The translations under genes were made by a program, and so were the position numbers. The notes below the pieces were generated by a model. It had not been told where the DNA came from. It did not search any database and saw only the letters and a program-made list of their open reading frames with translations. A stretch of DNA of 64,000 nucleotides from Rhodospirillales bacterium (GTDB lineage Bacteria; Pseudomonadota; Alphaproteobacteria; Acetobacterales; Acetobacteraceae): assembly GCA_028869995.1 (NCBI GenBank), contig JAGWQN010000116.1:1-64000 (forward strand). Reading direction: 5' to 3'. Each line of letters opens with the position of its first letter. Position 1 is the first letter of the stretch. Of this stretch, positions 1 through 64,000 are shown in pieces.

Positions 1-2
1 CG

Positions 3-2165
3 ACTCTCAACGAGAAATCCGTTATCGAGGTCGGCACGCCCGAACATTCGGTGGTCACCACCTGTGCCTATTGCGGCGTCGGCTGCGCCTTCAAGGCGGA
101 GATGCGCGGCGAGGAAGTCGTGCGCATGGTGCCGTACAAGGACGGCAAGGCCAATCGCGGCCATTCCTGCGTCAAGGGCCGCTTCGCGACCGGCTATGCC
201 AACCATCCCGACCGCATTCTGAAGCCGATGCTGCGGGCCAAGATCACCGATCCCTGGCGCGAGGTGTCCTGGGAGGAGGCGATCGCCCATGTCGGCAGCG
301 AATTCCGCCGCCTGCAGGCGCAATACGGCACGGGCGCCATCGGCGGCATCACCTCGTCGCGCTGCACCAACGAGGAAACGTACCTGGTGCAGAAGCTGGT
401 GCGCGCGGGATTCGGCAACAACAATGTCGATACCTGTGCGCGCGTCTGTCACTCGCCGACCGGATACGGGCTGAAGACGACCTTCGGCACCTCTGCCGGA
501 ACGCAGGATTTCGATTCCGTCGAGCATGCCGACGTGGTGATGATCATCGGCGCCAACCCGACCGATGCACACCCCGTCTTCGCGTCGCGCCTGAAGAAAA
601 AGCTGCGCGCGGGAGCCCGGCTGATCGTGATCGATCCCCGGCGCATCGACCTGGTCCGTTCGCCGCACGTTGCGGCGGCGCACCACCTGCCTTTGCGACC
701 AGGCACCAACGTCGCCGTGCTCACCGCGATGGCCCACGTTGTCGTCACCGAAAACCTTGTCAACGAGGCCTTCGTGCGCGACCGCTGCGATCTCGCGACG
801 TTCATGGAATGGGCGGCGTTCGTCGGCGACGCCTCGCGCTCGCCAGAGGCGACGGAACAAGCCACCGGCGTGCCGGCGGCTGAGCTGCGCGCGGCGGCGC
901 GGCTCTATGCCACGGGCGGCAACGCCGCGATCTATTACGGCCTTGGCGTGACGGAGCACAGCCAGGGAAGCACGGCGGTCATGGCGATCGCCAATCTCGC
1001 GATGGCAACCGGCAATCTCGGCCGCCCGGGCGTCGGCGTCAATCCGTTGCGTGGCCAAAACAACGTGCAGGGCTCGTGCGACATGGGCTCCTTTCCGCAC
1101 GAATTCGCCGGCTATCGCCATGTCGGCGATGCCGCGACACGACATTCCTTCGAGGCGGCGTGGGGCGTCCCGCTCGATCCCGAACCGGGACTGCGTATTC
1201 CCAACATGCTCGATGCGGCGCTCGATGGTTCATTCCGCGGGCTCTACATCCAGGGCGAGGACATCGTGCAGTCCGACCCTGATACACGCCACGTCACCGC
1301 AGGCCTCGCGGCGATGGAATGCGTCGTCGTGCAGGACCTGTTCCTCAACGAGACGGCAAACTGGGCCCATGTCTTCCTGCCCGGGTCGACCTTCCTCGAG
1401 AAGGACGGCACCTTCACCAATGCGGAACGGCGCATCGGGCGGGTACGCCGGGTGATGGCCCCGAAAGCGGGCTACGCGGATTGGGAGATCACCCAGCTCA
1501 TCGCCCGTTCCATGGGCATGGCGATGGAATACGAACATCCTTCCGAGATCATGGACGAGATCGCGGCACTCACGCCGAGTTTCGCCGGCGTCTCTTTCGC
1601 CAAGCTCGATGCGCTCGGCTCCGTGCAGTGGCCATGCAATGACACGGCCCCGGAAGGCACGCCGGTGATGCATGTCGAGGGCTTCGCTCGCGGACGCGGC
1701 AACTTCGTCGTCACCGAGTACGTGCCGACGGACGAGAAGGTCGGGCCGCGTTTCCCGCTTCTTCTCACCACCGGACGCATTCTCAGCCAGTACAATGTCG
1801 GCGCGCAGACGCGGCGGACGCCAAACACCGTCTGGCACGACGAGGACCGGCTGGAGATCCATCCGCATGATGCACAGGAGCGGAATATTCGGGACGGCAG
1901 CTGGGTTCGGGTGATCAGCCGGGCGGGCGAGACGTCCCTGCGTGCCCATGTCACCGAGAGGGTGGCGCCCGGCGTCGTCTACACCACGTTCCATCATCCC
2001 GAGACGCAGGCGAATGTCGTCACGACGGATTATTCCGATTGGGCGACAAACTGCCCGGAATACAAGGTGACGGCGGTGCAGGTGTCCCCCTCCAACGGCC
2101 CCACGGAGTGGCAGGCGGAATACGACGCCTTCACCCGCCGCGGCCGACGGATCGCAGCCGAATGA
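3..2165 (+). CDS. fdsA: NAD-dependent formate dehydrogenase alpha subunit, molybdopterin-binding (5' end cut by window edge)
   Basis: Open frame continues upstream of the GTG at 51 to the window edge; CAYCGVGC [4Fe-4S] motif, VDTCARVCHSPT, RGQNNVQGSCDMG and C-terminal molybdopterin dinucleotide-binding region typical of FdhA/FdsA; followed by fdhD and fdsD. Confidence 0.93.
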   Translation, partial: TLNEKSVIEVGTPEHSVVTTCAYCGVGCAFKAEMRGEEVVRMVPYKDGKANRGHSCVKGRFATGYANHPDRILKPMLRAKITDPWREVSWEEAIAHVGSEFRRLQAQYGTGAIGGITSSRCTNEETYLVQKLVRAGFGNNNVDTCARVCHSPTGYGLKTTFGTSAGTQDFDSVEHADVVMIIGANPTDAHPVFASRLKKKLRAGARLIVIDPRRIDLVRSPHVAAAHHLPLRPGTNVAVLTAMAHVVVTENLVNEAFVRDRCDLATFMEWAAFVGDASRSPEATEQATGVPAAELRAAARLYATGGNAAIYYGLGVTEHSQGSTAVMAIANLAMATGNLGRPGVGVNPLRGQNNVQGSCDMGSFPHEFAGYRHVGDAATRHSFEAAWGVPLDPEPGLRIPNMLDAALDGSFRGLYIQGEDIVQSDPDTRHVTAGLAAMECVVVQDLFLNETANWAHVFLPGSTFLEKDGTFTNAERRIGRVRRVMAPKAGYADWEITQLIARSMGMAMEYEHPSEIMDEIAALTPSFAGVSFAKLDALGSVQWPCNDTAPEGTPVMHVEGFARGRGNFVVTEYVPTDEKVGPRFPLLLTTGRILSQYNVGAQTRRTPNTVWHDEDRLEIHPHDAQERNIRDGSWVRVISRAGETSLRAHVTERVAPGVVYTTFHHPETQANVVTTDYSDWATNCPEYKVTAVQVSPSNGPTEWQAEYDAFTRRGRRIAAE

Positions 2166-2980
2166 GCGACGCCAGTCCGATCGTGCCGGCGGCGCGCGCG
2201 CGGATCAGGGGCGAGGTGCTCGATCACGGCGCGCGCCTGCTCGCCGAGGAGACGGCGATTGCGCTGACCTATCAGCGTGCGACGCACGCGGTGATGTTGG
2301 CGAGCCCCGCGGACCTCGAGGACTTTGCCATCGGCTTCAGCCTCACCGAAGGCATCGTCACACGTGCGGAGGACATCGAAAGCCTCGAGATCGTCGAACA
2401 GGATCGCGGCATCGAGCTCAGGATGTGGGTAGCCGATGCCGCGGCCGAGGCCCTGACGCGCCGGCGCCGCCGGCTCGCGGGAGCGACGGGTTGCGGCTTG
2501 TGCGGCGTGGAGAGCCTCGATGCGGCGCTCGCACCGGTGCGCCGGGTGGAACAGGGCGCGGGGCTGCGCCTCGATGACCTGGCCCGTGCCGTCGCATCGC
2601 TGCCGAGCGCCCAACCCATGAACGACGCAACCCATGCCGTGCATGCAGCTGCTTTCTGGCGGACGGGTGCCGGGCTGGTCGCGGTGCGCGAGGATGTCGG
2701 CCGGCACAACGCGCTCGACAAGCTCGCCGGCGCTCTCGCCCGGGCCGGTGAACGCCCGTCCGGCGGAGCGATCCTGCTGACCAGCCGCGTCTCGGTCGAG
2801 ATGGTGCAGAAGGCCGCGATGATCGGTGCCCCCGCCATCGTCGCCATCTCGGCGCCGACCGCCCTGGCGGTACGCGTGGCAGAGGCGGCCGGGATTATGC
2901 TCGCCGGGGTCGCGCGCGCCGACGGGCTCGAAGTTTTTTCCCACCCCGACGTCTGCGGAATCGCCCCGGATGGACACTGA
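2162..2980 (+). CDS. fdhD: Formate dehydrogenase accessory sulfurtransferase FdhD
   Basis: ATGA overlap with fdsA stop; GCGLCG cysteine motif, VREDVGRHNALDK motif, C-terminal GIMLAGVARADGLEVFSHP. Confidence 0.95.
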   Translation: MSDASPIVPAARARIRGEVLDHGARLLAEETAIALTYQRATHAVMLASPADLEDFAIGFSLTEGIVTRAEDIESLEIVEQDRGIELRMWVADAAAEALTRRRRRLAGATGCGLCGVESLDAALAPVRRVEQGAGLRLDDLARAVASLPSAQPMNDATHAVHAAAFWRTGAGLVAVREDVGRHNALDKLAGALARAGERPSGGAILLTSRVSVEMVQKAAMIGAPAIVAISAPTALAVRVAEAAGIMLAGVARADGLEVFSHPDVCGIAPDGH

Positions 2981-3191
2981 ACGTCTCACCTACATGGCCA
3001 ATCAGATCGGCAAGTTCTTCGCCCACGCGCCGGAGGCGCAGGCGGTGGCGGCGATCGAGCAGCATATCCGCCAGTTCTGGGAGCCGCGCATGCGCTCCGC
3101 CATATTGGCTGCCGATGGCGCGGGCCTCGACCCCCTCCCCCGCGCGGCCGTGGAACGGCTTCGCTTGACAGCCCAAGCCCCGCGGACCTAA
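2970..3191 (+). CDS. fdsD: Formate dehydrogenase delta subunit FdsD
   Basis: Short ORF overlapping the fdhD end; RLTYMANQIGKFFAHAPEAQAVAAIEQHIRQFWEPRMR is typical of FdsD. Confidence 0.9.
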   Translation: MDTERLTYMANQIGKFFAHAPEAQAVAAIEQHIRQFWEPRMRSAILAADGAGLDPLPRAAVERLRLTAQAPRT

Positions 3192-3203
3192 TCGGGCGGC
3201 GTC

Positions 3204-3278
3204 GGGCGCGTAGCTCAGCGGGAGAGCACTGCCTTCACACGGCAGGGGTCACAGGTTCAATCCCTGTCGCGCCCACCA
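3204..3278 (+). tRNA. tRNA-Val(CAC)
   Basis: Acceptor stem GGGCGCG/CGCGCCC with encoded CCA; D-arm TAGCTCAGCGGGAGAGC; anticodon arm CTGCC-TTCACAC-GGCAG (anticodon CAC); T-arm CAGGTTCAATCCCTG. Confidence 0.96.
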
Positions 3279-3334
3279 CTTGACGCCGACGCACGGGCTG
3301 CATCGCTTGGGGACGATGGATCGGCCGCCCAGCC

Positions 3335-4846
3335 TCAAGCGTAGATGAATTCCTCGCCGTCAAGGTCGATCGCAGGAAACTCGTCCTTCTCCCGCCAATA
3401 GTCCTGCGTATGCTGCCATTCGCGCTTCGTGCCGCGCCTGGGCAGGCGATGCAGATCCCGCAGCAGATACCCGGGATTGAAGTCCTCGGGGTCGATCCAG
3501 TCCAGCAGGGACATGCCCGCGTCCTCGGGGCGCAGCGCCAACTGCACCCGGCGCGCCCCACGAGCCTCCATATGCCCCAACAGGCGGCAGACGAAGTCCG
3601 CCACGAGATCCGCACGCAGCGTCCAGCTCGATCGAAAATAGCCGAATACCCACGCCATGTTCGGCACGCCGGTAAACATCATGCCGCGATAGGTCACCGT
3701 GTCGGCCAACACGAGCGGCTCGCCATCGATGGCAAACTCGATATCACCCAGCACCGAAAGGTGGAATCCCGTCGCCGTCACGACAATGTCGGCGTGGATC
3801 TCCTCGCCCGCCTTCACGCGGATGCCGTTTGGCGTGAAGCGCTCGATCTCATCCGTGACCATCGTCACCTGGCCACGTGCCACCGCCCGGAGCAGATCAC
3901 CGTCGGGAATGACGCAAAGACGCTGACGCCATGGCCGGTAACGTGGCGTGAAATGCCTCGCGACGTCATAGCCGGCAGGCAGAAAGGCACGGGTGGCGGC
4001 GATCAGTTCCTCGCGCACCTTGTCCGGCTCGTCGAGGCAGCGCTGGTTGAACAGGGCCTGATCATGAAGCAGCTTGCGGCGAACGATCTCATGGATCCAG
4101 GTCTCGTCCACCTTGAGCTCGCGCAACGTGTCCGCGAGTTCGTTCGCGTTGCGGCCGGTAAAGTAATAGCTGGGAGATCGCTGCAGCAGCGTCACATGCG
4201 CGCCGCGCGCCGCAAGCGCCGGGACCAGCGTGGCCGCCGTCGCACCGGACCCGATCACGGTCACGCGCTTGCCCCCAACATCGAGAGCAGCGGGCCAGAT
4301 CTGAGGGTGGACGATCGGGCCGCGGAAATCCTCCTTGCCCGGCCAGTCCGGCGTATAGGGGCCGGCGTGGCGATAATAGCCCTGGCACATCCAGAGAAAG
4401 CTGCAGGTAAACCGGCATCGCTCTGCGTCCGCGCCCCGCTGCGCCTCCACCGTCCAAAGGTTCGTCACACTCGACCAATGGGCGGCGATGATCCGGTGGC
4501 CATAGCGGATATGCCTTCCAAGGCCGTTCTCTTCGATCACCTCGCCGAGATAGTCGATGATTTCCGGACCCGTTCCGATCGGTTTGCCGGTCCATGGCTT
4601 GAAGCGATAGCCGAAGGTATGAAGATCGCTATCGGAACGAACTCCCGGATAGCGATGGGTATGCCAGGTCCCGCCAAAGCTTTCCTGGGCCTCGAGCACC
4701 ACAAAGCTGCTCCCGGGGCGCTGCGTGGTCAGATGATAGGCGGCACCGATGCCGGAAATGCCCGCACCGACAACCAGAACATCGACATGCTCGGGAAGGG
4801 GCCCCAGGGCGTGGTCCGACGGCTTGACCGGCTGATCCTGCGTCAT
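3335..4846 (-). CDS. Flavin-containing monooxygenase / Baeyer-Villiger-like NAD(P)/FAD oxidoreductase
   Basis: DVLVVGAGISGIGAAYHL (FAD Rossmann), FGGTWHTHRYPGVRSDSDLHTFGY (BVMO/FMO-like), KRVTVIGSGATAATL (NADPH site). Start chosen at MTQDQP. Confidence 0.88.
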   Translation of the reverse strand: MTQDQPVKPSDHALGPLPEHVDVLVVGAGISGIGAAYHLTTQRPGSSFVVLEAQESFGGTWHTHRYPGVRSDSDLHTFGYRFKPWTGKPIGTGPEIIDYLGEVIEENGLGRHIRYGHRIIAAHWSSVTNLWTVEAQRGADAERCRFTCSFLWMCQGYYRHAGPYTPDWPGKEDFRGPIVHPQIWPAALDVGGKRVTVIGSGATAATLVPALAARGAHVTLLQRSPSYYFTGRNANELADTLRELKVDETWIHEIVRRKLLHDQALFNQRCLDEPDKVREELIAATRAFLPAGYDVARHFTPRYRPWRQRLCVIPDGDLLRAVARGQVTMVTDEIERFTPNGIRVKAGEEIHADIVVTATGFHLSVLGDIEFAIDGEPLVLADTVTYRGMMFTGVPNMAWVFGYFRSSWTLRADLVADFVCRLLGHMEARGARRVQLALRPEDAGMSLLDWIDPEDFNPGYLLRDLHRLPRRGTKREWQHTQDYWREKDEFPAIDLDGEEFIYA

Positions 4847-4874
4847 GGTTGCGCCTGCGCGCCCCGGCATCGCC

Positions 4875-5954
4875 CTAGGCGGCATCACGAAGTCGTTCGT
4901 AGATGGCGACGTATTTCCTTGCCATGGCGAATGCAGAAAGATTCTCCGCGACATGCTCGTGGGTCGAACGACGATCGATTTCGTGGATTTTCCCGATGCA
5001 CGCCACCATCTCGTCGATGTCGTCGACGACGAACCCGGTCCGTCCATCCAGGATCAGTTCGGGGACGACGCCGCGACCAAAGGCGATGACGGGACAGCCG
5101 ACCGCCATCGCTTCCACCACCACGGTCGCTCCGGGCTCTTCCCAGGTGATCGGGTTGAGGAGGGCGCGCGCGCCGCCGAGCAGGTTGAGTTTCTGTTCCA
5201 GATTAACCGGACCGATGTAGCGCGCCTGTTCGCCGTCGAGCCGTGGCTCGACCTCGCGCTTGAAATAGTCGATCGAAGCCTGCATTCCCTGCTCAACGAT
5301 GCCGGCGACGAGGATTTTCACGCCCGCGCGCTTCGCTGCGTCAATCGCAGTATGAGCCCCCTTGTCGGGAGCGAAACGACCAAGCCACGTCACATAGTCG
5401 CGCGACCCTGTCTCTGCGAAGCGATAGTCCGCCATCGGCACCCCGAGATGCACGACGCCCGCGACGTTGAGCCCAGGCGGTAGATTCTTCCTGGCCCGCT
5501 CGCTCACCGTCACCAGCGGCGCGGGGCGGATCCATTCCATGAAATATTGATCTGCGTCACCGATCCAGTCGTGGACGCGATCATAGGGGAAATTGGAATG
5601 CACCGTGGTGACGTGCGGAACCGCGATCTGAGACAGAAGCGGGAACTGGAACATGTCCGCGGTGGACGAGAGATGCAGGTGCACGATATCGAATTCACCG
5701 GCCCGCTCGATCGACTTTGCCAGATGGAAATAAGCCTTGAGCGCCGCCTGCCACGGCACGCCATCGGCGATCAGCGAATGCGGGAAGAACGAGACGAGCT
5801 TCGCCGAGGTCCGCGCGTCGCCGGGCGCGAACAGGGTGACGTCATGGCCCTGGGCCACCAGTTCCTCAACGATGAAGGCGATGATGGATTCTGTGCCTCC
5901 ATAGGTCGCAGGGGGTATGCTGATCCAAGGCGGAGCAATCATTCCGACTTTCAT
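4875..5954 (-). CDS. Glycosyltransferase family 4
   Basis: MKVGMIAPPWISIPPATYGGTESII N-terminus; C-terminal EEPGATVVVEAMAVGCPVIAFGRGVVPELILDGRTGFVV (GT4 E-x7-E type motif). Confidence 0.9.
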   Translation of the reverse strand: MKVGMIAPPWISIPPATYGGTESIIAFIVEELVAQGHDVTLFAPGDARTSAKLVSFFPHSLIADGVPWQAALKAYFHLAKSIERAGEFDIVHLHLSSTADMFQFPLLSQIAVPHVTTVHSNFPYDRVHDWIGDADQYFMEWIRPAPLVTVSERARKNLPPGLNVAGVVHLGVPMADYRFAETGSRDYVTWLGRFAPDKGAHTAIDAAKRAGVKILVAGIVEQGMQASIDYFKREVEPRLDGEQARYIGPVNLEQKLNLLGGARALLNPITWEEPGATVVVEAMAVGCPVIAFGRGVVPELILDGRTGFVVDDIDEMVACIGKIHEIDRRSTHEHVAENLSAFAMARKYVAIYERLRDAA

Positions 5955-5985
5955 CTCATCGCTCCATGACCGGGATTAGGGGCTC

Positions 5986-7641
5986 TCATCGCCTGCCCTG
6001 CTTTCGCGATAGCAGCGCCTTGGGGCCGCTGAGGCGTACCAGCGCCCGCGGGTCGGCTACCCGCTGATCATTCTCTCGCAGACGCATGATGATGACCGGG
6101 TGGGCGGCCGGTCCGGTGCGCGCAATGATCTGCCAGCGTGATCCTTCGCGAAATGCTGCTTCCCTTACCTGTCGGATATGTTCCCACGCGCCCACCCGAC
6201 GGTCGTCGCGAAAGACGAGCAGCGGGATGCCGTAATGATCAATGGCGTGGATGACCTGCTGCACATGCGAAAATCGCGGCAGGTATTGACTGTTATTGTA
6301 GCCGCCACCGCCCAGAAGGCGCGATCCGCGAACGACGAAAAGGCTGGGGCGGGCGGGATCGATGGAGGCCAGTGCCGAGATCATGGCGCCTTCCCCCGGT
6401 GGCGGGGTCACAACCAGGACGACCGGATTTTGGGCCGGGACAAGCTTTCGCACCAGGCGCGCCGCCGCAAAATATCCATTGTCGGGAAGCCTGTTTGCAG
6501 AAAGCGCCGCCGGCACCAGTGAGAGGGCCGTGACCGCGACCAATGCCGGCCGAACGACCGCCGGCAACAGGCCGCGTCGGGCGACTCGTCGAGCCACACG
6601 GTACAACCCGATTCCCGCGAAGCAGAAAACCGGCGCCAACAACGGCGCGAGGTAGCGATCCTGGATCGCGGCCGGTGCGATCATCTGAAAGAGCCACACG
6701 CCGAACAATAACGCCACGAGCACGGCCCATGTCGGATCGCCGCGGCGGTATCGTAACGTGTCGAAGACGCCCATAGCAGCGAACACCAGTACCACAGGAC
6801 CGACCCCATGGTAGAGAATTGCGCTGTTGGCCCTGAGCGCCACCAGCATGTAGTGAAGACCCCAGGCGTAACGAAAGCCTGCGGCAATCTGGCTATAGGT
6901 GATCGCGTACCAGGCTCCGGCGAGAACCAGGACAACGGGGACGGGCAGCCAGAAATTGCGCTGGCGCAATAAATTCCACCGCCCGGTGACGAGAACGGCG
7001 ATCGGCGGCACAAGGGCGAGAGCGGCCCCGTTACCCTTGATCATGATCGCGGCACTCGCGACCACTCCGAACAGCAGCGCACTGCCCGCCGTTCCCGCGC
7101 GCAGGTAGCGCGCATAAGCAAGCGCTGCGAGCAGACTGGTCAAGGCCACCGGAATGTCCAGCATGAGTTCCATGCTGCCGTTCTGAATGATCGGAGAGAC
7201 AACAAGGCCGACCGCGCCCAGCATTGCGATGAGCCAACCCACGCGCCTGCGCAGCAGAATATACACAACGAGCGCGAGGGTTGTGGTCACCAGGGCCGAC
7301 AGGACCAGCGTGCCGTGCAGGCTGGTGGAGACCAGCAACATCCAGAGGGCCTCCACGAGGTAGTAGCCGGGGGCCCAGTGACCGATACCGACGAGAGGGT
7401 AGTGACTGTGAAACCAGATGAGATAAGAAATCGGCGAGCGGCCCAATCCATGCAACAGGTAGTCGTGGATCAGAAGACCATTGATGTAATGCGATGCGTC
7501 GTCGTCGGCGAACGTCCCCGAATAGGCATTGGCCAGGTACTGCAGCAGCAGCACGAGGCCGGTCAGCGGTAGCGCCAGGCCCAGCACCTCCCAGAGCGGC
7601 GTTGGCGCGCTCTCGACTTCAGGGTCCCGGTCGCCGCTCAC
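5986..7641 (-). CDS. Polytopic membrane glycosyltransferase (GT39/ArnT-like family)
   Basis: Multiple hydrophobic segments, DDDASHYINGLL and GHWAPGYYLVEALWML resembling ArnT/PMT-type first-loop acidic motifs; GTG start overlaps the stop of the upstream M20 gene (GTGA). Confidence 0.7.
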   Translation of the reverse strand: MSGDRDPEVESAPTPLWEVLGLALPLTGLVLLLQYLANAYSGTFADDDASHYINGLLIHDYLLHGLGRSPISYLIWFHSHYPLVGIGHWAPGYYLVEALWMLLVSTSLHGTLVLSALVTTTLALVVYILLRRRVGWLIAMLGAVGLVVSPIIQNGSMELMLDIPVALTSLLAALAYARYLRAGTAGSALLFGVVASAAIMIKGNGAALALVPPIAVLVTGRWNLLRQRNFWLPVPVVLVLAGAWYAITYSQIAAGFRYAWGLHYMLVALRANSAILYHGVGPVVLVFAAMGVFDTLRYRRGDPTWAVLVALLFGVWLFQMIAPAAIQDRYLAPLLAPVFCFAGIGLYRVARRVARRGLLPAVVRPALVAVTALSLVPAALSANRLPDNGYFAAARLVRKLVPAQNPVVLVVTPPPGEGAMISALASIDPARPSLFVVRGSRLLGGGGYNNSQYLPRFSHVQQVIHAIDHYGIPLLVFRDDRRVGAWEHIRQVREAAFREGSRWQIIARTGPAAHPVIIMRLRENDQRVADPRALVRLSGPKALLSRKQGRR

Positions 7642-9038
7642 GCGCCGGCCCCGGGCGTGCCTTCCTCGCCCAGATCCCACCAGATGCCCGTGTAGGCAGC
7701 CAGCCCCTCGCGCAGAAGCGCCGGAAGCACGTGCTCGTTCGGTCCGTGTTGCTTGCAGCCATTGTAGCTATGCGGGACCCAGACGAGCGGCACATGAAGA
7801 AAGTCGACGAACACGTCGCCCGGCAGTCCGCCGCCGGAGTTAGGAATCACCTGAACGTGCCGTCCGAGGCTGCGTTCGATGCTGGCCGCTGTCCAGCGCA
7901 CCCAGGGGTGGTCCGGATCAGTCCTGCTCGCCGGCATGCGGATGCCGGCACGCTCGATGCGGATCTCGGGAAAGCCCGCGGCGTCGAGATGCGCGCGCAG
8001 AGCCGGCTCGAACCGGGCCGGATCGGCATCGACCGTGTAGCGGATCTGGCAATGCGCCCGCGCATCCGGAGCCACGGCATTGACCGGGTTCTCGGGGCGA
8101 CCGGACACCATCGCGAGGACGATGAAGCTGGTCCAGCCGAAGACTTTCTCCGCCGCGCTCAGCCCTGGTTCGCCCCACTCAGGATCGATGGTGGCCGACT
8201 CCTCGCTCTGCAACTCGAGCCCCGCCAGCGCGGCGCGCACCGAGTTGGGCATGCCGCTACGCGGCAGCCAGTCTTTGATCAGAATACGACCGTGCCGGTC
8301 CGCGATCGACGACAGCGCATGCGCGAGCACGATCGCCGGATCCGTCGTCATGCCGCCCCAGTTGCCGGAATGCACGCCGCCTGGCCGGACCTTCAGCACC
8401 AGGTCGAAATGAAAAGTGCCGCGCGTGCCGGACGTCACGGTCGGCGTATCGGGCCGGACGCGCGGCCCGTCGGAGGCAATCAGCACATCGGCGGCCAGGT
8501 GCCCGGCATGTTCCGCAACGAAGGCACGCAGGCCTTTTGATCCGGTCTCCTCGCTCGTCTCCAGCACCAGCTTCAGATTGAAGCCGAGCCGGCCGCCTCG
8601 CTCGGCGAGCACGTGCTCGAGTGCAGTCAGGTTCAGCACATGCTGTCCCTTGTTGTCGGCGGAACCACGGCCATACCAGCGCCCGTCGCGCTCGGTCAGG
8701 ACCCAGGGATCGAGCCCCTGGTCCCACTGATCGGCAAGCCCACGCACGGTGTCACCATGACCATAGGTGAGCACCGTCTGCTTCGCGCCCGGCTCGAGGC
8801 GCTCGGCGGTGAGGATCGGGCCGAACCCCTTCTCGGGATTGTCGTGCACCGCGACGGCAAAGCCCATGCGCTCGAGCCACGGGCGTATGCCCGCCTCGAG
8901 GTACCGGCGTACATCGGCCTCATGCCCGGGATCCTGCGAGGTCGACGGGATGGCCACCAGTTCGGCCAGGCGCGAGCGAAACGCCCCCGAGTCGAACACT
9001 TCGAGACTGCGCGCCATCGCACCCTGTCGTGAACCCAT
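7638..9038 (-). CDS. M20 family metallopeptidase (dipeptidase)
   Basis: TYGHGDTV, WYGRGSADNKGQH, LETSEETGSKGL metal-binding/catalytic motifs; C-terminal HGPNEHV. Confidence 0.9.
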   Translation of the reverse strand: MGSRQGAMARSLEVFDSGAFRSRLAELVAIPSTSQDPGHEADVRRYLEAGIRPWLERMGFAVAVHDNPEKGFGPILTAERLEPGAKQTVLTYGHGDTVRGLADQWDQGLDPWVLTERDGRWYGRGSADNKGQHVLNLTALEHVLAERGGRLGFNLKLVLETSEETGSKGLRAFVAEHAGHLAADVLIASDGPRVRPDTPTVTSGTRGTFHFDLVLKVRPGGVHSGNWGGMTTDPAIVLAHALSSIADRHGRILIKDWLPRSGMPNSVRAALAGLELQSEESATIDPEWGEPGLSAAEKVFGWTSFIVLAMVSGRPENPVNAVAPDARAHCQIRYTVDADPARFEPALRAHLDAAGFPEIRIERAGIRMPASRTDPDHPWVRWTAASIERSLGRHVQVIPNSGGGLPGDVFVDFLHVPLVWVPHSYNGCKQHGPNEHVLPALLREGLAAYTGIWWDLGEEGTPGAGA

Positions 9039-9135
9039 CGTCCTTCTCCCTTGCATCGGCGCAGCTTGCCCTGCCAGCGCACGCGCGTCACCACCCGCCG
9101 CGCCGTCTGCGAGCGTGATCCGCACCGTGGCCGTG

Positions 9136-9903
9136 CTATTTTCCCCGGCCGTGTGCGAGCTCGGTCACCACGCCGTGCAGCGTGCGCAGTTCCTGCTCCG
9201 TCACCTCGCCACGCTCGAAGAAATGGCGGATGTTGCGCACCATGCCCGGCCGCTTGGCCTGGTTGCGCAGGAAGCCCGAGGCGTCGAGCTCACGGACCAG
9301 ATGTTCGAGAAAATTGTCGAGCTCCGCCTTGCGCGCGACCCGCGTCTCGTTCGTCATCAGGGCGCGTGGGGGCGTCTCGTCGTCGGCCAGCCACCATTCA
9401 TAGGCAACGACGAGCACCGCCTGCGCGAGATTGAGCGACATGAAATCGGGGTTCAGCGGGTAGCGGACCAGCGTATCCGCGGCCGCCATGTCGTCATTGT
9501 CGAGCCCGGCGCGCTCGGGGCCGAACAAGACGCCGGCGCGCAGGCCCCGCGCCGCCACCGCGCGCAGCTCGGCCGCGGCCCCACGCGCGGTGAGGACCGG
9601 CTTGACGATATGGCGGGGCCGCGGGCAGGTCGCAAAGACGCGATGAAGGTCGGCCGTCGCCGTCGCGACATCGGCATAGACCGTCGCGGCATCGAGGATC
9701 CGGTCCGCGCCCGAGGCGGTCCGCCAGGCCCGGTCCTGCGGCCAGCTGTCGCGCGGGGCCACGAGCCGAAGATGGAACAATCCGCCATTGGCCATGGCGC
9801 GCGCGGCCGCGCCGATGTTGTCGGCAAGCTGCGGGCGGACCAGAACGACCACCGGGCTACCCGGGATCGGCTCCAGTGCCGCACCGCCATCACGCCCGGT
9901 CAT
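9136..9903 (-). CDS. trmJ: tRNA/rRNA 2'-O-methyltransferase, SPOUT class (TrmJ-like)
   Basis: VVVLVRPQLADNIGAAARAMANGGL, GVLFGPERAGLDNDD, YPLNPDFMSLNLAQAVLVVAYE SpoU/TrmJ motifs. Confidence 0.88.
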   Translation of the reverse strand: MTGRDGGAALEPIPGSPVVVLVRPQLADNIGAAARAMANGGLFHLRLVAPRDSWPQDRAWRTASGADRILDAATVYADVATATADLHRVFATCPRPRHIVKPVLTARGAAAELRAVAARGLRAGVLFGPERAGLDNDDMAAADTLVRYPLNPDFMSLNLAQAVLVVAYEWWLADDETPPRALMTNETRVARKAELDNFLEHLVRELDASGFLRNQAKRPGMVRNIRHFFERGEVTEQELRTLHGVVTELAHGRGK

Positions 9904-9932
9904 GCGAGGCTCCGACCCATCGCTGCCGCCGG

Positions 9933-11273
9933 TCACGCCCGGCGCCACGTCGTGCCACCTGGGCCATCTTCCAGCAGCACGCCCTTTGCCGCGAGCTCGG
10001 CGCGTATCGCATCGGCGCGGCCGAAGTCGCGCGCCTTGCGCGCGGCCAGACGCTCGGCGATCGCGGCCTCGATCCAGCCCGCGTCCTCCATGCCGCGAAA
10101 CCAGCCGGCGGGCGCACTGCCGAGCAGGCCGAGCAAGCGTCCCGCCGCGAGCAGCCCGCCGGAGGCCTCGGCGTCGCCGCCCATGGCGCGGTCAGCCAGA
10201 GCGTGCATCGCGGCGAACGCGGCCGGCGTGTTGAGGTCGTCGCAGAGTGCGTCCATCACCGCGGCCGGCACGTCCGCGGCCGGCGCGGGTGTGCGTTCGA
10301 GTGCACGATAGAAGCGGTCGAGATCGGCGCGGCAGGCCGCGACCGCCGCATCGGAATAATCCAGGATCGAGCGATAATGGGCGCGCATCAGCGCCATGCG
10401 GATCGCTTCGGCCGGTGCCTTCGCCAGCACGTCGCGAATGGTGAAGAAGTTGCCGAGCGATTTCGACATCTTCGCGCCGCCCACGTTCAGCATCTCGTTG
10501 TGCACCCAGAAACGGGCGAACACGCTGCCGGGGAAGGCGCAGAGCGACTGCGCCATCTCGTTCTCGTGGTGCGGAAAGATGAGATCGGTGCCGCCGCCGT
10601 GGATGTCGAAGTTCTCGCCGAGATGCTTCCAGCTCATCGCCGAGCATTCGATGTGCCACCCGGGGCGACCGCGGCCCCAAGGCGAGTCCCAGCCCGGCAG
10701 ATCCGGCGGCGAGGGTTTCCACAGCACGAAGTCGCCGGGATCGCGCTTGTAGGGTGCGACATCCACGCGCGCGCCGGCCAGCAGCTCGTCCGGCGCCCGG
10801 CCGGAGAATTTTCCGTACCCCGGGTAACTGGGCACCGAAAAAAGCACATGCCCCTGCGCGGCGTAGGCGTGACCGGACGCAATCAGGCGTTCGGTGATGG
10901 CGATGATGTCCGCGATGTGGCGGGTCGCGCGCGGTTCGACGTCCGGCGGCAGGACGCCGAGGGCCGCGATGTCGGCATGATAGTCGGCGGTGGTACGAGC
11001 CGTGATCGAGGCGATGGGCTCGCCGCTGGAAGCGGCGCGCGCGTTGATCTTGTCGTCGACGTCGGTGATGTTCCGCACATAGGTGACGCGCGGATAGAGC
11101 CTGCGCAGAAGCCGGGTCAGCACATCGAACACGACCGCCGGGCGCGCATTGCCGATATGCGCGAGATCGTAGACCGTGGGGCCGCAGACATAGACCCGGA
11201 CATGCTGGGGATCGAGCGGCACGAAAACCTCGCGGCGCCGCGTCAGCGTGTTGTGCAGGGTCAGAACGGCCAT
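9933..11273 (-). CDS. cysS: Cysteinyl-tRNA synthetase
   Basis: [18 protein letters not shown] (HIGH motif), [28 protein letters not shown] (KMSKS). Confidence 0.97.
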
Positions 11274-11381
11274 GGCGTTGTGTTGCCGAGCCGCGCGCCC
11301 GGGTCAACCGGTGCCGCGGTTGCGGAGGGCCGAAGCGCCCGGCGGTTGACGCGGCGCTGCGGGGCTGCGCAAACGGCCGCC

Positions 11382-12296
11382 ATGAAGTGGCGTCTTCTCA
11401 TGGTGGCGGCAGCCGCCGCCGCCGTGACCGCGCTTGTCGCCTGGGTCGGGGTGCGCCCGATCAGCGCCGCCGTCTGGCATGCCGCCTGGGCCATTCCCGT
11501 CGCCGTCGCAGTGCACGCGGTGCAGCTGGCCATGTCCGGCCGCGCCTGGCGCCTGCTGCTGGGGAAGGCGGCGCCGGGGCAGCCACGCATGGCGCTGCTG
11601 CGATGGCTGCGCGAAGCGATCAACTCCATGCTGCCGGTCGCCCAGATCGGGGGCGGGATCGCCACGGTGCGAATGCTGGCGCAGACCGGCATGACGCTCA
11701 CGCACGCCACGGCCGCGACGACACTCGATGTGATGATCGAGGCTGCCGCCATGACGCCGCCGGTCCTCGTTGCCCTGGCGCTGCTTGGCGCCGGACAGCC
11801 GATGGCCCTGATCGGAGGCTTCGCGGCGGTGCTGCTGGGCCTCGGCGGATTCTTCGTCGCGCAGCGAATGGGCCTGTTCCGCCTGGCCGAGCGCTTCGGC
11901 CTGCCGGGCCTGCATGATGCACTGCTGGAACTGCACGCCAACCCCGGCCCGCTGCTGGGTGCCGGGCTCTGGCACCTGTTCGCCTGGCTGCTCGGGACCG
12001 CCGAGACGTGGGTGGCCCTGCTGGCGATGGGCGCCGATGCGTCGCTGCGTTCCGCTTTCATTCTCGAAACCCTCGGTATGGTGGCGCGCGCTGCCGGGTT
12101 CGCCGTTCCCGGCGCGCTGGGCGTTCAGGAGGCCGGGTTCGTGGTCGTCGGGCAGCTCGTCGGCATTCCCGCCGATGCCGCGATCGCGGTGTCGATGATC
12201 AAGCGGGTGCGCGAGCTGCTGGTGGGCCTGCCGGGCCTCATCGTCTGGCAGGCGCATGAGGGGCGCCTCCTGCTGCGTCGCGCGCGATCGGCCTGA
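11382..12296 (+). CDS. Lysylphosphatidylglycerol synthase TM-region (UPF0104/HpnL-like) membrane protein
   Basis: About 304 aa polytopic; INSMLPVAQIGGGIATVRMLAQTGM, GLPGLIVWQAHEGRLLLRR resemble HpnL-type UPF0104 proteins. Confidence 0.7.
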   Translation: MKWRLLMVAAAAAAVTALVAWVGVRPISAAVWHAAWAIPVAVAVHAVQLAMSGRAWRLLLGKAAPGQPRMALLRWLREAINSMLPVAQIGGGIATVRMLAQTGMTLTHATAATTLDVMIEAAAMTPPVLVALALLGAGQPMALIGGFAAVLLGLGGFFVAQRMGLFRLAERFGLPGLHDALLELHANPGPLLGAGLWHLFAWLLGTAETWVALLAMGADASLRSAFILETLGMVARAAGFAVPGALGVQEAGFVVVGQLVGIPADAAIAVSMIKRVRELLVGLPGLIVWQAHEGRLLLRRARSA

Positions 12297-12312
12297 TCGC
12301 CTGCGCGGCCGG

Positions 12313-13545
12313 TCAGGCCCGCCCGGCCATGCGAGGTTGGACCGCGTTCGGACCCGCCCGCCCGATCGCGGGAGCCAGCCCGATCTCCGCCAATGCCGCG
12401 CAGAGCTTGGCCGGGCCGAGCGCGGCAACCGCGTGCGCCTGGCCGCGCGCGGCCAGCTCGACACGGGCGGCCGGATCGTCGGCAAGGCGACGCAGATGGG
12501 CCGCCGCCTCGCGGATATCCGCCTCGGCCCAGACCGCGCCCGGCGCCTCGTACATGCCGCTCGGGTCGGCCGCCGGCACCAGCCTGTAGCCGACCAGCGC
12601 CGCGCTGTCCGGATCCATGAACTCGAGATTGCCGGACCAGCCGGTGGCGATCACGGGCCTGCCAAGGAGCATCGCCTCCGCCGGGACCAAGCCGAACCCC
12701 TCGCTGCGGTGCAACGACATCACGATGTCGCAGGCACGGGTCAGGGCATGCGTATCCGGGGCCGACAGCGTTTCGGTGAGAATCCGGATATTGGGCGCAT
12801 CGGCCAGGGCCACCAGCGCGGCCATGTCGCGGCGAAACTGCTCCGGGAAGGTGATTTTCAGGACCAGGATGCGGTCAGCGCGTTCGCCGAACGCTTCGCG
12901 ATGCGCGGCGATGGCCGCCTCGGGGTTCTTGCGGGCCTGCGAGGAGGCCAGGTTGAGGGAAACCAGCGTCACCACCGCGTCCTCGGGCAGGCCGAAATCG
13001 GCGCGGCGCAAGGCCGACGGCTGGGGTGGCGCCATGGCCAGCGGCAAGGGCACGGCGCGGACGGGTACACCGAGCGGCGCGATGCCCCCGGCGGAGAACT
13101 CCGACAGGGTCCAGGCCTGGTGCACGAACCCGGCCCCGCGCCGCCATAACGGCGATGGCTTGGTCAGCTCCCACGTCCAGTAGCCGATCACCAGGCGTTG
13201 ACCGAGCACACCCGGCGGCAGGGCCCGCAAGGCCAGCGGCAGCATGGGCGGGTTGGCATGGATCAGCAGCGGAGCGGCGGGCGGCAGCGCAGGCGGCAGG
13301 ACGGGGTTGTCCAGATCGACCGACCAGACCGGCAGGTCGAGCCGCGAGATCGAAGCCCTCAGAACGCGCGCCGCCTGGGCGAGGCCAGTCGCCTGGCGCA
13401 TCGACGCGGCGATGATGATGCCGGTTGCCGGGCGCAGAGGCTGCGGCGCCGGCCGCGGCGCCAGCGTTGTGGCAACGGCCAGGGCGGCCCGCCGGCGCGG
13501 CCCCCGAGGCAAAAGGCGCCAGAGCTGATGTGCGAAACCGGGCAC
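12313..13545 (-). CDS. Glycosyltransferase (GT1/GT4-like)
   Basis: VVTLVSLNLASSQARKNPEAAIAAHREAFG and SLHRSEGFGLVPAEAMLLGRPVIATGWSGNLEFMD (GT-B C-terminal motif). Confidence 0.85.
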   Translation of the reverse strand: MPGFAHQLWRLLPRGPRRRAALAVATTLAPRPAPQPLRPATGIIIAASMRQATGLAQAARVLRASISRLDLPVWSVDLDNPVLPPALPPAAPLLIHANPPMLPLALRALPPGVLGQRLVIGYWTWELTKPSPLWRRGAGFVHQAWTLSEFSAGGIAPLGVPVRAVPLPLAMAPPQPSALRRADFGLPEDAVVTLVSLNLASSQARKNPEAAIAAHREAFGERADRILVLKITFPEQFRRDMAALVALADAPNIRILTETLSAPDTHALTRACDIVMSLHRSEGFGLVPAEAMLLGRPVIATGWSGNLEFMDPDSAALVGYRLVPAADPSGMYEAPGAVWAEADIREAAAHLRRLADDPAARVELAARGQAHAVAALGPAKLCAALAEIGLAPAIGRAGPNAVQPRMAGRA

Positions 13546-13611
13546 GCACCTGTCTGGCCCACAAATGCGCCAGACCGCAAGCCCGCGTTGCGCAGGCGTG
13601 CCGAGCGGCGC

Positions 13612-14841
13612 TCAGCGCGCCGGGCCGGCCCGCTCGATCACCTCGCGCACCAGTGGATAGATCTCGCGCGACCAGCGGCGACCGTTGAACACGCCGTAAT
13701 GCCCCACGCCGCTCTGGACGTGGTGGCGCTTGCGGGCGCCCGGCAGACGCCGGCAGAGCTCCTGCGCGGCCTCGGTCTGGCCGATGGAACAGATGTCGTC
13801 CAGCTCGCCCTCGACGGTCAGCAGCCAGGTGCGGCGGATGGCGGACAGATCGACCCGGCGTCCGCGGTGCGTCATCGTGCCCAGCGGCAGGTCGTGCTCC
13901 TGGAACACGGAACGCACCGTACCGAGATAAAATTCGCCCGGCAGGTCCATGACGGCGAGGTATTCGCCGTAAAAGCGCCGGTGCGCCGCGGCACCGTCGC
14001 GATCGCCGCGCACCAGCGCGCGGAACTGCGACAACTGCGCCGCCACGTGACGGTCGAGGTTCATCGACATGAAGGCCCCCAGCTGCAGGAAGCCGGGGTA
14101 GACGCGACGGCCGACGCCCGCATGCGGCCATGGCACGGACGTGATCATCTTGCGCTCGAACCAGCCGATCGGGTGGCCCTGCGCGAGTTCGTTGACGCGC
14201 GTCGGGTTGACGCGCGTGTCGATCGGGCCGGCCATCAGCGTCAGGCTGCGCGGCGTCGCCGGATGCCCGTCCTCGGCCATCAGCGCGGCGGCGGCGAGCA
14301 CCGCCGGAGCAGGCTGGCAGACGGCCAGCGCATGCACGCCCGGCCCGATCAGGCCGAGGAAATGGATGACATGATCGGTGAAGTCCTCGAGCTCGAAACG
14401 CCCGGCGGAGAGCGCGATGTCGCGGGCATTGATCCAGTCCGTGATCCAGACGTCGTGCTCGGCCAACATGGTGCGCACGGTGCCGCGCAGCAGCGTCGCG
14501 AAATGGCCGGACATCGGCGCCACGATCAGGACCCGCGGTTGCGGGCGGCCCGTGAGCCCGGGCTTGCGAAAATGCAGCAGGCGGGCGAACGGCGTCGCTG
14601 CCGCCACCTCCTCGACGACAAGCTGCGGGCTTCCGTCCACGACGACGGCGTCAATCCCGAATTCGGGGCGCTCATGCGTCGTCGCGGCGTGGCCGTAGGC
14701 CTCGCACCAGGCGGCGGCCCGCCTCACCCCCACCGCTGCCGGCGCCTGGCCGAAGCCTTCGAGCAGCCGCGCCGCCGAGCGGGCGAACTGTCGCGAGGGG
14801 GCGAGCCAGACGGACTGGGCCTGGTAGAAATCATAAAGCAT
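13612..14841 (-). CDS. phaZ: Intracellular polyhydroxyalkanoate depolymerase
   Basis: MLYDFYQAQSVWLAPSRQFA N-terminus, VLIVAPMSGHFATLLRGTVRTML, DVWITDWINARDIALSAGRFELEDFTDHVIHFL, GVGHYGVFNGRRWSREIYP; typical of intracellular PHB depolymerases. Confidence 0.93.
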   Translation of the reverse strand: MLYDFYQAQSVWLAPSRQFARSAARLLEGFGQAPAAVGVRRAAAWCEAYGHAATTHERPEFGIDAVVVDGSPQLVVEEVAAATPFARLLHFRKPGLTGRPQPRVLIVAPMSGHFATLLRGTVRTMLAEHDVWITDWINARDIALSAGRFELEDFTDHVIHFLGLIGPGVHALAVCQPAPAVLAAAALMAEDGHPATPRSLTLMAGPIDTRVNPTRVNELAQGHPIGWFERKMITSVPWPHAGVGRRVYPGFLQLGAFMSMNLDRHVAAQLSQFRALVRGDRDGAAAHRRFYGEYLAVMDLPGEFYLGTVRSVFQEHDLPLGTMTHRGRRVDLSAIRRTWLLTVEGELDDICSIGQTEAAQELCRRLPGARKRHHVQSGVGHYGVFNGRRWSREIYPLVREVIERAGPAR

Positions 14842-15118
14842 CGGCAGCTCCACGCGGCAAAGGTTCCGCGCTGGCCGGCATCGCACTCATCGGAGCCGTG
14901 ATCGTACCTCCGCGAACTTTTCAAGTATGAAGCAAAGCAGCCCCGCCGGCCGGATGCAACGCCAGGGGGACACAATGCCGGGCCGTGCCCCGCCGGAGCG
15001 AGCCGGGACGATCCGGGACGGACCGGTAGGGCCCGGCGGCTGGCGAGCGCGGGTTCGGCTACCGCGTCCGGCCGTGCATGCCTTGACGCGCCCCTGCCCC
15101 ACCGGCATCTGCCGGAGC

Positions 15119-16042
15119 ATGAATCCTGGTTCGTGCTGGTTGGTGTGCGAGGATCTCGGCGGCCTGCGCAGCCAAGCGCGCGGGCTCGCCGAAGTCGCGG
15201 GGATTTCGGCGGAGGAACGGCTGTTCACCCCGCGCTTTCCGTGGTCGGCCCTGTCGCCGCGGCTCTGGCCCGCTCCGGAGCGCGTGGCCGGGCTCTCGCC
15301 CCCCTACCCCGATTTCCTGATTGGCTGCGGCGGTAACGCGGCCGCGGTCCTCGCCGCGCTGCACGGCAAGGTGCCTGGCGTGATCATCCAGCATCCGCGC
15401 ATGGATCTGCGGAAATTCGACTTCATCATCACGGCGCCGCACGACCGGCTCTCCGGTAGCAATGTCTTCGTCGCGCGCACCGCGCTGCACGGCATGACCC
15501 CCCGCCTGGCGGCGGCACGCGCCACCTGGACGCCACGCCTCGCCCATCTGCCGCGGCCACTGGTGAGCGTGCTGGTGGGCGGCTCCAACGGGCGGTTCCA
15601 GCTCAACGCGGCGGTCGCCGAGACGATCGCGGCGGATCTGCGGTCGATGATGCGGTCGGACAAGGTGGGGCTCGCCCTGACGCCCTCGCGCCGCACCGCG
15701 CCCGACGTCCGCGCGGTGTTCCAGCGCGTCCTGGCTCCCGAGGGGGCCTTTATCTGGGACATGGCGGGAGAAAATCCCTATGTCGGCATGCTGGCCTGCG
15801 CCGATGCGATCCTGGTGACGGAGGACAGCGTGTCCATGGTCTCCGAGGCGGTGGCGACGTCGGTGCCCGTGCTGACGATCGGGCTGCCAGGGAAGTCGCG
15901 ACGGATCCGCGCCTTCACGGGGGGGTTGATGGATGCCGGCCGGGTGCGCGCCTATCGCGGCCGGCTGGAGACATGGGCGGTGGAGCCGCTCGACGATACG
16001 CCTGCGGCGGCGGCGGCGCTGCGGCAACGCTTCGGGTGGTAG
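15119..16042 (+). CDS. Mitochondrial fission ELM1-like family protein (DUF1022)
   Basis: CWLVCEDLGGLRSQARGLAEVAG, IGCGGNAAAVLAAL, IQHPRM, DFIITAPHDRL, VLVGGSNGRF, ILVTEDSVSMVSEA are ELM1-family motifs. Confidence 0.85.
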   Translation: MNPGSCWLVCEDLGGLRSQARGLAEVAGISAEERLFTPRFPWSALSPRLWPAPERVAGLSPPYPDFLIGCGGNAAAVLAALHGKVPGVIIQHPRMDLRKFDFIITAPHDRLSGSNVFVARTALHGMTPRLAAARATWTPRLAHLPRPLVSVLVGGSNGRFQLNAAVAETIAADLRSMMRSDKVGLALTPSRRTAPDVRAVFQRVLAPEGAFIWDMAGENPYVGMLACADAILVTEDSVSMVSEAVATSVPVLTIGLPGKSRRIRAFTGGLMDAGRVRAYRGRLETWAVEPLDDTPAAAAALRQRFGW

Positions 16043-16056
16043 GGCGGGAGCCAACG

Positions 16057-17952
16057 ATGCTCGATATCGCGACCTTCGACGCCAGAGCTGGCGGCAGCGT
16101 GCTGTACAAGGCGCTGGCGCATCCGCTCGCGGCCGAGGCCCTCGCCGCGCTCGGCGAACGGCTCGCCGGACGCGAGGTGGCGCTGGTCGATCCCGAGGGA
16201 TATGGCTCGGCCCTGGTGGCTCTCGCACCGCGCGCGTTGCCGATCGCCTCCGTGCATGTCCAGGACGTCCAGCGGATCGGCCAAACCGTCGCAGGGCATG
16301 CGGCGCAGGCTCTCACCGATCTGGCCGCGCAGGGCGCCCGGGATATCCTGATCGCAAGCTTCGATGCGGGGCGGCTGGTCGCGCAGCTGCGCAGGCTGCT
16401 TCCCGAAGCGCGGATCGAAACGCTGGACGCGATCAAGCTTCCCGCGGCGATGCTGAGCGCGCCGCGCTACCTCGACCGCCTCAACTTCGCGACCAACTTC
16501 GCGTTCTTCCGCGACGCCGACGGGCTCTCGACGCGCCTTGTCTCAGCCAATTACTGGGCCGGCTACGGCGCGGGTGCGGTGCGGCTGTGGCTGCGCCTGT
16601 TCGATGCCGGCGGCCGCGTGCTCGCGACCTGGGAAGAGGCGGTGCCGTCCGCCGGCTTCGCCATCGACAGCGCCGAGGTGCGTGCGCGCTTCGGCCTCGG
16701 GCCGTTCACCGGCCAGCTCTTCCTTCACGTCGTCGGCGCGGCCGGCCACGACGTGGTGAAATACGCCCTCGACACCTATGGCGCCGGCCCCGGGGCAAGC
16801 CTTTCCTGCACCCACGACGCCAATGCCTGGCCGGCCGACCGCTATGCCGGCATCCCCGCTCCAGCCCCCGGCGAGCGCGTGGTGCTGTGGCTGCAGAACA
16901 GCCACGCGACGCCGATCCCGGCCGGCGCCATCAGCTTCGACCGCATGGGTACGGAGAGACCGGTGCCCTACCCGCACGACGTGGCGGGCTTTGGCTCGGT
17001 CGCGGTGGACATGGAAACGCTGCTGCCGGGGCTCGCCTGGCCGGCGCAGATCGAGATGCGGGCCGGCCGGCACACGGTGCGGCCACGCTACGAGGTGGTG
17101 CGGGCCGGGCGCACGCGCATCGCCCATCCCAACGTCGAGCGCGCCGACCTGCGCCCCGACCCCGCGATCCTCGACCTGCCCGAGGCGCTCGGACGCGGCT
17201 TCCTGCTGCCCCTGCCGGTGCTGCCGCGCACCCGCTTCCGCACCCTGATCCAGCCCACGCCGATGGCGACGACGCAGCAGGCGCAGCCGCTGCGGCTCGA
17301 TGTCTTCGCTGCCGACGGCACCCTCGCGGCCTCGCACGTTATCGGCGTGCTGCCGCGCAACCACGACGTCGCGCTCGACCTCGATGCGATCCTCCCGGCG
17401 GGCGCCCTGGCTGAGGGCGGGCACGCCGAGCTGCTCTACGCGCGGGGCATCGGCGGTGCCGCGGATGGCTGGCTGCACGCGCTCGTGCGCGCCGAGGCCC
17501 GCGAGGGCGGGCATGCCGCCGAAAGCAGCTTCGGCGCCCATATCTTCAACACGTTGATGACGTGGCGCGACGAACCGCAGAGCTACTCGGGCCCGCCGCC
17601 CGGGTTGTCGACCCGGCTGTTCCTCAAGCTCGGCATGCAGCTGGGCGACGCGCGGGCGAAGAGCTTCGCGCTGCTCATCTACCCGGCCTCGGCACCATGG
17701 CACGGGAGTTCGGAGACGAGTCTTCAGCTCGTGGCCGGAAACGGGGCCGTGGTCGCGCAAGCGCCGCTCGCGATACGGTGCAGCGGCTCGGCGCTGGTCG
17801 TCGCCGAGGATGTCTTCAGCCCGGCGCAGATCGCCACCGCCGGTCCGCGCGGCTACGTGCTGGTCCGCGACACGACCTGCCGATTGTTCGGGTATCACGG
17901 CCTGATGACCGAGGACGGGCGTTTCTCGCTCGACCATATGTTCGGTTTCTGA
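16057..17952 (+). CDS. Protein of unknown function (631 aa)
   Basis: Long ORF with codon usage of neighbouring genes, 14 nt after the ELM1-like stop; no recognisable family motif. Confidence 0.75.
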   Translation: MLDIATFDARAGGSVLYKALAHPLAAEALAALGERLAGREVALVDPEGYGSALVALAPRALPIASVHVQDVQRIGQTVAGHAAQALTDLAAQGARDILIASFDAGRLVAQLRRLLPEARIETLDAIKLPAAMLSAPRYLDRLNFATNFAFFRDADGLSTRLVSANYWAGYGAGAVRLWLRLFDAGGRVLATWEEAVPSAGFAIDSAEVRARFGLGPFTGQLFLHVVGAAGHDVVKYALDTYGAGPGASLSCTHDANAWPADRYAGIPAPAPGERVVLWLQNSHATPIPAGAISFDRMGTERPVPYPHDVAGFGSVAVDMETLLPGLAWPAQIEMRAGRHTVRPRYEVVRAGRTRIAHPNVERADLRPDPAILDLPEALGRGFLLPLPVLPRTRFRTLIQPTPMATTQQAQPLRLDVFAADGTLAASHVIGVLPRNHDVALDLDAILPAGALAEGGHAELLYARGIGGAADGWLHALVRAEAREGGHAAESSFGAHIFNTLMTWRDEPQSYSGPPPGLSTRLFLKLGMQLGDARAKSFALLIYPASAPWHGSSETSLQLVAGNGAVVAQAPLAIRCSGSALVVAEDVFSPAQIATAGPRGYVLVRDTTCRLFGYHGLMTEDGRFSLDHMFGF

Positions 17953-17979
17953 CCGCCCGCCCCAACGGCCGGCGGCGAG

Positions 17980-18003
17980 CCGCCCCCTTCCCCCTGGGGG
18001 CGG
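17980..18003 (+). terminator. Hairpin downstream of the 631-aa gene (putative terminator)
   Basis: CCGCCCCC-ttccccct-GGGGGCGG, 8-bp perfect stem, ~28 nt after the stop codon; no U-tract. Confidence 0.45.
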
Positions 18004-18043
18004 GGCCGCGCAGACTGGCGGCGAAGCAAAGGAGGCGTGGCCC

Positions 18044-20152
18044 ATGAGCACGGAAACCGGCAATGCGGGCACCGGCACCGTCTATACCGAACGCCATGGC
18101 GACATCGCGTTGCTGGTGTTCGACAATCCGCCGGTCAACGTCCTCTCTTCCGCCATGCGTCAGGCCCTGCGCCTGGCGCTCACCTCAGCACTCGAGGATG
18201 CGGGCGTCGCCGCCGTGGTGCTCGCATGCGCCGGGCGAACCTTCGTCGCTGGCGCCGATATCCGCGAGTTCGACGCGCCGCCGCCGCCCGAGACGACCGC
18301 CGGCAGCGTCTTCGATCAGATCGAGAACGCGCCGAAGCCGGTCGTCGCGGCTTTGCACGGCACGGCTCTGGGGGGTGGCTTCGAACTGGCACTGGCCTGC
18401 CACGGGCGCGTCATGGCGCCCGACGCGCGCGTGGGCCTGCCGGAAGTGCGGATCGGCCTGATACCCGGCGCCGGCGGCACCCAGCGCGTGCCGCGGCTCG
18501 CCGGAGCGATGGCGGCGCTCGACCTCGTCACCACCGGGCGGCAGGTGGCCGCCGACGAGGCCCTCCGACTGGGGCTGGTGGACGAGATCGCGACCGATAT
18601 CCGCGTCGCCGCCATGGTGCGCGCGCGGGCTCTGGTCGCCGCGGGCAGCTGGCCGCGCACCAGCGACCATCCGGTTCCCGCAGGGGACCGCGCCGCCTTC
18701 GACGCCGCCGTTGCCGCGGTGCGCAAGCGCGCGCGGGGCGCAGAGGCGCCGGTCGCGGCGGCGGAGGCCATCCGCTGGGCACTCGACCTGCCCTTCGCGG
18801 AGGCCTGCGCGAGGGAGCGAGCCGAGAGCCAGCGCCTGCGCCGCGCGCCGCAGAGCCGGGCGCTTCGACACCTGTTCCACGCCGAGCGCCTCGCCGCGCG
18901 GATCCCGCCGGAGGGCAAGCGGGTTCCCTCGCCATGGCCGATCGCGCGCACGGGCGTGGTGGGTGGCGGCACGATGGGCTCCGGCATCGCCATCGCCCTC
19001 GCCGGCGCCGGTTTGCCCGTGGTGCTCGTGGAGGCCGACGAAGCCGCGGCCGGTGCCGCCGAGGCCCGCGTGCTCGCGGTCCTGGATCGCCAGGTCAAGG
19101 GCGGACGCCTTACCCCCGCGGCCCGCGCGGAGCGCCTGGGGCGGATCACCTTTTGCGCCGACCTGCTGATGCTGGCCGACGCCGACCTGGTGATCGAGGC
19201 GATCGTCGAGGAACTCGCAGCGAAGGAAACCCTGTTCCGCCGCCTCTCGGCGGTGACACGGCGCGACACGATTCTGGCCTCGAACACCTCGCGGCTCGAC
19301 GTCGATCTGCTCGCGGATGTCGTCGATGCGCCGGAACGGGTTCTGGGCATGCATTTCTTCAGCCCGGCACACGTGATGCGCCTGATCGAGGTCGTGCGGA
19401 CGCCGCGCACCGCAGCCGAGGTGCTGGCCACAGCGATCACGCTCGCCAAGCGGCTGCACAAGCTGCCGGTCGTCAGCGGGATCTGCGACGGGTTCATCGG
19501 CAACCGCATCCTGACCCGCTGGCGCACACAATGCGATTACCTGCTCGAGGACGGCGCCATGCCCGAACAGGTGGACGCGGCGCTCGAGGCCTATGGGTTC
19601 GCGATGGGGCCCTATGCCGTCGCCGACCTCGCGGGGCTCGATATCGGCTGGGCCGGGCGCAAGCGTGCGGCGGCAACGCGCGATCCTCGCGTGCGCTACG
19701 TGGCCATCGCCGACTGGATCTGCGAGATGGGCCGGTTCGGGCAGAAGACGGGCGCCGGCTATTATCGCCATGACGCCGAGGGCCGGCACGTCGACCCGAC
19801 GATCACGCAGCTGGTGCTGCGCGCCTCGCGCGAGAAGCAGATCACGCGGCGCGAGGTCGGGGCGGAGGAGATTGTGGCGCGCGTGCATGCGGCGATGGTG
19901 AACGAGGCGGCGAAAATTCTCGCCGAGGGCATCGCGCAGCGGCCCTCCGACATCGATCTCGTGCTGGTCAATGGCTATGGCTACCCGGCGTGGCGCGGCG
20001 GGCCGATGCACGAGGCGGACGTCAAGGGCATCAAGGCCGTGCTCGCCGAGGTCGAGGCCATGGCGGCGGCGAGTGGGGCCGGCTGGGAGCCGGCACCGCT
20101 GCTGCGCGAGATGGCCGAGGCCGGTCGCCGCTTCGCCGATATGAACATCTAG
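18044..20152 (+). CDS. Bifunctional enoyl-CoA hydratase / 3-hydroxyacyl-CoA dehydrogenase
   Basis: Crotonase domain (FVAGADIREF, GTALGGGFELALACHGRV, GLPEVRIGLIPGAGGTQRVPRL) fused to HAD domain (VVGGGTMGSGIAIALAGAGLPVVLVE, ASNTSRLDVDLLA, GMHFFSPAHVMRLIEVV). Confidence 0.95.
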   Translation: MSTETGNAGTGTVYTERHGDIALLVFDNPPVNVLSSAMRQALRLALTSALEDAGVAAVVLACAGRTFVAGADIREFDAPPPPETTAGSVFDQIENAPKPVVAALHGTALGGGFELALACHGRVMAPDARVGLPEVRIGLIPGAGGTQRVPRLAGAMAALDLVTTGRQVAADEALRLGLVDEIATDIRVAAMVRARALVAAGSWPRTSDHPVPAGDRAAFDAAVAAVRKRARGAEAPVAAAEAIRWALDLPFAEACARERAESQRLRRAPQSRALRHLFHAERLAARIPPEGKRVPSPWPIARTGVVGGGTMGSGIAIALAGAGLPVVLVEADEAAAGAAEARVLAVLDRQVKGGRLTPAARAERLGRITFCADLLMLADADLVIEAIVEELAAKETLFRRLSAVTRRDTILASNTSRLDVDLLADVVDAPERVLGMHFFSPAHVMRLIEVVRTPRTAAEVLATAITLAKRLHKLPVVSGICDGFIGNRILTRWRTQCDYLLEDGAMPEQVDAALEAYGFAMGPYAVADLAGLDIGWAGRKRAAATRDPRVRYVAIADWICEMGRFGQKTGAGYYRHDAEGRHVDPTITQLVLRASREKQITRREVGAEEIVARVHAAMVNEAAKILAEGIAQRPSDIDLVLVNGYGYPAWRGGPMHEADVKGIKAVLAEVEAMAAASGAGWEPAPLLREMAEAGRRFADMNI

Positions 20153-20202
20153 CCAGCCACACGCGTCGACACCTGCCTGCACGCCATCCGGGACAAACGA
20201 CC

Positions 20203-21390
20203 ATGCCGACCCTGCCGACGGATCAAGGTTCAACATCGAAGGCCGTCGCCTGGCTCCAGTCGCGCCAGGCGGACATGCTGCGCCTGCTCGAGGAGCTCGT
20301 GAACACCGATTCCTCCTCGCGCGACAAGGCGGCGGTCGATCGTGCGGGCGATGTGCTGCGCCGCTTCTTTGCGACCCAGGGCATCGCGATCGAGGTCGAG
20401 CCCCAGCACGCGTTTGGCGACGTGCTGCGCGCCTGTGTGCCCCAGCCCGATGCGAACGATTCCCGTCCGATCCTGCTGATGGGCCATCGCGACACGGTCT
20501 TCCCACCCGGCGAGGCGGCGCGGCGACCGTTTCGTATCGATAAGGGGATGGCCTATGGTCCCGGCGTTGCCGACATGAAGGCCGGCCTCGTCGTCAACGC
20601 CTTTGTCCTCGCGGCCTTTCACGCGATGGGCGGCCACCCCTCGCCGCTCGTCGCGCTGATCACCAGCGACGAGGAAATCGCCTCCCCCGCGTGCCGCCCC
20701 GTGATCGAGCGCGAAGCACGCTCGGCTCGCGTCGCGCTCAACAGCGAACCCGGCCGCGCGAGCGGTAATATCGTCTCGGGGCGCAAGGGCGGGGTCTTCA
20801 TGCGCTTCGAGGTGTTCGGCCGCCCCGCCCATTCGGGTGCCAACTTCGCCGATGGCCGCTCGGCGATCGGCGCGCTCGCCCACAAGATCCTGAAACTGCA
20901 CGCGCTGACCGATCTCGCTCGCGGCACGACGGTCAATGTCGGCCTGGTGAGCGGCGGCCAGTCGGTGAACACCGTCGCCGCGCATGCGACCGGCGAGATC
21001 GACCTGCGCTATGTCCGTCTCGCGGACCGCCAGGCGGCTCTCGATGCCATCGGCGCGATCATGAACGCTGAGGACGAGCCCGGCACCTCCGCTCGCTTCG
21101 AAATCGCAGGCGAATTCCTGCCTCTGGAGCAGACCCCGGAGTCACAACGCCTGATGCGCCTCTACCTCGACGGCGCGGCCGAGCTTGGCATGGCGATCGA
21201 TGGCGAATTCACCGGCGGCTGTGCCGACTCCGGCTTCGCAGCGGCGCAGGGCACACCCACGCTATGCGGTCTCGGAGGCGTCGGCGGCAAGGCTCACACA
21301 CCGGACGAATATCTCGACATCGAAACGCTGGTGCCACGTGCCCAGGCGCTCGCCCAGCTGATCACCCGCCTCGGCGAAGCCGCTCTCTGA
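20203..21390 (+). CDS. M20 family peptidase (carboxypeptidase G2 / glutamate carboxypeptidase-like)
   Basis: LLMGHRDTVFPPGEAARRPF, GPGVADMKAGL, TSDEEIASPACRPVIE, GRPAHSGANFADGRSAI; CPG2-like M20. Confidence 0.88.
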   Translation: MPTLPTDQGSTSKAVAWLQSRQADMLRLLEELVNTDSSSRDKAAVDRAGDVLRRFFATQGIAIEVEPQHAFGDVLRACVPQPDANDSRPILLMGHRDTVFPPGEAARRPFRIDKGMAYGPGVADMKAGLVVNAFVLAAFHAMGGHPSPLVALITSDEEIASPACRPVIEREARSARVALNSEPGRASGNIVSGRKGGVFMRFEVFGRPAHSGANFADGRSAIGALAHKILKLHALTDLARGTTVNVGLVSGGQSVNTVAAHATGEIDLRYVRLADRQAALDAIGAIMNAEDEPGTSARFEIAGEFLPLEQTPESQRLMRLYLDGAAELGMAIDGEFTGGCADSGFAAAQGTPTLCGLGGVGGKAHTPDEYLDIETLVPRAQALAQLITRLGEAAL

Positions 21391-21521
21391 GGCGCGAGGC
21401 GACCGCGTGTCCGCCGCGCGGCCAGGCCGCCGCGCCAACTTCGAGAACCGGCCGTGAGAATGGGGCCAAAAGCCTGCCCTGCGTTGCCCCGCAACCATGC
21501 GGCTCGGGCCACCCTCCGGGT

Positions 21522-22286
21522 TCAGCGAACCTCGTTCACGTAACGGTGATCCTCGGTTCTGGCCCGGTGGGTCGCGAGCAGGCAGGGGCGGCCGGTCTGG
21601 TCGAAGGAGGTCTCCTCGATCACGAGCAGCGCCGCGGGTGTGGGCAGCCCGAGCGCGGCGCGGTCGTCGGCGCTGGCCAGCTCTGCCCGCAATTCCTCGC
21701 GGGCAGCCGTGACCCGTATGCCCCACCGCTCCAACAGGTAGAGATAGAGTAGGCTCGGCAGCGCCGTCGCCTCACGCGGGAAGCCGGGAACGAGGCCCGC
21801 CGGGATGCGGTATTGGTCCAGCATGACCGCCTTGCCATCGACCCGGCGGAGACGATGAATGCGGATGACAGGCTCATTTGTTGCTATTCCGAGACGATAT
21901 GCGTCCTGCGCCGACGCGCCTTCCTCTCGCAGCAACAGTGTTACGGCCTGCGAATGAAGCAGCGCCCCGTCCGCTCCGCGGAGACGGAAATAGCGAAAGA
22001 AAAAGCGCAGGGCGTGAGCCGGGCTGCGCCCCGTCACCACCGTCCCCACCCGCGGACGACGGGTGAGGAGGCCCTCCGCGACCAGAGCGCCGAGCGCCTT
22101 GCGCACGGTCCCGACCGCGACGCCAAACTGAGCGCTGAGTTCCACTTCCCCGGGGATCGCTGTTCCGGGCGACCATGCGCCGAGGAGAATGCGCTCGGAC
22201 AGCGTGCGCTTGAGGCGCTCGTGCAGTGGCACGAAGCCTTCGTCACCGACGGGCGTGCTTGACAATCCTGTCGCCTTGGCTGGCAT
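21522..22286 (-). CDS. GntR family transcriptional regulator, HutC subfamily (UTRA domain)
   Basis: N-terminal wHTH LSERILLGAWSPGTAIPGEVELSAQFGVAVGTVRKALGALVAEGLLTRRPRVGTVV; C-terminal UTRA-like region (VMLDQYRIPAGLVPGFP). Confidence 0.9.
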   Translation of the reverse strand: MPAKATGLSSTPVGDEGFVPLHERLKRTLSERILLGAWSPGTAIPGEVELSAQFGVAVGTVRKALGALVAEGLLTRRPRVGTVVTGRSPAHALRFFFRYFRLRGADGALLHSQAVTLLLREEGASAQDAYRLGIATNEPVIRIHRLRRVDGKAVMLDQYRIPAGLVPGFPREATALPSLLYLYLLERWGIRVTAAREELRAELASADDRAALGLPTPAALLVIEETSFDQTGRPCLLATHRARTEDHRYVNEVR

Positions 22287-22291
22287 ACTCT

Positions 22292-22307
22292 ATTTCTACA
22301 CAGAAAT
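22292..22307. promoter_or_regulatory. Putative GntR operator: perfect inverted repeat ATTTCT-ACAC-AGAAAT
   Basis: 6-4-6 perfect palindrome in the short gap between the divergent gntR and M20/dpp genes, in an otherwise GC-rich context. Confidence 0.6.
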
Positions 22308-22427
22308 GCGGAGGCTCCAATCCCCGCTCTTTCCGCCGCGGCCGCGCCTTCCCGGCTCGCCCACGCCGCGTCCATCATCGCGGAACGGGAGACGATCTGG
22401 CTCGATGCGCTGCGCCTGCTCCTCGAG

Positions 22428-23621
22428 GTGGACACGAGTTTCCCGCCGGGGGGTGGCTACACGGCGTTTGCCGACCTGCTCGAGACCCTCCTTGCTCCCC
22501 GCGGCTTCGCCTGCCAGCGCGTGGAGGTGCCGCCGGCGCTGTGGACGACCCCCGAAAGCGAAGGTCCGCGGGTCAACCTCATCGCCCGGCCCGCACAACG
22601 GCGTCATCCGGCCTGCGGCGTTTACGTGCACACCGACACCGTGCCCGCCGGCGAGGGCTGGACGCGCCCTGCCTTGACGCTGACGCGCGAGGGGGACCGG
22701 CTGTACGGCCGCGGGACCGCCGACATGAAGGGGGCGATCGTGGCCCTGCTCGCCGCCATCGACGCAGCCTCCGTCGCCGGCCTGGCGCTGGCGCGCGACC
22801 CGGTGCTTCTCGCCTGCACGGACGAGGAGGGGGGGCTCTATCCGGGCATTCGGTATCTTGCCGAACAGAACCTGCTTGGCTGCGAGGAACTCATCTGCCT
22901 CAACGGCGGGGCCGCGCCGCGCATCTGGGCTGGCTGTTTCGGCAGCCTGGACGTCGCCATCACGGTCGAGGGGCGGGCAGCCCATTCCGGCGATCCCGGG
23001 CCGCTCGGCGTGAACGCGGTTGAGGAAGCCCTGCCGGTGCTTGCCCGGTTGATGAACCTCAAGCGCGACGTCGAGGCGCGCGCCTCAGCCATGCCGCCGC
23101 CGCCGCACCGGGCCGGGCCCCTGACGGCGCGGCTCACGATTGCCGCGATCCATGGCGGGGCCAAGGGCTCGGCGCTGCCGGGAAGCTGCCGCATCCTGGT
23201 CAACCGGCGCGTGATGCCGGAAGAAAGCATGCCGGCCGCACTCGCCGAGATCGAGGGGGCGGTGCACGCGAGCCGCGAAGGCAGCAGGGCGCTGTCGATC
23301 ACAACCCAGCTTGTCGGCCGCCTCGATCCTGTCACGAACCCCGATGGCGACGCGTGCTGGCCGCGCTGGCGGCAGGCCCTCGCATGGGGTTCCGGCTGGC
23401 CTGAGCCCAGCTTCGCGCGCTACGGCTCCTCGACCAGTTCGGACATGGGTTTCGTCCAGCGCGCGGGCCTTTCCGAAATCATGCTCGGGGGCCTCGTCCG
23501 GCCGGAAAGCCGCGGCCACGGCCCTGACGAATTCACGACGGTCCAGGACATCGCCGCGCTCGCGCGCAGCCTGCTCGCCTACCTCGCCGATTGCCCCATT
23601 CCTTCAGGAGACCCGTCATGA
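22428..23621 (+). CDS. M20 family peptidase (ArgE/DapE/CPG2-like); coding probably extends upstream to ~22320
   Basis: VYVHTDTVPAGEGW, YGRGTADMKGA, ACTDEEGG motifs. The frame is open upstream of the GTG at 22428 with plausible M20 N-terminal sequence (RLAHAASIIAERETIWLDALRLLLEVDTSFPPGGG). Confidence 0.85.
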   Translation: MDTSFPPGGGYTAFADLLETLLAPRGFACQRVEVPPALWTTPESEGPRVNLIARPAQRRHPACGVYVHTDTVPAGEGWTRPALTLTREGDRLYGRGTADMKGAIVALLAAIDAASVAGLALARDPVLLACTDEEGGLYPGIRYLAEQNLLGCEELICLNGGAAPRIWAGCFGSLDVAITVEGRAAHSGDPGPLGVNAVEEALPVLARLMNLKRDVEARASAMPPPPHRAGPLTARLTIAAIHGGAKGSALPGSCRILVNRRVMPEESMPAALAEIEGAVHASREGSRALSITTQLVGRLDPVTNPDGDACWPRWRQALAWGSGWPEPSFARYGSSTSSDMGFVQRAGLSEIMLGGLVRPESRGHGPDEFTTVQDIAALARSLLAYLADCPIPSGDPS

Positions 23622-25180
23622 CCCCACGCCGCACCGTCCTCGCCGGCGCCGCCGCGCTCGGCGCCACCCTCCCCCTCTCGCCCCTTTTCTCCTCGGCGGA
23701 AGCCGCGACCTTGGCGCCACGCCGGGGCGGGGTGCTGCGGATCTCCGTAGGCCAGGCCGCCAGCGTGCTGAACCCTCTGCTCACGCGGGTGAACCCCGAA
23801 TATCTGCTGAGCGAACTTCTCTATTCCGGTCTGACACGCCTGCGGCTCGACATGACGGCCGAACCGGACCTGGCTGAAAGCTGGACGACGAGCCCCGACC
23901 TCACGACCTGGACGTTCAAGCTGCGGCCCAACCTCGCCTTCCAGGACGGCACGCCGTGCACCAGCAAGGATGTCGAGGCGAGCTTCCAACGCATGATGGA
24001 TCCGAAGAGCGGGTCTGCCGCGCGCACCAACATCGGACCGGTGCACGATGTCGTGGCCACGGACGCGACGACCGTCGTCTTCCACCTCAAGGGGCCCTAC
24101 GCGGACCTTCCCGTGGCGCTCGCCTACACCAACGCCAAGATCATTCCGGAGGCGATCGCCAAGGGCGACATGAGCGTGCTGTCGCACAGCGCCAACGGCA
24201 CCGGCCCGTTCAAGCTCGTCTCGTTCTCGCCCGAGCGCGAGGTCATCGTCGAGCGCAACCCGCATTACTGGGACCCCACGCGTCCGCACGTCGATCGGGT
24301 CGAGGTCGTGGTTTATCCCGACCCCACGGCGGAGGCTTCGGCCCTGATTGCGGGTGATACCGACCTCATGGCCGAGACCCAGCCTTCGCAATTCGGGCGG
24401 CTCAAATCCGCAAAGGGGGTGGTGCCGCTGCGTGTTCCATCCGGCCAGTTCCTGAACGTGAACATGGCCTGCTACGCCAAGCCGTTCTCCGACATGCGCA
24501 TACGGCAGGCCCTGGCCCTCACCGTCGATCGCAAGGCGATGGTCGGGTTCGTGGCGGAGGGTTACGGCACGCCTGGCGACGACACCCCCATCAGCCCCGC
24601 TTATCATTTCTACCACAATATGCCGCTGAAGAAGCGCAACATCGCCGAGGCACGCAGGCTGCTGGCGGAAGCGGGCTACCCCAACGGCATTGATCTGACC
24701 CTCGTCGCCTCGGTGAACCCGTCGACACGGGCGCAGCTGGCCGTCGCGATCCGGGAGATGGCCAAGGAAGCGGGGTTCCGCATCGAGGTGCAGACCATGC
24801 CGCACGCGACATACCTCGCGACGGTCTGGAAGAAAGGGCATTTCTATGTCGGCTTCTACAACATGCAGGCGACGGCCGATGCGATCTTCTCCCTCCTCTA
24901 CACCTCCAATGCCGCTTGGCCGGAGACGCGATGGGACAACAAGCAGTTCGACACGCTGGTGGAACAGGCACGCCTCACCACCGACGAGGCCAAGCGGGCA
25001 GCGTTCTATGCGCAGGCCCAGCAACTGATGAACGAGCAGGTACCCTCCGTCATTCCGGTCTTCTTTGACCTCCTGGCGGCCAAACGCAACTATGTGGAGA
25101 ACTACGCCCTCAATCCGCGCGGCGCCGTCTTCCTGCTGGACAAGCTGTGGCTCGGCAAGGGCGCGCCCCATCGTGCCTGA
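23618..25180 (+). CDS. Peptide ABC transporter substrate-binding protein (family 5, DppA/OppA-like)
   Basis: Signal-like N-terminus MTPRRTVLAGAAALGATLPLSPLFSSAEA; DLAESWTTSPDLTTWTFKLRPNLAFQDGTPCTSKDVEASF is the SBP_bac_5 signature; SD-like CAGGAG. Confidence 0.93.
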   Translation: MTPRRTVLAGAAALGATLPLSPLFSSAEAATLAPRRGGVLRISVGQAASVLNPLLTRVNPEYLLSELLYSGLTRLRLDMTAEPDLAESWTTSPDLTTWTFKLRPNLAFQDGTPCTSKDVEASFQRMMDPKSGSAARTNIGPVHDVVATDATTVVFHLKGPYADLPVALAYTNAKIIPEAIAKGDMSVLSHSANGTGPFKLVSFSPEREVIVERNPHYWDPTRPHVDRVEVVVYPDPTAEASALIAGDTDLMAETQPSQFGRLKSAKGVVPLRVPSGQFLNVNMACYAKPFSDMRIRQALALTVDRKAMVGFVAEGYGTPGDDTPISPAYHFYHNMPLKKRNIAEARRLLAEAGYPNGIDLTLVASVNPSTRAQLAVAIREMAKEAGFRIEVQTMPHATYLATVWKKGHFYVGFYNMQATADAIFSLLYTSNAAWPETRWDNKQFDTLVEQARLTTDEAKRAAFYAQAQQLMNEQVPSVIPVFFDLLAAKRNYVENYALNPRGAVFLLDKLWLGKGAPHRA

Positions 25181-25216
25181 GACGGCCACCATCGAAGCCG
25201 CGGCCTGAGCTGAGGG

Positions 25217-26164
25217 ATGTCGCTCACCTGGCTGTCGCGCCGCTTGCTGCTGATGGCGTACACCATGCTCGTGGTCGCGGTGCTGGTGTTCGCCATCACG
25301 CAGGTGCTCCCTGCCGATGCCGCCGTGACGCTGCTGGGGCAGAACGCGACGCCTGCCGCGCTCCTCGCGCTGCGCCAGAAGCTCGGTCTCACCGATCCGA
25401 CGTGGTTGCAGTTCTGGCACTGGCTCTGGTCTCTGCTGCACGGGAATTTCGGTACATCGATGCGCACGGGCCTGCCGGTGGGGCCGACGATGTTCGCCGC
25501 GCTCTCACGCTCGCTGCTGCTGGCGGCCTGCTCCATCCTGCTGATGCTGGTTATCGCAGTGCCGCTTGGCGTCCTGGCGGCGCTGCGGCGCGGCAGCGCG
25601 CTCGACGTCTTCGCCAGCCTCGTCTCCTATCTTGGCATTTCGGTGCCCGAGTTCGTCACGGCCACGTTCGTCCTTGTCGTGCTCGCCGACCGGCTGGGCT
25701 GGTTGCCGGCCACCGGCTATGTGCCGCTTTCGCAACATTTCGCCGACGGCGTTCGCCATCTCATCGCGCCGGTGCTCACCATTTCGCTCGTCCTGATCGC
25801 GCATGTCGCGCGCATGATGCGCTCCGAAACGATTGATGTGCTTGCCAGCGACTATGTCCGGGCGGCCCAGCTGAAGGGCCTCCTGCGCCGGACGGTGCTC
25901 GTGCGCCACGTGTTGCGCAATGCGCTGCTGCCGGTTGTGACCGTGGTGGCGCTCGATGTGGGCTACCTGCTCGGCGGCATCATCGTCGTCGAGGAGATCT
26001 TCGCGATACCGGGCATCGGTCGCGAATTGCTGATCGCGATCCAGAACCGCGATCTGCCGTCCATACAGGCCGGGGCGCTGATCATGGCCGGAACCTATGC
26101 GGTCGCCAATCTTCTCGCGGACATCGCCTATGCGCTGCTGGACCCGCGGCTGCGCTATGACTGA
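25217..26164 (+). CDS. Dipeptide/oligopeptide ABC transporter permease (DppB-like)
   Basis: ARMMRSETIDVLASDYVRAAQLKGL (EAA loop), VVEEIFAIPGIGRELLIAIQNRDLPSIQA. Confidence 0.95.
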   Translation: MSLTWLSRRLLLMAYTMLVVAVLVFAITQVLPADAAVTLLGQNATPAALLALRQKLGLTDPTWLQFWHWLWSLLHGNFGTSMRTGLPVGPTMFAALSRSLLLAACSILLMLVIAVPLGVLAALRRGSALDVFASLVSYLGISVPEFVTATFVLVVLADRLGWLPATGYVPLSQHFADGVRHLIAPVLTISLVLIAHVARMMRSETIDVLASDYVRAAQLKGLLRRTVLVRHVLRNALLPVVTVVALDVGYLLGGIIVVEEIFAIPGIGRELLIAIQNRDLPSIQAGALIMAGTYAVANLLADIAYALLDPRLRYD

Positions 26165-26987
26165 CCTGCTGCGACGCCTGTTTCGTACCAGACAAGGCGC
26201 CTTTGGCGTCTCGATCCTCATGATCGTGACCCTGATCTGCCTGCTCGGACCTGCGCTCGCGCCCTACAGCCCGGACCGCATGGACTTCCTCGGCCGCTTC
26301 GCCGCCCCGGGTGTCCGGCACTGGCTGGGCGCAGACCAGTTCGGACGCGATGAGCTTTCCCGCCTCCTCTATGGTGCGCGCGACACGGTGCCGGCGGCGC
26401 TGCTGGCGACGCTTGCGGGCACCCTCGTCGGCGCCGTCCTCGGCACACTCTCGGCCTATGCCGGCGGCTCCTGGGACGAAGCCATCATGCGCACCATCGA
26501 CGCGGTCATGGCGATTCCCGGGCTGCTGCTCGCCTTGCTGATTGCCAGCACGCTGGGCGGGGGCGAGCAAAGCGCCCTCCTCGCGATCGCCATCGCCTTC
26601 GCGCCCGGCATGGCCCGCATCACCCGCAGCGTCGCGCTCGCGGCCCGTCAGGAAGAGTACGTGGCCGCGGCCATCGCCCGGGGTGAAAGCGGCGTTCGGA
26701 TCGTGTTCGCCGAAATGCTGCCGAACGTCATCGCGCCGGTGATCGTCGAGACCACGATCCGCGTCTCCTTCGCGGTGATGCTGCTGGCGACGTTGAGCTT
26801 CCTCGGCCTCGGTGCGCAGCCGCCCTCCTCGGAGTGGGGGCTGCTGGTCAGCGACGGGCGCACCTATCTGCATGATGCGCCTTGGCTGGTGCTGGTTCCT
26901 GGCGCCGCGATCGCCATCAGCGCGATCGGGTTCAACCTGCTCGGAGACGGGCTGCGCGATGCGCTCAACCCGCGCGACGAGCGATGA
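26157..26987 (+). CDS. Dipeptide/oligopeptide ABC transporter permease (DppC-like)
   Basis: HWLGADQFGRDELSRLLYGARDTV, ARQEEYVAAAIARGESGVRIVFAEMLPN, LGLGAQPPSSEWGLLVSDGR, GFNLLGDGLRDALNPR. Confidence 0.95.
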   Translation: MTDLLRRLFRTRQGAFGVSILMIVTLICLLGPALAPYSPDRMDFLGRFAAPGVRHWLGADQFGRDELSRLLYGARDTVPAALLATLAGTLVGAVLGTLSAYAGGSWDEAIMRTIDAVMAIPGLLLALLIASTLGGGEQSALLAIAIAFAPGMARITRSVALAARQEEYVAAAIARGESGVRIVFAEMLPNVIAPVIVETTIRVSFAVMLLATLSFLGLGAQPPSSEWGLLVSDGRTYLHDAPWLVLVPGAAIAISAIGFNLLGDGLRDALNPRDER

Positions 26988-28567
26988 CGGCGCTGCTCGA
27001 GGTCAGGAACCTCACGCTCGATTACGCAACGGGGCGCGGTTCCTTCCGCGCCCTCGAGGACGTTTCACTATCGGTCGAAGCCGGCGAGGTCCTCGGCCTG
27101 GTTGGCGAATCGGGCTCCGGAAAGACGTCCCTCGCCATGGCCGTGATGGGCCACCTTGCCGGCAATGCACGTCTCACGGCCGGCAGCATCCGGCTGGGCG
27201 GCGCAGAACTCACCGCGCTTGGTCCCGCCGCGATGCGCGCCACCCTCGGCAGGCGCATCGGCATGGTCTTCCAGAACCCCAGCACGTCGCTCAACCCGAC
27301 GCTGACGCTCGGCCGCCAGATCACCGAGGTTCTGGAGCGCCATCGCGGACTGTCCGGACGCGAAGCGTGGAAGGAGGCCGTGGCGTGGCTCGAGCGCGTC
27401 GAGCTGCGCCACGCCGAGGCACTGATGCGCCGCTATCCGCACGAGGTCTCGGGAGGCGAGAAACAGCGGGTCGTTATCGCGACCGCCTTTGCGCCCCACC
27501 CCGAGATCGTCCTTTTCGACGAGCCGACGACCGCGCTGGACGTGATCACCGGCGCGCGCATCCTCGAGCTGTTTCACAAGCTTCGCGCCGAAACGGGGGT
27601 CGCCGGCCTCTATATCTCGCACGATCTCGGCCTGGTGGCACGCGTCGCCGAGAATGTCGCGGTGATGCGCGGCGGGCGGATCGTGGAGACCGGCCGAGCG
27701 ACCCACCTCTTCGCCCATCCCACCCACGACTACACGCGCCGCCTGGTCGATGCGGTACCAAGGCCGCATCGTCGCCTGGTGGACGACAACCCGGGCTCGG
27801 CGGAGCTGCTTCGTGCCGAGGCCATAGGTGTCAGCTATGCGCGCCGGCGCCTGTTCCGCGCCTCCCCTGCCGGCGGCGGTATCGACGGGGTGAGCTTTGC
27901 CATCGGCGAGGGTGAAATCCTGGGCCTTGTCGGCGAATCCGGCTCCGGCAAATCGACCGTCGCGCGCGCACTGACCGGGCTCGTGCGCGCCACGGGCAGC
28001 CTTCGTCTCGATGGCGTTCCGGTCACGCGGATGCGGCACGATTACCGCCGCGCGGTACAGATCGTCTTCCAGCATCCGGATTCCTCGCTCAACCCGCGCC
28101 ATCGCGTGCGCGACATCCTGGCCAGGCCCCTGCGCCTCTATGGTGGTTCACTCGCGCAGATCCCGACCTTGCTGCGCAACGTCAACCTACCCGCGGACTA
28201 TGCGTCGCGCTGGCCCCACCAGCTCTCGGGGGGCGAGAAGCAGCGCGTCGCGATCGCCCGTGCCTTCGCCGCGAGGCCGCGCCTCGTGATCTGCGACGAG
28301 ATCACCGCCTCGCTCGATGTTTCGGTGCAGGCCAGTACCATCGAGCTCCTGCTGCAGCTGCGACGCCAGCATGGCACCGCTTACCTGTTCATTACCCACG
28401 ACCTCAATCTGATCCGCCAGATCGCGCATCGACTCATCGTCATGCGCGAGGGCCGGCTGGTCGATCGGCTCGACGTCAAAGCGCTCGGCAGCGGCCGGGA
28501 GCATCCCTACACGCGGGCGCTGATGGCAGCCTCGCCCCTACCAGTCGGAGAGGAGACCGGACCGTGA
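26984..28567 (+). CDS. Fused dual-ATPase dipeptide ABC transporter ATP-binding protein (DppD-DppF fusion)
   Basis: Two Walker A motifs ([18 protein letters not shown]), two signature motifs (SGGEKQRV twice), Walker [13 protein letters not shown] and [12 protein letters not shown]. Confidence 0.95.
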
Positions 28568-29778
28568 CCCCACAGGAACTCATCGCTCGCGTCGACGAGA
28601 AGGCGTGCCTCGACTTTCTGGCCACCATGGTGCGCCACAAGAGCCACACGCAGACCCCGGGCGAGCGGGAACTCGCCACCTACATGGCCGAGCAGATGAC
28701 CAGGCTCGACCTCGAGGCTGAAATCGTGCCGCTCGAGGGTCAGCGCGTCAACGCCGTCGGACGCTGGAAGGGGCAGGGCGGCGGCAGAAGCCTTCTGTTC
28801 AACGGCCATCTCGACACCAACCCGGTCACCGAGGGCTGGACCGTCGATCCGTATGCCGGAACGATCGACGACCGGTTCATCTACGGCATCGGCGTCTCCA
28901 ACATGAAAGCGGGCGACGCGGCCTATTTCTGCGCCGTGAAGACGCTGCTCGAGGCCGGGGTGAAGCTCAAGGGCGACGTGATCCTGACCTTCGTCGTCGG
29001 CGAGCTGCAGGGTGGCGTCGGCACGCTGGCGCTGTTGCGGCAAGGTCTGCGCGCCGACTACTTCGTCAACGCCGAGCCGACAGACCTGCAGGCGCTCTCG
29101 ATGCATGCCGCAGCCTTTACCTTCATCATCGAGCTCATCGGCAACACACGCCATCTTTCCAAGCGCGAGGAAGCGGTCGATGCCATCATGGCTGCCTGCG
29201 ACCTCATCCCACGTCTCAATGCCCTGACCTTCTCCGGCGCGCCGAGCGAGGAGCACCGCTCGATCAACCGCTGCCACGTCGGCGTGGTCCACGCCGCCCT
29301 GGGACGCGAGCTTGAGGAATGGCGGCCGCCGCAAGTGGCCGATTATGCGCGCCTCAAGGGATCGTGCCGCTATGCGCCAGGCCAGAACGAGGCGCAGGTT
29401 CTCGACGATATCCGGGTCGAGCTCAGGGCCCTGGAAGATCGCTTTCCCGGCCTCAAGACCGCCCTCACGCCCGAGCACCTCAAGGGCCGGCCGATGATGC
29501 CGACCTTCGAGGTCCGGCGCGACAGCCCGATCGTCCAGGCGATCAATCGTGCCTACCAATCGGTCCGCGGCACGGAACAGCCGACCGGCGCGATCCGCCC
29601 CCCCGCCTACTACGGCACCGATGCGGCGCACCTGCAGCACGCGGGCATGGAGGGCATCGTCTGCGGCCCCGGCGGCCGTTACAACACCATGCCGGACGAG
29701 CGGGTCGATATTCCGGACTTTCTCGACATGATCCGCGTGTACATGCTCACGATCCTGGAAATTTGCGAGGTTGCATAA
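28564..29778 (+). CDS. M20 family peptidase (ArgE/DapE-like deacylase)
   Basis: LLFNGHLDTNPV, GIGVSNMKAGDAAY; GTG start overlapping the upstream ATPase stop (GTGA). Confidence 0.88.
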   Translation: MTPQELIARVDEKACLDFLATMVRHKSHTQTPGERELATYMAEQMTRLDLEAEIVPLEGQRVNAVGRWKGQGGGRSLLFNGHLDTNPVTEGWTVDPYAGTIDDRFIYGIGVSNMKAGDAAYFCAVKTLLEAGVKLKGDVILTFVVGELQGGVGTLALLRQGLRADYFVNAEPTDLQALSMHAAAFTFIIELIGNTRHLSKREEAVDAIMAACDLIPRLNALTFSGAPSEEHRSINRCHVGVVHAALGRELEEWRPPQVADYARLKGSCRYAPGQNEAQVLDDIRVELRALEDRFPGLKTALTPEHLKGRPMMPTFEVRRDSPIVQAINRAYQSVRGTEQPTGAIRPPAYYGTDAAHLQHAGMEGIVCGPGGRYNTMPDERVDIPDFLDMIRVYMLTILEICEVA

Positions 29779-29934
29779 GCCAGGAACTGACGCGAGCGAA
29801 CGACGGCCGCCCGGCCCCAACACCCCTCCGCAACGGGGGCAAGCAGGGAACCGCATCTGCGATTGACAAAACCGCCGGCCGCCGCGCACTTGCGCACGAC
29901 CGTCTCGCGACCAGCCATATCAGAACCGTCCCAC

Positions 29935-30939
29935 GTGCTGCTCTCCATTAACGATCTCTCGGTCCGTTTCGCGACGGCGGCTGGAACAGCCGACGCCGTC
30001 GCGAGCCTCTCCTTCGCCATTGAGGAAGGGGAGACGCTGGCCATTGTCGGCGAGTCGGGCTCCGGCAAGTCGGTCTCCGCGCTGGCGATCATGGGACTGG
30101 TGCCCAATCCGCCGGGTCGCGTGACGTCCGGGCAGATCGTGTTCCGCCGCCGCAACGGCAGCACCGAGGACCTGCTGAGGGCGAGCTCCGCGCGCCTGCG
30201 CGACATCCGGGGCAACGAGATCGCGATGGTGTTCCAAGAACCTCTCGCCGCGCTGAGCCCGGTCTTCACCATCGGCGAGCAGATCGCCGAGTCCCTGCGG
30301 CTGCACCAGCGTAAGAGCCACGCCGACGCCATGCGCATGGCCGTGCGCATGCTGGGTTCCCTCGGTATCTCCGAGCCGGAGATGCGGGCCCGAAGCTACC
30401 CGCACCAGATCTCCGGCGGCATGGCGCAACGCGTGATGATCGCCATGGCGATGGCCTGCCGTCCACGCCTGCTGATCGCCGACGAACCCACCACCGCCCT
30501 CGACGTCACGATCCAGGCCGAGATTCTGTCGCTGATCCGGCAGATGAAGGAGGAGACCGGGATGGCGGTGCTGTTCATCACCCACAACCTCGGCGTGGTG
30601 GCGCAGATCGCCGACCGGGTGGCGGTGATGTATGCCGGCCGCCTGGTGGAAGAAGGCCCCACGAAGCAGATCTTTTCCTCCCCGCGGATGCCCTACACGT
30701 CGGGACTGCTGGCCTCCGTGCCACGCCTGGTCACCGATGACTCGCCCCTGGTGCTCAGCGCCATCCCGGGCGAGCCGCCGAGCCCGCTGGCGCACCCTCG
30801 CGGCTGCGCCTTCCATCCGCGGTGCCGCTACGCGGTGAAAGGCCTGTGCGATACGACTCCGCCGCCGCTGCGTGACCTGGGCAATGGGCAGGCAGCGCGC
30901 TGCCTGCGCATCGACGAGATCGTCGGCGGTGCGACGTGA
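29935..30939 (+). CDS. Dipeptide ABC transporter ATP-binding protein (DppD-like)
   Basis: [18 protein letters not shown] Walker [38 protein letters not shown]-terminal [14 protein letters not shown] Opp motif. Start uncertain (GTG 29935 or TTG 29863). Confidence 0.94.
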
Positions 30940-31928
30940 GCGAGCCAGCGCTGCTCGCCGTCGAGGGGCTGACGACATGGTTCCCCGTGCGCCACCGAGG
31001 CTGGCGCCTGCGTGCGCCACAACGACACGTGCACGCCGTCGATGGCGTGGACCTCACCGTCCAGCGCGGCGAAATCGTCGGCCTGGTGGGTGAGTCCGGA
31101 TCGGGCAAGACAACACTCGGCCGCAGCATCGTGCGCGCGGTCGAGCCCACCGGCGGGCGCATTCTCTTTGACGGCAACGACATCACCCATCTCTCGTCGC
31201 GCGCGCTGCGCCCATTTCGGAAACGCATCCAACTCGTTTTTCAGGACCCCACGTCCTCCCTCAATCCCCGCCTGCGGGTCGGCGATGCGATCGGCGAGCC
31301 GCTGATCATCCACCAACTGGCCGACACCGAGGACGCTCGCCGGCGGCGGGTGGAGGAGCTGTTGGCGATGGTCGGGCTGCCGGGCGAAGCGATGAGGCGC
31401 TACCCGCACGAGTTCTCGGGTGGCCAGCGCCAGCGCATCGGCATCGCGCGGGCGCTCGCGACGGGCCCGGAATTGCTCATCGCCGACGAGCCGGTCTCCG
31501 CGCTGGATGTCTCGATCCAGGCGCAGGTGGTCAACCTGCTGCTCGACATTCGCAAGCGCCTCGGACTCAGCATGCTGGTGATCGCGCATGACGTCGCCGT
31601 GGTCGAGCATCTCGCCGATCGCATCGTGGTGATGTATCTCGGGCGCATCATGGAGATGGCACCGAGCCGCGCGCTGTGCCGTGCGCCGCGCCATCCGTAT
31701 ACCGCGGCGCTGCTCTCCGCCGTTCCGGTGCCCGATCCGCTGTTGCGCCGCGCACACATCCCGCTGCCAGGCGAAATCCCAAGCCCGGTCGATCCGCCGT
31801 CCGGCTGTCCTTTCCGCACCCGCTGTCCCTTCGTCTTGCCGGCATGCGCCGAGGCGAGGCCGCAGCTGCGCGAAGTCAGCCCAGGGCACTGGAGTGCTTG
31901 CATCCGCGACGACGTGCTTCCATCCTGA
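30936..31928 (+). CDS. Dipeptide ABC transporter ATP-binding protein (DppF-like)
   Basis: [16 protein letters not shown] Walker A, FSGGQRQRIGIARALATGPELLIADEPVSALDVSIQ, C-terminal PPSGCPFRTRCPF. Confidence 0.95.
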   Translation: MSEPALLAVEGLTTWFPVRHRGWRLRAPQRHVHAVDGVDLTVQRGEIVGLVGESGSGKTTLGRSIVRAVEPTGGRILFDGNDITHLSSRALRPFRKRIQLVFQDPTSSLNPRLRVGDAIGEPLIIHQLADTEDARRRRVEELLAMVGLPGEAMRRYPHEFSGGQRQRIGIARALATGPELLIADEPVSALDVSIQAQVVNLLLDIRKRLGLSMLVIAHDVAVVEHLADRIVVMYLGRIMEMAPSRALCRAPRHPYTAALLSAVPVPDPLLRRAHIPLPGEIPSPVDPPSGCPFRTRCPFVLPACAEARPQLREVSPGHWSACIRDDVLPS

Positions 31929-31991
31929 CGGCGATACATTGCTTGTGCATCTTCGGTGGTGCCCGATGAGCCCACCTGAACTCAAAAAAGC

Positions 31992-33575
31992 GTGAGGGGC
32001 ATGATGAAGGCAGGACGGAGAGAGGTTTTGCGCGGGCTGGCTGGCACGGCGTTGGTCCTGGAGACCAGCGTCCCGGCATTGGCGGCCCCCGGCGACAGCG
32101 CGGCGCGGCCTTTCGTCGCCGCCTTCAAGGGTGGCGCCACCACGCTTGATCCGATTATGCGCAGCGAGACCACGACGATCTCCTGGCAGCGGCAGATCTT
32201 CGACACGATTACCAGCCTGAGCCGCGACGGCAAGCCAGAGCCGCTCATCGCGCTCGCCTGGAAGGACATCTCGCCGACGCAGTGGCAGCTGACCCTGCGC
32301 CCAGGCGTTCGGTTCCATGACGGATCCGAGATGACGGCGGACGATGTCGGTCGTTCGATCATGGATACGAAGGAAAATCCCAAGTCGCAGTTTCGCGAGT
32401 ACGCGAGCACGGTGACCGGCTACAAGGTGGTGAACCCGACCACGATCACGGTGTCCTTCACCAAACCCAACCCGCTGTTCCCGATTTACCTCTCGCAGAT
32501 TCCGGTGATGCCGGAGGCGCGGATCGCCAAGGAGGGCCGTACCGCCTTCGCCCAGCATCCGATCGGCACCGGACCTTACAAGTTCATCTCCTGGCTGGCG
32601 CAGGATCACCTGATCCTGCAGGCGTGGGATGGCTACTGGGGGACGAAGCCCGATTTCCGCCACGTGCGGGTCGAGAGCATCCCCGAAGGCGCGACGCGCC
32701 TGGCGGCGCTGCTGTCGGGACAGGTGCAGTACGCGGAGAAGATCGACCCGTCCGATTTCGGACGCGTACGGAACAGCGGGCGGGCCTCGCTCAGCGTCAC
32801 GTCCGGCCTGCGGACCATGTATCTCGCGTTCGACGTCTGGCGGGGAACGAACTCCGCGGGAATGGCGCCGGGCAGCAAGAATCCGTTCATGGATTCACGC
32901 GTGCGCCATGCCGTGGCGCAGGCTATCAATGTGCCGCTGCTGCGCGAGAAGATCTTCGACAGCGCCGCGACCGTAGCGGCCCAGTTCACCCCTGCCGGCC
33001 TCGAGGCACACAACCCGGCGCTGAAGCCGCTCGCCTACGATCCCGCCAACGCCCGCAAGCTTCTCGCGGCGGCAGGATACGGCAAGGGATTTTCCGTTCG
33101 CCTTGATTCGACCAACGACCGCTATCTGGAGGATTCGCTGGTCGCCCAGGCGATCGGCGGCATGCTCGGCGAGGTCGGCATCAAGGTAAAGGTCAACGCC
33201 ATCCCCAAAGCGGTGTTCTTCCCACAGATCAACAGGGGGGAGTTCACCATGTACATGGCCGGCTGGAGCGGCACCGACCCGATCTCCACTTGGAACGCAT
33301 TGTTCCACTGCCGTGACCAGAAGGCAGGCTTCGGCCATGTCAACCGCGCCCATTACTGCGACGCAACGGCGGACAAGATCATGGCGAAGGCCGCAGAAAC
33401 CTTCGATACGCCGAAGCGGATCGAACTCGAGCGCGAAGCCTACGCGATGGCGCTGAAGGCCCGCGCCTACAGCCCGCTCTATTTCCAGGACGAGGTCGCC
33501 GGCGTGGCCAAGGGCGTGGCGTGGCAGGAGCGGCCGGATGGGCTCGTGTTCGTCGCGCAGATGAAGCGGGCCTGA
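31992..33575 (+). CDS. Peptide ABC transporter substrate-binding protein (family 5)
   Basis: Tat-like N-terminus GRREVLRGLAGTALVLETS; LAWKDISPTQWQLTLRPGVRFHDGSEMTADDVGRSI signature. Start could be 31992 (GTG) or 32001/32004 (ATG). Confidence 0.93.
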   Translation: MRGMMKAGRREVLRGLAGTALVLETSVPALAAPGDSAARPFVAAFKGGATTLDPIMRSETTTISWQRQIFDTITSLSRDGKPEPLIALAWKDISPTQWQLTLRPGVRFHDGSEMTADDVGRSIMDTKENPKSQFREYASTVTGYKVVNPTTITVSFTKPNPLFPIYLSQIPVMPEARIAKEGRTAFAQHPIGTGPYKFISWLAQDHLILQAWDGYWGTKPDFRHVRVESIPEGATRLAALLSGQVQYAEKIDPSDFGRVRNSGRASLSVTSGLRTMYLAFDVWRGTNSAGMAPGSKNPFMDSRVRHAVAQAINVPLLREKIFDSAATVAAQFTPAGLEAHNPALKPLAYDPANARKLLAAAGYGKGFSVRLDSTNDRYLEDSLVAQAIGGMLGEVGIKVKVNAIPKAVFFPQINRGEFTMYMAGWSGTDPISTWNALFHCRDQKAGFGHVNRAHYCDATADKIMAKAAETFDTPKRIELEREAYAMALKARAYSPLYFQDEVAGVAKGVAWQERPDGLVFVAQMKRA

Positions 33576-33587
33576 GCAGCGAACGAA

Positions 33588-33662
33588 GGGCATGCAGCGC
33601 TTGCGCGGAAAACGCGCCTCCCTCATGGCGGCGCGCGCCACGGCCACGCGGCGCGCATGCCC
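33588..33662 (+). repeat. Structured intergenic element between SBP and permease genes (long-range inverted repeat)
   Basis: GGGCATGC (33588-33595) pairs perfectly with GCATGCCC (33655-33662), enclosing a smaller GCGCG-gaaaa-CGCGC hairpin. Confidence 0.4.
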
Positions 33663-33698
33663 TCGGACCGCATCTAGCAACCGAGGTGACGCGACGGC

Positions 33699-34619
33699 AT
33701 GACCGGTTTCCTGTTCGCTCGCCTGCTGCGTGCGATCGTCACGCTGTGGGCGGTGCTCACGCTCGTCTTCGTGCTCATCCATGCCACCGGCAACCCGATC
33801 GCCGTGCTGGCACCGGAGCAGATGGATGCCGCGCAGCGCGCCGCCCTGGCCGCGGCTCTGGGCCTGAACAAGCCGCTGCTGGTGCAGTATGGGGTGTTCA
33901 TGGGCGGCGTGCTGCACGGTAACCTTGGCGTCTCCTACTACAGCAACACGCCGGCCATGCCGTTGCTGCTTTCGCGGGTGCCGGTGACGCTCGAGCTGGT
34001 CGGGCTCGCGATCGGCACCGCGGTGGCGATCGGCATGCCCTTCGGCGTGTTTGCCGCGCTGCATCCCGACAGCCTCGCGGACCGCGCGCTGCGCGGGCTA
34101 TCGGTGCTGGGCGCCTCGGTGCCGACGTTCTTCGTCGGGATCGTCCTCATCTTCGTCTTCAGCGTTCTGACCAACGTGCTGCCGGCCTCCGGCGGTGGCA
34201 ACATCGTGCACTTCATCATGCCGGCGATCACGCTGGCCTTTTTCCGCATCGCCTTCTTCACCCGCCTCGTCCGCAGCTCCCTGCTCGACTCACTCTCGCA
34301 ACAATATGTGCGCACCGCGCGCGCCAAGGGGCTCAGCGAGGCGATGGTGGTGCTGAAGCACGCGCTGCGTCCTGCCGCGTTGCCGCTCGTCACCGTGTTT
34401 GGACTGCAATTCGGCCAATTGTTCGCCGGCACCGTGATCACCGAGACCATCTTTGCCCTGCCAGGCATGAACCGGATGGCTCTGGAGGCGCTGTTCCGTC
34501 TCGACTACCCGATCATCCTCTCTTACGTGCTGGTTGCCGCCGGAATGTTCGTGTTCATCAACCTGGTCACCGATGTGCTTTACGGCGTGATCGATCCGCG
34601 GGTCGGTCATGCGCGTTGA
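33699..34619 (+). CDS. Dipeptide ABC transporter permease (DppB-like)
   Basis: FTRLVRSSLLDSLSQQYVRTARAKGLSEAMVVLKHALRPAALPLVTVFGLQFGQLFAGTVITETIFALPGMNRMALEALFRLDYPII. Confidence 0.95.
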   Translation: MTGFLFARLLRAIVTLWAVLTLVFVLIHATGNPIAVLAPEQMDAAQRAALAAALGLNKPLLVQYGVFMGGVLHGNLGVSYYSNTPAMPLLLSRVPVTLELVGLAIGTAVAIGMPFGVFAALHPDSLADRALRGLSVLGASVPTFFVGIVLIFVFSVLTNVLPASGGGNIVHFIMPAITLAFFRIAFFTRLVRSSLLDSLSQQYVRTARAKGLSEAMVVLKHALRPAALPLVTVFGLQFGQLFAGTVITETIFALPGMNRMALEALFRLDYPIILSYVLVAAGMFVFINLVTDVLYGVIDPRVGHAR

Positions 34620-35484
34620 GCTGCGCTCCCTGCCCTGGCTTTCGCTCGGCATTTTTATGCTCCTGGTGATCTGCGCGGTCTTCGCGAGCTGGATTGCGCC
34701 GCACGACCCGGAGCACCAATCGCTGCTCGCCAGGCTCACCGCACCCGTTTGGGAGAGCGGCGGCAGCTGGAAGTACCCGCTCGGCACCGACGGGCTCGGA
34801 CGCGACGTGGCATCCAACATCTGCTACGGGCTGCGGGTTTCGTTGCTGGTCGGGTTCATCTCCGTGGCGATCAGCATCGTGCTGGGAGCAACGGCCGGCC
34901 TGATCGCAGGATATCGCAGCGGCGGCTGGTTCGACCGTATCGTCATGCCGCTGGTCGATTTGCAGCTTTCCGTCCCGGCCGTCCTGATTGCCTTGGCCGT
35001 CATGGCGATGACCGGCCGCGGGCTCCTGAAGCTGATCCTGGTCATCGGCGTGGTCGGTTGGGCCCAGTACGCCCGGCTGATGCGCGCGAGCGTGCTGGCG
35101 GAGCGCGAACGCGACTATGTGATGGCGGCCCGACTGCTGGGCGCCTCCGAGTTTCGCGTGCTGTTCCGCCACCTGCTGCCGAATGCGCTGAACGCGCTGC
35201 TGGTGCAGGCCTCGGTCGATATACCGCGCGCCGTGGAGCTGGAGGCTTCGCTGTCCTTCCTCGGCCTCGGGGTGGCGGTGACCACGCCGTCGCTGGGGCT
35301 GCGCGTGGCGCAGGGCTATCAGTACCTGTTCGGGGGGAGTTGGTGGCCCTCCGTGATCCCGGGCCTGGCGCTGGTGTTGCTCGTGCTGGCGGAAAACCTG
35401 ATCGGTGACTGGGCGCGCGACGCGCTCGACCCCCAATATCGCGGCCGCGCGGTGCGCGTGGCGGCGCTGGCCAAGGATGCGTGA
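34609..35484 (+). CDS. Dipeptide ABC transporter permease (DppC-like)
   Basis: YPLGTDGLGRDVASNICYGLRVSLLVGFISVAIS, LAERERDYVMAARLLGASEFRVLFRHLLPN; overlaps upstream permease by 11 nt. Confidence 0.95.
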   Translation: MRVELRSLPWLSLGIFMLLVICAVFASWIAPHDPEHQSLLARLTAPVWESGGSWKYPLGTDGLGRDVASNICYGLRVSLLVGFISVAISIVLGATAGLIAGYRSGGWFDRIVMPLVDLQLSVPAVLIALAVMAMTGRGLLKLILVIGVVGWAQYARLMRASVLAERERDYVMAARLLGASEFRVLFRHLLPNALNALLVQASVDIPRAVELEASLSFLGLGVAVTTPSLGLRVAQGYQYLFGGSWWPSVIPGLALVLLVLAENLIGDWARDALDPQYRGRAVRVAALAKDA

Positions 35485-35485
35485 C

Positions 35486-35505
35486 GGGCGGCGCAAAGCC
35501 CGCCC
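35486..35505 (+). terminator. Putative terminator hairpin after the second dpp operon
   Basis: GGGCGG-cgcaaagc-CCGCCC immediately after the stop codon; no U-tract. Confidence 0.4.
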
Positions 35506-35650
35506 GGAGCCAGCGCGTGGCATGGCAGAGAAGCGAGCCGTAGCCGGACGTTAGCCCGGCGCTCCCGGCGACAGGCAATGCCAGGCCCGCCGATCGCCTT
35601 CCACGTTCATCGCTTGCCGACGTAGAGGTCGCATTGTTGTCAGGGGACGG

Positions 35651-35726
<76 letters not shown>

Positions 35727-35755
35727 GCCGAACCGACAGGGGCGGCCGTATAGCG

Positions 35756-35805
35756 TTCCCACACGTTCTTGGGAAGCCCCGTTGGCCTGGCTAGCCACCC
35801 AACGG
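35756..35805 (-). terminator. Two adjacent hairpins at the flgL 3' end
   Basis: CCGTTGG..TGGC-ta-GCCA..CCAACGG (35779-35805, spanning the flgL stop) and TTCCCA-cacgttct-TGGGAA (35756-35775). Confidence 0.5.
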
Positions 35806-36882
35806 CAGGTATTTCACCAGCGACAGCCCCTGCTCCGCCGCGATCATCTGATAGCTCGCCTGTAGCTGGGTCTGCACCGTCGAGAGCTTGGTCATGGCGG
35901 CCGCCGCGTCGACGTCCTCGGCCGCCGAGAGTTGGGTCTGCAGCGCCGTCGCCGCCCCGGCGAGCTGGGTTGAGGTGGCCTGCATCGCGGTCTGCCGGTC
36001 ACCCATGACGCCGGCATCCTGGTTCAGCGCCGTGATGGCGTCGCCGAGGCTGGTGCGGACGTCGCTGACCAACGTCGAAAACCCGGCATCCGAGAGCTGT
36101 GTGCGCGACAGCGAGCCGAGCGTGGCGAGCGCACGCAGCACATCGCGCGTATAGGAGCCCGTGGTCGAGGAGCCCGTGGAGGCGATATCCGCGTTGGCAT
36201 TGGCAACGATCCCCGTGGGTACGTAGATCCCGCTGCCGGTCTCCGCGAGTGTTCGCAGATCCGTCCCCGAGGAAGCCGCGGCGTTCAGCGCAGCCGAGAA
36301 TGGGCTGGTGGCGGCGCTGTTGGACGTGGCGACGGCCAGCGTCGAGGCGATCGTCGCCGTGGCACCGTTGCTGCCCAAGCCGGCGACCGCGGCCGCGATC
36401 GCGGTCGCGAAACCCGAACTTCCGATGCTGTCTGGATTCGGCACCGGCGCGTTCGCCGTGTCCTGTCCGGCGAACACGTAGGTGTTGCCGTCCTTGCTGT
36501 CGAGAAGGTTGGCGACCTGGGCCAGCGCATCGCGGGCACTGGCGGCGATGCTGTCCACGGTGCCGGAATCGAGGCCGTTGAGGTTGTTGGTCTGGGCATA
36601 GAACTTACTGGCAATGGAACTGATCTCCGACAGCGCCGTCTGCGCGACGCCCATCGGCCCGGCCGCAGCCGCGATATTCGCCTGGTAGGTCGAGTTCGCA
36701 TGCAACGCCGGCGTGAGGGACAGCACGGTCGAGGTGCCGCCGCCGAGCCCTGCGACCTCGGGCGACACGTAGCCTGAGGCGACCTGTTGCGTTAGCGTAT
36801 TGAGCTGGGTGCGCGTGGCGCCCGCATTCGCCAACAGCTGCGCGAGCACCGGCGATCCGCCGCCCGTGATGGTCGCGCTCAT
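35791..36882 (-). CDS. flgL: Flagellar hook-associated protein FlgL (hook-filament junction; flagellin-like)
   Basis: N-terminal TRTQLNTLTQQVASGYVSP, internal LLDSKDGNTYVFAGQDT, C-terminal flagellin-like helix; ATGA overlap with flgK. Confidence 0.88.
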   Translation of the reverse strand: MSATITGGGSPVLAQLLANAGATRTQLNTLTQQVASGYVSPEVAGLGGGTSTVLSLTPALHANSTYQANIAAAAGPMGVAQTALSEISSIASKFYAQTNNLNGLDSGTVDSIAASARDALAQVANLLDSKDGNTYVFAGQDTANAPVPNPDSIGSSGFATAIAAAVAGLGSNGATATIASTLAVATSNSAATSPFSAALNAAASSGTDLRTLAETGSGIYVPTGIVANANADIASTGSSTTGSYTRDVLRALATLGSLSRTQLSDAGFSTLVSDVRTSLGDAITALNQDAGVMGDRQTAMQATSTQLAGAATALQTQLSAAEDVDAAAAMTKLSTVQTQLQASYQMIAAEQGLSLVKYLPLGG

Positions 36883-38411
36883 GGCACCGCCTGCTCCAGC
36901 GTGTTCCACATTGCCTGCACGGCGCTGATCACTTTGGCGTTGGCGCCATAGGCGTTCTGCAACGCGATCATGGTGGACATCTCCGTGTCGATCGAGACAC
37001 CGCTGCCCGCGGCAAGCCGGGTCTGCAACGCGGTCTGCAGAGATTGCGCGCTGGTCAGCGCGGCCTGCGCGTCGGCTGCGTCCGCGGCTTGAGCGCCGAC
37101 CAGCGCGCTCGCCTGGCCCGCGAGATCCGGCTGCGGTCCGTAAGGCGCGGCGAGGTTGCCGGCCGGGCCCAGCCCCGTGGTGGCCGCCGCGGGCTGGCCA
37201 ACGCCGGCCTGTGCGTCCGAGCCCAGCGCATAGGACAGCACGCGCGTGATCAGCGTGGTGAAGCCAGCCGGGCCGCCCGGCGGGTTGGGCGTGAAGGCGC
37301 TGGCACCGATCAGCGAGCCGGCCACCGCATTGGTGCCGTCGCGCACCAGCGAGGGGTTTGCCGCGACCGCGGGATTGACCGTGATCGTTCCCGCGTAGCC
37401 GATATAGTTGGCCTGGGTCGGCGTACCATAGGGTGCCGGAACATGGCCCGCCGGGTCGGTGAACAGGGTCATCCCCTGCGCGCTGAACCGGGTCGAGAGC
37501 GTTTCCGCAAATTCGTCGAGTTCGGCCTGCTGGGTCGGCAGCGTCTGATCGCGCAGCGTGAGGTTGGCGCCGATCGCTCCGGCACCGGTTGCCGAGGTCA
37601 GGGTCGCCGTCACGTCGATGCCGCCGAGCGTGATCGCGGGGATGGTGGTCGGGTAGACGGAGCCTGCAGAGAGCGTCGCCGGCTGTGTCGCGAACATGGT
37701 GCTGCCGTCGAGCGGCAGGGAAAGTCCGCTCGCGGTGTAGGCTGTCACGTTCCCGTCCGGCTGCCCGAGGAAGCGGATCCCGCCCAGTTGCCCGGCCTGG
37801 TCGATCGCCGCGTCGCGCTGGTTCTCGAGGTCGGCGGTGGACTGGCCGGCACCCTTGAGGGCGACAATCTGTTTCGAAAGACGGCCGATCGTCGCCAGCG
37901 TCGTGTTCAGGGTCGTGACGTCGGCGACGATGCTGTCCTGCGCCGCCTGGCGCGCTTGCTGGTAGGCGTTGGAGAGCGTGTTGATCTGGCTTGCGAGCGT
38001 GCCCGCCGAAGCCACCACCGCGCTTTGCTGCGTCGCGTTTGCGGGATCGTTGAGCAGTGTCGAGAAGGCATCGCCGAGCTTGCCGAGCAGGCTTGCGATA
38101 TCCTGCGACTGGCCCGTCGCCCCCTGGGCCGCGGCAACGGTCGAGAGCGCGGAGGCGCTGGTGGACAGCGCGCCGACCGTCGCGTTCTGCGCCAGCACCT
38201 GCGACTGGATCGCCGTGTCGAGCGCGCGCGTGGTCGGCAGGGCGAGCGTGCCCATGCCCTGGCTGCCGGCGGTGACGTCCTTCGTCGCCGAGACCTCGCG
38301 CGCGTAGTCGGGTGTCGAGGCATTGGCGATGTTCTGTGAGATCGCGCCAAAGCCCTCGGCGATCGCTGCCAGCCCTGAGCCCGCGTTGGCGAGGGCGCCT
38401 TCAAGACGCAT
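36879..38411 (-). CDS. flgK: Flagellar hook-associated protein FlgK
   Basis: N-terminal GLAAIAEGFGAISQNIANASTPDYARE, C-terminal SGVSIDTEMSTMIALQNAYGANAKVISAVQAMWNTLEQ. Confidence 0.93.
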   Translation of the reverse strand: MRLEGALANAGSGLAAIAEGFGAISQNIANASTPDYAREVSATKDVTAGSQGMGTLALPTTRALDTAIQSQVLAQNATVGALSTSASALSTVAAAQGATGQSQDIASLLGKLGDAFSTLLNDPANATQQSAVVASAGTLASQINTLSNAYQQARQAAQDSIVADVTTLNTTLATIGRLSKQIVALKGAGQSTADLENQRDAAIDQAGQLGGIRFLGQPDGNVTAYTASGLSLPLDGSTMFATQPATLSAGSVYPTTIPAITLGGIDVTATLTSATGAGAIGANLTLRDQTLPTQQAELDEFAETLSTRFSAQGMTLFTDPAGHVPAPYGTPTQANYIGYAGTITVNPAVAANPSLVRDGTNAVAGSLIGASAFTPNPPGGPAGFTTLITRVLSYALGSDAQAGVGQPAAATTGLGPAGNLAAPYGPQPDLAGQASALVGAQAADAADAQAALTSAQSLQTALQTRLAAGSGVSIDTEMSTMIALQNAYGANAKVISAVQAMWNTLEQAVP

Positions 38412-38413
38412 GG

Positions 38414-39736
38414 TCAGCCCATCATGTTAATCGTCGCCTGCATCATCTGATTCGCGGTCGTCACCGTCTTGGTGTTGGCGGTGTAGGCCTGCTGGGCGAC
38501 GATGAGGTGGGTGAACTCCGAGGCGATGTCGACGTTGGACTGCTCGTCGGCCGAGGTGACGAGCGTGCCGGCGCCGTTGGTTCCGGCCGCCTGAACCAGC
38601 GCGTTGCCGGAATCGATCGTGGCGGTGAAAGCCTGTCCGTCCTGGCGCTGCAGCGCGTCGGGATTGGCGAAGGTGACGACGGGCACCTGGGCGACCGTCT
38701 GGCTCTGGCCGTTGCTGTAGTTGACGACAACATCGCCGGCGCTGGTCGTGCTCACGCTGCTGACGGATCCGGCGGGAAGCCCGTTCTGGGTCAGCCCGGT
38801 CAGATCGAAGCTGCTGCCGGCATACTGGGTGAGCCCCGCGGACGAACCGAAACTGCCAAGGTTGAGCGTGACATTCTGCGCCGCGCCGCCACCGAGGTCG
38901 GCCGTGAAACTGAGTGTCGCCGGTCCATTGGCGCTGTAGCTGCTCGCCGTCACGCTACCGGAGGCGCCGGTGATACTGCCGATGGTGCCGTCGGCCACGG
39001 GGTTGCCGCTCGCCGTCGGGCCGAAATTGACCACCGCCGTGCCGCGCGCGGCGGAGACCGTGTCGTCCGGCACGTTGATCGAGACCTGCCAGGAGTTGGG
39101 TGCGAGCTGGGTCCAGTCCAGTGCTACGGTGTGCGCCGTGCCGAGCGCATCATAGACGCTGACCTGCGAGGTGATCGGCGCCAGGCTCGTTGGCGTCGCC
39201 GGCAGGTTGGCGGAGAGGTTCATCGTGCTGGTGGCCACCGGCGGATAGGGCGTCTGGGCGATCTGGATCGGGACCAGCGACGAGGTATTGGCCTGCCCGG
39301 TGACAGGATCGACCGGCCAGCCATTGAGCGCATCGCCGACATCGTTGACGAGATAGCCGTTCGCATTCTCGCTGAAGGTGCCGTCGCGCGTAAAATATTG
39401 CCCGGGCCGGAACGTCTCGCTCGCGCTGCCGGCGGTGGTCGTCGCACCCGGCCGGCTCACGGCGAAAAAGCCCTGGCCGGAGATGGCCAGACTGGTCGGG
39501 TTGCTGTTCTGCGTGATGGTCCCTTGCAGGGCGTTCTGATACTGCGGGTGCGCGACCACGGAGCCCGATTCATTGACGGTCGCGGTGCTCTGGGTGAGGT
39601 AATCCTCGAACGAGGTGCCGATGCTCTTGAAACCGACGGTCTGACTGTTGGCAATGTTGTCGCTGATGTTGCTGAACGACGCGGCCTGGGCGTTGAGCCC
39701 GCTTACCGCCGTGTCCAGCGCGCCAAAGATCGACAT
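38414..39736 (-). CDS. flgE: Flagellar hook protein FlgE
   Basis: MSIFGALDTAVSGLNAQAASFSNISDNIANSQTVGFK; C-terminal ASEFTHLIVAQQAYTANTKTVTTANQMMQATINMMG. Confidence 0.93.
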   Translation of the reverse strand: MSIFGALDTAVSGLNAQAASFSNISDNIANSQTVGFKSIGTSFEDYLTQSTATVNESGSVVAHPQYQNALQGTITQNSNPTSLAISGQGFFAVSRPGATTTAGSASETFRPGQYFTRDGTFSENANGYLVNDVGDALNGWPVDPVTGQANTSSLVPIQIAQTPYPPVATSTMNLSANLPATPTSLAPITSQVSVYDALGTAHTVALDWTQLAPNSWQVSINVPDDTVSAARGTAVVNFGPTASGNPVADGTIGSITGASGSVTASSYSANGPATLSFTADLGGGAAQNVTLNLGSFGSSAGLTQYAGSSFDLTGLTQNGLPAGSVSSVSTTSAGDVVVNYSNGQSQTVAQVPVVTFANPDALQRQDGQAFTATIDSGNALVQAAGTNGAGTLVTSADEQSNVDIASEFTHLIVAQQAYTANTKTVTTANQMMQATINMMG

Positions 39737-39774
39737 AGGCTGCTCCCGGGCTTGCTGCTGATCGGCGTCGCCGA

Positions 39775-39790
39775 CGCAGGAAGCGTGCCA
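39775..39790 (-). promoter_or_regulatory. Sigma54-type promoter for flgE-flgK-flgL (TGGCACG-CTTC-CTGCG)
   Basis: GG-N10-GC spacing; near-consensus -24/-12 (TGGCACG-N4-TTGCA); predicted +1 ~39764, about 28 nt upstream of the flgE start. Confidence 0.75.
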
Positions 39791-39811
39791 GTGCAAAGGC
39801 CAGGCAAACGG

Positions 39812-39826
39812 CGGCAACTTTGCCCG
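39812..39826. promoter_or_regulatory. Putative flagellar enhancer-type palindrome (CGGCAACTTTGCCCG)
   Basis: GGCAA-CT-TTGCC perfect palindrome between the flgE and fliK sigma54 promoters. Confidence 0.5.
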
Positions 39827-39856
39827 ACCGCATGCCCGTGCCCGGCCGTTTTGACC

Positions 39857-39871
39857 CGGCAACATCTGCCG
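39857..39871. promoter_or_regulatory. Putative flagellar enhancer-type palindrome (CGGCA-ACATC-TGCCG)
   Basis: Perfect 5-5-5 inverted repeat, second copy 45 bp from the first in the same intergenic region. Confidence 0.5.
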
Positions 39872-39921
39872 CGGGGCCCAAACAGTCCCATGCAAGCGCG
39901 AGTGATCCGCCCGCCCGTCAC

Positions 39922-39937
39922 TGGCCGCGAATTTGCA
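39922..39937 (+). promoter_or_regulatory. Sigma54-type promoter for fliK (TGGCCGC-GAAT-TTGCA)
   Basis: GG-N10-GC spacing, intact TGGC and TTGCA. Confidence 0.65.
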
Positions 39938-39948
39938 ACGGCCCATCC

Positions 39949-41244
39949 ATGGCAATGCCCGTGTCCTCCGCCGGCCAGACACCGCCGACTTCACCGGACG
40001 CGCTCCGCGTCCGCGCGAGCATCGCGTCACGGGGCCCAGCCGCCCCGTCCGGCGACGCGGGCGACGCTGCTGGCGTAAGGCCGGATGGCCTCGTCCGGGC
40101 CAGAAGCGCGTCCGGGCCGCCAGCGTCCGCCCTGTCGCCGCGCCAGGCTGGTTTCGCGACCGTGATCGCCAGCGCGCTGGGTTCCGCCGCGCCAGCTTCA
40201 ACCGGCGCACCGGCGGCAGACGGTCCGCCCTCCCGCTTGGCGGCTCCCGCGTCCCCTTCGGCCCATCGGCCGCGCCGGCCGCAGCAGTCGGTGGCGGGAC
40301 CAAGCCCAGCCATCGCCAACCTGGCGGCGCTCGCGGCGACGCCGCCGCCGCCCGCGACAACCGCCGCCTCGCAGGCTCCGCCGATCGCCGGCGACCCGGC
40401 ACATGGCGGGAAGGCTGCGAGCCCGCCGGCGACAACGGCGGCGATCGCCGGCCCCGTCGCAACCGCCGGCAGCCTGGCCTCCACCAGCGCGACCAGGATC
40501 GCGGCAACCCGCGGGGCCGTGGATGGCACGGCGCCCGCTGCGCCCGGCATCGCGAGCACCCCGACGAGCACGTCCCCGTTGCCGGCCGCGGCTCCAGCGC
40601 GGGCGACCAGCAGCGGTGCCGCCCAGGCCGCGAGTAGCCAAGAGCCCGGAAGCGCCCTTCGGCATGACGCGTCGAGGCCCCCCGACCTCGCTCCAACACC
40701 CCTGCATCCGCCGGCGGCCGCGGCAGCGCCGTCGCCCAACCCGATGTCAGCCGCCCTCCTGAGCGCGAGTTCGACGGCGGCGAACGCCACGATCCCGGGC
40801 AGCGCGACCACCGGCAACGGCGTGGCCGCCGCCCGCGCGACTGTAACCCAGGTCACCGGTGCCATCGTTCAGCTGGGGCCGGCGGCCGCGGCGCCACGCG
40901 CCAGCACCATCACCCTGCATCTGGCACCGCCAGCGCTCGGCCATGTGGCGATCCGCATCTCCGCGCCGCACAGCGCCAGCGCCGTGGTGACCATCACCGC
41001 CAGCCATCAGGCGTCGGCAGACGCGCTCGCCACGGCACGCCCGGGCCTCGAGGCATCACTGCTGCGCGCCGGCCTGCCGCCCGATACCCGCATCATCATC
41101 CATACACCGGGCGAGCCCCCGACCAGCGGGGGAAGCCCCGATCGCGGGTCGCGCCAGCCCGGCGGCCAACCGCGCCGCCCCACCCTACCGGCGCGGACAG
41201 AGACCGAACTGGATTTCGCCGAAACCCTCGACATCAGCGCCTGA
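39949..41244 (+). CDS. fliK: Flagellar hook-length control protein FliK-like
   Basis: Ala/Pro-rich low-complexity N-terminus; C-terminal ITLHLAPPALGHVAIRISAPHSASAVVTITASHQASADALATARPGLEASLLRAGL (FliK C-terminal domain); sits between flgE and flgD. Start uncertain (39949 or 39955). Confidence 0.8.
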   Translation: MAMPVSSAGQTPPTSPDALRVRASIASRGPAAPSGDAGDAAGVRPDGLVRARSASGPPASALSPRQAGFATVIASALGSAAPASTGAPAADGPPSRLAAPASPSAHRPRRPQQSVAGPSPAIANLAALAATPPPPATTAASQAPPIAGDPAHGGKAASPPATTAAIAGPVATAGSLASTSATRIAATRGAVDGTAPAAPGIASTPTSTSPLPAAAPARATSSGAAQAASSQEPGSALRHDASRPPDLAPTPLHPPAAAAAPSPNPMSAALLSASSTAANATIPGSATTGNGVAAARATVTQVTGAIVQLGPAAAAPRASTITLHLAPPALGHVAIRISAPHSASAVVTITASHQASADALATARPGLEASLLRAGLPPDTRIIIHTPGEPPTSGGSPDRGSRQPGGQPRRPTLPARTETELDFAETLDISA

Positions 41245-41259
41245 CCAAGGAGACGCCGC

Positions 41260-41916
41260 ATGACCGCCAACCTCGCCGCCACCGCCGCCACCCAGAGCAG
41301 CACGGCCGCCAGCACGACCGGCGGCGCCAACACGCTCGCCTCGCTGAGCTCGAACTTCACCGACTTCCTGAACATGCTGATGACGCAGCTGCAGAACCAG
41401 GACCCGACCTCGCCCATGGATACCAACCAGTTCACGTCGGAGCTGGTTCAGTTCACCTCGGTCGAGCAGCAGATCAACACCAACAGCAGCCTCACGAAGC
41501 TGATCCAGTACACGCAGGACGGAACGATGCTGCAATCGGCGCAGATGGTCGGCAAACAGGTCGCGGTGACCGCGAGCCAGCTGGCGCTGCAGAATGGCCA
41601 GGCCGGACTGCAATACACCGCGACCAGCGCCGGTCCCGTCGTCGTCACCGTCACCGACTCCTCCGGGAACATTCTCGATCAGCAGACGGCGCAGGCCGCC
41701 CAGGGGCCGAACAGCTGGAACTGGAACGGGCAGACGAGCGCCGGAACACAGCTGCCTGACGGCGCCTACAACGTGAGCGTCACCGAAGGCGGCGGCGCCC
41801 TACCCTTCGCCGTGGTCGGCACCGCATCCGGCGTGCAGAACGCAAGCAGCGGCCTCGCGCTGCAGCTCGGTGCGCTGAGCGTGCCGTTTTCGTCACTCGT
41901 CTCGGTTCTGAACTGA
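41260..41916 (+). CDS. flgD: Flagellar hook capping protein FlgD
   Basis: FTDFLNMLMTQLQNQDPTSPMDTNQFTSELVQFTSVEQQINTNSSL; C-terminal WNGQTSAGTQLPDGAYNVSV. Confidence 0.95.
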   Translation: MTANLAATAATQSSTAASTTGGANTLASLSSNFTDFLNMLMTQLQNQDPTSPMDTNQFTSELVQFTSVEQQINTNSSLTKLIQYTQDGTMLQSAQMVGKQVAVTASQLALQNGQAGLQYTATSAGPVVVTVTDSSGNILDQQTAQAAQGPNSWNWNGQTSAGTQLPDGAYNVSVTEGGGALPFAVVGTASGVQNASSGLALQLGALSVPFSSLVSVLN

Positions 41917-41951
41917 GTCCGGCATCGCCTTCACGCTCCCTTTACCTCTCG

Positions 41952-41976
41952 CGGCAAGAATGGCCGCAGTCCCGCA
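41952..41976 (+). promoter_or_regulatory. Putative sigma54-type flagellin promoter with overlapping CGGCAA-type site
   Basis: TGGCCGC-AGTC-CCGCA at 41961-41976 (GG-N10-GC spacing, weaker -12); CGGCAAGAATGGCCG at 41952-41966 overlaps the -24 element. Confidence 0.45.
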
Positions 41977-42036
41977 AAACGGCGGGGGCTCCCGCAACGT
42001 GCTCAGCACACCCCGGACTCGAAGGAAAACGCCCCC

Positions 42037-42888
42037 ATGTCCCAGTTCTCGATCAACACCAACATCTCAGCGCAGATCGCGCTCCAGAGTCTCAGCACCA
42101 CCAGCTCCTCGCTGGCGGCCACGCAGAAGCAGATCTCGACCGGCTATCGCGTCGCCGATGCGACCGACGACGGCGCCGCCTATGCGGTGGCGCAGCGCGT
42201 ACGCTCCGATGTCGGCGCTCTGACAAGCGCCAACCAGCAGCTCGGCAACATGCAGGGCCTGCTTTCGACCACCGTCACCGCGCTCACCAACGTTTCCAAC
42301 ACGATGAACAGCGCCCGCGCCGTCCTGGTGAAACTGGCGGACAGCTCGGTGACCGGTACGACGCGCACGCAATACGTGCAGCAGTATCAGTCGATGATGG
42401 CGAACATCAAGACGTTCGTGCAAGACGCCGGCTACAACGGCAAGACGCTGATCGGCAACATCACCGGCAGCACCGGCTCCTTCGGCAAGGTGGCCACTGT
42501 ACGCAACGAACTCGGCGCGACCTACGGCGTCGGGACGTTCAGCGGCTCGTCGTTCTTCGCCTCGGTCAACTTCACGAGCACGCAGCTCAACGGCGCGTCC
42601 ACGGTGCAGGGGCTCATCACCAGCACCGGCACCTTCCTCAACAAGCTGAACACGCTGGGCACCGAGCTCAATACCTATGGCAGTGCCACGAACTACGTGA
42701 ACAACCAGATCACCTACAACAGCGACAAGATCGATGCGCTCAATTCGGGCCTGGGGTCGCTCATCGACGCCAACCTGGCGCAGGAATCGGCGCTCCTGCA
42801 GTCGTTGCAGGTCAAGCAGCAGCTCGGAACGCAGGCGCTCTCGATCGCGAACAGCGCCCCCTCCAGCCTTCTGAGCCTGTTCAAGTAA
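42037..42888 (+). CDS. fliC: Flagellin
   Basis: FSINTNISAQIALQSLSTTSSSLAATQKQISTGYRVADATDDGAAYAVAQRVRSDV (D0/D1); C-terminal LGTQALSIANSAPSSLLSLFK. Confidence 0.95.
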   Translation: MSQFSINTNISAQIALQSLSTTSSSLAATQKQISTGYRVADATDDGAAYAVAQRVRSDVGALTSANQQLGNMQGLLSTTVTALTNVSNTMNSARAVLVKLADSSVTGTTRTQYVQQYQSMMANIKTFVQDAGYNGKTLIGNITGSTGSFGKVATVRNELGATYGVGTFSGSSFFASVNFTSTQLNGASTVQGLITSTGTFLNKLNTLGTELNTYGSATNYVNNQITYNSDKIDALNSGLGSLIDANLAQESALLQSLQVKQQLGTQALSIANSAPSSLLSLFK

Positions 42889-42901
42889 CGTCACGCCCGG
42901 A

Positions 42902-42920
42902 CGCGGGCAAAATGCCCGCG
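42902..42920 (+). terminator. Hairpin between flagellin and flbT
   Basis: CGCGGGCA-aaa-TGCCCGCG, 8-bp perfect stem 14 nt after the fliC stop. Confidence 0.5.
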
Positions 42921-42957
42921 CCTGATGTTCTCTCGTTCACGGAGGTGACGTCCGCTC

Positions 42958-43434
42958 ATGTCGACGCTGGTCCTGGAGTTGCGCCAGGGTGAAACGATGA
43001 TCGTGAATGGCGCACCGATCCGCTTCCGAAGCAAATCGCGCATCGAGCTGACGGCTCACGCCCGGTTCCTGTTCGGCAAGCAGATCATGGCGCCGGCGGA
43101 AGCCTGCACGCCCGCGCGGCGCATCTATTTCGCGCTGCAGACCGCCTATATCGGCGCTGCGGACGAGCGCGAGGCGGGCCTTGCCGCCGCACGGCACTAT
43201 ATCGCCGCCTTTCAGGCCGCGACGACATCCCAGCTCGCCTGCTCGATCCTCGACCGCGCACTGGCGGCGGCGGAGGCCGACGAAGGCTACCAGGCCTTGC
43301 GTCTCGCTCGGCGCATCATCCGCCATGAAGACGCGGTGCTTGGCCCGACGCCGGAACCGCACAGCGCGGCACCAGGGGTGTCCGTGCGTCTGCCTGCCTC
43401 TCAAGTCACGACAATCGCGGAGACCTGTTCATGA
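42958..43434 (+). CDS. flbT: Flagellar biosynthesis repressor FlbT
   Basis: LVLELRQGETMIVNGAPIRFRSKSRIELTAHARFLFGKQIM, RRIYFALQTAYIG; located after flagellin. Confidence 0.93.
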   Translation: MSTLVLELRQGETMIVNGAPIRFRSKSRIELTAHARFLFGKQIMAPAEACTPARRIYFALQTAYIGAADEREAGLAAARHYIAAFQAATTSQLACSILDRALAAAEADEGYQALRLARRIIRHEDAVLGPTPEPHSAAPGVSVRLPASQVTTIAETCS

Positions 43435-43784
43435 ACAATCTCGGCACCGTCCGTCGCGCCGAGCGTGCCTACGCAGCGGCTTCGGCCACGCGCAGCCTGC
43501 GCGCCCAGGAGGCGGAGGTCTTTGCCCGTGTGATCGCCTCGCTGCGCCTTGGCGCACGCGGCTCGTCGGCGGATCGCGTGCGCGCGCTTGCCGACACAGC
43601 CTTGCTGTGGTCCAGCGTTCTCGACCAGGTCCGTGATCCGGCAAACCAGCTGCCGGAGCGGTTGCGCGCGATGATCGCCTCGATCGCGATGGCCGTGCAG
43701 CGCGAGGTCGCCGTACCGCAGCCCAACTTCGACTTCCTGATCGAAGTCAACGAAAACATCGCCGCGGGACTTGCCGACGACTGA
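43431..43784 (+). CDS. flaF: Flagellar biosynthesis regulator FlaF
   Basis: RRAERAYAAASATRSLRAQEAEVFARVIASL, NQLPERLRAMIASIAMAVQREV; overlaps the flbT stop. Confidence 0.92.
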   Translation: MNNLGTVRRAERAYAAASATRSLRAQEAEVFARVIASLRLGARGSSADRVRALADTALLWSSVLDQVRDPANQLPERLRAMIASIAMAVQREVAVPQPNFDFLIEVNENIAAGLADD

Positions 43785-43799
43785 ACCTGGGACGTCACC

Positions 43800-44654
43800 A
43801 TGAGCGGTTCGACCTATCTTCTCCCGCTGTTCCAGGGATCCGTCACCAACAGCGGCAACAACAGTGCCACCTCGCTGCTGACTGCCATCGAGCAAGGCGC
43901 GAGCGGCATCGGCGCCAGCGCTGCCGATCCCATGAGCGCCCTGCGCATCGCGCAACGCAACCAGGCGCAGGACATCGCAACGACCGCAGCTCAGCCGGCA
44001 GTCGCGCGCGATATCGCGGCGTTCAAGCAGGCCGTCGCCTCCGCCAGGACACCGCAGGACCTGCTGTCCAATCCGACCGCCCTCAAGGTTCTGCTCACGG
44101 CAAACGGCCTCGGCAGCGAGGCCTCCTACACCGCGCTGGCGCAGAAAGTTCTGTTGTCGAACCCCTCCGATCCGGCCTCGCTCGTCAACAAGGTGGCGGC
44201 AACCAATGCCAGCTGGCTGTCGGTCGTGAAGACCTACCAGTTTGCCTCCAAGGGTCTTGCAACACTGCAAAATCCTTCGGTGCAGCAGACGATCGCCAAC
44301 GGTTATGCCGAGGTGAAATGGCGCCAGTCCCTCGATGCCACGACGCCAGGTCTCTCCGATGCGCTGACGTTCCAGTCGGAAGCCGGAACGATCACCTCGG
44401 CGGGCCAGGTTCTGGCTGATCCGGTGCTGTTCAACGTGGTGACCACCGCGCTCAACATCCCGCAACAGATCGTCTTCCAGGACCGCTCGGCGCAGGAACA
44501 GGCGATCAACGCGCAACTCGACTATTCGCGCCTCAAGAACGCGACTTACGTCAACTCAATCACCGACCAGTTTCTGATCAACAGCCAGCAAAGCAGCAAC
44601 GGCAGCACGAACCTGACCAGTCTCGCGATCCAGGCGCAGGGCCTCATCGCCTAG
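43800..44654 (+). CDS. DUF1217 family flagellar-associated protein
   Basis: DLLSNPTALKVLLTANGLGSEASYTALAQKVLLSNPSDPASLVNK and position in the flagellar operon match DUF1217 proteins. Confidence 0.8.
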   Translation: MSGSTYLLPLFQGSVTNSGNNSATSLLTAIEQGASGIGASAADPMSALRIAQRNQAQDIATTAAQPAVARDIAAFKQAVASARTPQDLLSNPTALKVLLTANGLGSEASYTALAQKVLLSNPSDPASLVNKVAATNASWLSVVKTYQFASKGLATLQNPSVQQTIANGYAEVKWRQSLDATTPGLSDALTFQSEAGTITSAGQVLADPVLFNVVTTALNIPQQIVFQDRSAQEQAINAQLDYSRLKNATYVNSITDQFLINSQQSSNGSTNLTSLAIQAQGLIA

Positions 44655-44744
44655 GCTGCCCGGCCGAGACCCATCTCGCGCGCATTCCGCCCGCCACGCG
44701 CGACACGGATCCGACACGATCGCCACGGCTCAAAAGGAGCGACC

Positions 44745-45500
44745 ATGAACGACCACGCGAACGACCACGCGATCCTCGCCGCTCGCGCCCGCACGTTGCT
44801 GGCGGCAGGCAGGCCGGCCGCCGCCGCACCGCTGATCGCCAGCCTGCGGGCGGCGCTCGCAGGCACACCGGAACTGGCGGAACTCGAGGCGCGACTGCAC
44901 CTCCTCGAGGGCGATCCCGCAGGCGCCTGCGCGGTGCTGGACGGCGCCATTGCGGCCGCACCGGCAGCGGCGTCGCTGCTGCTCGTCCGTGCCGAAGCGC
45001 GACTACGGTGCGACGACATGACCGGCGGCCTCGCCGATGCGGCCGCGGCGGTCATTGCGGCGCCCGACAGGGCGGACGCAAAGGCGATTCTTGGCATTGC
45101 CCTCATCGATCTCGGTCGTGCGCAGGACGCGCTGGCGTGCCTCGATGAGGCGGTGGCCGCGCGGCCCGACGACCCCTGGTTTCGTGAGGCTCTCGCAACA
45201 GCGTTCAAGCGTCTCGGCGATGCCACGACTGCGGCACGGGTCCTCGCCGACGGGATCGAGCGCGTTCCTGACCATCCCGGCCTGCGCAACGCCGCGATCC
45301 TGCTGGCCCTGAGCCGCGACGATGCCGCTGGCGCCCTCGCCCTGGCACAGGCGGCGCGCCGCGACGGTGCGATCGACGCGCAAGGGATCGACCTCCACGC
45401 CTACACCCTGTCCCTGCTCGGCCGGACCGAGGAGGCTGTCGAGGTCCATGCCGAGGCGCTCAAGATGACGCCGGAATGGGTCGGTGCGGCCCATGTCTGA
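44745..45500 (+). CDS. Tetratricopeptide repeat protein
   Basis: Degenerate TPRs (ALIDLGRAQDALACLDEAVAARPDDPWFREALATAFKRLGD). Confidence 0.8.
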   Translation: MNDHANDHAILAARARTLLAAGRPAAAAPLIASLRAALAGTPELAELEARLHLLEGDPAGACAVLDGAIAAAPAAASLLLVRAEARLRCDDMTGGLADAAAAVIAAPDRADAKAILGIALIDLGRAQDALACLDEAVAARPDDPWFREALATAFKRLGDATTAARVLADGIERVPDHPGLRNAAILLALSRDDAAGALALAQAARRDGAIDAQGIDLHAYTLSLLGRTEEAVEVHAEALKMTPEWVGAAHV

Positions 45501-47898
45501 AGCGCTGAGCATGGCGCGCGGTCATACCGGCATCGATTCGACAGGGGTCGCTCAGATGCTGCTCGATCTCGGCGATCCGGCCGGGGCTCTCGCCCTCCTC
45601 GATATTGCGGATGCTCACGACGAGGCGAACACGCGCCGGCTCTCGGTCCGTGGCATGGCGCATCTGGCGGCGTCACAGCCGCAGGCGGCGCGCGCCGCGC
45701 TGCACCGGGCGCTGGCGCTTGGCGACAGGTCGGCTGCCACCCTGCTCAATCTGGCCCTGGCGGAGCATGCGAGCGGGGAGAGCGATCGTGCGCTGAACCT
45801 GATCGCCCTGGCGGAAGAAGCCGCGCCGAACTGGGCTGAACCGTTCCTGCGGCGGGCCGAGTTGCTGCGCCGCGCGGGCGAAAGGGACGCTGCGGCGACT
45901 GCCTACGACGCGGCTCTCGCGCGCGCCCCGTCGCGACCCGAAGCCCTGATCGGTCGCGCCGCGTTGCACATCGCGCGCGGCGAAGGCACGCAGGCGCGGC
46001 ATCTGCTCCTTCGCGCTTGTGCCGCCGCACCGCAACGGGGCGAGGCATGGGACGCACTCGGCCTGGCGCTGATGCTCACCGGCGATCCGGCGGCTGCCGA
46101 GGCGGCGTTCGAAACGGCGTCCCGGCTCGAGCCGACATCGATACCGCCGGCCCTGCACCGGGCAGAAGCGGCCTGGGCCGCCGGGCATGCGGAGGTTGAA
46201 CTCGCCCGGCTCCAATGCGAACCGAGTGCCGAGCCGGCATCGCTCGCCGCACGCGGCCTGCTGCTCGACCGCCTGGGGCGGCGCGACGACGCGGAGGACC
46301 TGCTCGAGGCCGCCGCGATCCTCGCGCCGGATTCCGCTCTCGTCGCGCGGGTGCGAGCCGATGCGTTGACGCGCACGTTCGACGCGGGCGCCGCCGTCGC
46401 CGCGATCGAGCGGGCCCTGGAACTCGATCCACGCTCGGTCGAGTTACGCAACAATCTCGGTGCTGCGCTGGTGCGCGCGCAGCGCCACAGCCGTGCCCGC
46501 ACGGTGCTCGAGGCACTGGTGACCGAGATCGGCCCTCGACCAGGACCGCTCTGCAACCTCGCCAATGCCCGCGTTTCCTCGGGCGACCAGGAGGGTGGTG
46601 TCGCAGCGGCGCGGGAAGCGGTGGCCAGCTCCCCCGAGGAGACGATCGCCTGGCGGGCGCTGGGCAACGCGCTCGTCTATCATCCGGCGGCGACCGGGCG
46701 CGAGTTGCGCGAGATCGCCGAGCGCGCCGCCGCGGCCCTGCAGGCGCCACCCGCTCCGGCCTTCGCCAACACGCCCGAGCCCGATCGCCGCCTGAGGCTC
46801 GGCCTGCTGTCGGCAACACTGAAGACCCACCCCGTCGGCTGGCTGACGCTGGCCGGGTTCGAGGCGCTCGACCCCACCGCATTCGAGATCATCGCCTTCA
46901 GCCAGCCGATCGGCGCTCATCCCGATACGATGACGCGCCGGTTCCGGGCGCTGGCCAGCGACTGGGTGGTGGCGGACACCGACCTCGCCGGCAAGCGCGC
47001 GGAGCGCATCCGCGCCCGAGGCATCGACATTCTCGTCGATCTCGGCGGCCATGGCGACCAGGGCTGGGCCGCGACCTGCGCGTGGCGTGCCGCACCGGTA
47101 CAGATCAAGTGGGTGGGCGCGCAGAGCCACACCAGCGGCATCGCGGCGATGGACTGGTTCATCACCGATCGCTGGGAGAGCCCGCCGGGCGCCGAAGCGC
47201 TGCATACGGAACGACTGCTGCGGATGCCGGATGGATATTGCTGCTATTCGCCGCCGCCCTATGCCCCCGAGATCGCGCCGCCGCCAGCGCTGGCACGGGG
47301 ATTCGTCACGTTCGGTTGTTTCAACAATCTTGCCAAGATCACGCCCCAGGTGATCGAGACCTGGGCGCGCATTCTCGCGCGTGTCGCAGACAGCCGCCTG
47401 TTGCTCAAGGCGCCGCAGTTCTCGGAGGCGGAGATCGCCGCCTCCGTCCAGGCACGTTTCGCCGCCCTCGGCATTGCCCCCGCGCGCGTGGAGCTGCGCG
47501 GTGCAAGCCCGCACCGCAGCTTGCTCGGGCAGTACGCGGACGTGGATATCGCGCTCGATCCGTTCCCCTATACGGGTGGGCTGACCACCTGCGAGGCGTT
47601 ATGGATGGGGGTGCCGGTGATCACCCGCCCCGGCGATTATTTCGCAGCCCGTCACTCCGCGAGCCACCTGGCCAATGTCGGGCTCCGAGACTGGGTCGCC
47701 GCCGACATCGATTCCTATGTTGAGCGCGCGGTTGCGAAGGCGGCGGATCTGCCGGCCCTCGCCACCCTGCGCGCGAGGCTACGCGCAGAGATGGCGGCGA
47801 GCCCTCTCTGCGATGGACCGCGCTTCGGGCGCAATCTCGCCACCGCCTTGCGCGCGGTCTGGCGGCAATGGTGCGAGGAGACCAGCGATGCTCGATGA
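45493..47898 (+). CDS. TPR-containing O-GlcNAc transferase-like (SPINDLY/GT41) glycosyltransferase
   Basis: N-terminal TPRs; GT41 C-terminus: LRLGLLSATLKTHPVGWL, DILVDLGGHGDQG, APVQIKWVGAQSHTSGIAAMDWFITD, FVTFGCFNNLAKITPQVIETWARIL, DIALDPFPYTGGLTTCEALWMGVPVIT. Confidence 0.93.
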   Translation: MSEALSMARGHTGIDSTGVAQMLLDLGDPAGALALLDIADAHDEANTRRLSVRGMAHLAASQPQAARAALHRALALGDRSAATLLNLALAEHASGESDRALNLIALAEEAAPNWAEPFLRRAELLRRAGERDAAATAYDAALARAPSRPEALIGRAALHIARGEGTQARHLLLRACAAAPQRGEAWDALGLALMLTGDPAAAEAAFETASRLEPTSIPPALHRAEAAWAAGHAEVELARLQCEPSAEPASLAARGLLLDRLGRRDDAEDLLEAAAILAPDSALVARVRADALTRTFDAGAAVAAIERALELDPRSVELRNNLGAALVRAQRHSRARTVLEALVTEIGPRPGPLCNLANARVSSGDQEGGVAAAREAVASSPEETIAWRALGNALVYHPAATGRELREIAERAAAALQAPPAPAFANTPEPDRRLRLGLLSATLKTHPVGWLTLAGFEALDPTAFEIIAFSQPIGAHPDTMTRRFRALASDWVVADTDLAGKRAERIRARGIDILVDLGGHGDQGWAATCAWRAAPVQIKWVGAQSHTSGIAAMDWFITDRWESPPGAEALHTERLLRMPDGYCCYSPPPYAPEIAPPPALARGFVTFGCFNNLAKITPQVIETWARILARVADSRLLLKAPQFSEAEIAASVQARFAALGIAPARVELRGASPHRSLLGQYADVDIALDPFPYTGGLTTCEALWMGVPVITRPGDYFAARHSASHLANVGLRDWVAADIDSYVERAVAKAADLPALATLRARLRAEMAASPLCDGPRFGRNLATALRAVWRQWCEETSDAR

Positions 47899-48529
47899 CC
47901 CGACCGGCGGCGCCGCCTACTGGGAGACGCGCTATCGTGCGGGCGGCACGTCCGGCGCGGGCTCGTCGGGCCGGCTGCTCCGGTGGAAGGCCGCCGTGAT
48001 CAATGGCTTCGTTGCGGCCAACGGGATCGGCGATCTGTTCGATCTGGGTTGCGGCGACGGCGCGCTGGCGGCGCATATCGTGGTGGCCCGCTATCGCGGC
48101 ACGGATGTCGCAGCGGACGCCCTTGCGCGCACGGCGGCAGCCCGCGACGGCATCGGCGACAGCCGGATGATCGCCTGGGACACGATGGAAAACGAACAGC
48201 CGGCAGAGCTGGCGCTGTCCTTCGACGTCATCTTCCACCTGGTCGAGGACCGTGCCTACGAGCGCTACATGCGCAGGCTTCTGGCGGCGGCACGCCGCTT
48301 CATCCTGGTCTACGCCAGCAACGTGGATCGCGCCTGGCCTGCGCCGCATGTCCGCCACCGGCGCTTTTCCGACACGATCCCGGCCATCGATCCGACCTGG
48401 CGCGTCGCCGCCCACGTTCCCAATCCGTATCCTTACGATCCGAACCGGCCGGACACGACGAGTTTCGCCGATCTCTACCTTCTCACCCGCCCGGGCGAGG
48501 CGGCGACGCTGGTGATACCGCCCGGCTGA
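47888..48529 (+). CDS. SAM-dependent class I methyltransferase
   Basis: AAYWETRYRAGGTSGAGS, DLFDLGCGDGALAAHIV (motif I), SFDVIFHLVEDRAYERYMRRLL. Confidence 0.85.
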   Translation: MLDDPTGGAAYWETRYRAGGTSGAGSSGRLLRWKAAVINGFVAANGIGDLFDLGCGDGALAAHIVVARYRGTDVAADALARTAAARDGIGDSRMIAWDTMENEQPAELALSFDVIFHLVEDRAYERYMRRLLAAARRFILVYASNVDRAWPAPHVRHRRFSDTIPAIDPTWRVAAHVPNPYPYDPNRPDTTSFADLYLLTRPGEAATLVIPPG

Positions 48530-48582
48530 CGCGAACGCACCGCGCGCCGCCGCGGGTGCCCATCGCTGCCCTCGGCCCCGAT

Positions 48583-48599
48583 CCGCTCACCGCGAGCGG
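48583..48599. terminator. Hairpin between convergent genes
   Basis: CCGCTC-accgc-GAGCGG between the methyltransferase and EamA stops; no U-tract. Confidence 0.35.
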
Positions 48600-48614
48600 C
48601 TCGCCCCTATGGGC

Positions 48615-49481
48615 TCAGGCCCTGATCCGGTTGCGTCGCTCGCCGAGCACCAGGACCACGCCTGCGAGCATGACCACCGAAGCGCCGGCGAACACGGCCG
48701 TGTCCGGCACATTGCCGAACACGAGGTAACCGAGCACGAAGGCCCAGACCAGCGAGACATATTCGACCGTCGCCATCACCGCAGCCGGTGCCTGGCGCAC
48801 CGCCTCGAACAGGATGTACTGACCGAGACCGCCGAACAATCCGATCTCGAGCAGCAGCAGCCATTCGAGGCCGTGCGGCAGGCGGAAATGCCAGAGGCTC
48901 ATCGCCCCGGTCACAGCGAGAAAGACGAGGTTCTGGGCGAAGACCTGCAGCATCGACGTCTCGCGCCGCGCGATCTGGCGCATCAGGATCACCGCCAGCG
49001 CCCACATCGCCGCCGCCGCCAGCACCAGGCCGGTCGAGATCGACACCGGAACGCCGAATGGGTCGCTCGCCACCAGGACACCGGTGAAGCCAATGGCAAC
49101 GCAGGTCCAGCGCAGGGGCGTCACCCGCTCGCCGAGCAGCGGGCGCGCGAGCAACGTCGTGAGCAGGGGCGAGGCGTAGTAAAGCGTGGTGAGCTGTGCG
49201 AGCGAGAGGTGGCGGGCGGCCGTGTAGTAAAGCAGCCAGGCGGTGAGCGTCAGTACGCCCCGGGCAGCGAGCGAGACCTTCATCGTCGAGGCAAACAGCG
49301 CCGGCACCACCCGCCCGCGCGACGCGACCGTAACGCCGATCAGGATCGCGACGCTGCGAAAAAACAGCACCTCCGGCACCGGCAACGCCTCGACCAGCCA
49401 TTTGTTGGTCGCGTCGTGCATCGCGAACAACGAATAGGCGAGCACGCCCAGCAGCATGCCAAGGCCCAGCCGGTCACCCAT
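48615..49481 (-). CDS. EamA/DMT family transporter (RhaT/YdcZ-like drug/metabolite transporter)
   Basis: Ten predicted hydrophobic segments in two EamA repeats (VLTLTAWLLYYTAARHLSLAQLTTLYYASPLLTTLLARPLLGERV; VEYVSLVWAFVLGYLVFG). Confidence 0.9.
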   Translation of the reverse strand: MGDRLGLGMLLGVLAYSLFAMHDATNKWLVEALPVPEVLFFRSVAILIGVTVASRGRVVPALFASTMKVSLAARGVLTLTAWLLYYTAARHLSLAQLTTLYYASPLLTTLLARPLLGERVTPLRWTCVAIGFTGVLVASDPFGVPVSISTGLVLAAAAMWALAVILMRQIARRETSMLQVFAQNLVFLAVTGAMSLWHFRLPHGLEWLLLLEIGLFGGLGQYILFEAVRQAPAAVMATVEYVSLVWAFVLGYLVFGNVPDTAVFAGASVVMLAGVVLVLGERRNRIRA

Positions 49482-49500
49482 GGATCACCCCGCGTGCCGA

Positions 49501-50157
49501 TCAGCCGGCGTGGCGCAACGCCGCGCCGGCCGCGAGCGGGCAGAACGGCGCGCACAGCGCCAGCAGAGCGGCCAGCACCAGGAGCGGAGCGGCATCGGGA
49601 GCCGAGGTACGCGCCGCCTCGGCCGCCAGGGTGCCCATGATCAGGACGGGCGTCGCCAGCGGCAGCACCAGCAAGGGCAGCAGCACACCGCCTCGCCGCG
49701 CGCCGACCACCAGGGCCGCCGCCGTGGTGCCGAGCAGGCTCAGCACCAGGGTTCCCGGCAACAGGCCGAGCAGCAGCACCCGGAACGGCGCCGGGGCGAC
49801 CCCGAACATGATGGCGACAGGCCCGGAGGCCAGCAGCAACGGCAGACCGGTGAGAAGCCAGTGGGCACAGGTCTTGAGCATCGCGACCCCGATCGGCGGC
49901 ACCCCGGAAAGCAGCAGCAGGTCGAGCGTGCCATCCTCGGCATCGGCCCCGAAAAGCCGGTCGAGCGGCAGGATCGCCGCGAGCAGGGCCGCGACCCAGA
50001 TCACGCCCGGACCGATGCGCGCGAGCAGCTTCGGTTCCGGTCCGACGCCGAGCGGGAAGAGCGCGGTGACCACGGCAAAGAACAGCAATGCCGCAACGCT
50101 GTCGGCCGCATGGCGCAGACCGAGTCGCAGCTCGCGGCGCAGCAGCTCGCCGAACAT
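49501..50157 (-). CDS. ccmB: Heme exporter protein CcmB
   Basis: LLRRELRLGLRHAADSVAALLFF, DRLFGADAEDGTLDLLLLSGVP, LGLLPGTLVLSLLGTTAAALVVGARRGGVLLPLLVLPLATPVLI. Confidence 0.93.
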   Translation of the reverse strand: MFGELLRRELRLGLRHAADSVAALLFFAVVTALFPLGVGPEPKLLARIGPGVIWVAALLAAILPLDRLFGADAEDGTLDLLLLSGVPPIGVAMLKTCAHWLLTGLPLLLASGPVAIMFGVAPAPFRVLLLGLLPGTLVLSLLGTTAAALVVGARRGGVLLPLLVLPLATPVLIMGTLAAEAARTSAPDAAPLLVLAALLALCAPFCPLAAGAALRHAG

Positions 50158-50774
50158 CAGCCCACGAGCTCCAGCGTCGCCGCTCCAGGCAGCACGAAAT
50201 CCTGATGTGTCGCCGCGACCACGGCCCCGCCGGCCTCCCGATGCGCCGCCAGCAACGCCTCGAGCCGCGCCAGCGAGGCGGCATCGAGCGCATTGGTTGG
50301 TTCGTCGAGGAGCCAGAGCGGGGCAGCGGACAGCGCCAGGCGCGCCAGCACGGCGCGCCGCCGCTGCCCAGCCGACAAGAACCTCGCGGGAACCGCAACC
50401 AGTGCCTCGAGCCCCATGACGGCCAGCGCCGGCTCGACCCCGCGCCCAGCCGCAACCGCCCAGGGACGCAGGTTTTCGGCCACCGTCAGCCCCGGCTTCA
50501 ACGCATCGAGATGCCCGACATAGGCGATGTGCCGCGACCAGGAGGGGAGATCCTCGAACGGCTCGCCGTCCCAGGCGATGCGCCCCTCGTCGGGCCGCAG
50601 CAGCCCCGCGAGCACGCGCAGAAGGGTCGACTTTCCGGCCCCGTTCGCGCCGCGCAGCACCAGCGCGCCGCCGTGCCCGACACCGCCACTGACGCCGGCG
50701 AGCACCAGCCGTTCGGCCCGCACCGCCGCGATCGCCTCGAAAACCAGCCCGGCCCCCGCCGACTCCGCGCCCAA
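50157..50774 (-). CDS. ccmA: Heme exporter ATP-binding protein CcmA
   Basis: LRGANGAGKSTLLRVLAGLLRPDEG Walker A; LSAGQRRRAVLARLALSAAPLWLLDEPTNALD; ATG overlap with ccmB. Start uncertain (likely TTG). Confidence 0.9.
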   Translation of the reverse strand: MGAESAGAGLVFEAIAAVRAERLVLAGVSGGVGHGGALVLRGANGAGKSTLLRVLAGLLRPDEGRIAWDGEPFEDLPSWSRHIAYVGHLDALKPGLTVAENLRPWAVAAGRGVEPALAVMGLEALVAVPARFLSAGQRRRAVLARLALSAAPLWLLDEPTNALDAASLARLEALLAAHREAGGAVVAATHQDFVLPGAATLELVG

Positions 50775-50899
50775 TGCATGCCCCCGATACCGCCGCCCCT
50801 CATGGACTGAGGAGGCGTGCTGTGGCAAATCGCAGCGCCTGCATGCCCGGCCGCGGCCGGAGCGCGGGGTGGTCAGCGTCACAACGAAAGAGAAGCGCC

Positions 50900-53593
<2,694 letters not shown>

Positions 53594-53599
53594 CCACAC

Positions 53600-53634
53600 C
53601 CCCGGGGCTGGCGTTCGTATTGCCGGCCCCGGGG
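53600..53634 (+). terminator. Strong hairpin after acnA (putative bidirectional terminator)
   Basis: CCCCGGGGCTGGC-gttcgtatt-GCCGGCCCCGGGG: 13-bp stem with one G-U pair, 7 nt after the stop; no U-tract. Confidence 0.6.
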
Positions 53635-53663
53635 ACGCGGCACCGGCGCGGCCGCGCGAGGGC

Positions 53664-54278
53664 TCAGGGCTTCGGCTTCACTCCCGGCGGCATCGTTGCG
53701 GGCGGCATCGCACCGCCCATCATCTGCGGCAGCGTCATCGTCGGGTAGCCGGCCGGCACCGTGAAGTCGCTGGCCGGCAGGGGGCGATAATCGACCTTGA
53801 TCGCCTGCAGGATACCGGGATCGGAGCCGGTCGCGCCGAGGCGGCGGGCGCGCAGCATCACCCCGTCGCTCGTCACGCAGATCTCGCCGTCGCCGTTGGC
53901 ACTGTGGACGTCCCAGACATCGCAGGACATACCGGCAACGCTTGCCGAACCCGCGTGCCTGAAGCCCGACAACGCGCGCTGGTTGATCAGATCACGCAAC
54001 TTCGGCGACTCGGGCAGGCGTACGGCGATGTGCCGGGCCGGGGTCACGATGGTCATTTCGTTCCCGTGCGGCTCGATGATGGCGTAATCGCCCTCGGCCC
54101 CGATGCCGCTCACGCGCATCCGGTCGGCCGAAACACCGAACTCGACCGTCAACTGGTGGTTGTTCGCGTCCTGGTATGTGACGGTGACATCGCGGGTGGG
54201 GAACGTCCGTGGCCTGGTCTGCGCCCATGCGGGCGCCACCATGAGCAGCGAGAGGCAGGCGGTTGCGAAATGGCGCAT
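53664..54278 (-). CDS. Secreted protein of unknown function (DUF4412-like)
   Basis: Signal peptide MRHFATACLSLLMVAPAWAQ; beta-rich body with SVAGMSCDVWDVHSANGDGEICVTSDGVMLRARR, resembling DUF4412-type secreted proteins. Confidence 0.6.
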   Translation of the reverse strand: MRHFATACLSLLMVAPAWAQTRPRTFPTRDVTVTYQDANNHQLTVEFGVSADRMRVSGIGAEGDYAIIEPHGNEMTIVTPARHIAVRLPESPKLRDLINQRALSGFRHAGSASVAGMSCDVWDVHSANGDGEICVTSDGVMLRARRLGATGSDPGILQAIKVDYRPLPASDFTVPAGYPTMTLPQMMGGAMPPATMPPGVKPKP

Positions 54279-54326
54279 CGGCTTCTCTCCCTTGGGTTGT
54301 TCAAACCTCGGCGCGCCGGCCCTGTG

Positions 54327-55052
54327 TCATGATGCGGGCGACACGACCCGGCGCCATCGCGCCATCTCCTCGGCGAGGCGTTCGGCCGGCGGATCCCCCG
54401 GCCAGCGCGCCGGCGTCGCCAGCGCGATGTCCAACAGGTGGTGATACGCCTCGCGCGGTATCGTGATCGAGCCGAACTGGGCCAGGTGATCGGTCACGAA
54501 TTGGGTGTCGAGCAGGACGAACCCGCCGAGCCGCAGGCGCGCGACGAGGTGCACCAAGGCCACTTTCGAGGCGTCGGTCGCGTGGCTGAACATGCTTTCG
54601 CCGAAAAAGGCGCCGCCGATCGCCACGCCGTAAAGCCCGCCAACCAGGTGCCCGCCAGCCAGCACCTCGATGCTGTGCGCATGCCCGAGCGCGGCCAGCC
54701 TGTTGAAGACACTCTCGATGTCGTCGTTGATCCAGGTTCCCGCCCGGCCCGGTGCCGGGGCCGCGCACGCGGCGATGACCGCGGCGAAATCGCCGTCCGA
54801 CCGCACCGTGAAGCCGCCGTTCCGCACCTTGCGCGCCAGCCGCGCCGGCAGGTGGAAACCCTCGAGGGGGATGATGCCCCGCTCGAGGGGATCGAGCCAC
54901 TCGAGCTCGGCGCTGGTCCGCGATGGCGCCATCGGGAACAGGCCGGCGCGATAAGCCCGCAGCATCAACTCGGGCGTGAGAAGCAGACGGCGCCGGCTGA
55001 TCGATCGGTACGACACGCGACGAGCATGCGCCGGCGCGGCGGCGATCGCCAC
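54327..55052 (-). CDS. aat: Leucyl/phenylalanyl-tRNA-protein transferase
   Basis: LMLRAYRAGLFPMA, WINDDIESVFNRLAALGHAHSIEV, GGLYGVAIGGAFFGESMFSHATDASKVALVHLVARL, LLDTQFVTDHLAQFGSITIPREAY. Confidence 0.96.
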   Translation of the reverse strand: MAIAAAPAHARRVSYRSISRRRLLLTPELMLRAYRAGLFPMAPSRTSAELEWLDPLERGIIPLEGFHLPARLARKVRNGGFTVRSDGDFAAVIAACAAPAPGRAGTWINDDIESVFNRLAALGHAHSIEVLAGGHLVGGLYGVAIGGAFFGESMFSHATDASKVALVHLVARLRLGGFVLLDTQFVTDHLAQFGSITIPREAYHHLLDIALATPARWPGDPPAERLAEEMARWRRVVSPAS

Positions 55053-55823
55053 TTATTTCAATCGTGGCCCGGTCGCGGGGACGGTGTCGGCGGCCAGCAC
55101 GGCCGGCGCGCTCGCACCGATATCCTGTGCGATCTCGCGCGCCACCTCGCGGGCCAGCGCCGCGTAGCCGCCATCGGCCATATGCAACCCGTCGGGTGCC
55201 ATCAGCGACGTGGCGGGGATCGTTCCCGCCGCGAGCCAGTGCTGCATCAGCTCGTAGCGCGGGATGACGGGGACGCCGAATTCCCGGCCCAGCTTGCGCA
55301 GCGCGTCGCGATACGCGCGTGAGCCGCCGGCTCGATGCAGCACGGGTGAGACCTGCGGCTCCATCAGCATGGTGTCGATGCCCGCCCGGCGCAGCGCCAC
55401 CAATCCAGCCCGCGTCTCGGCGATGAAGCGCCGCACCGGGACGTGACGCAGCGGATCGTTGCTGCCGGTCTGCCAGATGACCAGCGCAGGGTGCTGCGGG
55501 ATCACCTGGCGCAACAGGCGTGGCAGCATGTTATCCGCATCCTGCCCACCGATACCTTCGTTACGCACCACCACGCGCACCGGCAGGCGCGCCGCCAGCA
55601 GGCGCTCAAGGCGTTGCGGATAGGCGTGGGAAGGGTCGCTCGCGCCGATCCCCTCGGTCGAGGAGGAACCGAAGGCGACGATCAGCAGCGACCCCCGCCG
55701 TGCCAGACGCGCCGCGCAGTGGCGCAGCGGCGTATCGGCATGCGCCGAGGGAATCGCGGCGGCGATCAGCAGCGCTCCGATCGCCGCGCCGATGCTCCGA
55801 CGTGCCTCACGAACCACGGACAT
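55053..55823 (-). CDS. SGNH/GDSL hydrolase family protein, secreted
   Basis: Signal-like N-terminus; block I VAFGSSSTEGIG, block III QTGSNDPLRH, block V APDGLHMADGGYAALA. Confidence 0.87.
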   Translation of the reverse strand: MSVVREARRSIGAAIGALLIAAAIPSAHADTPLRHCAARLARRGSLLIVAFGSSSTEGIGASDPSHAYPQRLERLLAARLPVRVVVRNEGIGGQDADNMLPRLLRQVIPQHPALVIWQTGSNDPLRHVPVRRFIAETRAGLVALRRAGIDTMLMEPQVSPVLHRAGGSRAYRDALRKLGREFGVPVIPRYELMQHWLAAGTIPATSLMAPDGLHMADGGYAALAREVAREIAQDIGASAPAVLAADTVPATGPRLK

Positions 55824-55885
55824 GCCAAGTGCCTACCACGAAGCGGGGTCCCGGGAAAGCACGCTCCACCGGGCCGGTGCGCCCG

Positions 55886-56992
55886 TTACGCGGCCAGCCG
55901 GTGCGCGAGCTTCTCGCGGGACCGCCGGTCGAGCCAAGCGGCCAGGGCGATCATCACGGCGAAACCGCCGGCGTTGACAAGAAGCTGGGCCACGAGGCCG
56001 GGGCCGAACGTGGTGAAGGCCAGCCGCCCGAACAGCGAAAGCAGCGTGCCCGCCGAGAACACCTCCAGCGAGTGTCGCCCGCACAGGGCCAATGGACGCA
56101 GCAGCCAATGGTCCTGCACCGCGCTGAACCGGTCGGAGGACAGAGCCAGCAACATCACCGCCGCAACGTCGAGGATGCGGCGGGGGTCGAGCGTGCTCTT
56201 GTCCGGCGCGACGACGATGAGGGGATGCCAGGTAGACCAGCCCCATTCGCGCCACGGGGCCACGGCCAGCAAAGCATAGAGCAGGTAGGCAACCGCCACG
56301 GCCCGCAGCGGCCACCACCGCGGCAGCGAGAATCCTCCCCTGCGGTGCTGCACCGCCAGCGCCATGCCCAGCGCGAACAGGAACTGCCACGCCAGCGGAT
56401 GGAAGAACCAGCCATCATTCGACGGCCCGGCATCGATGTTGAGCCACGGATAAAGCTGAGCCACCCGCCAGAGCACAAGGGAAGGCAGCAACAACGCGGC
56501 CGGCGACAGCCGCCACAACGCCTGCATCAGCGGGAAGCTACCCAGCAGAACGATGTATAGTGGCAAAATGTCGAGAAACGTCGGGAGCTGCGCGAACCTT
56601 ACGGCGCGGCGAATGCCGTGCAGCCCGGCCGGCCGCGACGGCTCAATGCCCAGGAACTCGGTGCCGAAATAATGCGCCCAGAGTGCCACGATCACGAATG
56701 TTGCCAGCAGCAGCAGCACTTCCGCGGCATAAAGCTGCAGGCACCGCAGCGCCACGCGAACCACGCCGGAGCGCAGGCCCTGCTCCTCGAAGATCCGGCC
56801 ATAGGCCAGCATGCTCGACAGCCCGGCGAGGAGCACAAAGACCTCGGCAGCATCCGAAAACCCGAAATTACGCAGGGTGACGCTGCTAACCAGGTTGTTG
56901 CCGATATGATCGACGAAGATCATCAGCAGCGACGCGCCGCGCATGATGTCGATGCGGCCATCGCGGCGGCGGCGCGGCGTGGCCCCGCTCAT
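55886..56992 (-). CDS. opgC: OpgC-like membrane acyltransferase
   Basis: RDGRIDIMRGASLLMIFVDHIGNN, RNFGFSDAAEVFVLLAGLSSMLAYGR, FLDILPLYIVLL, C-terminal LLRPLALCGRHSLEVFSAGTLLSLFGRL; OpgC_C family. Confidence 0.9.
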   Translation of the reverse strand: MSGATPRRRRDGRIDIMRGASLLMIFVDHIGNNLVSSVTLRNFGFSDAAEVFVLLAGLSSMLAYGRIFEEQGLRSGVVRVALRCLQLYAAEVLLLLATFVIVALWAHYFGTEFLGIEPSRPAGLHGIRRAVRFAQLPTFLDILPLYIVLLGSFPLMQALWRLSPAALLLPSLVLWRVAQLYPWLNIDAGPSNDGWFFHPLAWQFLFALGMALAVQHRRGGFSLPRWWPLRAVAVAYLLYALLAVAPWREWGWSTWHPLIVVAPDKSTLDPRRILDVAAVMLLALSSDRFSAVQDHWLLRPLALCGRHSLEVFSAGTLLSLFGRLAFTTFGPGLVAQLLVNAGGFAVMIALAAWLDRRSREKLAHRLAA

Positions 56993-57006
56993 GCTGTGCC
57001 CTCCTG

Positions 57007-58347
<1,341 letters not shown>

Positions 58348-58351
58348 GCGC

Positions 58352-58804
58352 CTATTCGATGATCAGCAACGGCTGATCATACTCGACCGGCGCGCCGGAG
58401 GCGACCAGCACCCGTGTCACGGTGCCGGCGCGAGGCGCCTTGATCTGGTTGAACGTCTTCATGGCCTCGATCAGCAGCAGCGTTTGCCCCGCCGCCACGC
58501 TCTGGCCCGGCGCGACATAGGGCACCGCTCCCGGTTCCGGCGAGAGATAGGCGACCCCCACCATGGGACTGCGCACCGCGCCGGGATGCACCGCATCATC
58601 GGCCGGACCCGGTGCGGCGGCCGGCGCGGGTGGCGCGGCGGGCGCCATCGCCGGGGCCACCATCGACGCTGCGACCGGCGCAGGCGCCCGAGCCACCCGC
58701 ACCCGTCCCCCCTCGCCCTCGATCTCGATCTCGGTGAGGCCCGTCTCCGTCAGGATCGCGGCCAGCGCGCGTACCGCGTCCGCGTCGAATGCCGGGAGCT
58801 TCAT
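58352..58804 (-). CDS. accB: Acetyl-CoA carboxylase biotin carboxyl carrier protein
   Basis: [48 protein letters not shown] (biotinylation EAMK). Confidence 0.96.
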
Positions 58805-59253
58805 TCCTGATCCTCCAGCAGTTCGGCCATCGCCTCGATGGCGAGGGCATAGCCGGTCACGCCCAGCCCGGCGATCACGCCCGTTGCCGCCTTGGAGACG
58901 TAGGAGTGCTGCCGGAACTCCTCGCGGCGGTGGATGTTGGTGATATGCACCTCGATCACCGGCAGATCGCAGGCCAGAAGCGCATCGAGCAGCGCGATCG
59001 ACGTCGTGGTGAAGGCCGCCGGGTTGATGACGATGCCCTGCGCCATCATGCGGGCCTCCTGGACCCAGGTAACCAGCTCGCCCTCGTGGTTGGTCTGGCG
59101 GAACTCGATCGCGACCCCACACTGATCCGCCCGCTCCGCACACAGCGCCTCGACATCGTCGAGCGTCGCACGGCCATAGATCTGTGGCTGCCGCTGACCC
59201 AGCAAGTTGAGGTTGGGCCCGTTCAGCACATAGACGAGAGGACGGTCTGCCAT
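58801..59253 (-). CDS. aroQ: 3-dehydroquinate dehydratase, type II
   Basis: [88 protein letters not shown]. Confidence 0.97.
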
Positions 59254-59315
59254 GCGCGGGCGGTAGCATGGCCCGCGCGTCGCGCCAACTGCGCCGGAAG
59301 GCGCCGCCACCGGGC

Positions 59316-59332
59316 GCCCCCTTGGCGGGGGC
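59316..59332 (+). repeat. GC hairpin in the aroQ/thiS intergenic region
   Basis: GCCCCC-ttggc-GGGGGC; no THI-box sequence nearby. Confidence 0.35.
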
Positions 59333-59357
59333 CGCCTCTCCCGCCCATATTGCCGCC

Positions 59358-59576
59358 ATGGATACGGCGACCCGTCTTGCAATCGACCTCAACGGCGAGG
59401 AGCGCGTCTTCGACGGACCGCTCAGCATCGCCGGGCTGCTCGAAGGCCTGGGGCTCGACGCGCGCAAGGTCGCGATCGAGCGCAACAAGACCATCGTCCG
59501 CCGGGCACACTATGCCGCGACCTGGCTCGAGCCCGGCGATACGGTCGAGATTGTTCACTTCATCGGAGGCGGATGA
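59358..59576 (+). CDS. thiS: Sulfur carrier protein ThiS
   Basis: [43 protein letters not shown]-terminal [13 protein letters not shown] (diglycine end). Confidence 0.95.
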
Positions 59577-60367
59577 TGGACGGAGCTGCAGCATCCACCG
59601 ACACGTGGAGCGTCGCGGGGCGCCATTTCCGCTCACGCCTCATCGTCGGCACCGGGAAGTACAAGTCGCTGGAGGAGACGGCGGCGGCGATCGAGGCCTC
59701 GGGGGCGGAGATCGTCACCGTGGCGGTGCGGCGCGTCAACCTCTCCGATCCCAAGGCGCCGATGCTGCAGGATTTCGTCGATCCGAAGCGCTACACCTAC
59801 CTGCCCAACACCGCGGGCTGCCACACCGCGGAGGACGCGGTCCGCACGCTGCGCCTTGCCCGCGAGGCGGGTGGCTGGAACCTGGTCAAACTGGAGGTCC
59901 TGGGCCCGCCGCCGCACCTCTATCCCGACATGGCGGCGACGCTCGAAGCCGCCAAGGCGCTGATTGCCGACGGATTCGACGTGATGGTCTACTGCGCCGA
60001 TGACCCGGTGGCGGCCAAGCGCCTGGAGGATCTGGGCTGCGTAGCCATCATGCCGCTCGGCGCCCCGATCGGCTCCGGCCTCGGCATCCAGAACCCGGCG
60101 ATGATCGCCATGATGATCGAGCAGGCAAAGGTGCCCTTGCTGGTCGATGCCGGCGTCGGCACGGCCTCCGATGCCGCGATCGCGATGGAACTCGGCTGCG
60201 ACGCGGTGCTGCTGAACTCCGCGATCGCCCACGCCCGGGACCCGGTGATGATGGCACGCGCGATGAAGGCCGCCGTGGAAGCCGGGCGGCTCAGCTTCCT
60301 GGCGGGGCGGATGCCGCGACGGATGGGGGCCGATCCGTCGAGTCCGCTGGCCGGCCTGATCCGCTGA
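59573..60367 (+). CDS. thiG: Thiazole synthase ThiG
   Basis: [109 protein letters not shown]. Confidence 0.97.
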
Positions 60368-61208
60368 CCTCGCGCTCCAGCACCGCATTCAGCTCGCCGC
60401 CGGCCAGAGCCGCAAAGGCCGAGACCCAGAACCAGAGCATGATGCCGGCCACCGCCGCGAGCGGGCCGTAGGTCGCGTCGAAGCGCGCCACCTGCGCCAC
60501 GTAGGTCGAGAAGAGTGCGGTGGCCGCCATCCAGCCTGCGGTCGCCGCGAGCGCTCCGGGCAGGACGTGGCGCCGCCCGGTTGGCCGATGGCTGGGGCCG
60601 AACCGGTACAGCGCGCTCAGGACCGCGGCGACGAAGCCCGCCGTCAGTGCCAGGGAGGCGAGGTGGATCAGGGTGCGCGTGTCACCCGGAATGCCCAGGC
60701 CCCTCGCCGCGGCCGGCAGCGCCACCATCAGCGCCAGCCCCAGCACCGCACCGATAACGGCCAGCAACGTCATCGCCGCGGCGGTGATCTGCACGCGCAG
60801 CGTCGAGCGCCGCTCCTCGGCGTCATAGGCGAAGTTCAGGGCTGTCATCAGCGACCCGGTGCCGGTCGTCGCGCTCCAGACCGTGAACAGGGCCGAGATC
60901 GCGACGCCGAGAGAGAGCGAGGAACTGCGATGCGAGACGAGCACGCCAAGCTCCTGCGCGATCATCGTGTAGGCGGGCGGGGGCAGGAACGCCTTCAGGG
61001 TCTCGAGCTGCGGCGCCACCGTGCCGATATCGAAGACAAGACCGTAGATGGAGACGAGCATCGCCAGCGCGGGAAACAGGGCCAGCGTGGCGTAAAAGGC
61101 GCAACCGGCAGCGGCCAGCGACGTGCGGTGCGCCAGCACGCGAGTCACCAGAACGCGTGCCACCTGGGCGGCCAGCAGGTGCCGTGGCCGGCCTGCAGCC
61201 GGTGTCAT
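60291..61208 (-). CDS. YihY/virulence factor BrkB family inner-membrane protein
   Basis: [111 protein letters not shown]. Confidence 0.92.
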
Positions 61209-61362
61209 CGCGATGCCCCTCCTCCTCGCCGTCCTGCCATTCTGATGCTCCGCCACCCGTGGTCCACGGCCCCTCGTTCCATGCCGCGCACGCGAGGCGA
61301 GTGCCATGCAGCCAACCGCTAGCAGGAATTCGTTTGCCGGAAGAGGCTCGACGAAAAAAGCG

Positions 61363-61391
61363 CTTGCAAGGGCGGGGGCTGACTCCTATGT
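61363..61391 (+). promoter_or_regulatory. Putative alphaproteobacterial housekeeping promoter for odc (CTTGCA-N17-CTATGT)
   Basis: Resembles CTTGAC-N17-CTATAT; predicted TSS ~61398, giving a ~150-nt leader. Confidence 0.45.
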
Positions 61392-61499
61392 GCCGCGTCC
61401 ACGCAGCGCGCACGTGCCTCTGGCCCTCGGGTTACGCAACGACGTCAAGCGTTCTGGCAATCGTTTTGTCGCTGGTTCGTTCGACCGTTTCGCAATCTG

Positions 61500-61525
61500 G
61501 GCCCGCCGCCTTGGCCAGGCGGGCC
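61500..61525 (+). promoter_or_regulatory. Attenuator-like hairpin in the odc leader
   Basis: GGCCCGCC-gccttggcca-GGCGGGCC followed by TTTC, 22 nt upstream of the GTG start of the odc-like gene. Confidence 0.5.
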
Positions 61526-61547
61526 TTTCACTTGGAGGCCATCTGCG

Positions 61548-62678
61548 GTGACCCAGAAAATCGCCCGGTATCTCGCCGAGCATCAGCCGGCGACGCCATG
61601 CCTGGTGTTCGACGTCGATCAAGCAGAAGCCAATTTCCGGGCTCTGCAGAGCGCCCTTCCGGTCGCGCGTATCTATTACGCGGTCAAGGCAAACCCCGCG
61701 GCGCCCATCCTCGAGCGCCTGGTTCGCCTCGGCAGCTTCTTCGACGCGGCGAGCATCGAGGAAATCGAATCCTGCCTCGCCGCCGGCGCCCGCGCCGACG
61801 CCATCAGCTTCGGCAACACCATCAAGAAGGGCTCGGCCATCGCCCGCGCCTACGCGCACGGCGTCGGCATGTATGCCTTCGACTCGGCAGAGGAGCTCGA
61901 GAAGCTCGCCCGCCACGCGCCGGGAGCGGCGGTCTATTGCCGCATCATGGTCGCCAATGCCGGCGCGGACTGGCCGCTGTCGCGCAAGTTCGGCACGACC
62001 GTGGAACGAGCCCGCGAGCTGATGCTGCGGGCGCGCGCGCTGGGCCTCGACCCGATGGGCCTCTCCTTCCATGTCGGCAGCCAGCAGACGTCCACCGCCA
62101 GCTATGAGGCGGCGATCGCCAAGGTGGCCGTGCTGTTCACGGATCTGCGCGACGCGGGCGTGAAGCTGCGCATGATGAACCTCGGGGGCGGCTTCCCCAC
62201 TCGCTACCGCGACGAGGTGCCCGCTATCCGCGCCTTCGCCGACGCGATCGGCGGCGCCCTGGCACGGGCCTTCGGCAACGAGCTGCCAGACATCGTGATC
62301 GAACCCGGCCGTTCCGTCGTCGGCGACGCGGGGGTCGTGGCGTGCGAGGTGGTGCTGGTGAGCCAGCGCGATCCCGCCGACCCGGTGCGCTGGGTGTATC
62401 TCGACATCGGTCGCTTCGGGGGCCTGGCGGAAACCGAGGGCGAGGCCATCAAGTACCGCATCGCCACGCCGCACGACGGCACCCCGACCGGCCCGGTCTC
62501 GATCGCCGGCCCGACCTGCGACGGCGCCGACATTCTCTACGAGAAAGCCAACTACCGGCTGCCGCTCGCGCTGACCACGGGCGACCGGGTGGAACTGCAC
62601 GCCACCGGCGCCTACGTCACGACCTACGCGAGCCAGGCCTTCAACGGGTTCGCGCCCCTGAAGGAACATTACATCTAG
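61548..62678 (+). CDS. Ornithine/lysine decarboxylase-like, fold type III PLP enzyme
   Basis: RIYYAVKANPAAPILERL (PLP lysine), GVGMYAFDSAEELEKLAR, LSFHVGSQQT, MNLGGGFPTRY, GPTCDGADILYE; eukaryotic-type ODC family. Confidence 0.9.
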   Translation: MTQKIARYLAEHQPATPCLVFDVDQAEANFRALQSALPVARIYYAVKANPAAPILERLVRLGSFFDAASIEEIESCLAAGARADAISFGNTIKKGSAIARAYAHGVGMYAFDSAEELEKLARHAPGAAVYCRIMVANAGADWPLSRKFGTTVERARELMLRARALGLDPMGLSFHVGSQQTSTASYEAAIAKVAVLFTDLRDAGVKLRMMNLGGGFPTRYRDEVPAIRAFADAIGGALARAFGNELPDIVIEPGRSVVGDAGVVACEVVLVSQRDPADPVRWVYLDIGRFGGLAETEGEAIKYRIATPHDGTPTGPVSIAGPTCDGADILYEKANYRLPLALTTGDRVELHATGAYVTTYASQAFNGFAPLKEHYI

Positions 62679-62753
62679 GCGGTCCGGCACCGGCGACGCC
62701 CCGGCCTGTTTTCTCCTTCTGCTGATGTTACAAGCACTGCAGGAGGACCGCCG

Positions 62754-63596
62754 ATGGACGTAGATGCCCTCGCCGCCCTGGTGCCGGACGGCGCCCAGCT
62801 CGCTCTGGTGCCGGACAACTCGCTCTCTCCCGGCGCTTTCGCCCGCGCCCTGGTTCGCCGCGGCGTCCGAGACCTGCGCCTCGTCGGCGTCCCCGTCGCC
62901 GGTTATGCGACCGACCTGCTGATCGGCGCCGGCTGTGTCGCCGAGCTCGAAACCTCTGCCGTCACCCTGGGCGAGGCGGGCATGGCACCCCGCTTCGCCG
63001 CGGCCCTGGCCGCCGGGCGCCTGCGGGTCGTGGACACGACCTGCCCGGCCATGCACACGCGCCTGCAGGCGGCCGAAAAGGGCGTCCCCTTCATGCCGCT
63101 GCGCGGTGTCCTGGGCAGCGACCTCGTCGCGCATCGGCCGGACTGGAAAGTCATTGACAACCCGTTTCAGCCTCGCGGCGCGGAGGCAGCCGACCCGATC
63201 CTGCTGCTGCCGGCGCTCTCGCCGGAATTCGCCGCCTTCCACGCCGCCATGGCGGACGAGGAAGGCAATGTCTGGGTTGGCCGCAGGCGCGAGCTCGCCA
63301 CCCTCGCCCACGCGGCGCAGCGAAGCCTCGTCACCGTCGAGCGACGCGTGCCGGGCAACATGCTGGAGGATGAGCGCCTGGCGCCGGGCGTCATTGCCGC
63401 CGTCTATGTCTCTGCGATCGCGGTGGCCCGGCACGGTGCCTGGCCCATCGGCCTGCTCGACGAATACGGCTACGATGCAGCGCATATCGATCTTTACGCG
63501 AAGCTGGCGCGCTCCGAGCCGGGGTTTGCCGAGTATTGCGCCCGCTTCGTTGCCGCCCCCACCGAGCCCCCGGCAACGATACTGGCTGCGGAATGA
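62754..63596 (+). CDS. CoA-transferase subunit A (glutaconate/3-oxoacid CoA-transferase family)
   Basis: VPDNSLSPGAFARALVRRGVRDLRLVGVPVAGYATDLLIGAGCVAELETSAVTLGEAGMAPRF; followed by subunit B-like ORF. Confidence 0.82.
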   Translation: MDVDALAALVPDGAQLALVPDNSLSPGAFARALVRRGVRDLRLVGVPVAGYATDLLIGAGCVAELETSAVTLGEAGMAPRFAAALAAGRLRVVDTTCPAMHTRLQAAEKGVPFMPLRGVLGSDLVAHRPDWKVIDNPFQPRGAEAADPILLLPALSPEFAAFHAAMADEEGNVWVGRRRELATLAHAAQRSLVTVERRVPGNMLEDERLAPGVIAAVYVSAIAVARHGAWPIGLLDEYGYDAAHIDLYAKLARSEPGFAEYCARFVAAPTEPPATILAAE

Positions 63597-64000
63597 ACGG
63601 AAAATCTAACGAATTGCTGCTGATCGCCGCGATCGCGCGGCTCATCGCCGACCCGGCCGCGCACCCGGCGCGACACGTGGCGGTTGGCGCGGCCTCCCCG
63701 ATTCCGGCGGCCGCCTGCTGGCTGGCGAAAATGCAGGGCGCGGACATCCGGCTCTCGCTGCTGCATCGTCCGCGTGGCAACCCGTTCAGCGAAGGCACAC
63801 GCGAGCTGTTCGATCTCGCGGGCCAGGGTCGGATCGACCTCTTTTTTCTCGGCGGCGGGCAGATCGACGGCGCCGCCAACATCAATCTCATCGGCACCGG
63901 CGCGTGGCCAGGCACCGGTGTCCGCTTCCCTGGCAGCTTCGGCTCGGCCTTCATGTACCTCACGGTCCACCGCACCATCCTGTTCCGCGAGGAACATTCG
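63593..64000 (+). CDS. CoA-transferase subunit B, 3' end cut by window edge (not in the supplied ORF track)
   Basis: ATGA overlap with subunit A; open frame to the window end: MNGKSNELLLIAAIARLIADPAAHPARHVAVGAASPIPAAACWLAKMQGADIRLSLLHRPRGNPFSEGTRELFDLAGQGRIDLFFLGGGQIDGAANINLIGTG. Confidence 0.85.
   Translation, partial: MNGKSNELLLIAAIARLIADPAAHPARHVAVGAASPIPAAACWLAKMQGADIRLSLLHRPRGNPFSEGTRELFDLAGQGRIDLFFLGGGQIDGAANINLIGTGAWPGTGVRFPGSFGSAFMYLTVHRTILFREEHS

Follow-up and report, generated by a model that had tools for sequence, protein, structure and literature searches.

A leader RNA conserved before ornithine decarboxylase genes of Acetobacteraceae, related to rhizobial ar45 and probably a two-state switch

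In a 64,000-nt stretch of DNA (hereafter the window), we found that the gene odc is preceded by a conserved leader RNA of about 150 nt, which we read as a two-state, cis-acting RNA switch controlling the translation of odc; we put the probability of this reading at roughly two in three. It is built on comparisons of sequences, which document the conservation of the RNA, its homology with the RNA ar45, its recurrence in polyamine contexts and compensatory changes in its core, and on folding computations, by which two mutually exclusive folds are predicted.

The gene odc (plus strand, 61548-62678, starting with the GTG at 61548-61550) encodes a PLP-dependent ornithine/lysine decarboxylase of 376 aa with an alanine-racemase fold, of the COG0019 type. 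Upstream of the leader lies a divergent YihY/BrkB gene, and downstream of odc a CoA-transferase-like gene. A candidate promoter on the same strand (61363-61391) consists of a -35 hexamer CTTGCA (61363-61368), a spacer of 17 nt and a -10 hexamer CTATGT (61386-61391). A generic promoter scan of this leader region found none above its threshold; hexamers of the form TTGC[A/G]-N17/18-[TC]ATNNN stand at a constant distance from the RNA core in 23 of 29 loci of the family. As both the spacing and this distance are kept, transcription probably starts just 5' of the first core helix, P1, at about 61397-61400. The first-pass annotation had described this promoter, the leader of about 150 nt, a GC hairpin GGCCCGCC-N10-GGCGGGCC followed by TTTC, and an open frame from GTG 61414 whose TGA overlaps the odc start; all of them are present in the window at those places, and the core of the leader is nearly invariant across the family. 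The hairpin (61500-61525, plus strand; arms 61500-61507 and 61518-61525) keeps its pairing through changes on both sides (alignment columns 180-186/201-207). It was considered as an intrinsic terminator and rejected, since it has no T-run and a terminator scan of the odc strand found none. The Shine-Dalgarno sequence GGAGG (61534-61538), extended by CC to 61540, follows on the same strand.

The search for odc over 60 relatives gave 30 loci in the Acetobacteraceae, every one of which carries the leader. Among 18 aligned leaders of this family 66 columns are invariant, and the sequence diverges in the spacer of the promoter, at two points of insertion and in the terminal hairpin. When named genomes were scanned with the leader pattern, at least 116 stretches were found; among the matches listed, nearly all belong to Acetobacteraceae (Acetobacter, Gluconobacter, Komagataeibacter, Gluconacetobacter, Asaia, Roseomonas and kin), and this assigns the window to the same family. 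The plasmid records and viral contigs searched contained no copies, and no further copy in the same genome rose above noise. By its predicted stability the fold does not stand out from shuffled sequence: z is 0.75, and 159 of 200 shuffles fold as stably or more so. We set fold stability aside as evidence, and it is on conservation, as read from the alignments, that the reality of the leader rests.

Four parts of the leader, all on the plus strand, matter for what follows. The 5' strand of P1, ACGC (61401-61404), pairs with GCGT (61449-61452) in the conserved fold. The left strand of the core is CGCACGTGCCTCTGGCCC (61409-61426); its UGC at 61415-61417 pairs with GCA at 61436-61438 in the same fold. 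The right strand, GGTTACGCAACGACGTCAAGCGT (61430-61452), is shared, being the partner either of the left strand in the conserved fold or of the 3' block in the alternative one. This 3' conserved block, of the Acetobacteraceae type (61470-61497), shows U.G to C-G changes and contains a hairpin TGGTT-CGTTC-GACCG (61473-61487) and an anti-core strand GACCGTTTCGCAATC (61483-61497).

The open frame had been proposed as a possible leader peptide, whose translation would unfold the hairpin, be coupled to odc and perhaps sense ornithine as SpeFL does. SpeFL is a leader peptide controlling the ornithine decarboxylase gene of enterobacteria, whose SpeF has a decarboxylase fold other than that of the window odc; the likeness is that in both cases a leader would control the gene of an ornithine decarboxylase. 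The frame (61414-61551, plus strand) runs for 45 codons from GTG 61414-61416 to TGA 61549-61551, and is open further 5' up to an ATG at 61306 (81 aa). That it is open, that its stop overlaps the odc start, and that related leaders in other families have a short ORF gated through its ribosome binding site (RBS), sometimes ending in (S/T)S(M/I), all speak for a peptide. However, the frame is not kept in relatives: its phase relative to odc is 0, 1 or 2 in 11, 8 and 10 of the 29 family leaders, its stop overlaps the odc start at only 5 of the 29 loci, its length goes from 5 to more than 160 codons, and the spacing between the conserved blocks varies in all three phases. Moreover, no Shine-Dalgarno sequence stands ahead of GTG 61414, and this GTG is itself a part of the RNA core common to all types of the leader, which is kept irrespective of frame. 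SpeFL is a translated peptide, while the frame of the window leader is not conserved. Hence, we judged the frame not coding and rejected the peptide together with its coupling to odc; a SpeFL-like sensor is here barely credible.

The leader had also been likened to the speF leader (RF00518; Corbino 2005), with which, among alphaproteobacteria, it shares its position ahead of this decarboxylase gene. A scan of the whole 64,000-nt window against Rfam returned two tRNAs and nothing else. The leader itself, scanned at E<=10, matched no credible family, RF00518 and ar45 (RF02347) included, and reached the gathering score of neither (37 and 40 bits respectively); seven homologous leaders matched neither speF nor ar45, and no match to RF00518 was found in the 60 relatives. 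As a positive control, the RF00518 model found matches in 11 of 289 genomes of the class. The sequence 3' of the core bears no resemblance to RF00518, the part which the window leader lacks. It is thus very improbable that the leader is the speF RNA itself, and we rejected this identity in view of the working control, in spite of the common gene and bacterial class. What stands of the proposed kinship is that odc has a structured leader whose 5' domain (61396-61458) is homologous to rhizobial ar45, an RNA which elsewhere adjoins RF00518.

This homology shows in the sequence of the core: ar45 has GUCGCACGUGCC...AAGCAACGACGGUG, as has the window leader, and the two share CGCACGUGCC...GCAACGAC with an enclosing P1 as well as the position before odc. 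ar45 (Smr45C of Sinorhizobium) differs by its P1, which is GCCC/GGGC followed by UUUUUU, whereas that of the window leader is ACGC/GCGU followed by UCUGGC; the U-run is absent after the 3' strand of P1 in the window and the family, and GCGUUCUGGC stands in its place. It also differs in having been reported as a separate sRNA, and its Rfam model has no match to the window leader. In other genomes Rfam ar45 lies directly upstream of RF00518 at odc (8 loci checked). Corbino et al. described an extended speF element in which a large insertion sits in the conserved 5' stem and a second part follows (PMC1273637). We infer that this 5' stem appears to be ar45, so that ar45 and RF00518 together would make up the extended element.

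We built two models of the leader, whose E-values are rough. R1 is a sequence-only model made from the Acetobacteraceae leaders (type I) alone. It matches 61 of 385 genomes of the class, mostly over its 5' half, and thereby led to a second set of leaders, "type II", which stand before odc homologues. R2 is a structural model made from 41 type I and type II sequences, with no ar45 in its training set. It matches 68 of the 385 genomes, in 33 families, all of them class members; a sample of 299 genomes of the phylum gave no match outside Alphaproteobacteria. At the speF loci R2 finds 8 of 11, at the ar45 position, with E from 5e-8 to 1.7e-5, and 7 of these 8 are among the 8 loci checked for Rfam ar45. 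The window sequence belongs to both training sets and so its own R2 match (61396-61458, plus strand; 66.9 bits, E 1.8e-16) is not evidence of membership; what does count as evidence is that R1 reached type II and R2 reached ar45. The Rfam ar45 model, applied to 14 type II loci, reached only one of them, below threshold (best 22.6 bits). In one type II leader (L093), GTTCGTTCGACCGTCCC is found 262 nt after the core and resembles the 3' block of Acetobacteraceae; this leader is possibly an intermediate.

The helices of the core, namely P1 (5 pairs), CG/CG, UGC/GCA and CC/GG, consist of 96.5% standard pairs over the 41 sequences. Changes on both sides were found in 5 of the 12 core pairs, which was equalled by 0 of 500 shuffles in a control that ignores kinship, and most versions of the pairing slid along the sequence pair far less. 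P1 itself changes on both sides in other lineages (GACGC/GCGUC and GACGU/ACGUC); its support comes from these column-wise compensatory changes and from the GCCC/GGGC of ar45. Elsewhere in the core UGC/GCA alternates with UAC/GUA. With left and right arms exchanged between species, the native combinations showed no clear excess (p = 0.78 over the entire left x right duplex), as the core is close to invariant, and within Acetobacteraceae the core pairs vary too little for covariation.

The same strands can pair differently. In fold A, the left and right core strands would pair with each other (P1 61401-61404/61449-61452, CG/CG, UGC/GCA, CC/GG), leaving the RBS clear of the left strand. Fold B would have the right strand take the 3' block (61483-61497) and the left strand, being freed, cover the Shine-Dalgarno sequence and the bases before the start codon, thus blocking translation: TGGCC 61421-61425 is predicted to pair with the RBS, the whole of 61534-61540 with 61421-61427 in the ground state, and CGCA 61402-61405, within P1, with TGCG 61544-61547. 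In both types of leader the core fold and the RBS-masking fold draw on the same strands and so cannot coexist. Computed on the window leader, fold B reaches -61.2 kcal/mol and fold A, with the conserved core enforced, -54.9 kcal/mol, a predicted advantage of 6.3 kcal/mol for B in computations that leave out ligand, Mg and cotranscriptional folding; fold A would therefore need help. Among 131 distinct Acetobacteraceae leaders, the right strand is predicted to pair with GACCGUUUCGNAAC of the 3' block in 125, and the Shine-Dalgarno sequence with the left strand in 104. The latter pairing drops from 5.1 pairs to 2.7 on shuffling of the RBS segment, and in 68 of 132 distinct leaders the start codon is immediately preceded by UGCG, with which CGCA of P1 can pair. 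In chimeras within the family, swapping the RBS tails against the left strands changes nothing, the left strand being invariant.

Fold B being the predicted ground state by this margin, and the leader not unusually stable, both weigh against a switch. The masked fold, predicted as the ground state in most leaders, could also belong to a constitutive damper of translation or an RNA thermometer, which would set a low rate and sense no metabolite. For this purpose, however, complementarity to the RBS would suffice and the 66 invariant columns would not be needed, nor would a damper account for the same core before odc, homospermidine synthase (hss) and speD-speE genes, so that we regard it as distinctly improbable. 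In the switch which we prefer, the leader is probably a sensor: a signal from polyamine metabolism, either a small molecule or a protein reading one, would shift the balance between the folds, and stabilising the core would free the RBS, which would make a translational ON switch. A terminator-like U-run follows P1 in ar45 and in many type II leaders, where formation of the core could be a transcriptional OFF signal. The control of odc could therefore run in either direction.

Type II leaders would mask their RBS by other means. In 62 of 65, the Shine-Dalgarno sequence is predicted to be paired by the pyrimidine run that follows the core. This hairpin often extends, and the right strand of the core is then predicted to pair beyond the AUG; AUGNUUGC, which pairs with GCAAC, would recur for this reason. 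Native partners score -785 against -703 for swapped ones (sd 18; 0 of 5000 permutations as good, after removal of near-duplicates, with kinship otherwise uncontrolled). The AUG gated in this way opens in some leaders a short ORF ending in (S/T)S(M/I) (L046, L050, L058, L063, L076, L078, L082, L085, L087, L093, L099). In type II leaders with such ORFs AGTAT occurs 17 times, 16 of them in the ORF frame, and it lies at most 8 codons from the stop in 14 of 35 type II ORFs, both counts being inflated by related genomes; from these sequences, a leader peptide may act in some type II leaders. In others (L055, L067, L070, L075, L080, L088, L089, L091, L096) the gated AUG reaches odc without a stop, and would add an N-terminal extension to its product.

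The genes behind the motif point to polyamines. Outside the first family set, 77 of 84 distinct loci stand before polyamine genes, a count made of 75 loci from the automatic table and of two (L094, speD-speE; L102, odc) re-read by hand, as the table had picked the wrong motif in L094, L102 and L282. An odc of the kind found in the window follows at 49 of the 84 loci and a second odc, 30-35% identical to it, at 22, in some cases with a homospermidine synthase or deoxyhypusine-synthase-like gene behind it; five have homospermidine synthase and then odc, and one has speD-speE. Of the other seven, one precedes a class-I glutamine amidotransferase gene and one a gene without known function, four reach the end of their contig, and one was not assigned. 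The speD-speE locus (L094; G358:C105:30417-32566), with AdoMet decarboxylase and spermidine synthase, is the only core-bearing polyamine operon with neither odc nor hss in reach. The amidotransferase gene (L059/L283) and, in another genome, the gene of a 136-aa protein of unknown function (L106/L284) have no evident polyamine role.

A conserved structured core joined to a predicted expression platform, as one expects of a riboswitch, was found here by computation. More specifically, the ar45-like core could be the aptamer of a riboswitch spread over the alphaproteobacterial class, reading a metabolite of the polyamine pathway (homospermidine, for example) and governing odc, homospermidine synthase and speD-speE; on this view rhizobial ar45 would be a terminated transcript of it, and the version of the Acetobacteraceae would work on translation only. 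We hold this tentatively, at a little below even odds. Against a switch speaks a study in A. tumefaciens: there the speF region, probed in-line from -400 to +3, showed binding to none of six candidates, namely ornithine, lysine, diaminopimelate, putrescine, cadaverine and spermidine (PMC1273637), and the probed region should include ar45. Homospermidine and SAM are outside this list of ligands, and homospermidine is a main triamine of most rhizobia, S. meliloti making spermidine too (PMC13293326). The absence of a ligand for the speF region would also suit a core to which an RNA-binding protein, or Hfq together with a second RNA, attaches in place of a small molecule, the protein shifting the RBS-masking fold. 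A passage of PMC7717549 cites the co-precipitation of S. meliloti ar45 with Hfq, and the short, strictly conserved loops could be contacts. On the other hand, the neighbours of the motif are biosynthetic, no regulator gene recurs beside it among the motif loci, and such strictness would be equally expected of metabolite aptamers; we consider a protein-read core rather unlikely. In some species ar45 is expressed as a separate, Hfq-associated sRNA (PMC7717549); this could hint at action in trans and so weighs against the cis-acting switch. As late as 2025 the function of ar45 was described as unclear (PMC12403871).

Two other leaders bear comparison. The odc1 motif (uORF-25-1, PMC8632094) is likewise an alphaproteobacterial odc leader with a masked RBS; it is described with paired UUG starts two bases apart and an 11-codon uORF, whereas the window has the single GTG start at 61548 and no uORF. 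The spermidine riboswitch, a variant of SAM-I (PMC10853860), also provides RNA control of polyamine genes (speE, speB, speD), but with another sequence and fold, and the window leader has no SAM-I match in Rfam. Known before are ar45 and speF in rhizobia and kin. Among open-licence papers we found none that describes the Acetobacteraceae form, which is a short variant (about 150 nt) with neither terminator nor uORF, or the type II leaders, and none that links the RNA with homospermidine synthase and speD-speE. The speF leader (since 2005) and ar45 (for more than a decade) have both been without known function. One RNA core before odc, the second odc, homospermidine synthase and speD-speE in 33 alphaproteobacterial families turns these orphan RNAs into one testable hypothesis, the control of polyamine synthesis at the RNA level, and its short form in Gluconobacter and Komagataeibacter, which are tractable and industrial, offers a simple system for finding the ligand and the direction of control.

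Finally, we note some individual loci. A second odc-like gene, about 50% identical and without the leader, occurs in the genus of the window and in one other member of the family (L117-L120). A MAG labelled Nitrosovibrio (Betaproteobacteria) has the Acetobacteraceae leader (L147), probably through a binning error. One genome (G261) carries an ar45-speF leader (L035) and a type II leader (L064) on different contigs, the latter before a copy of odc.
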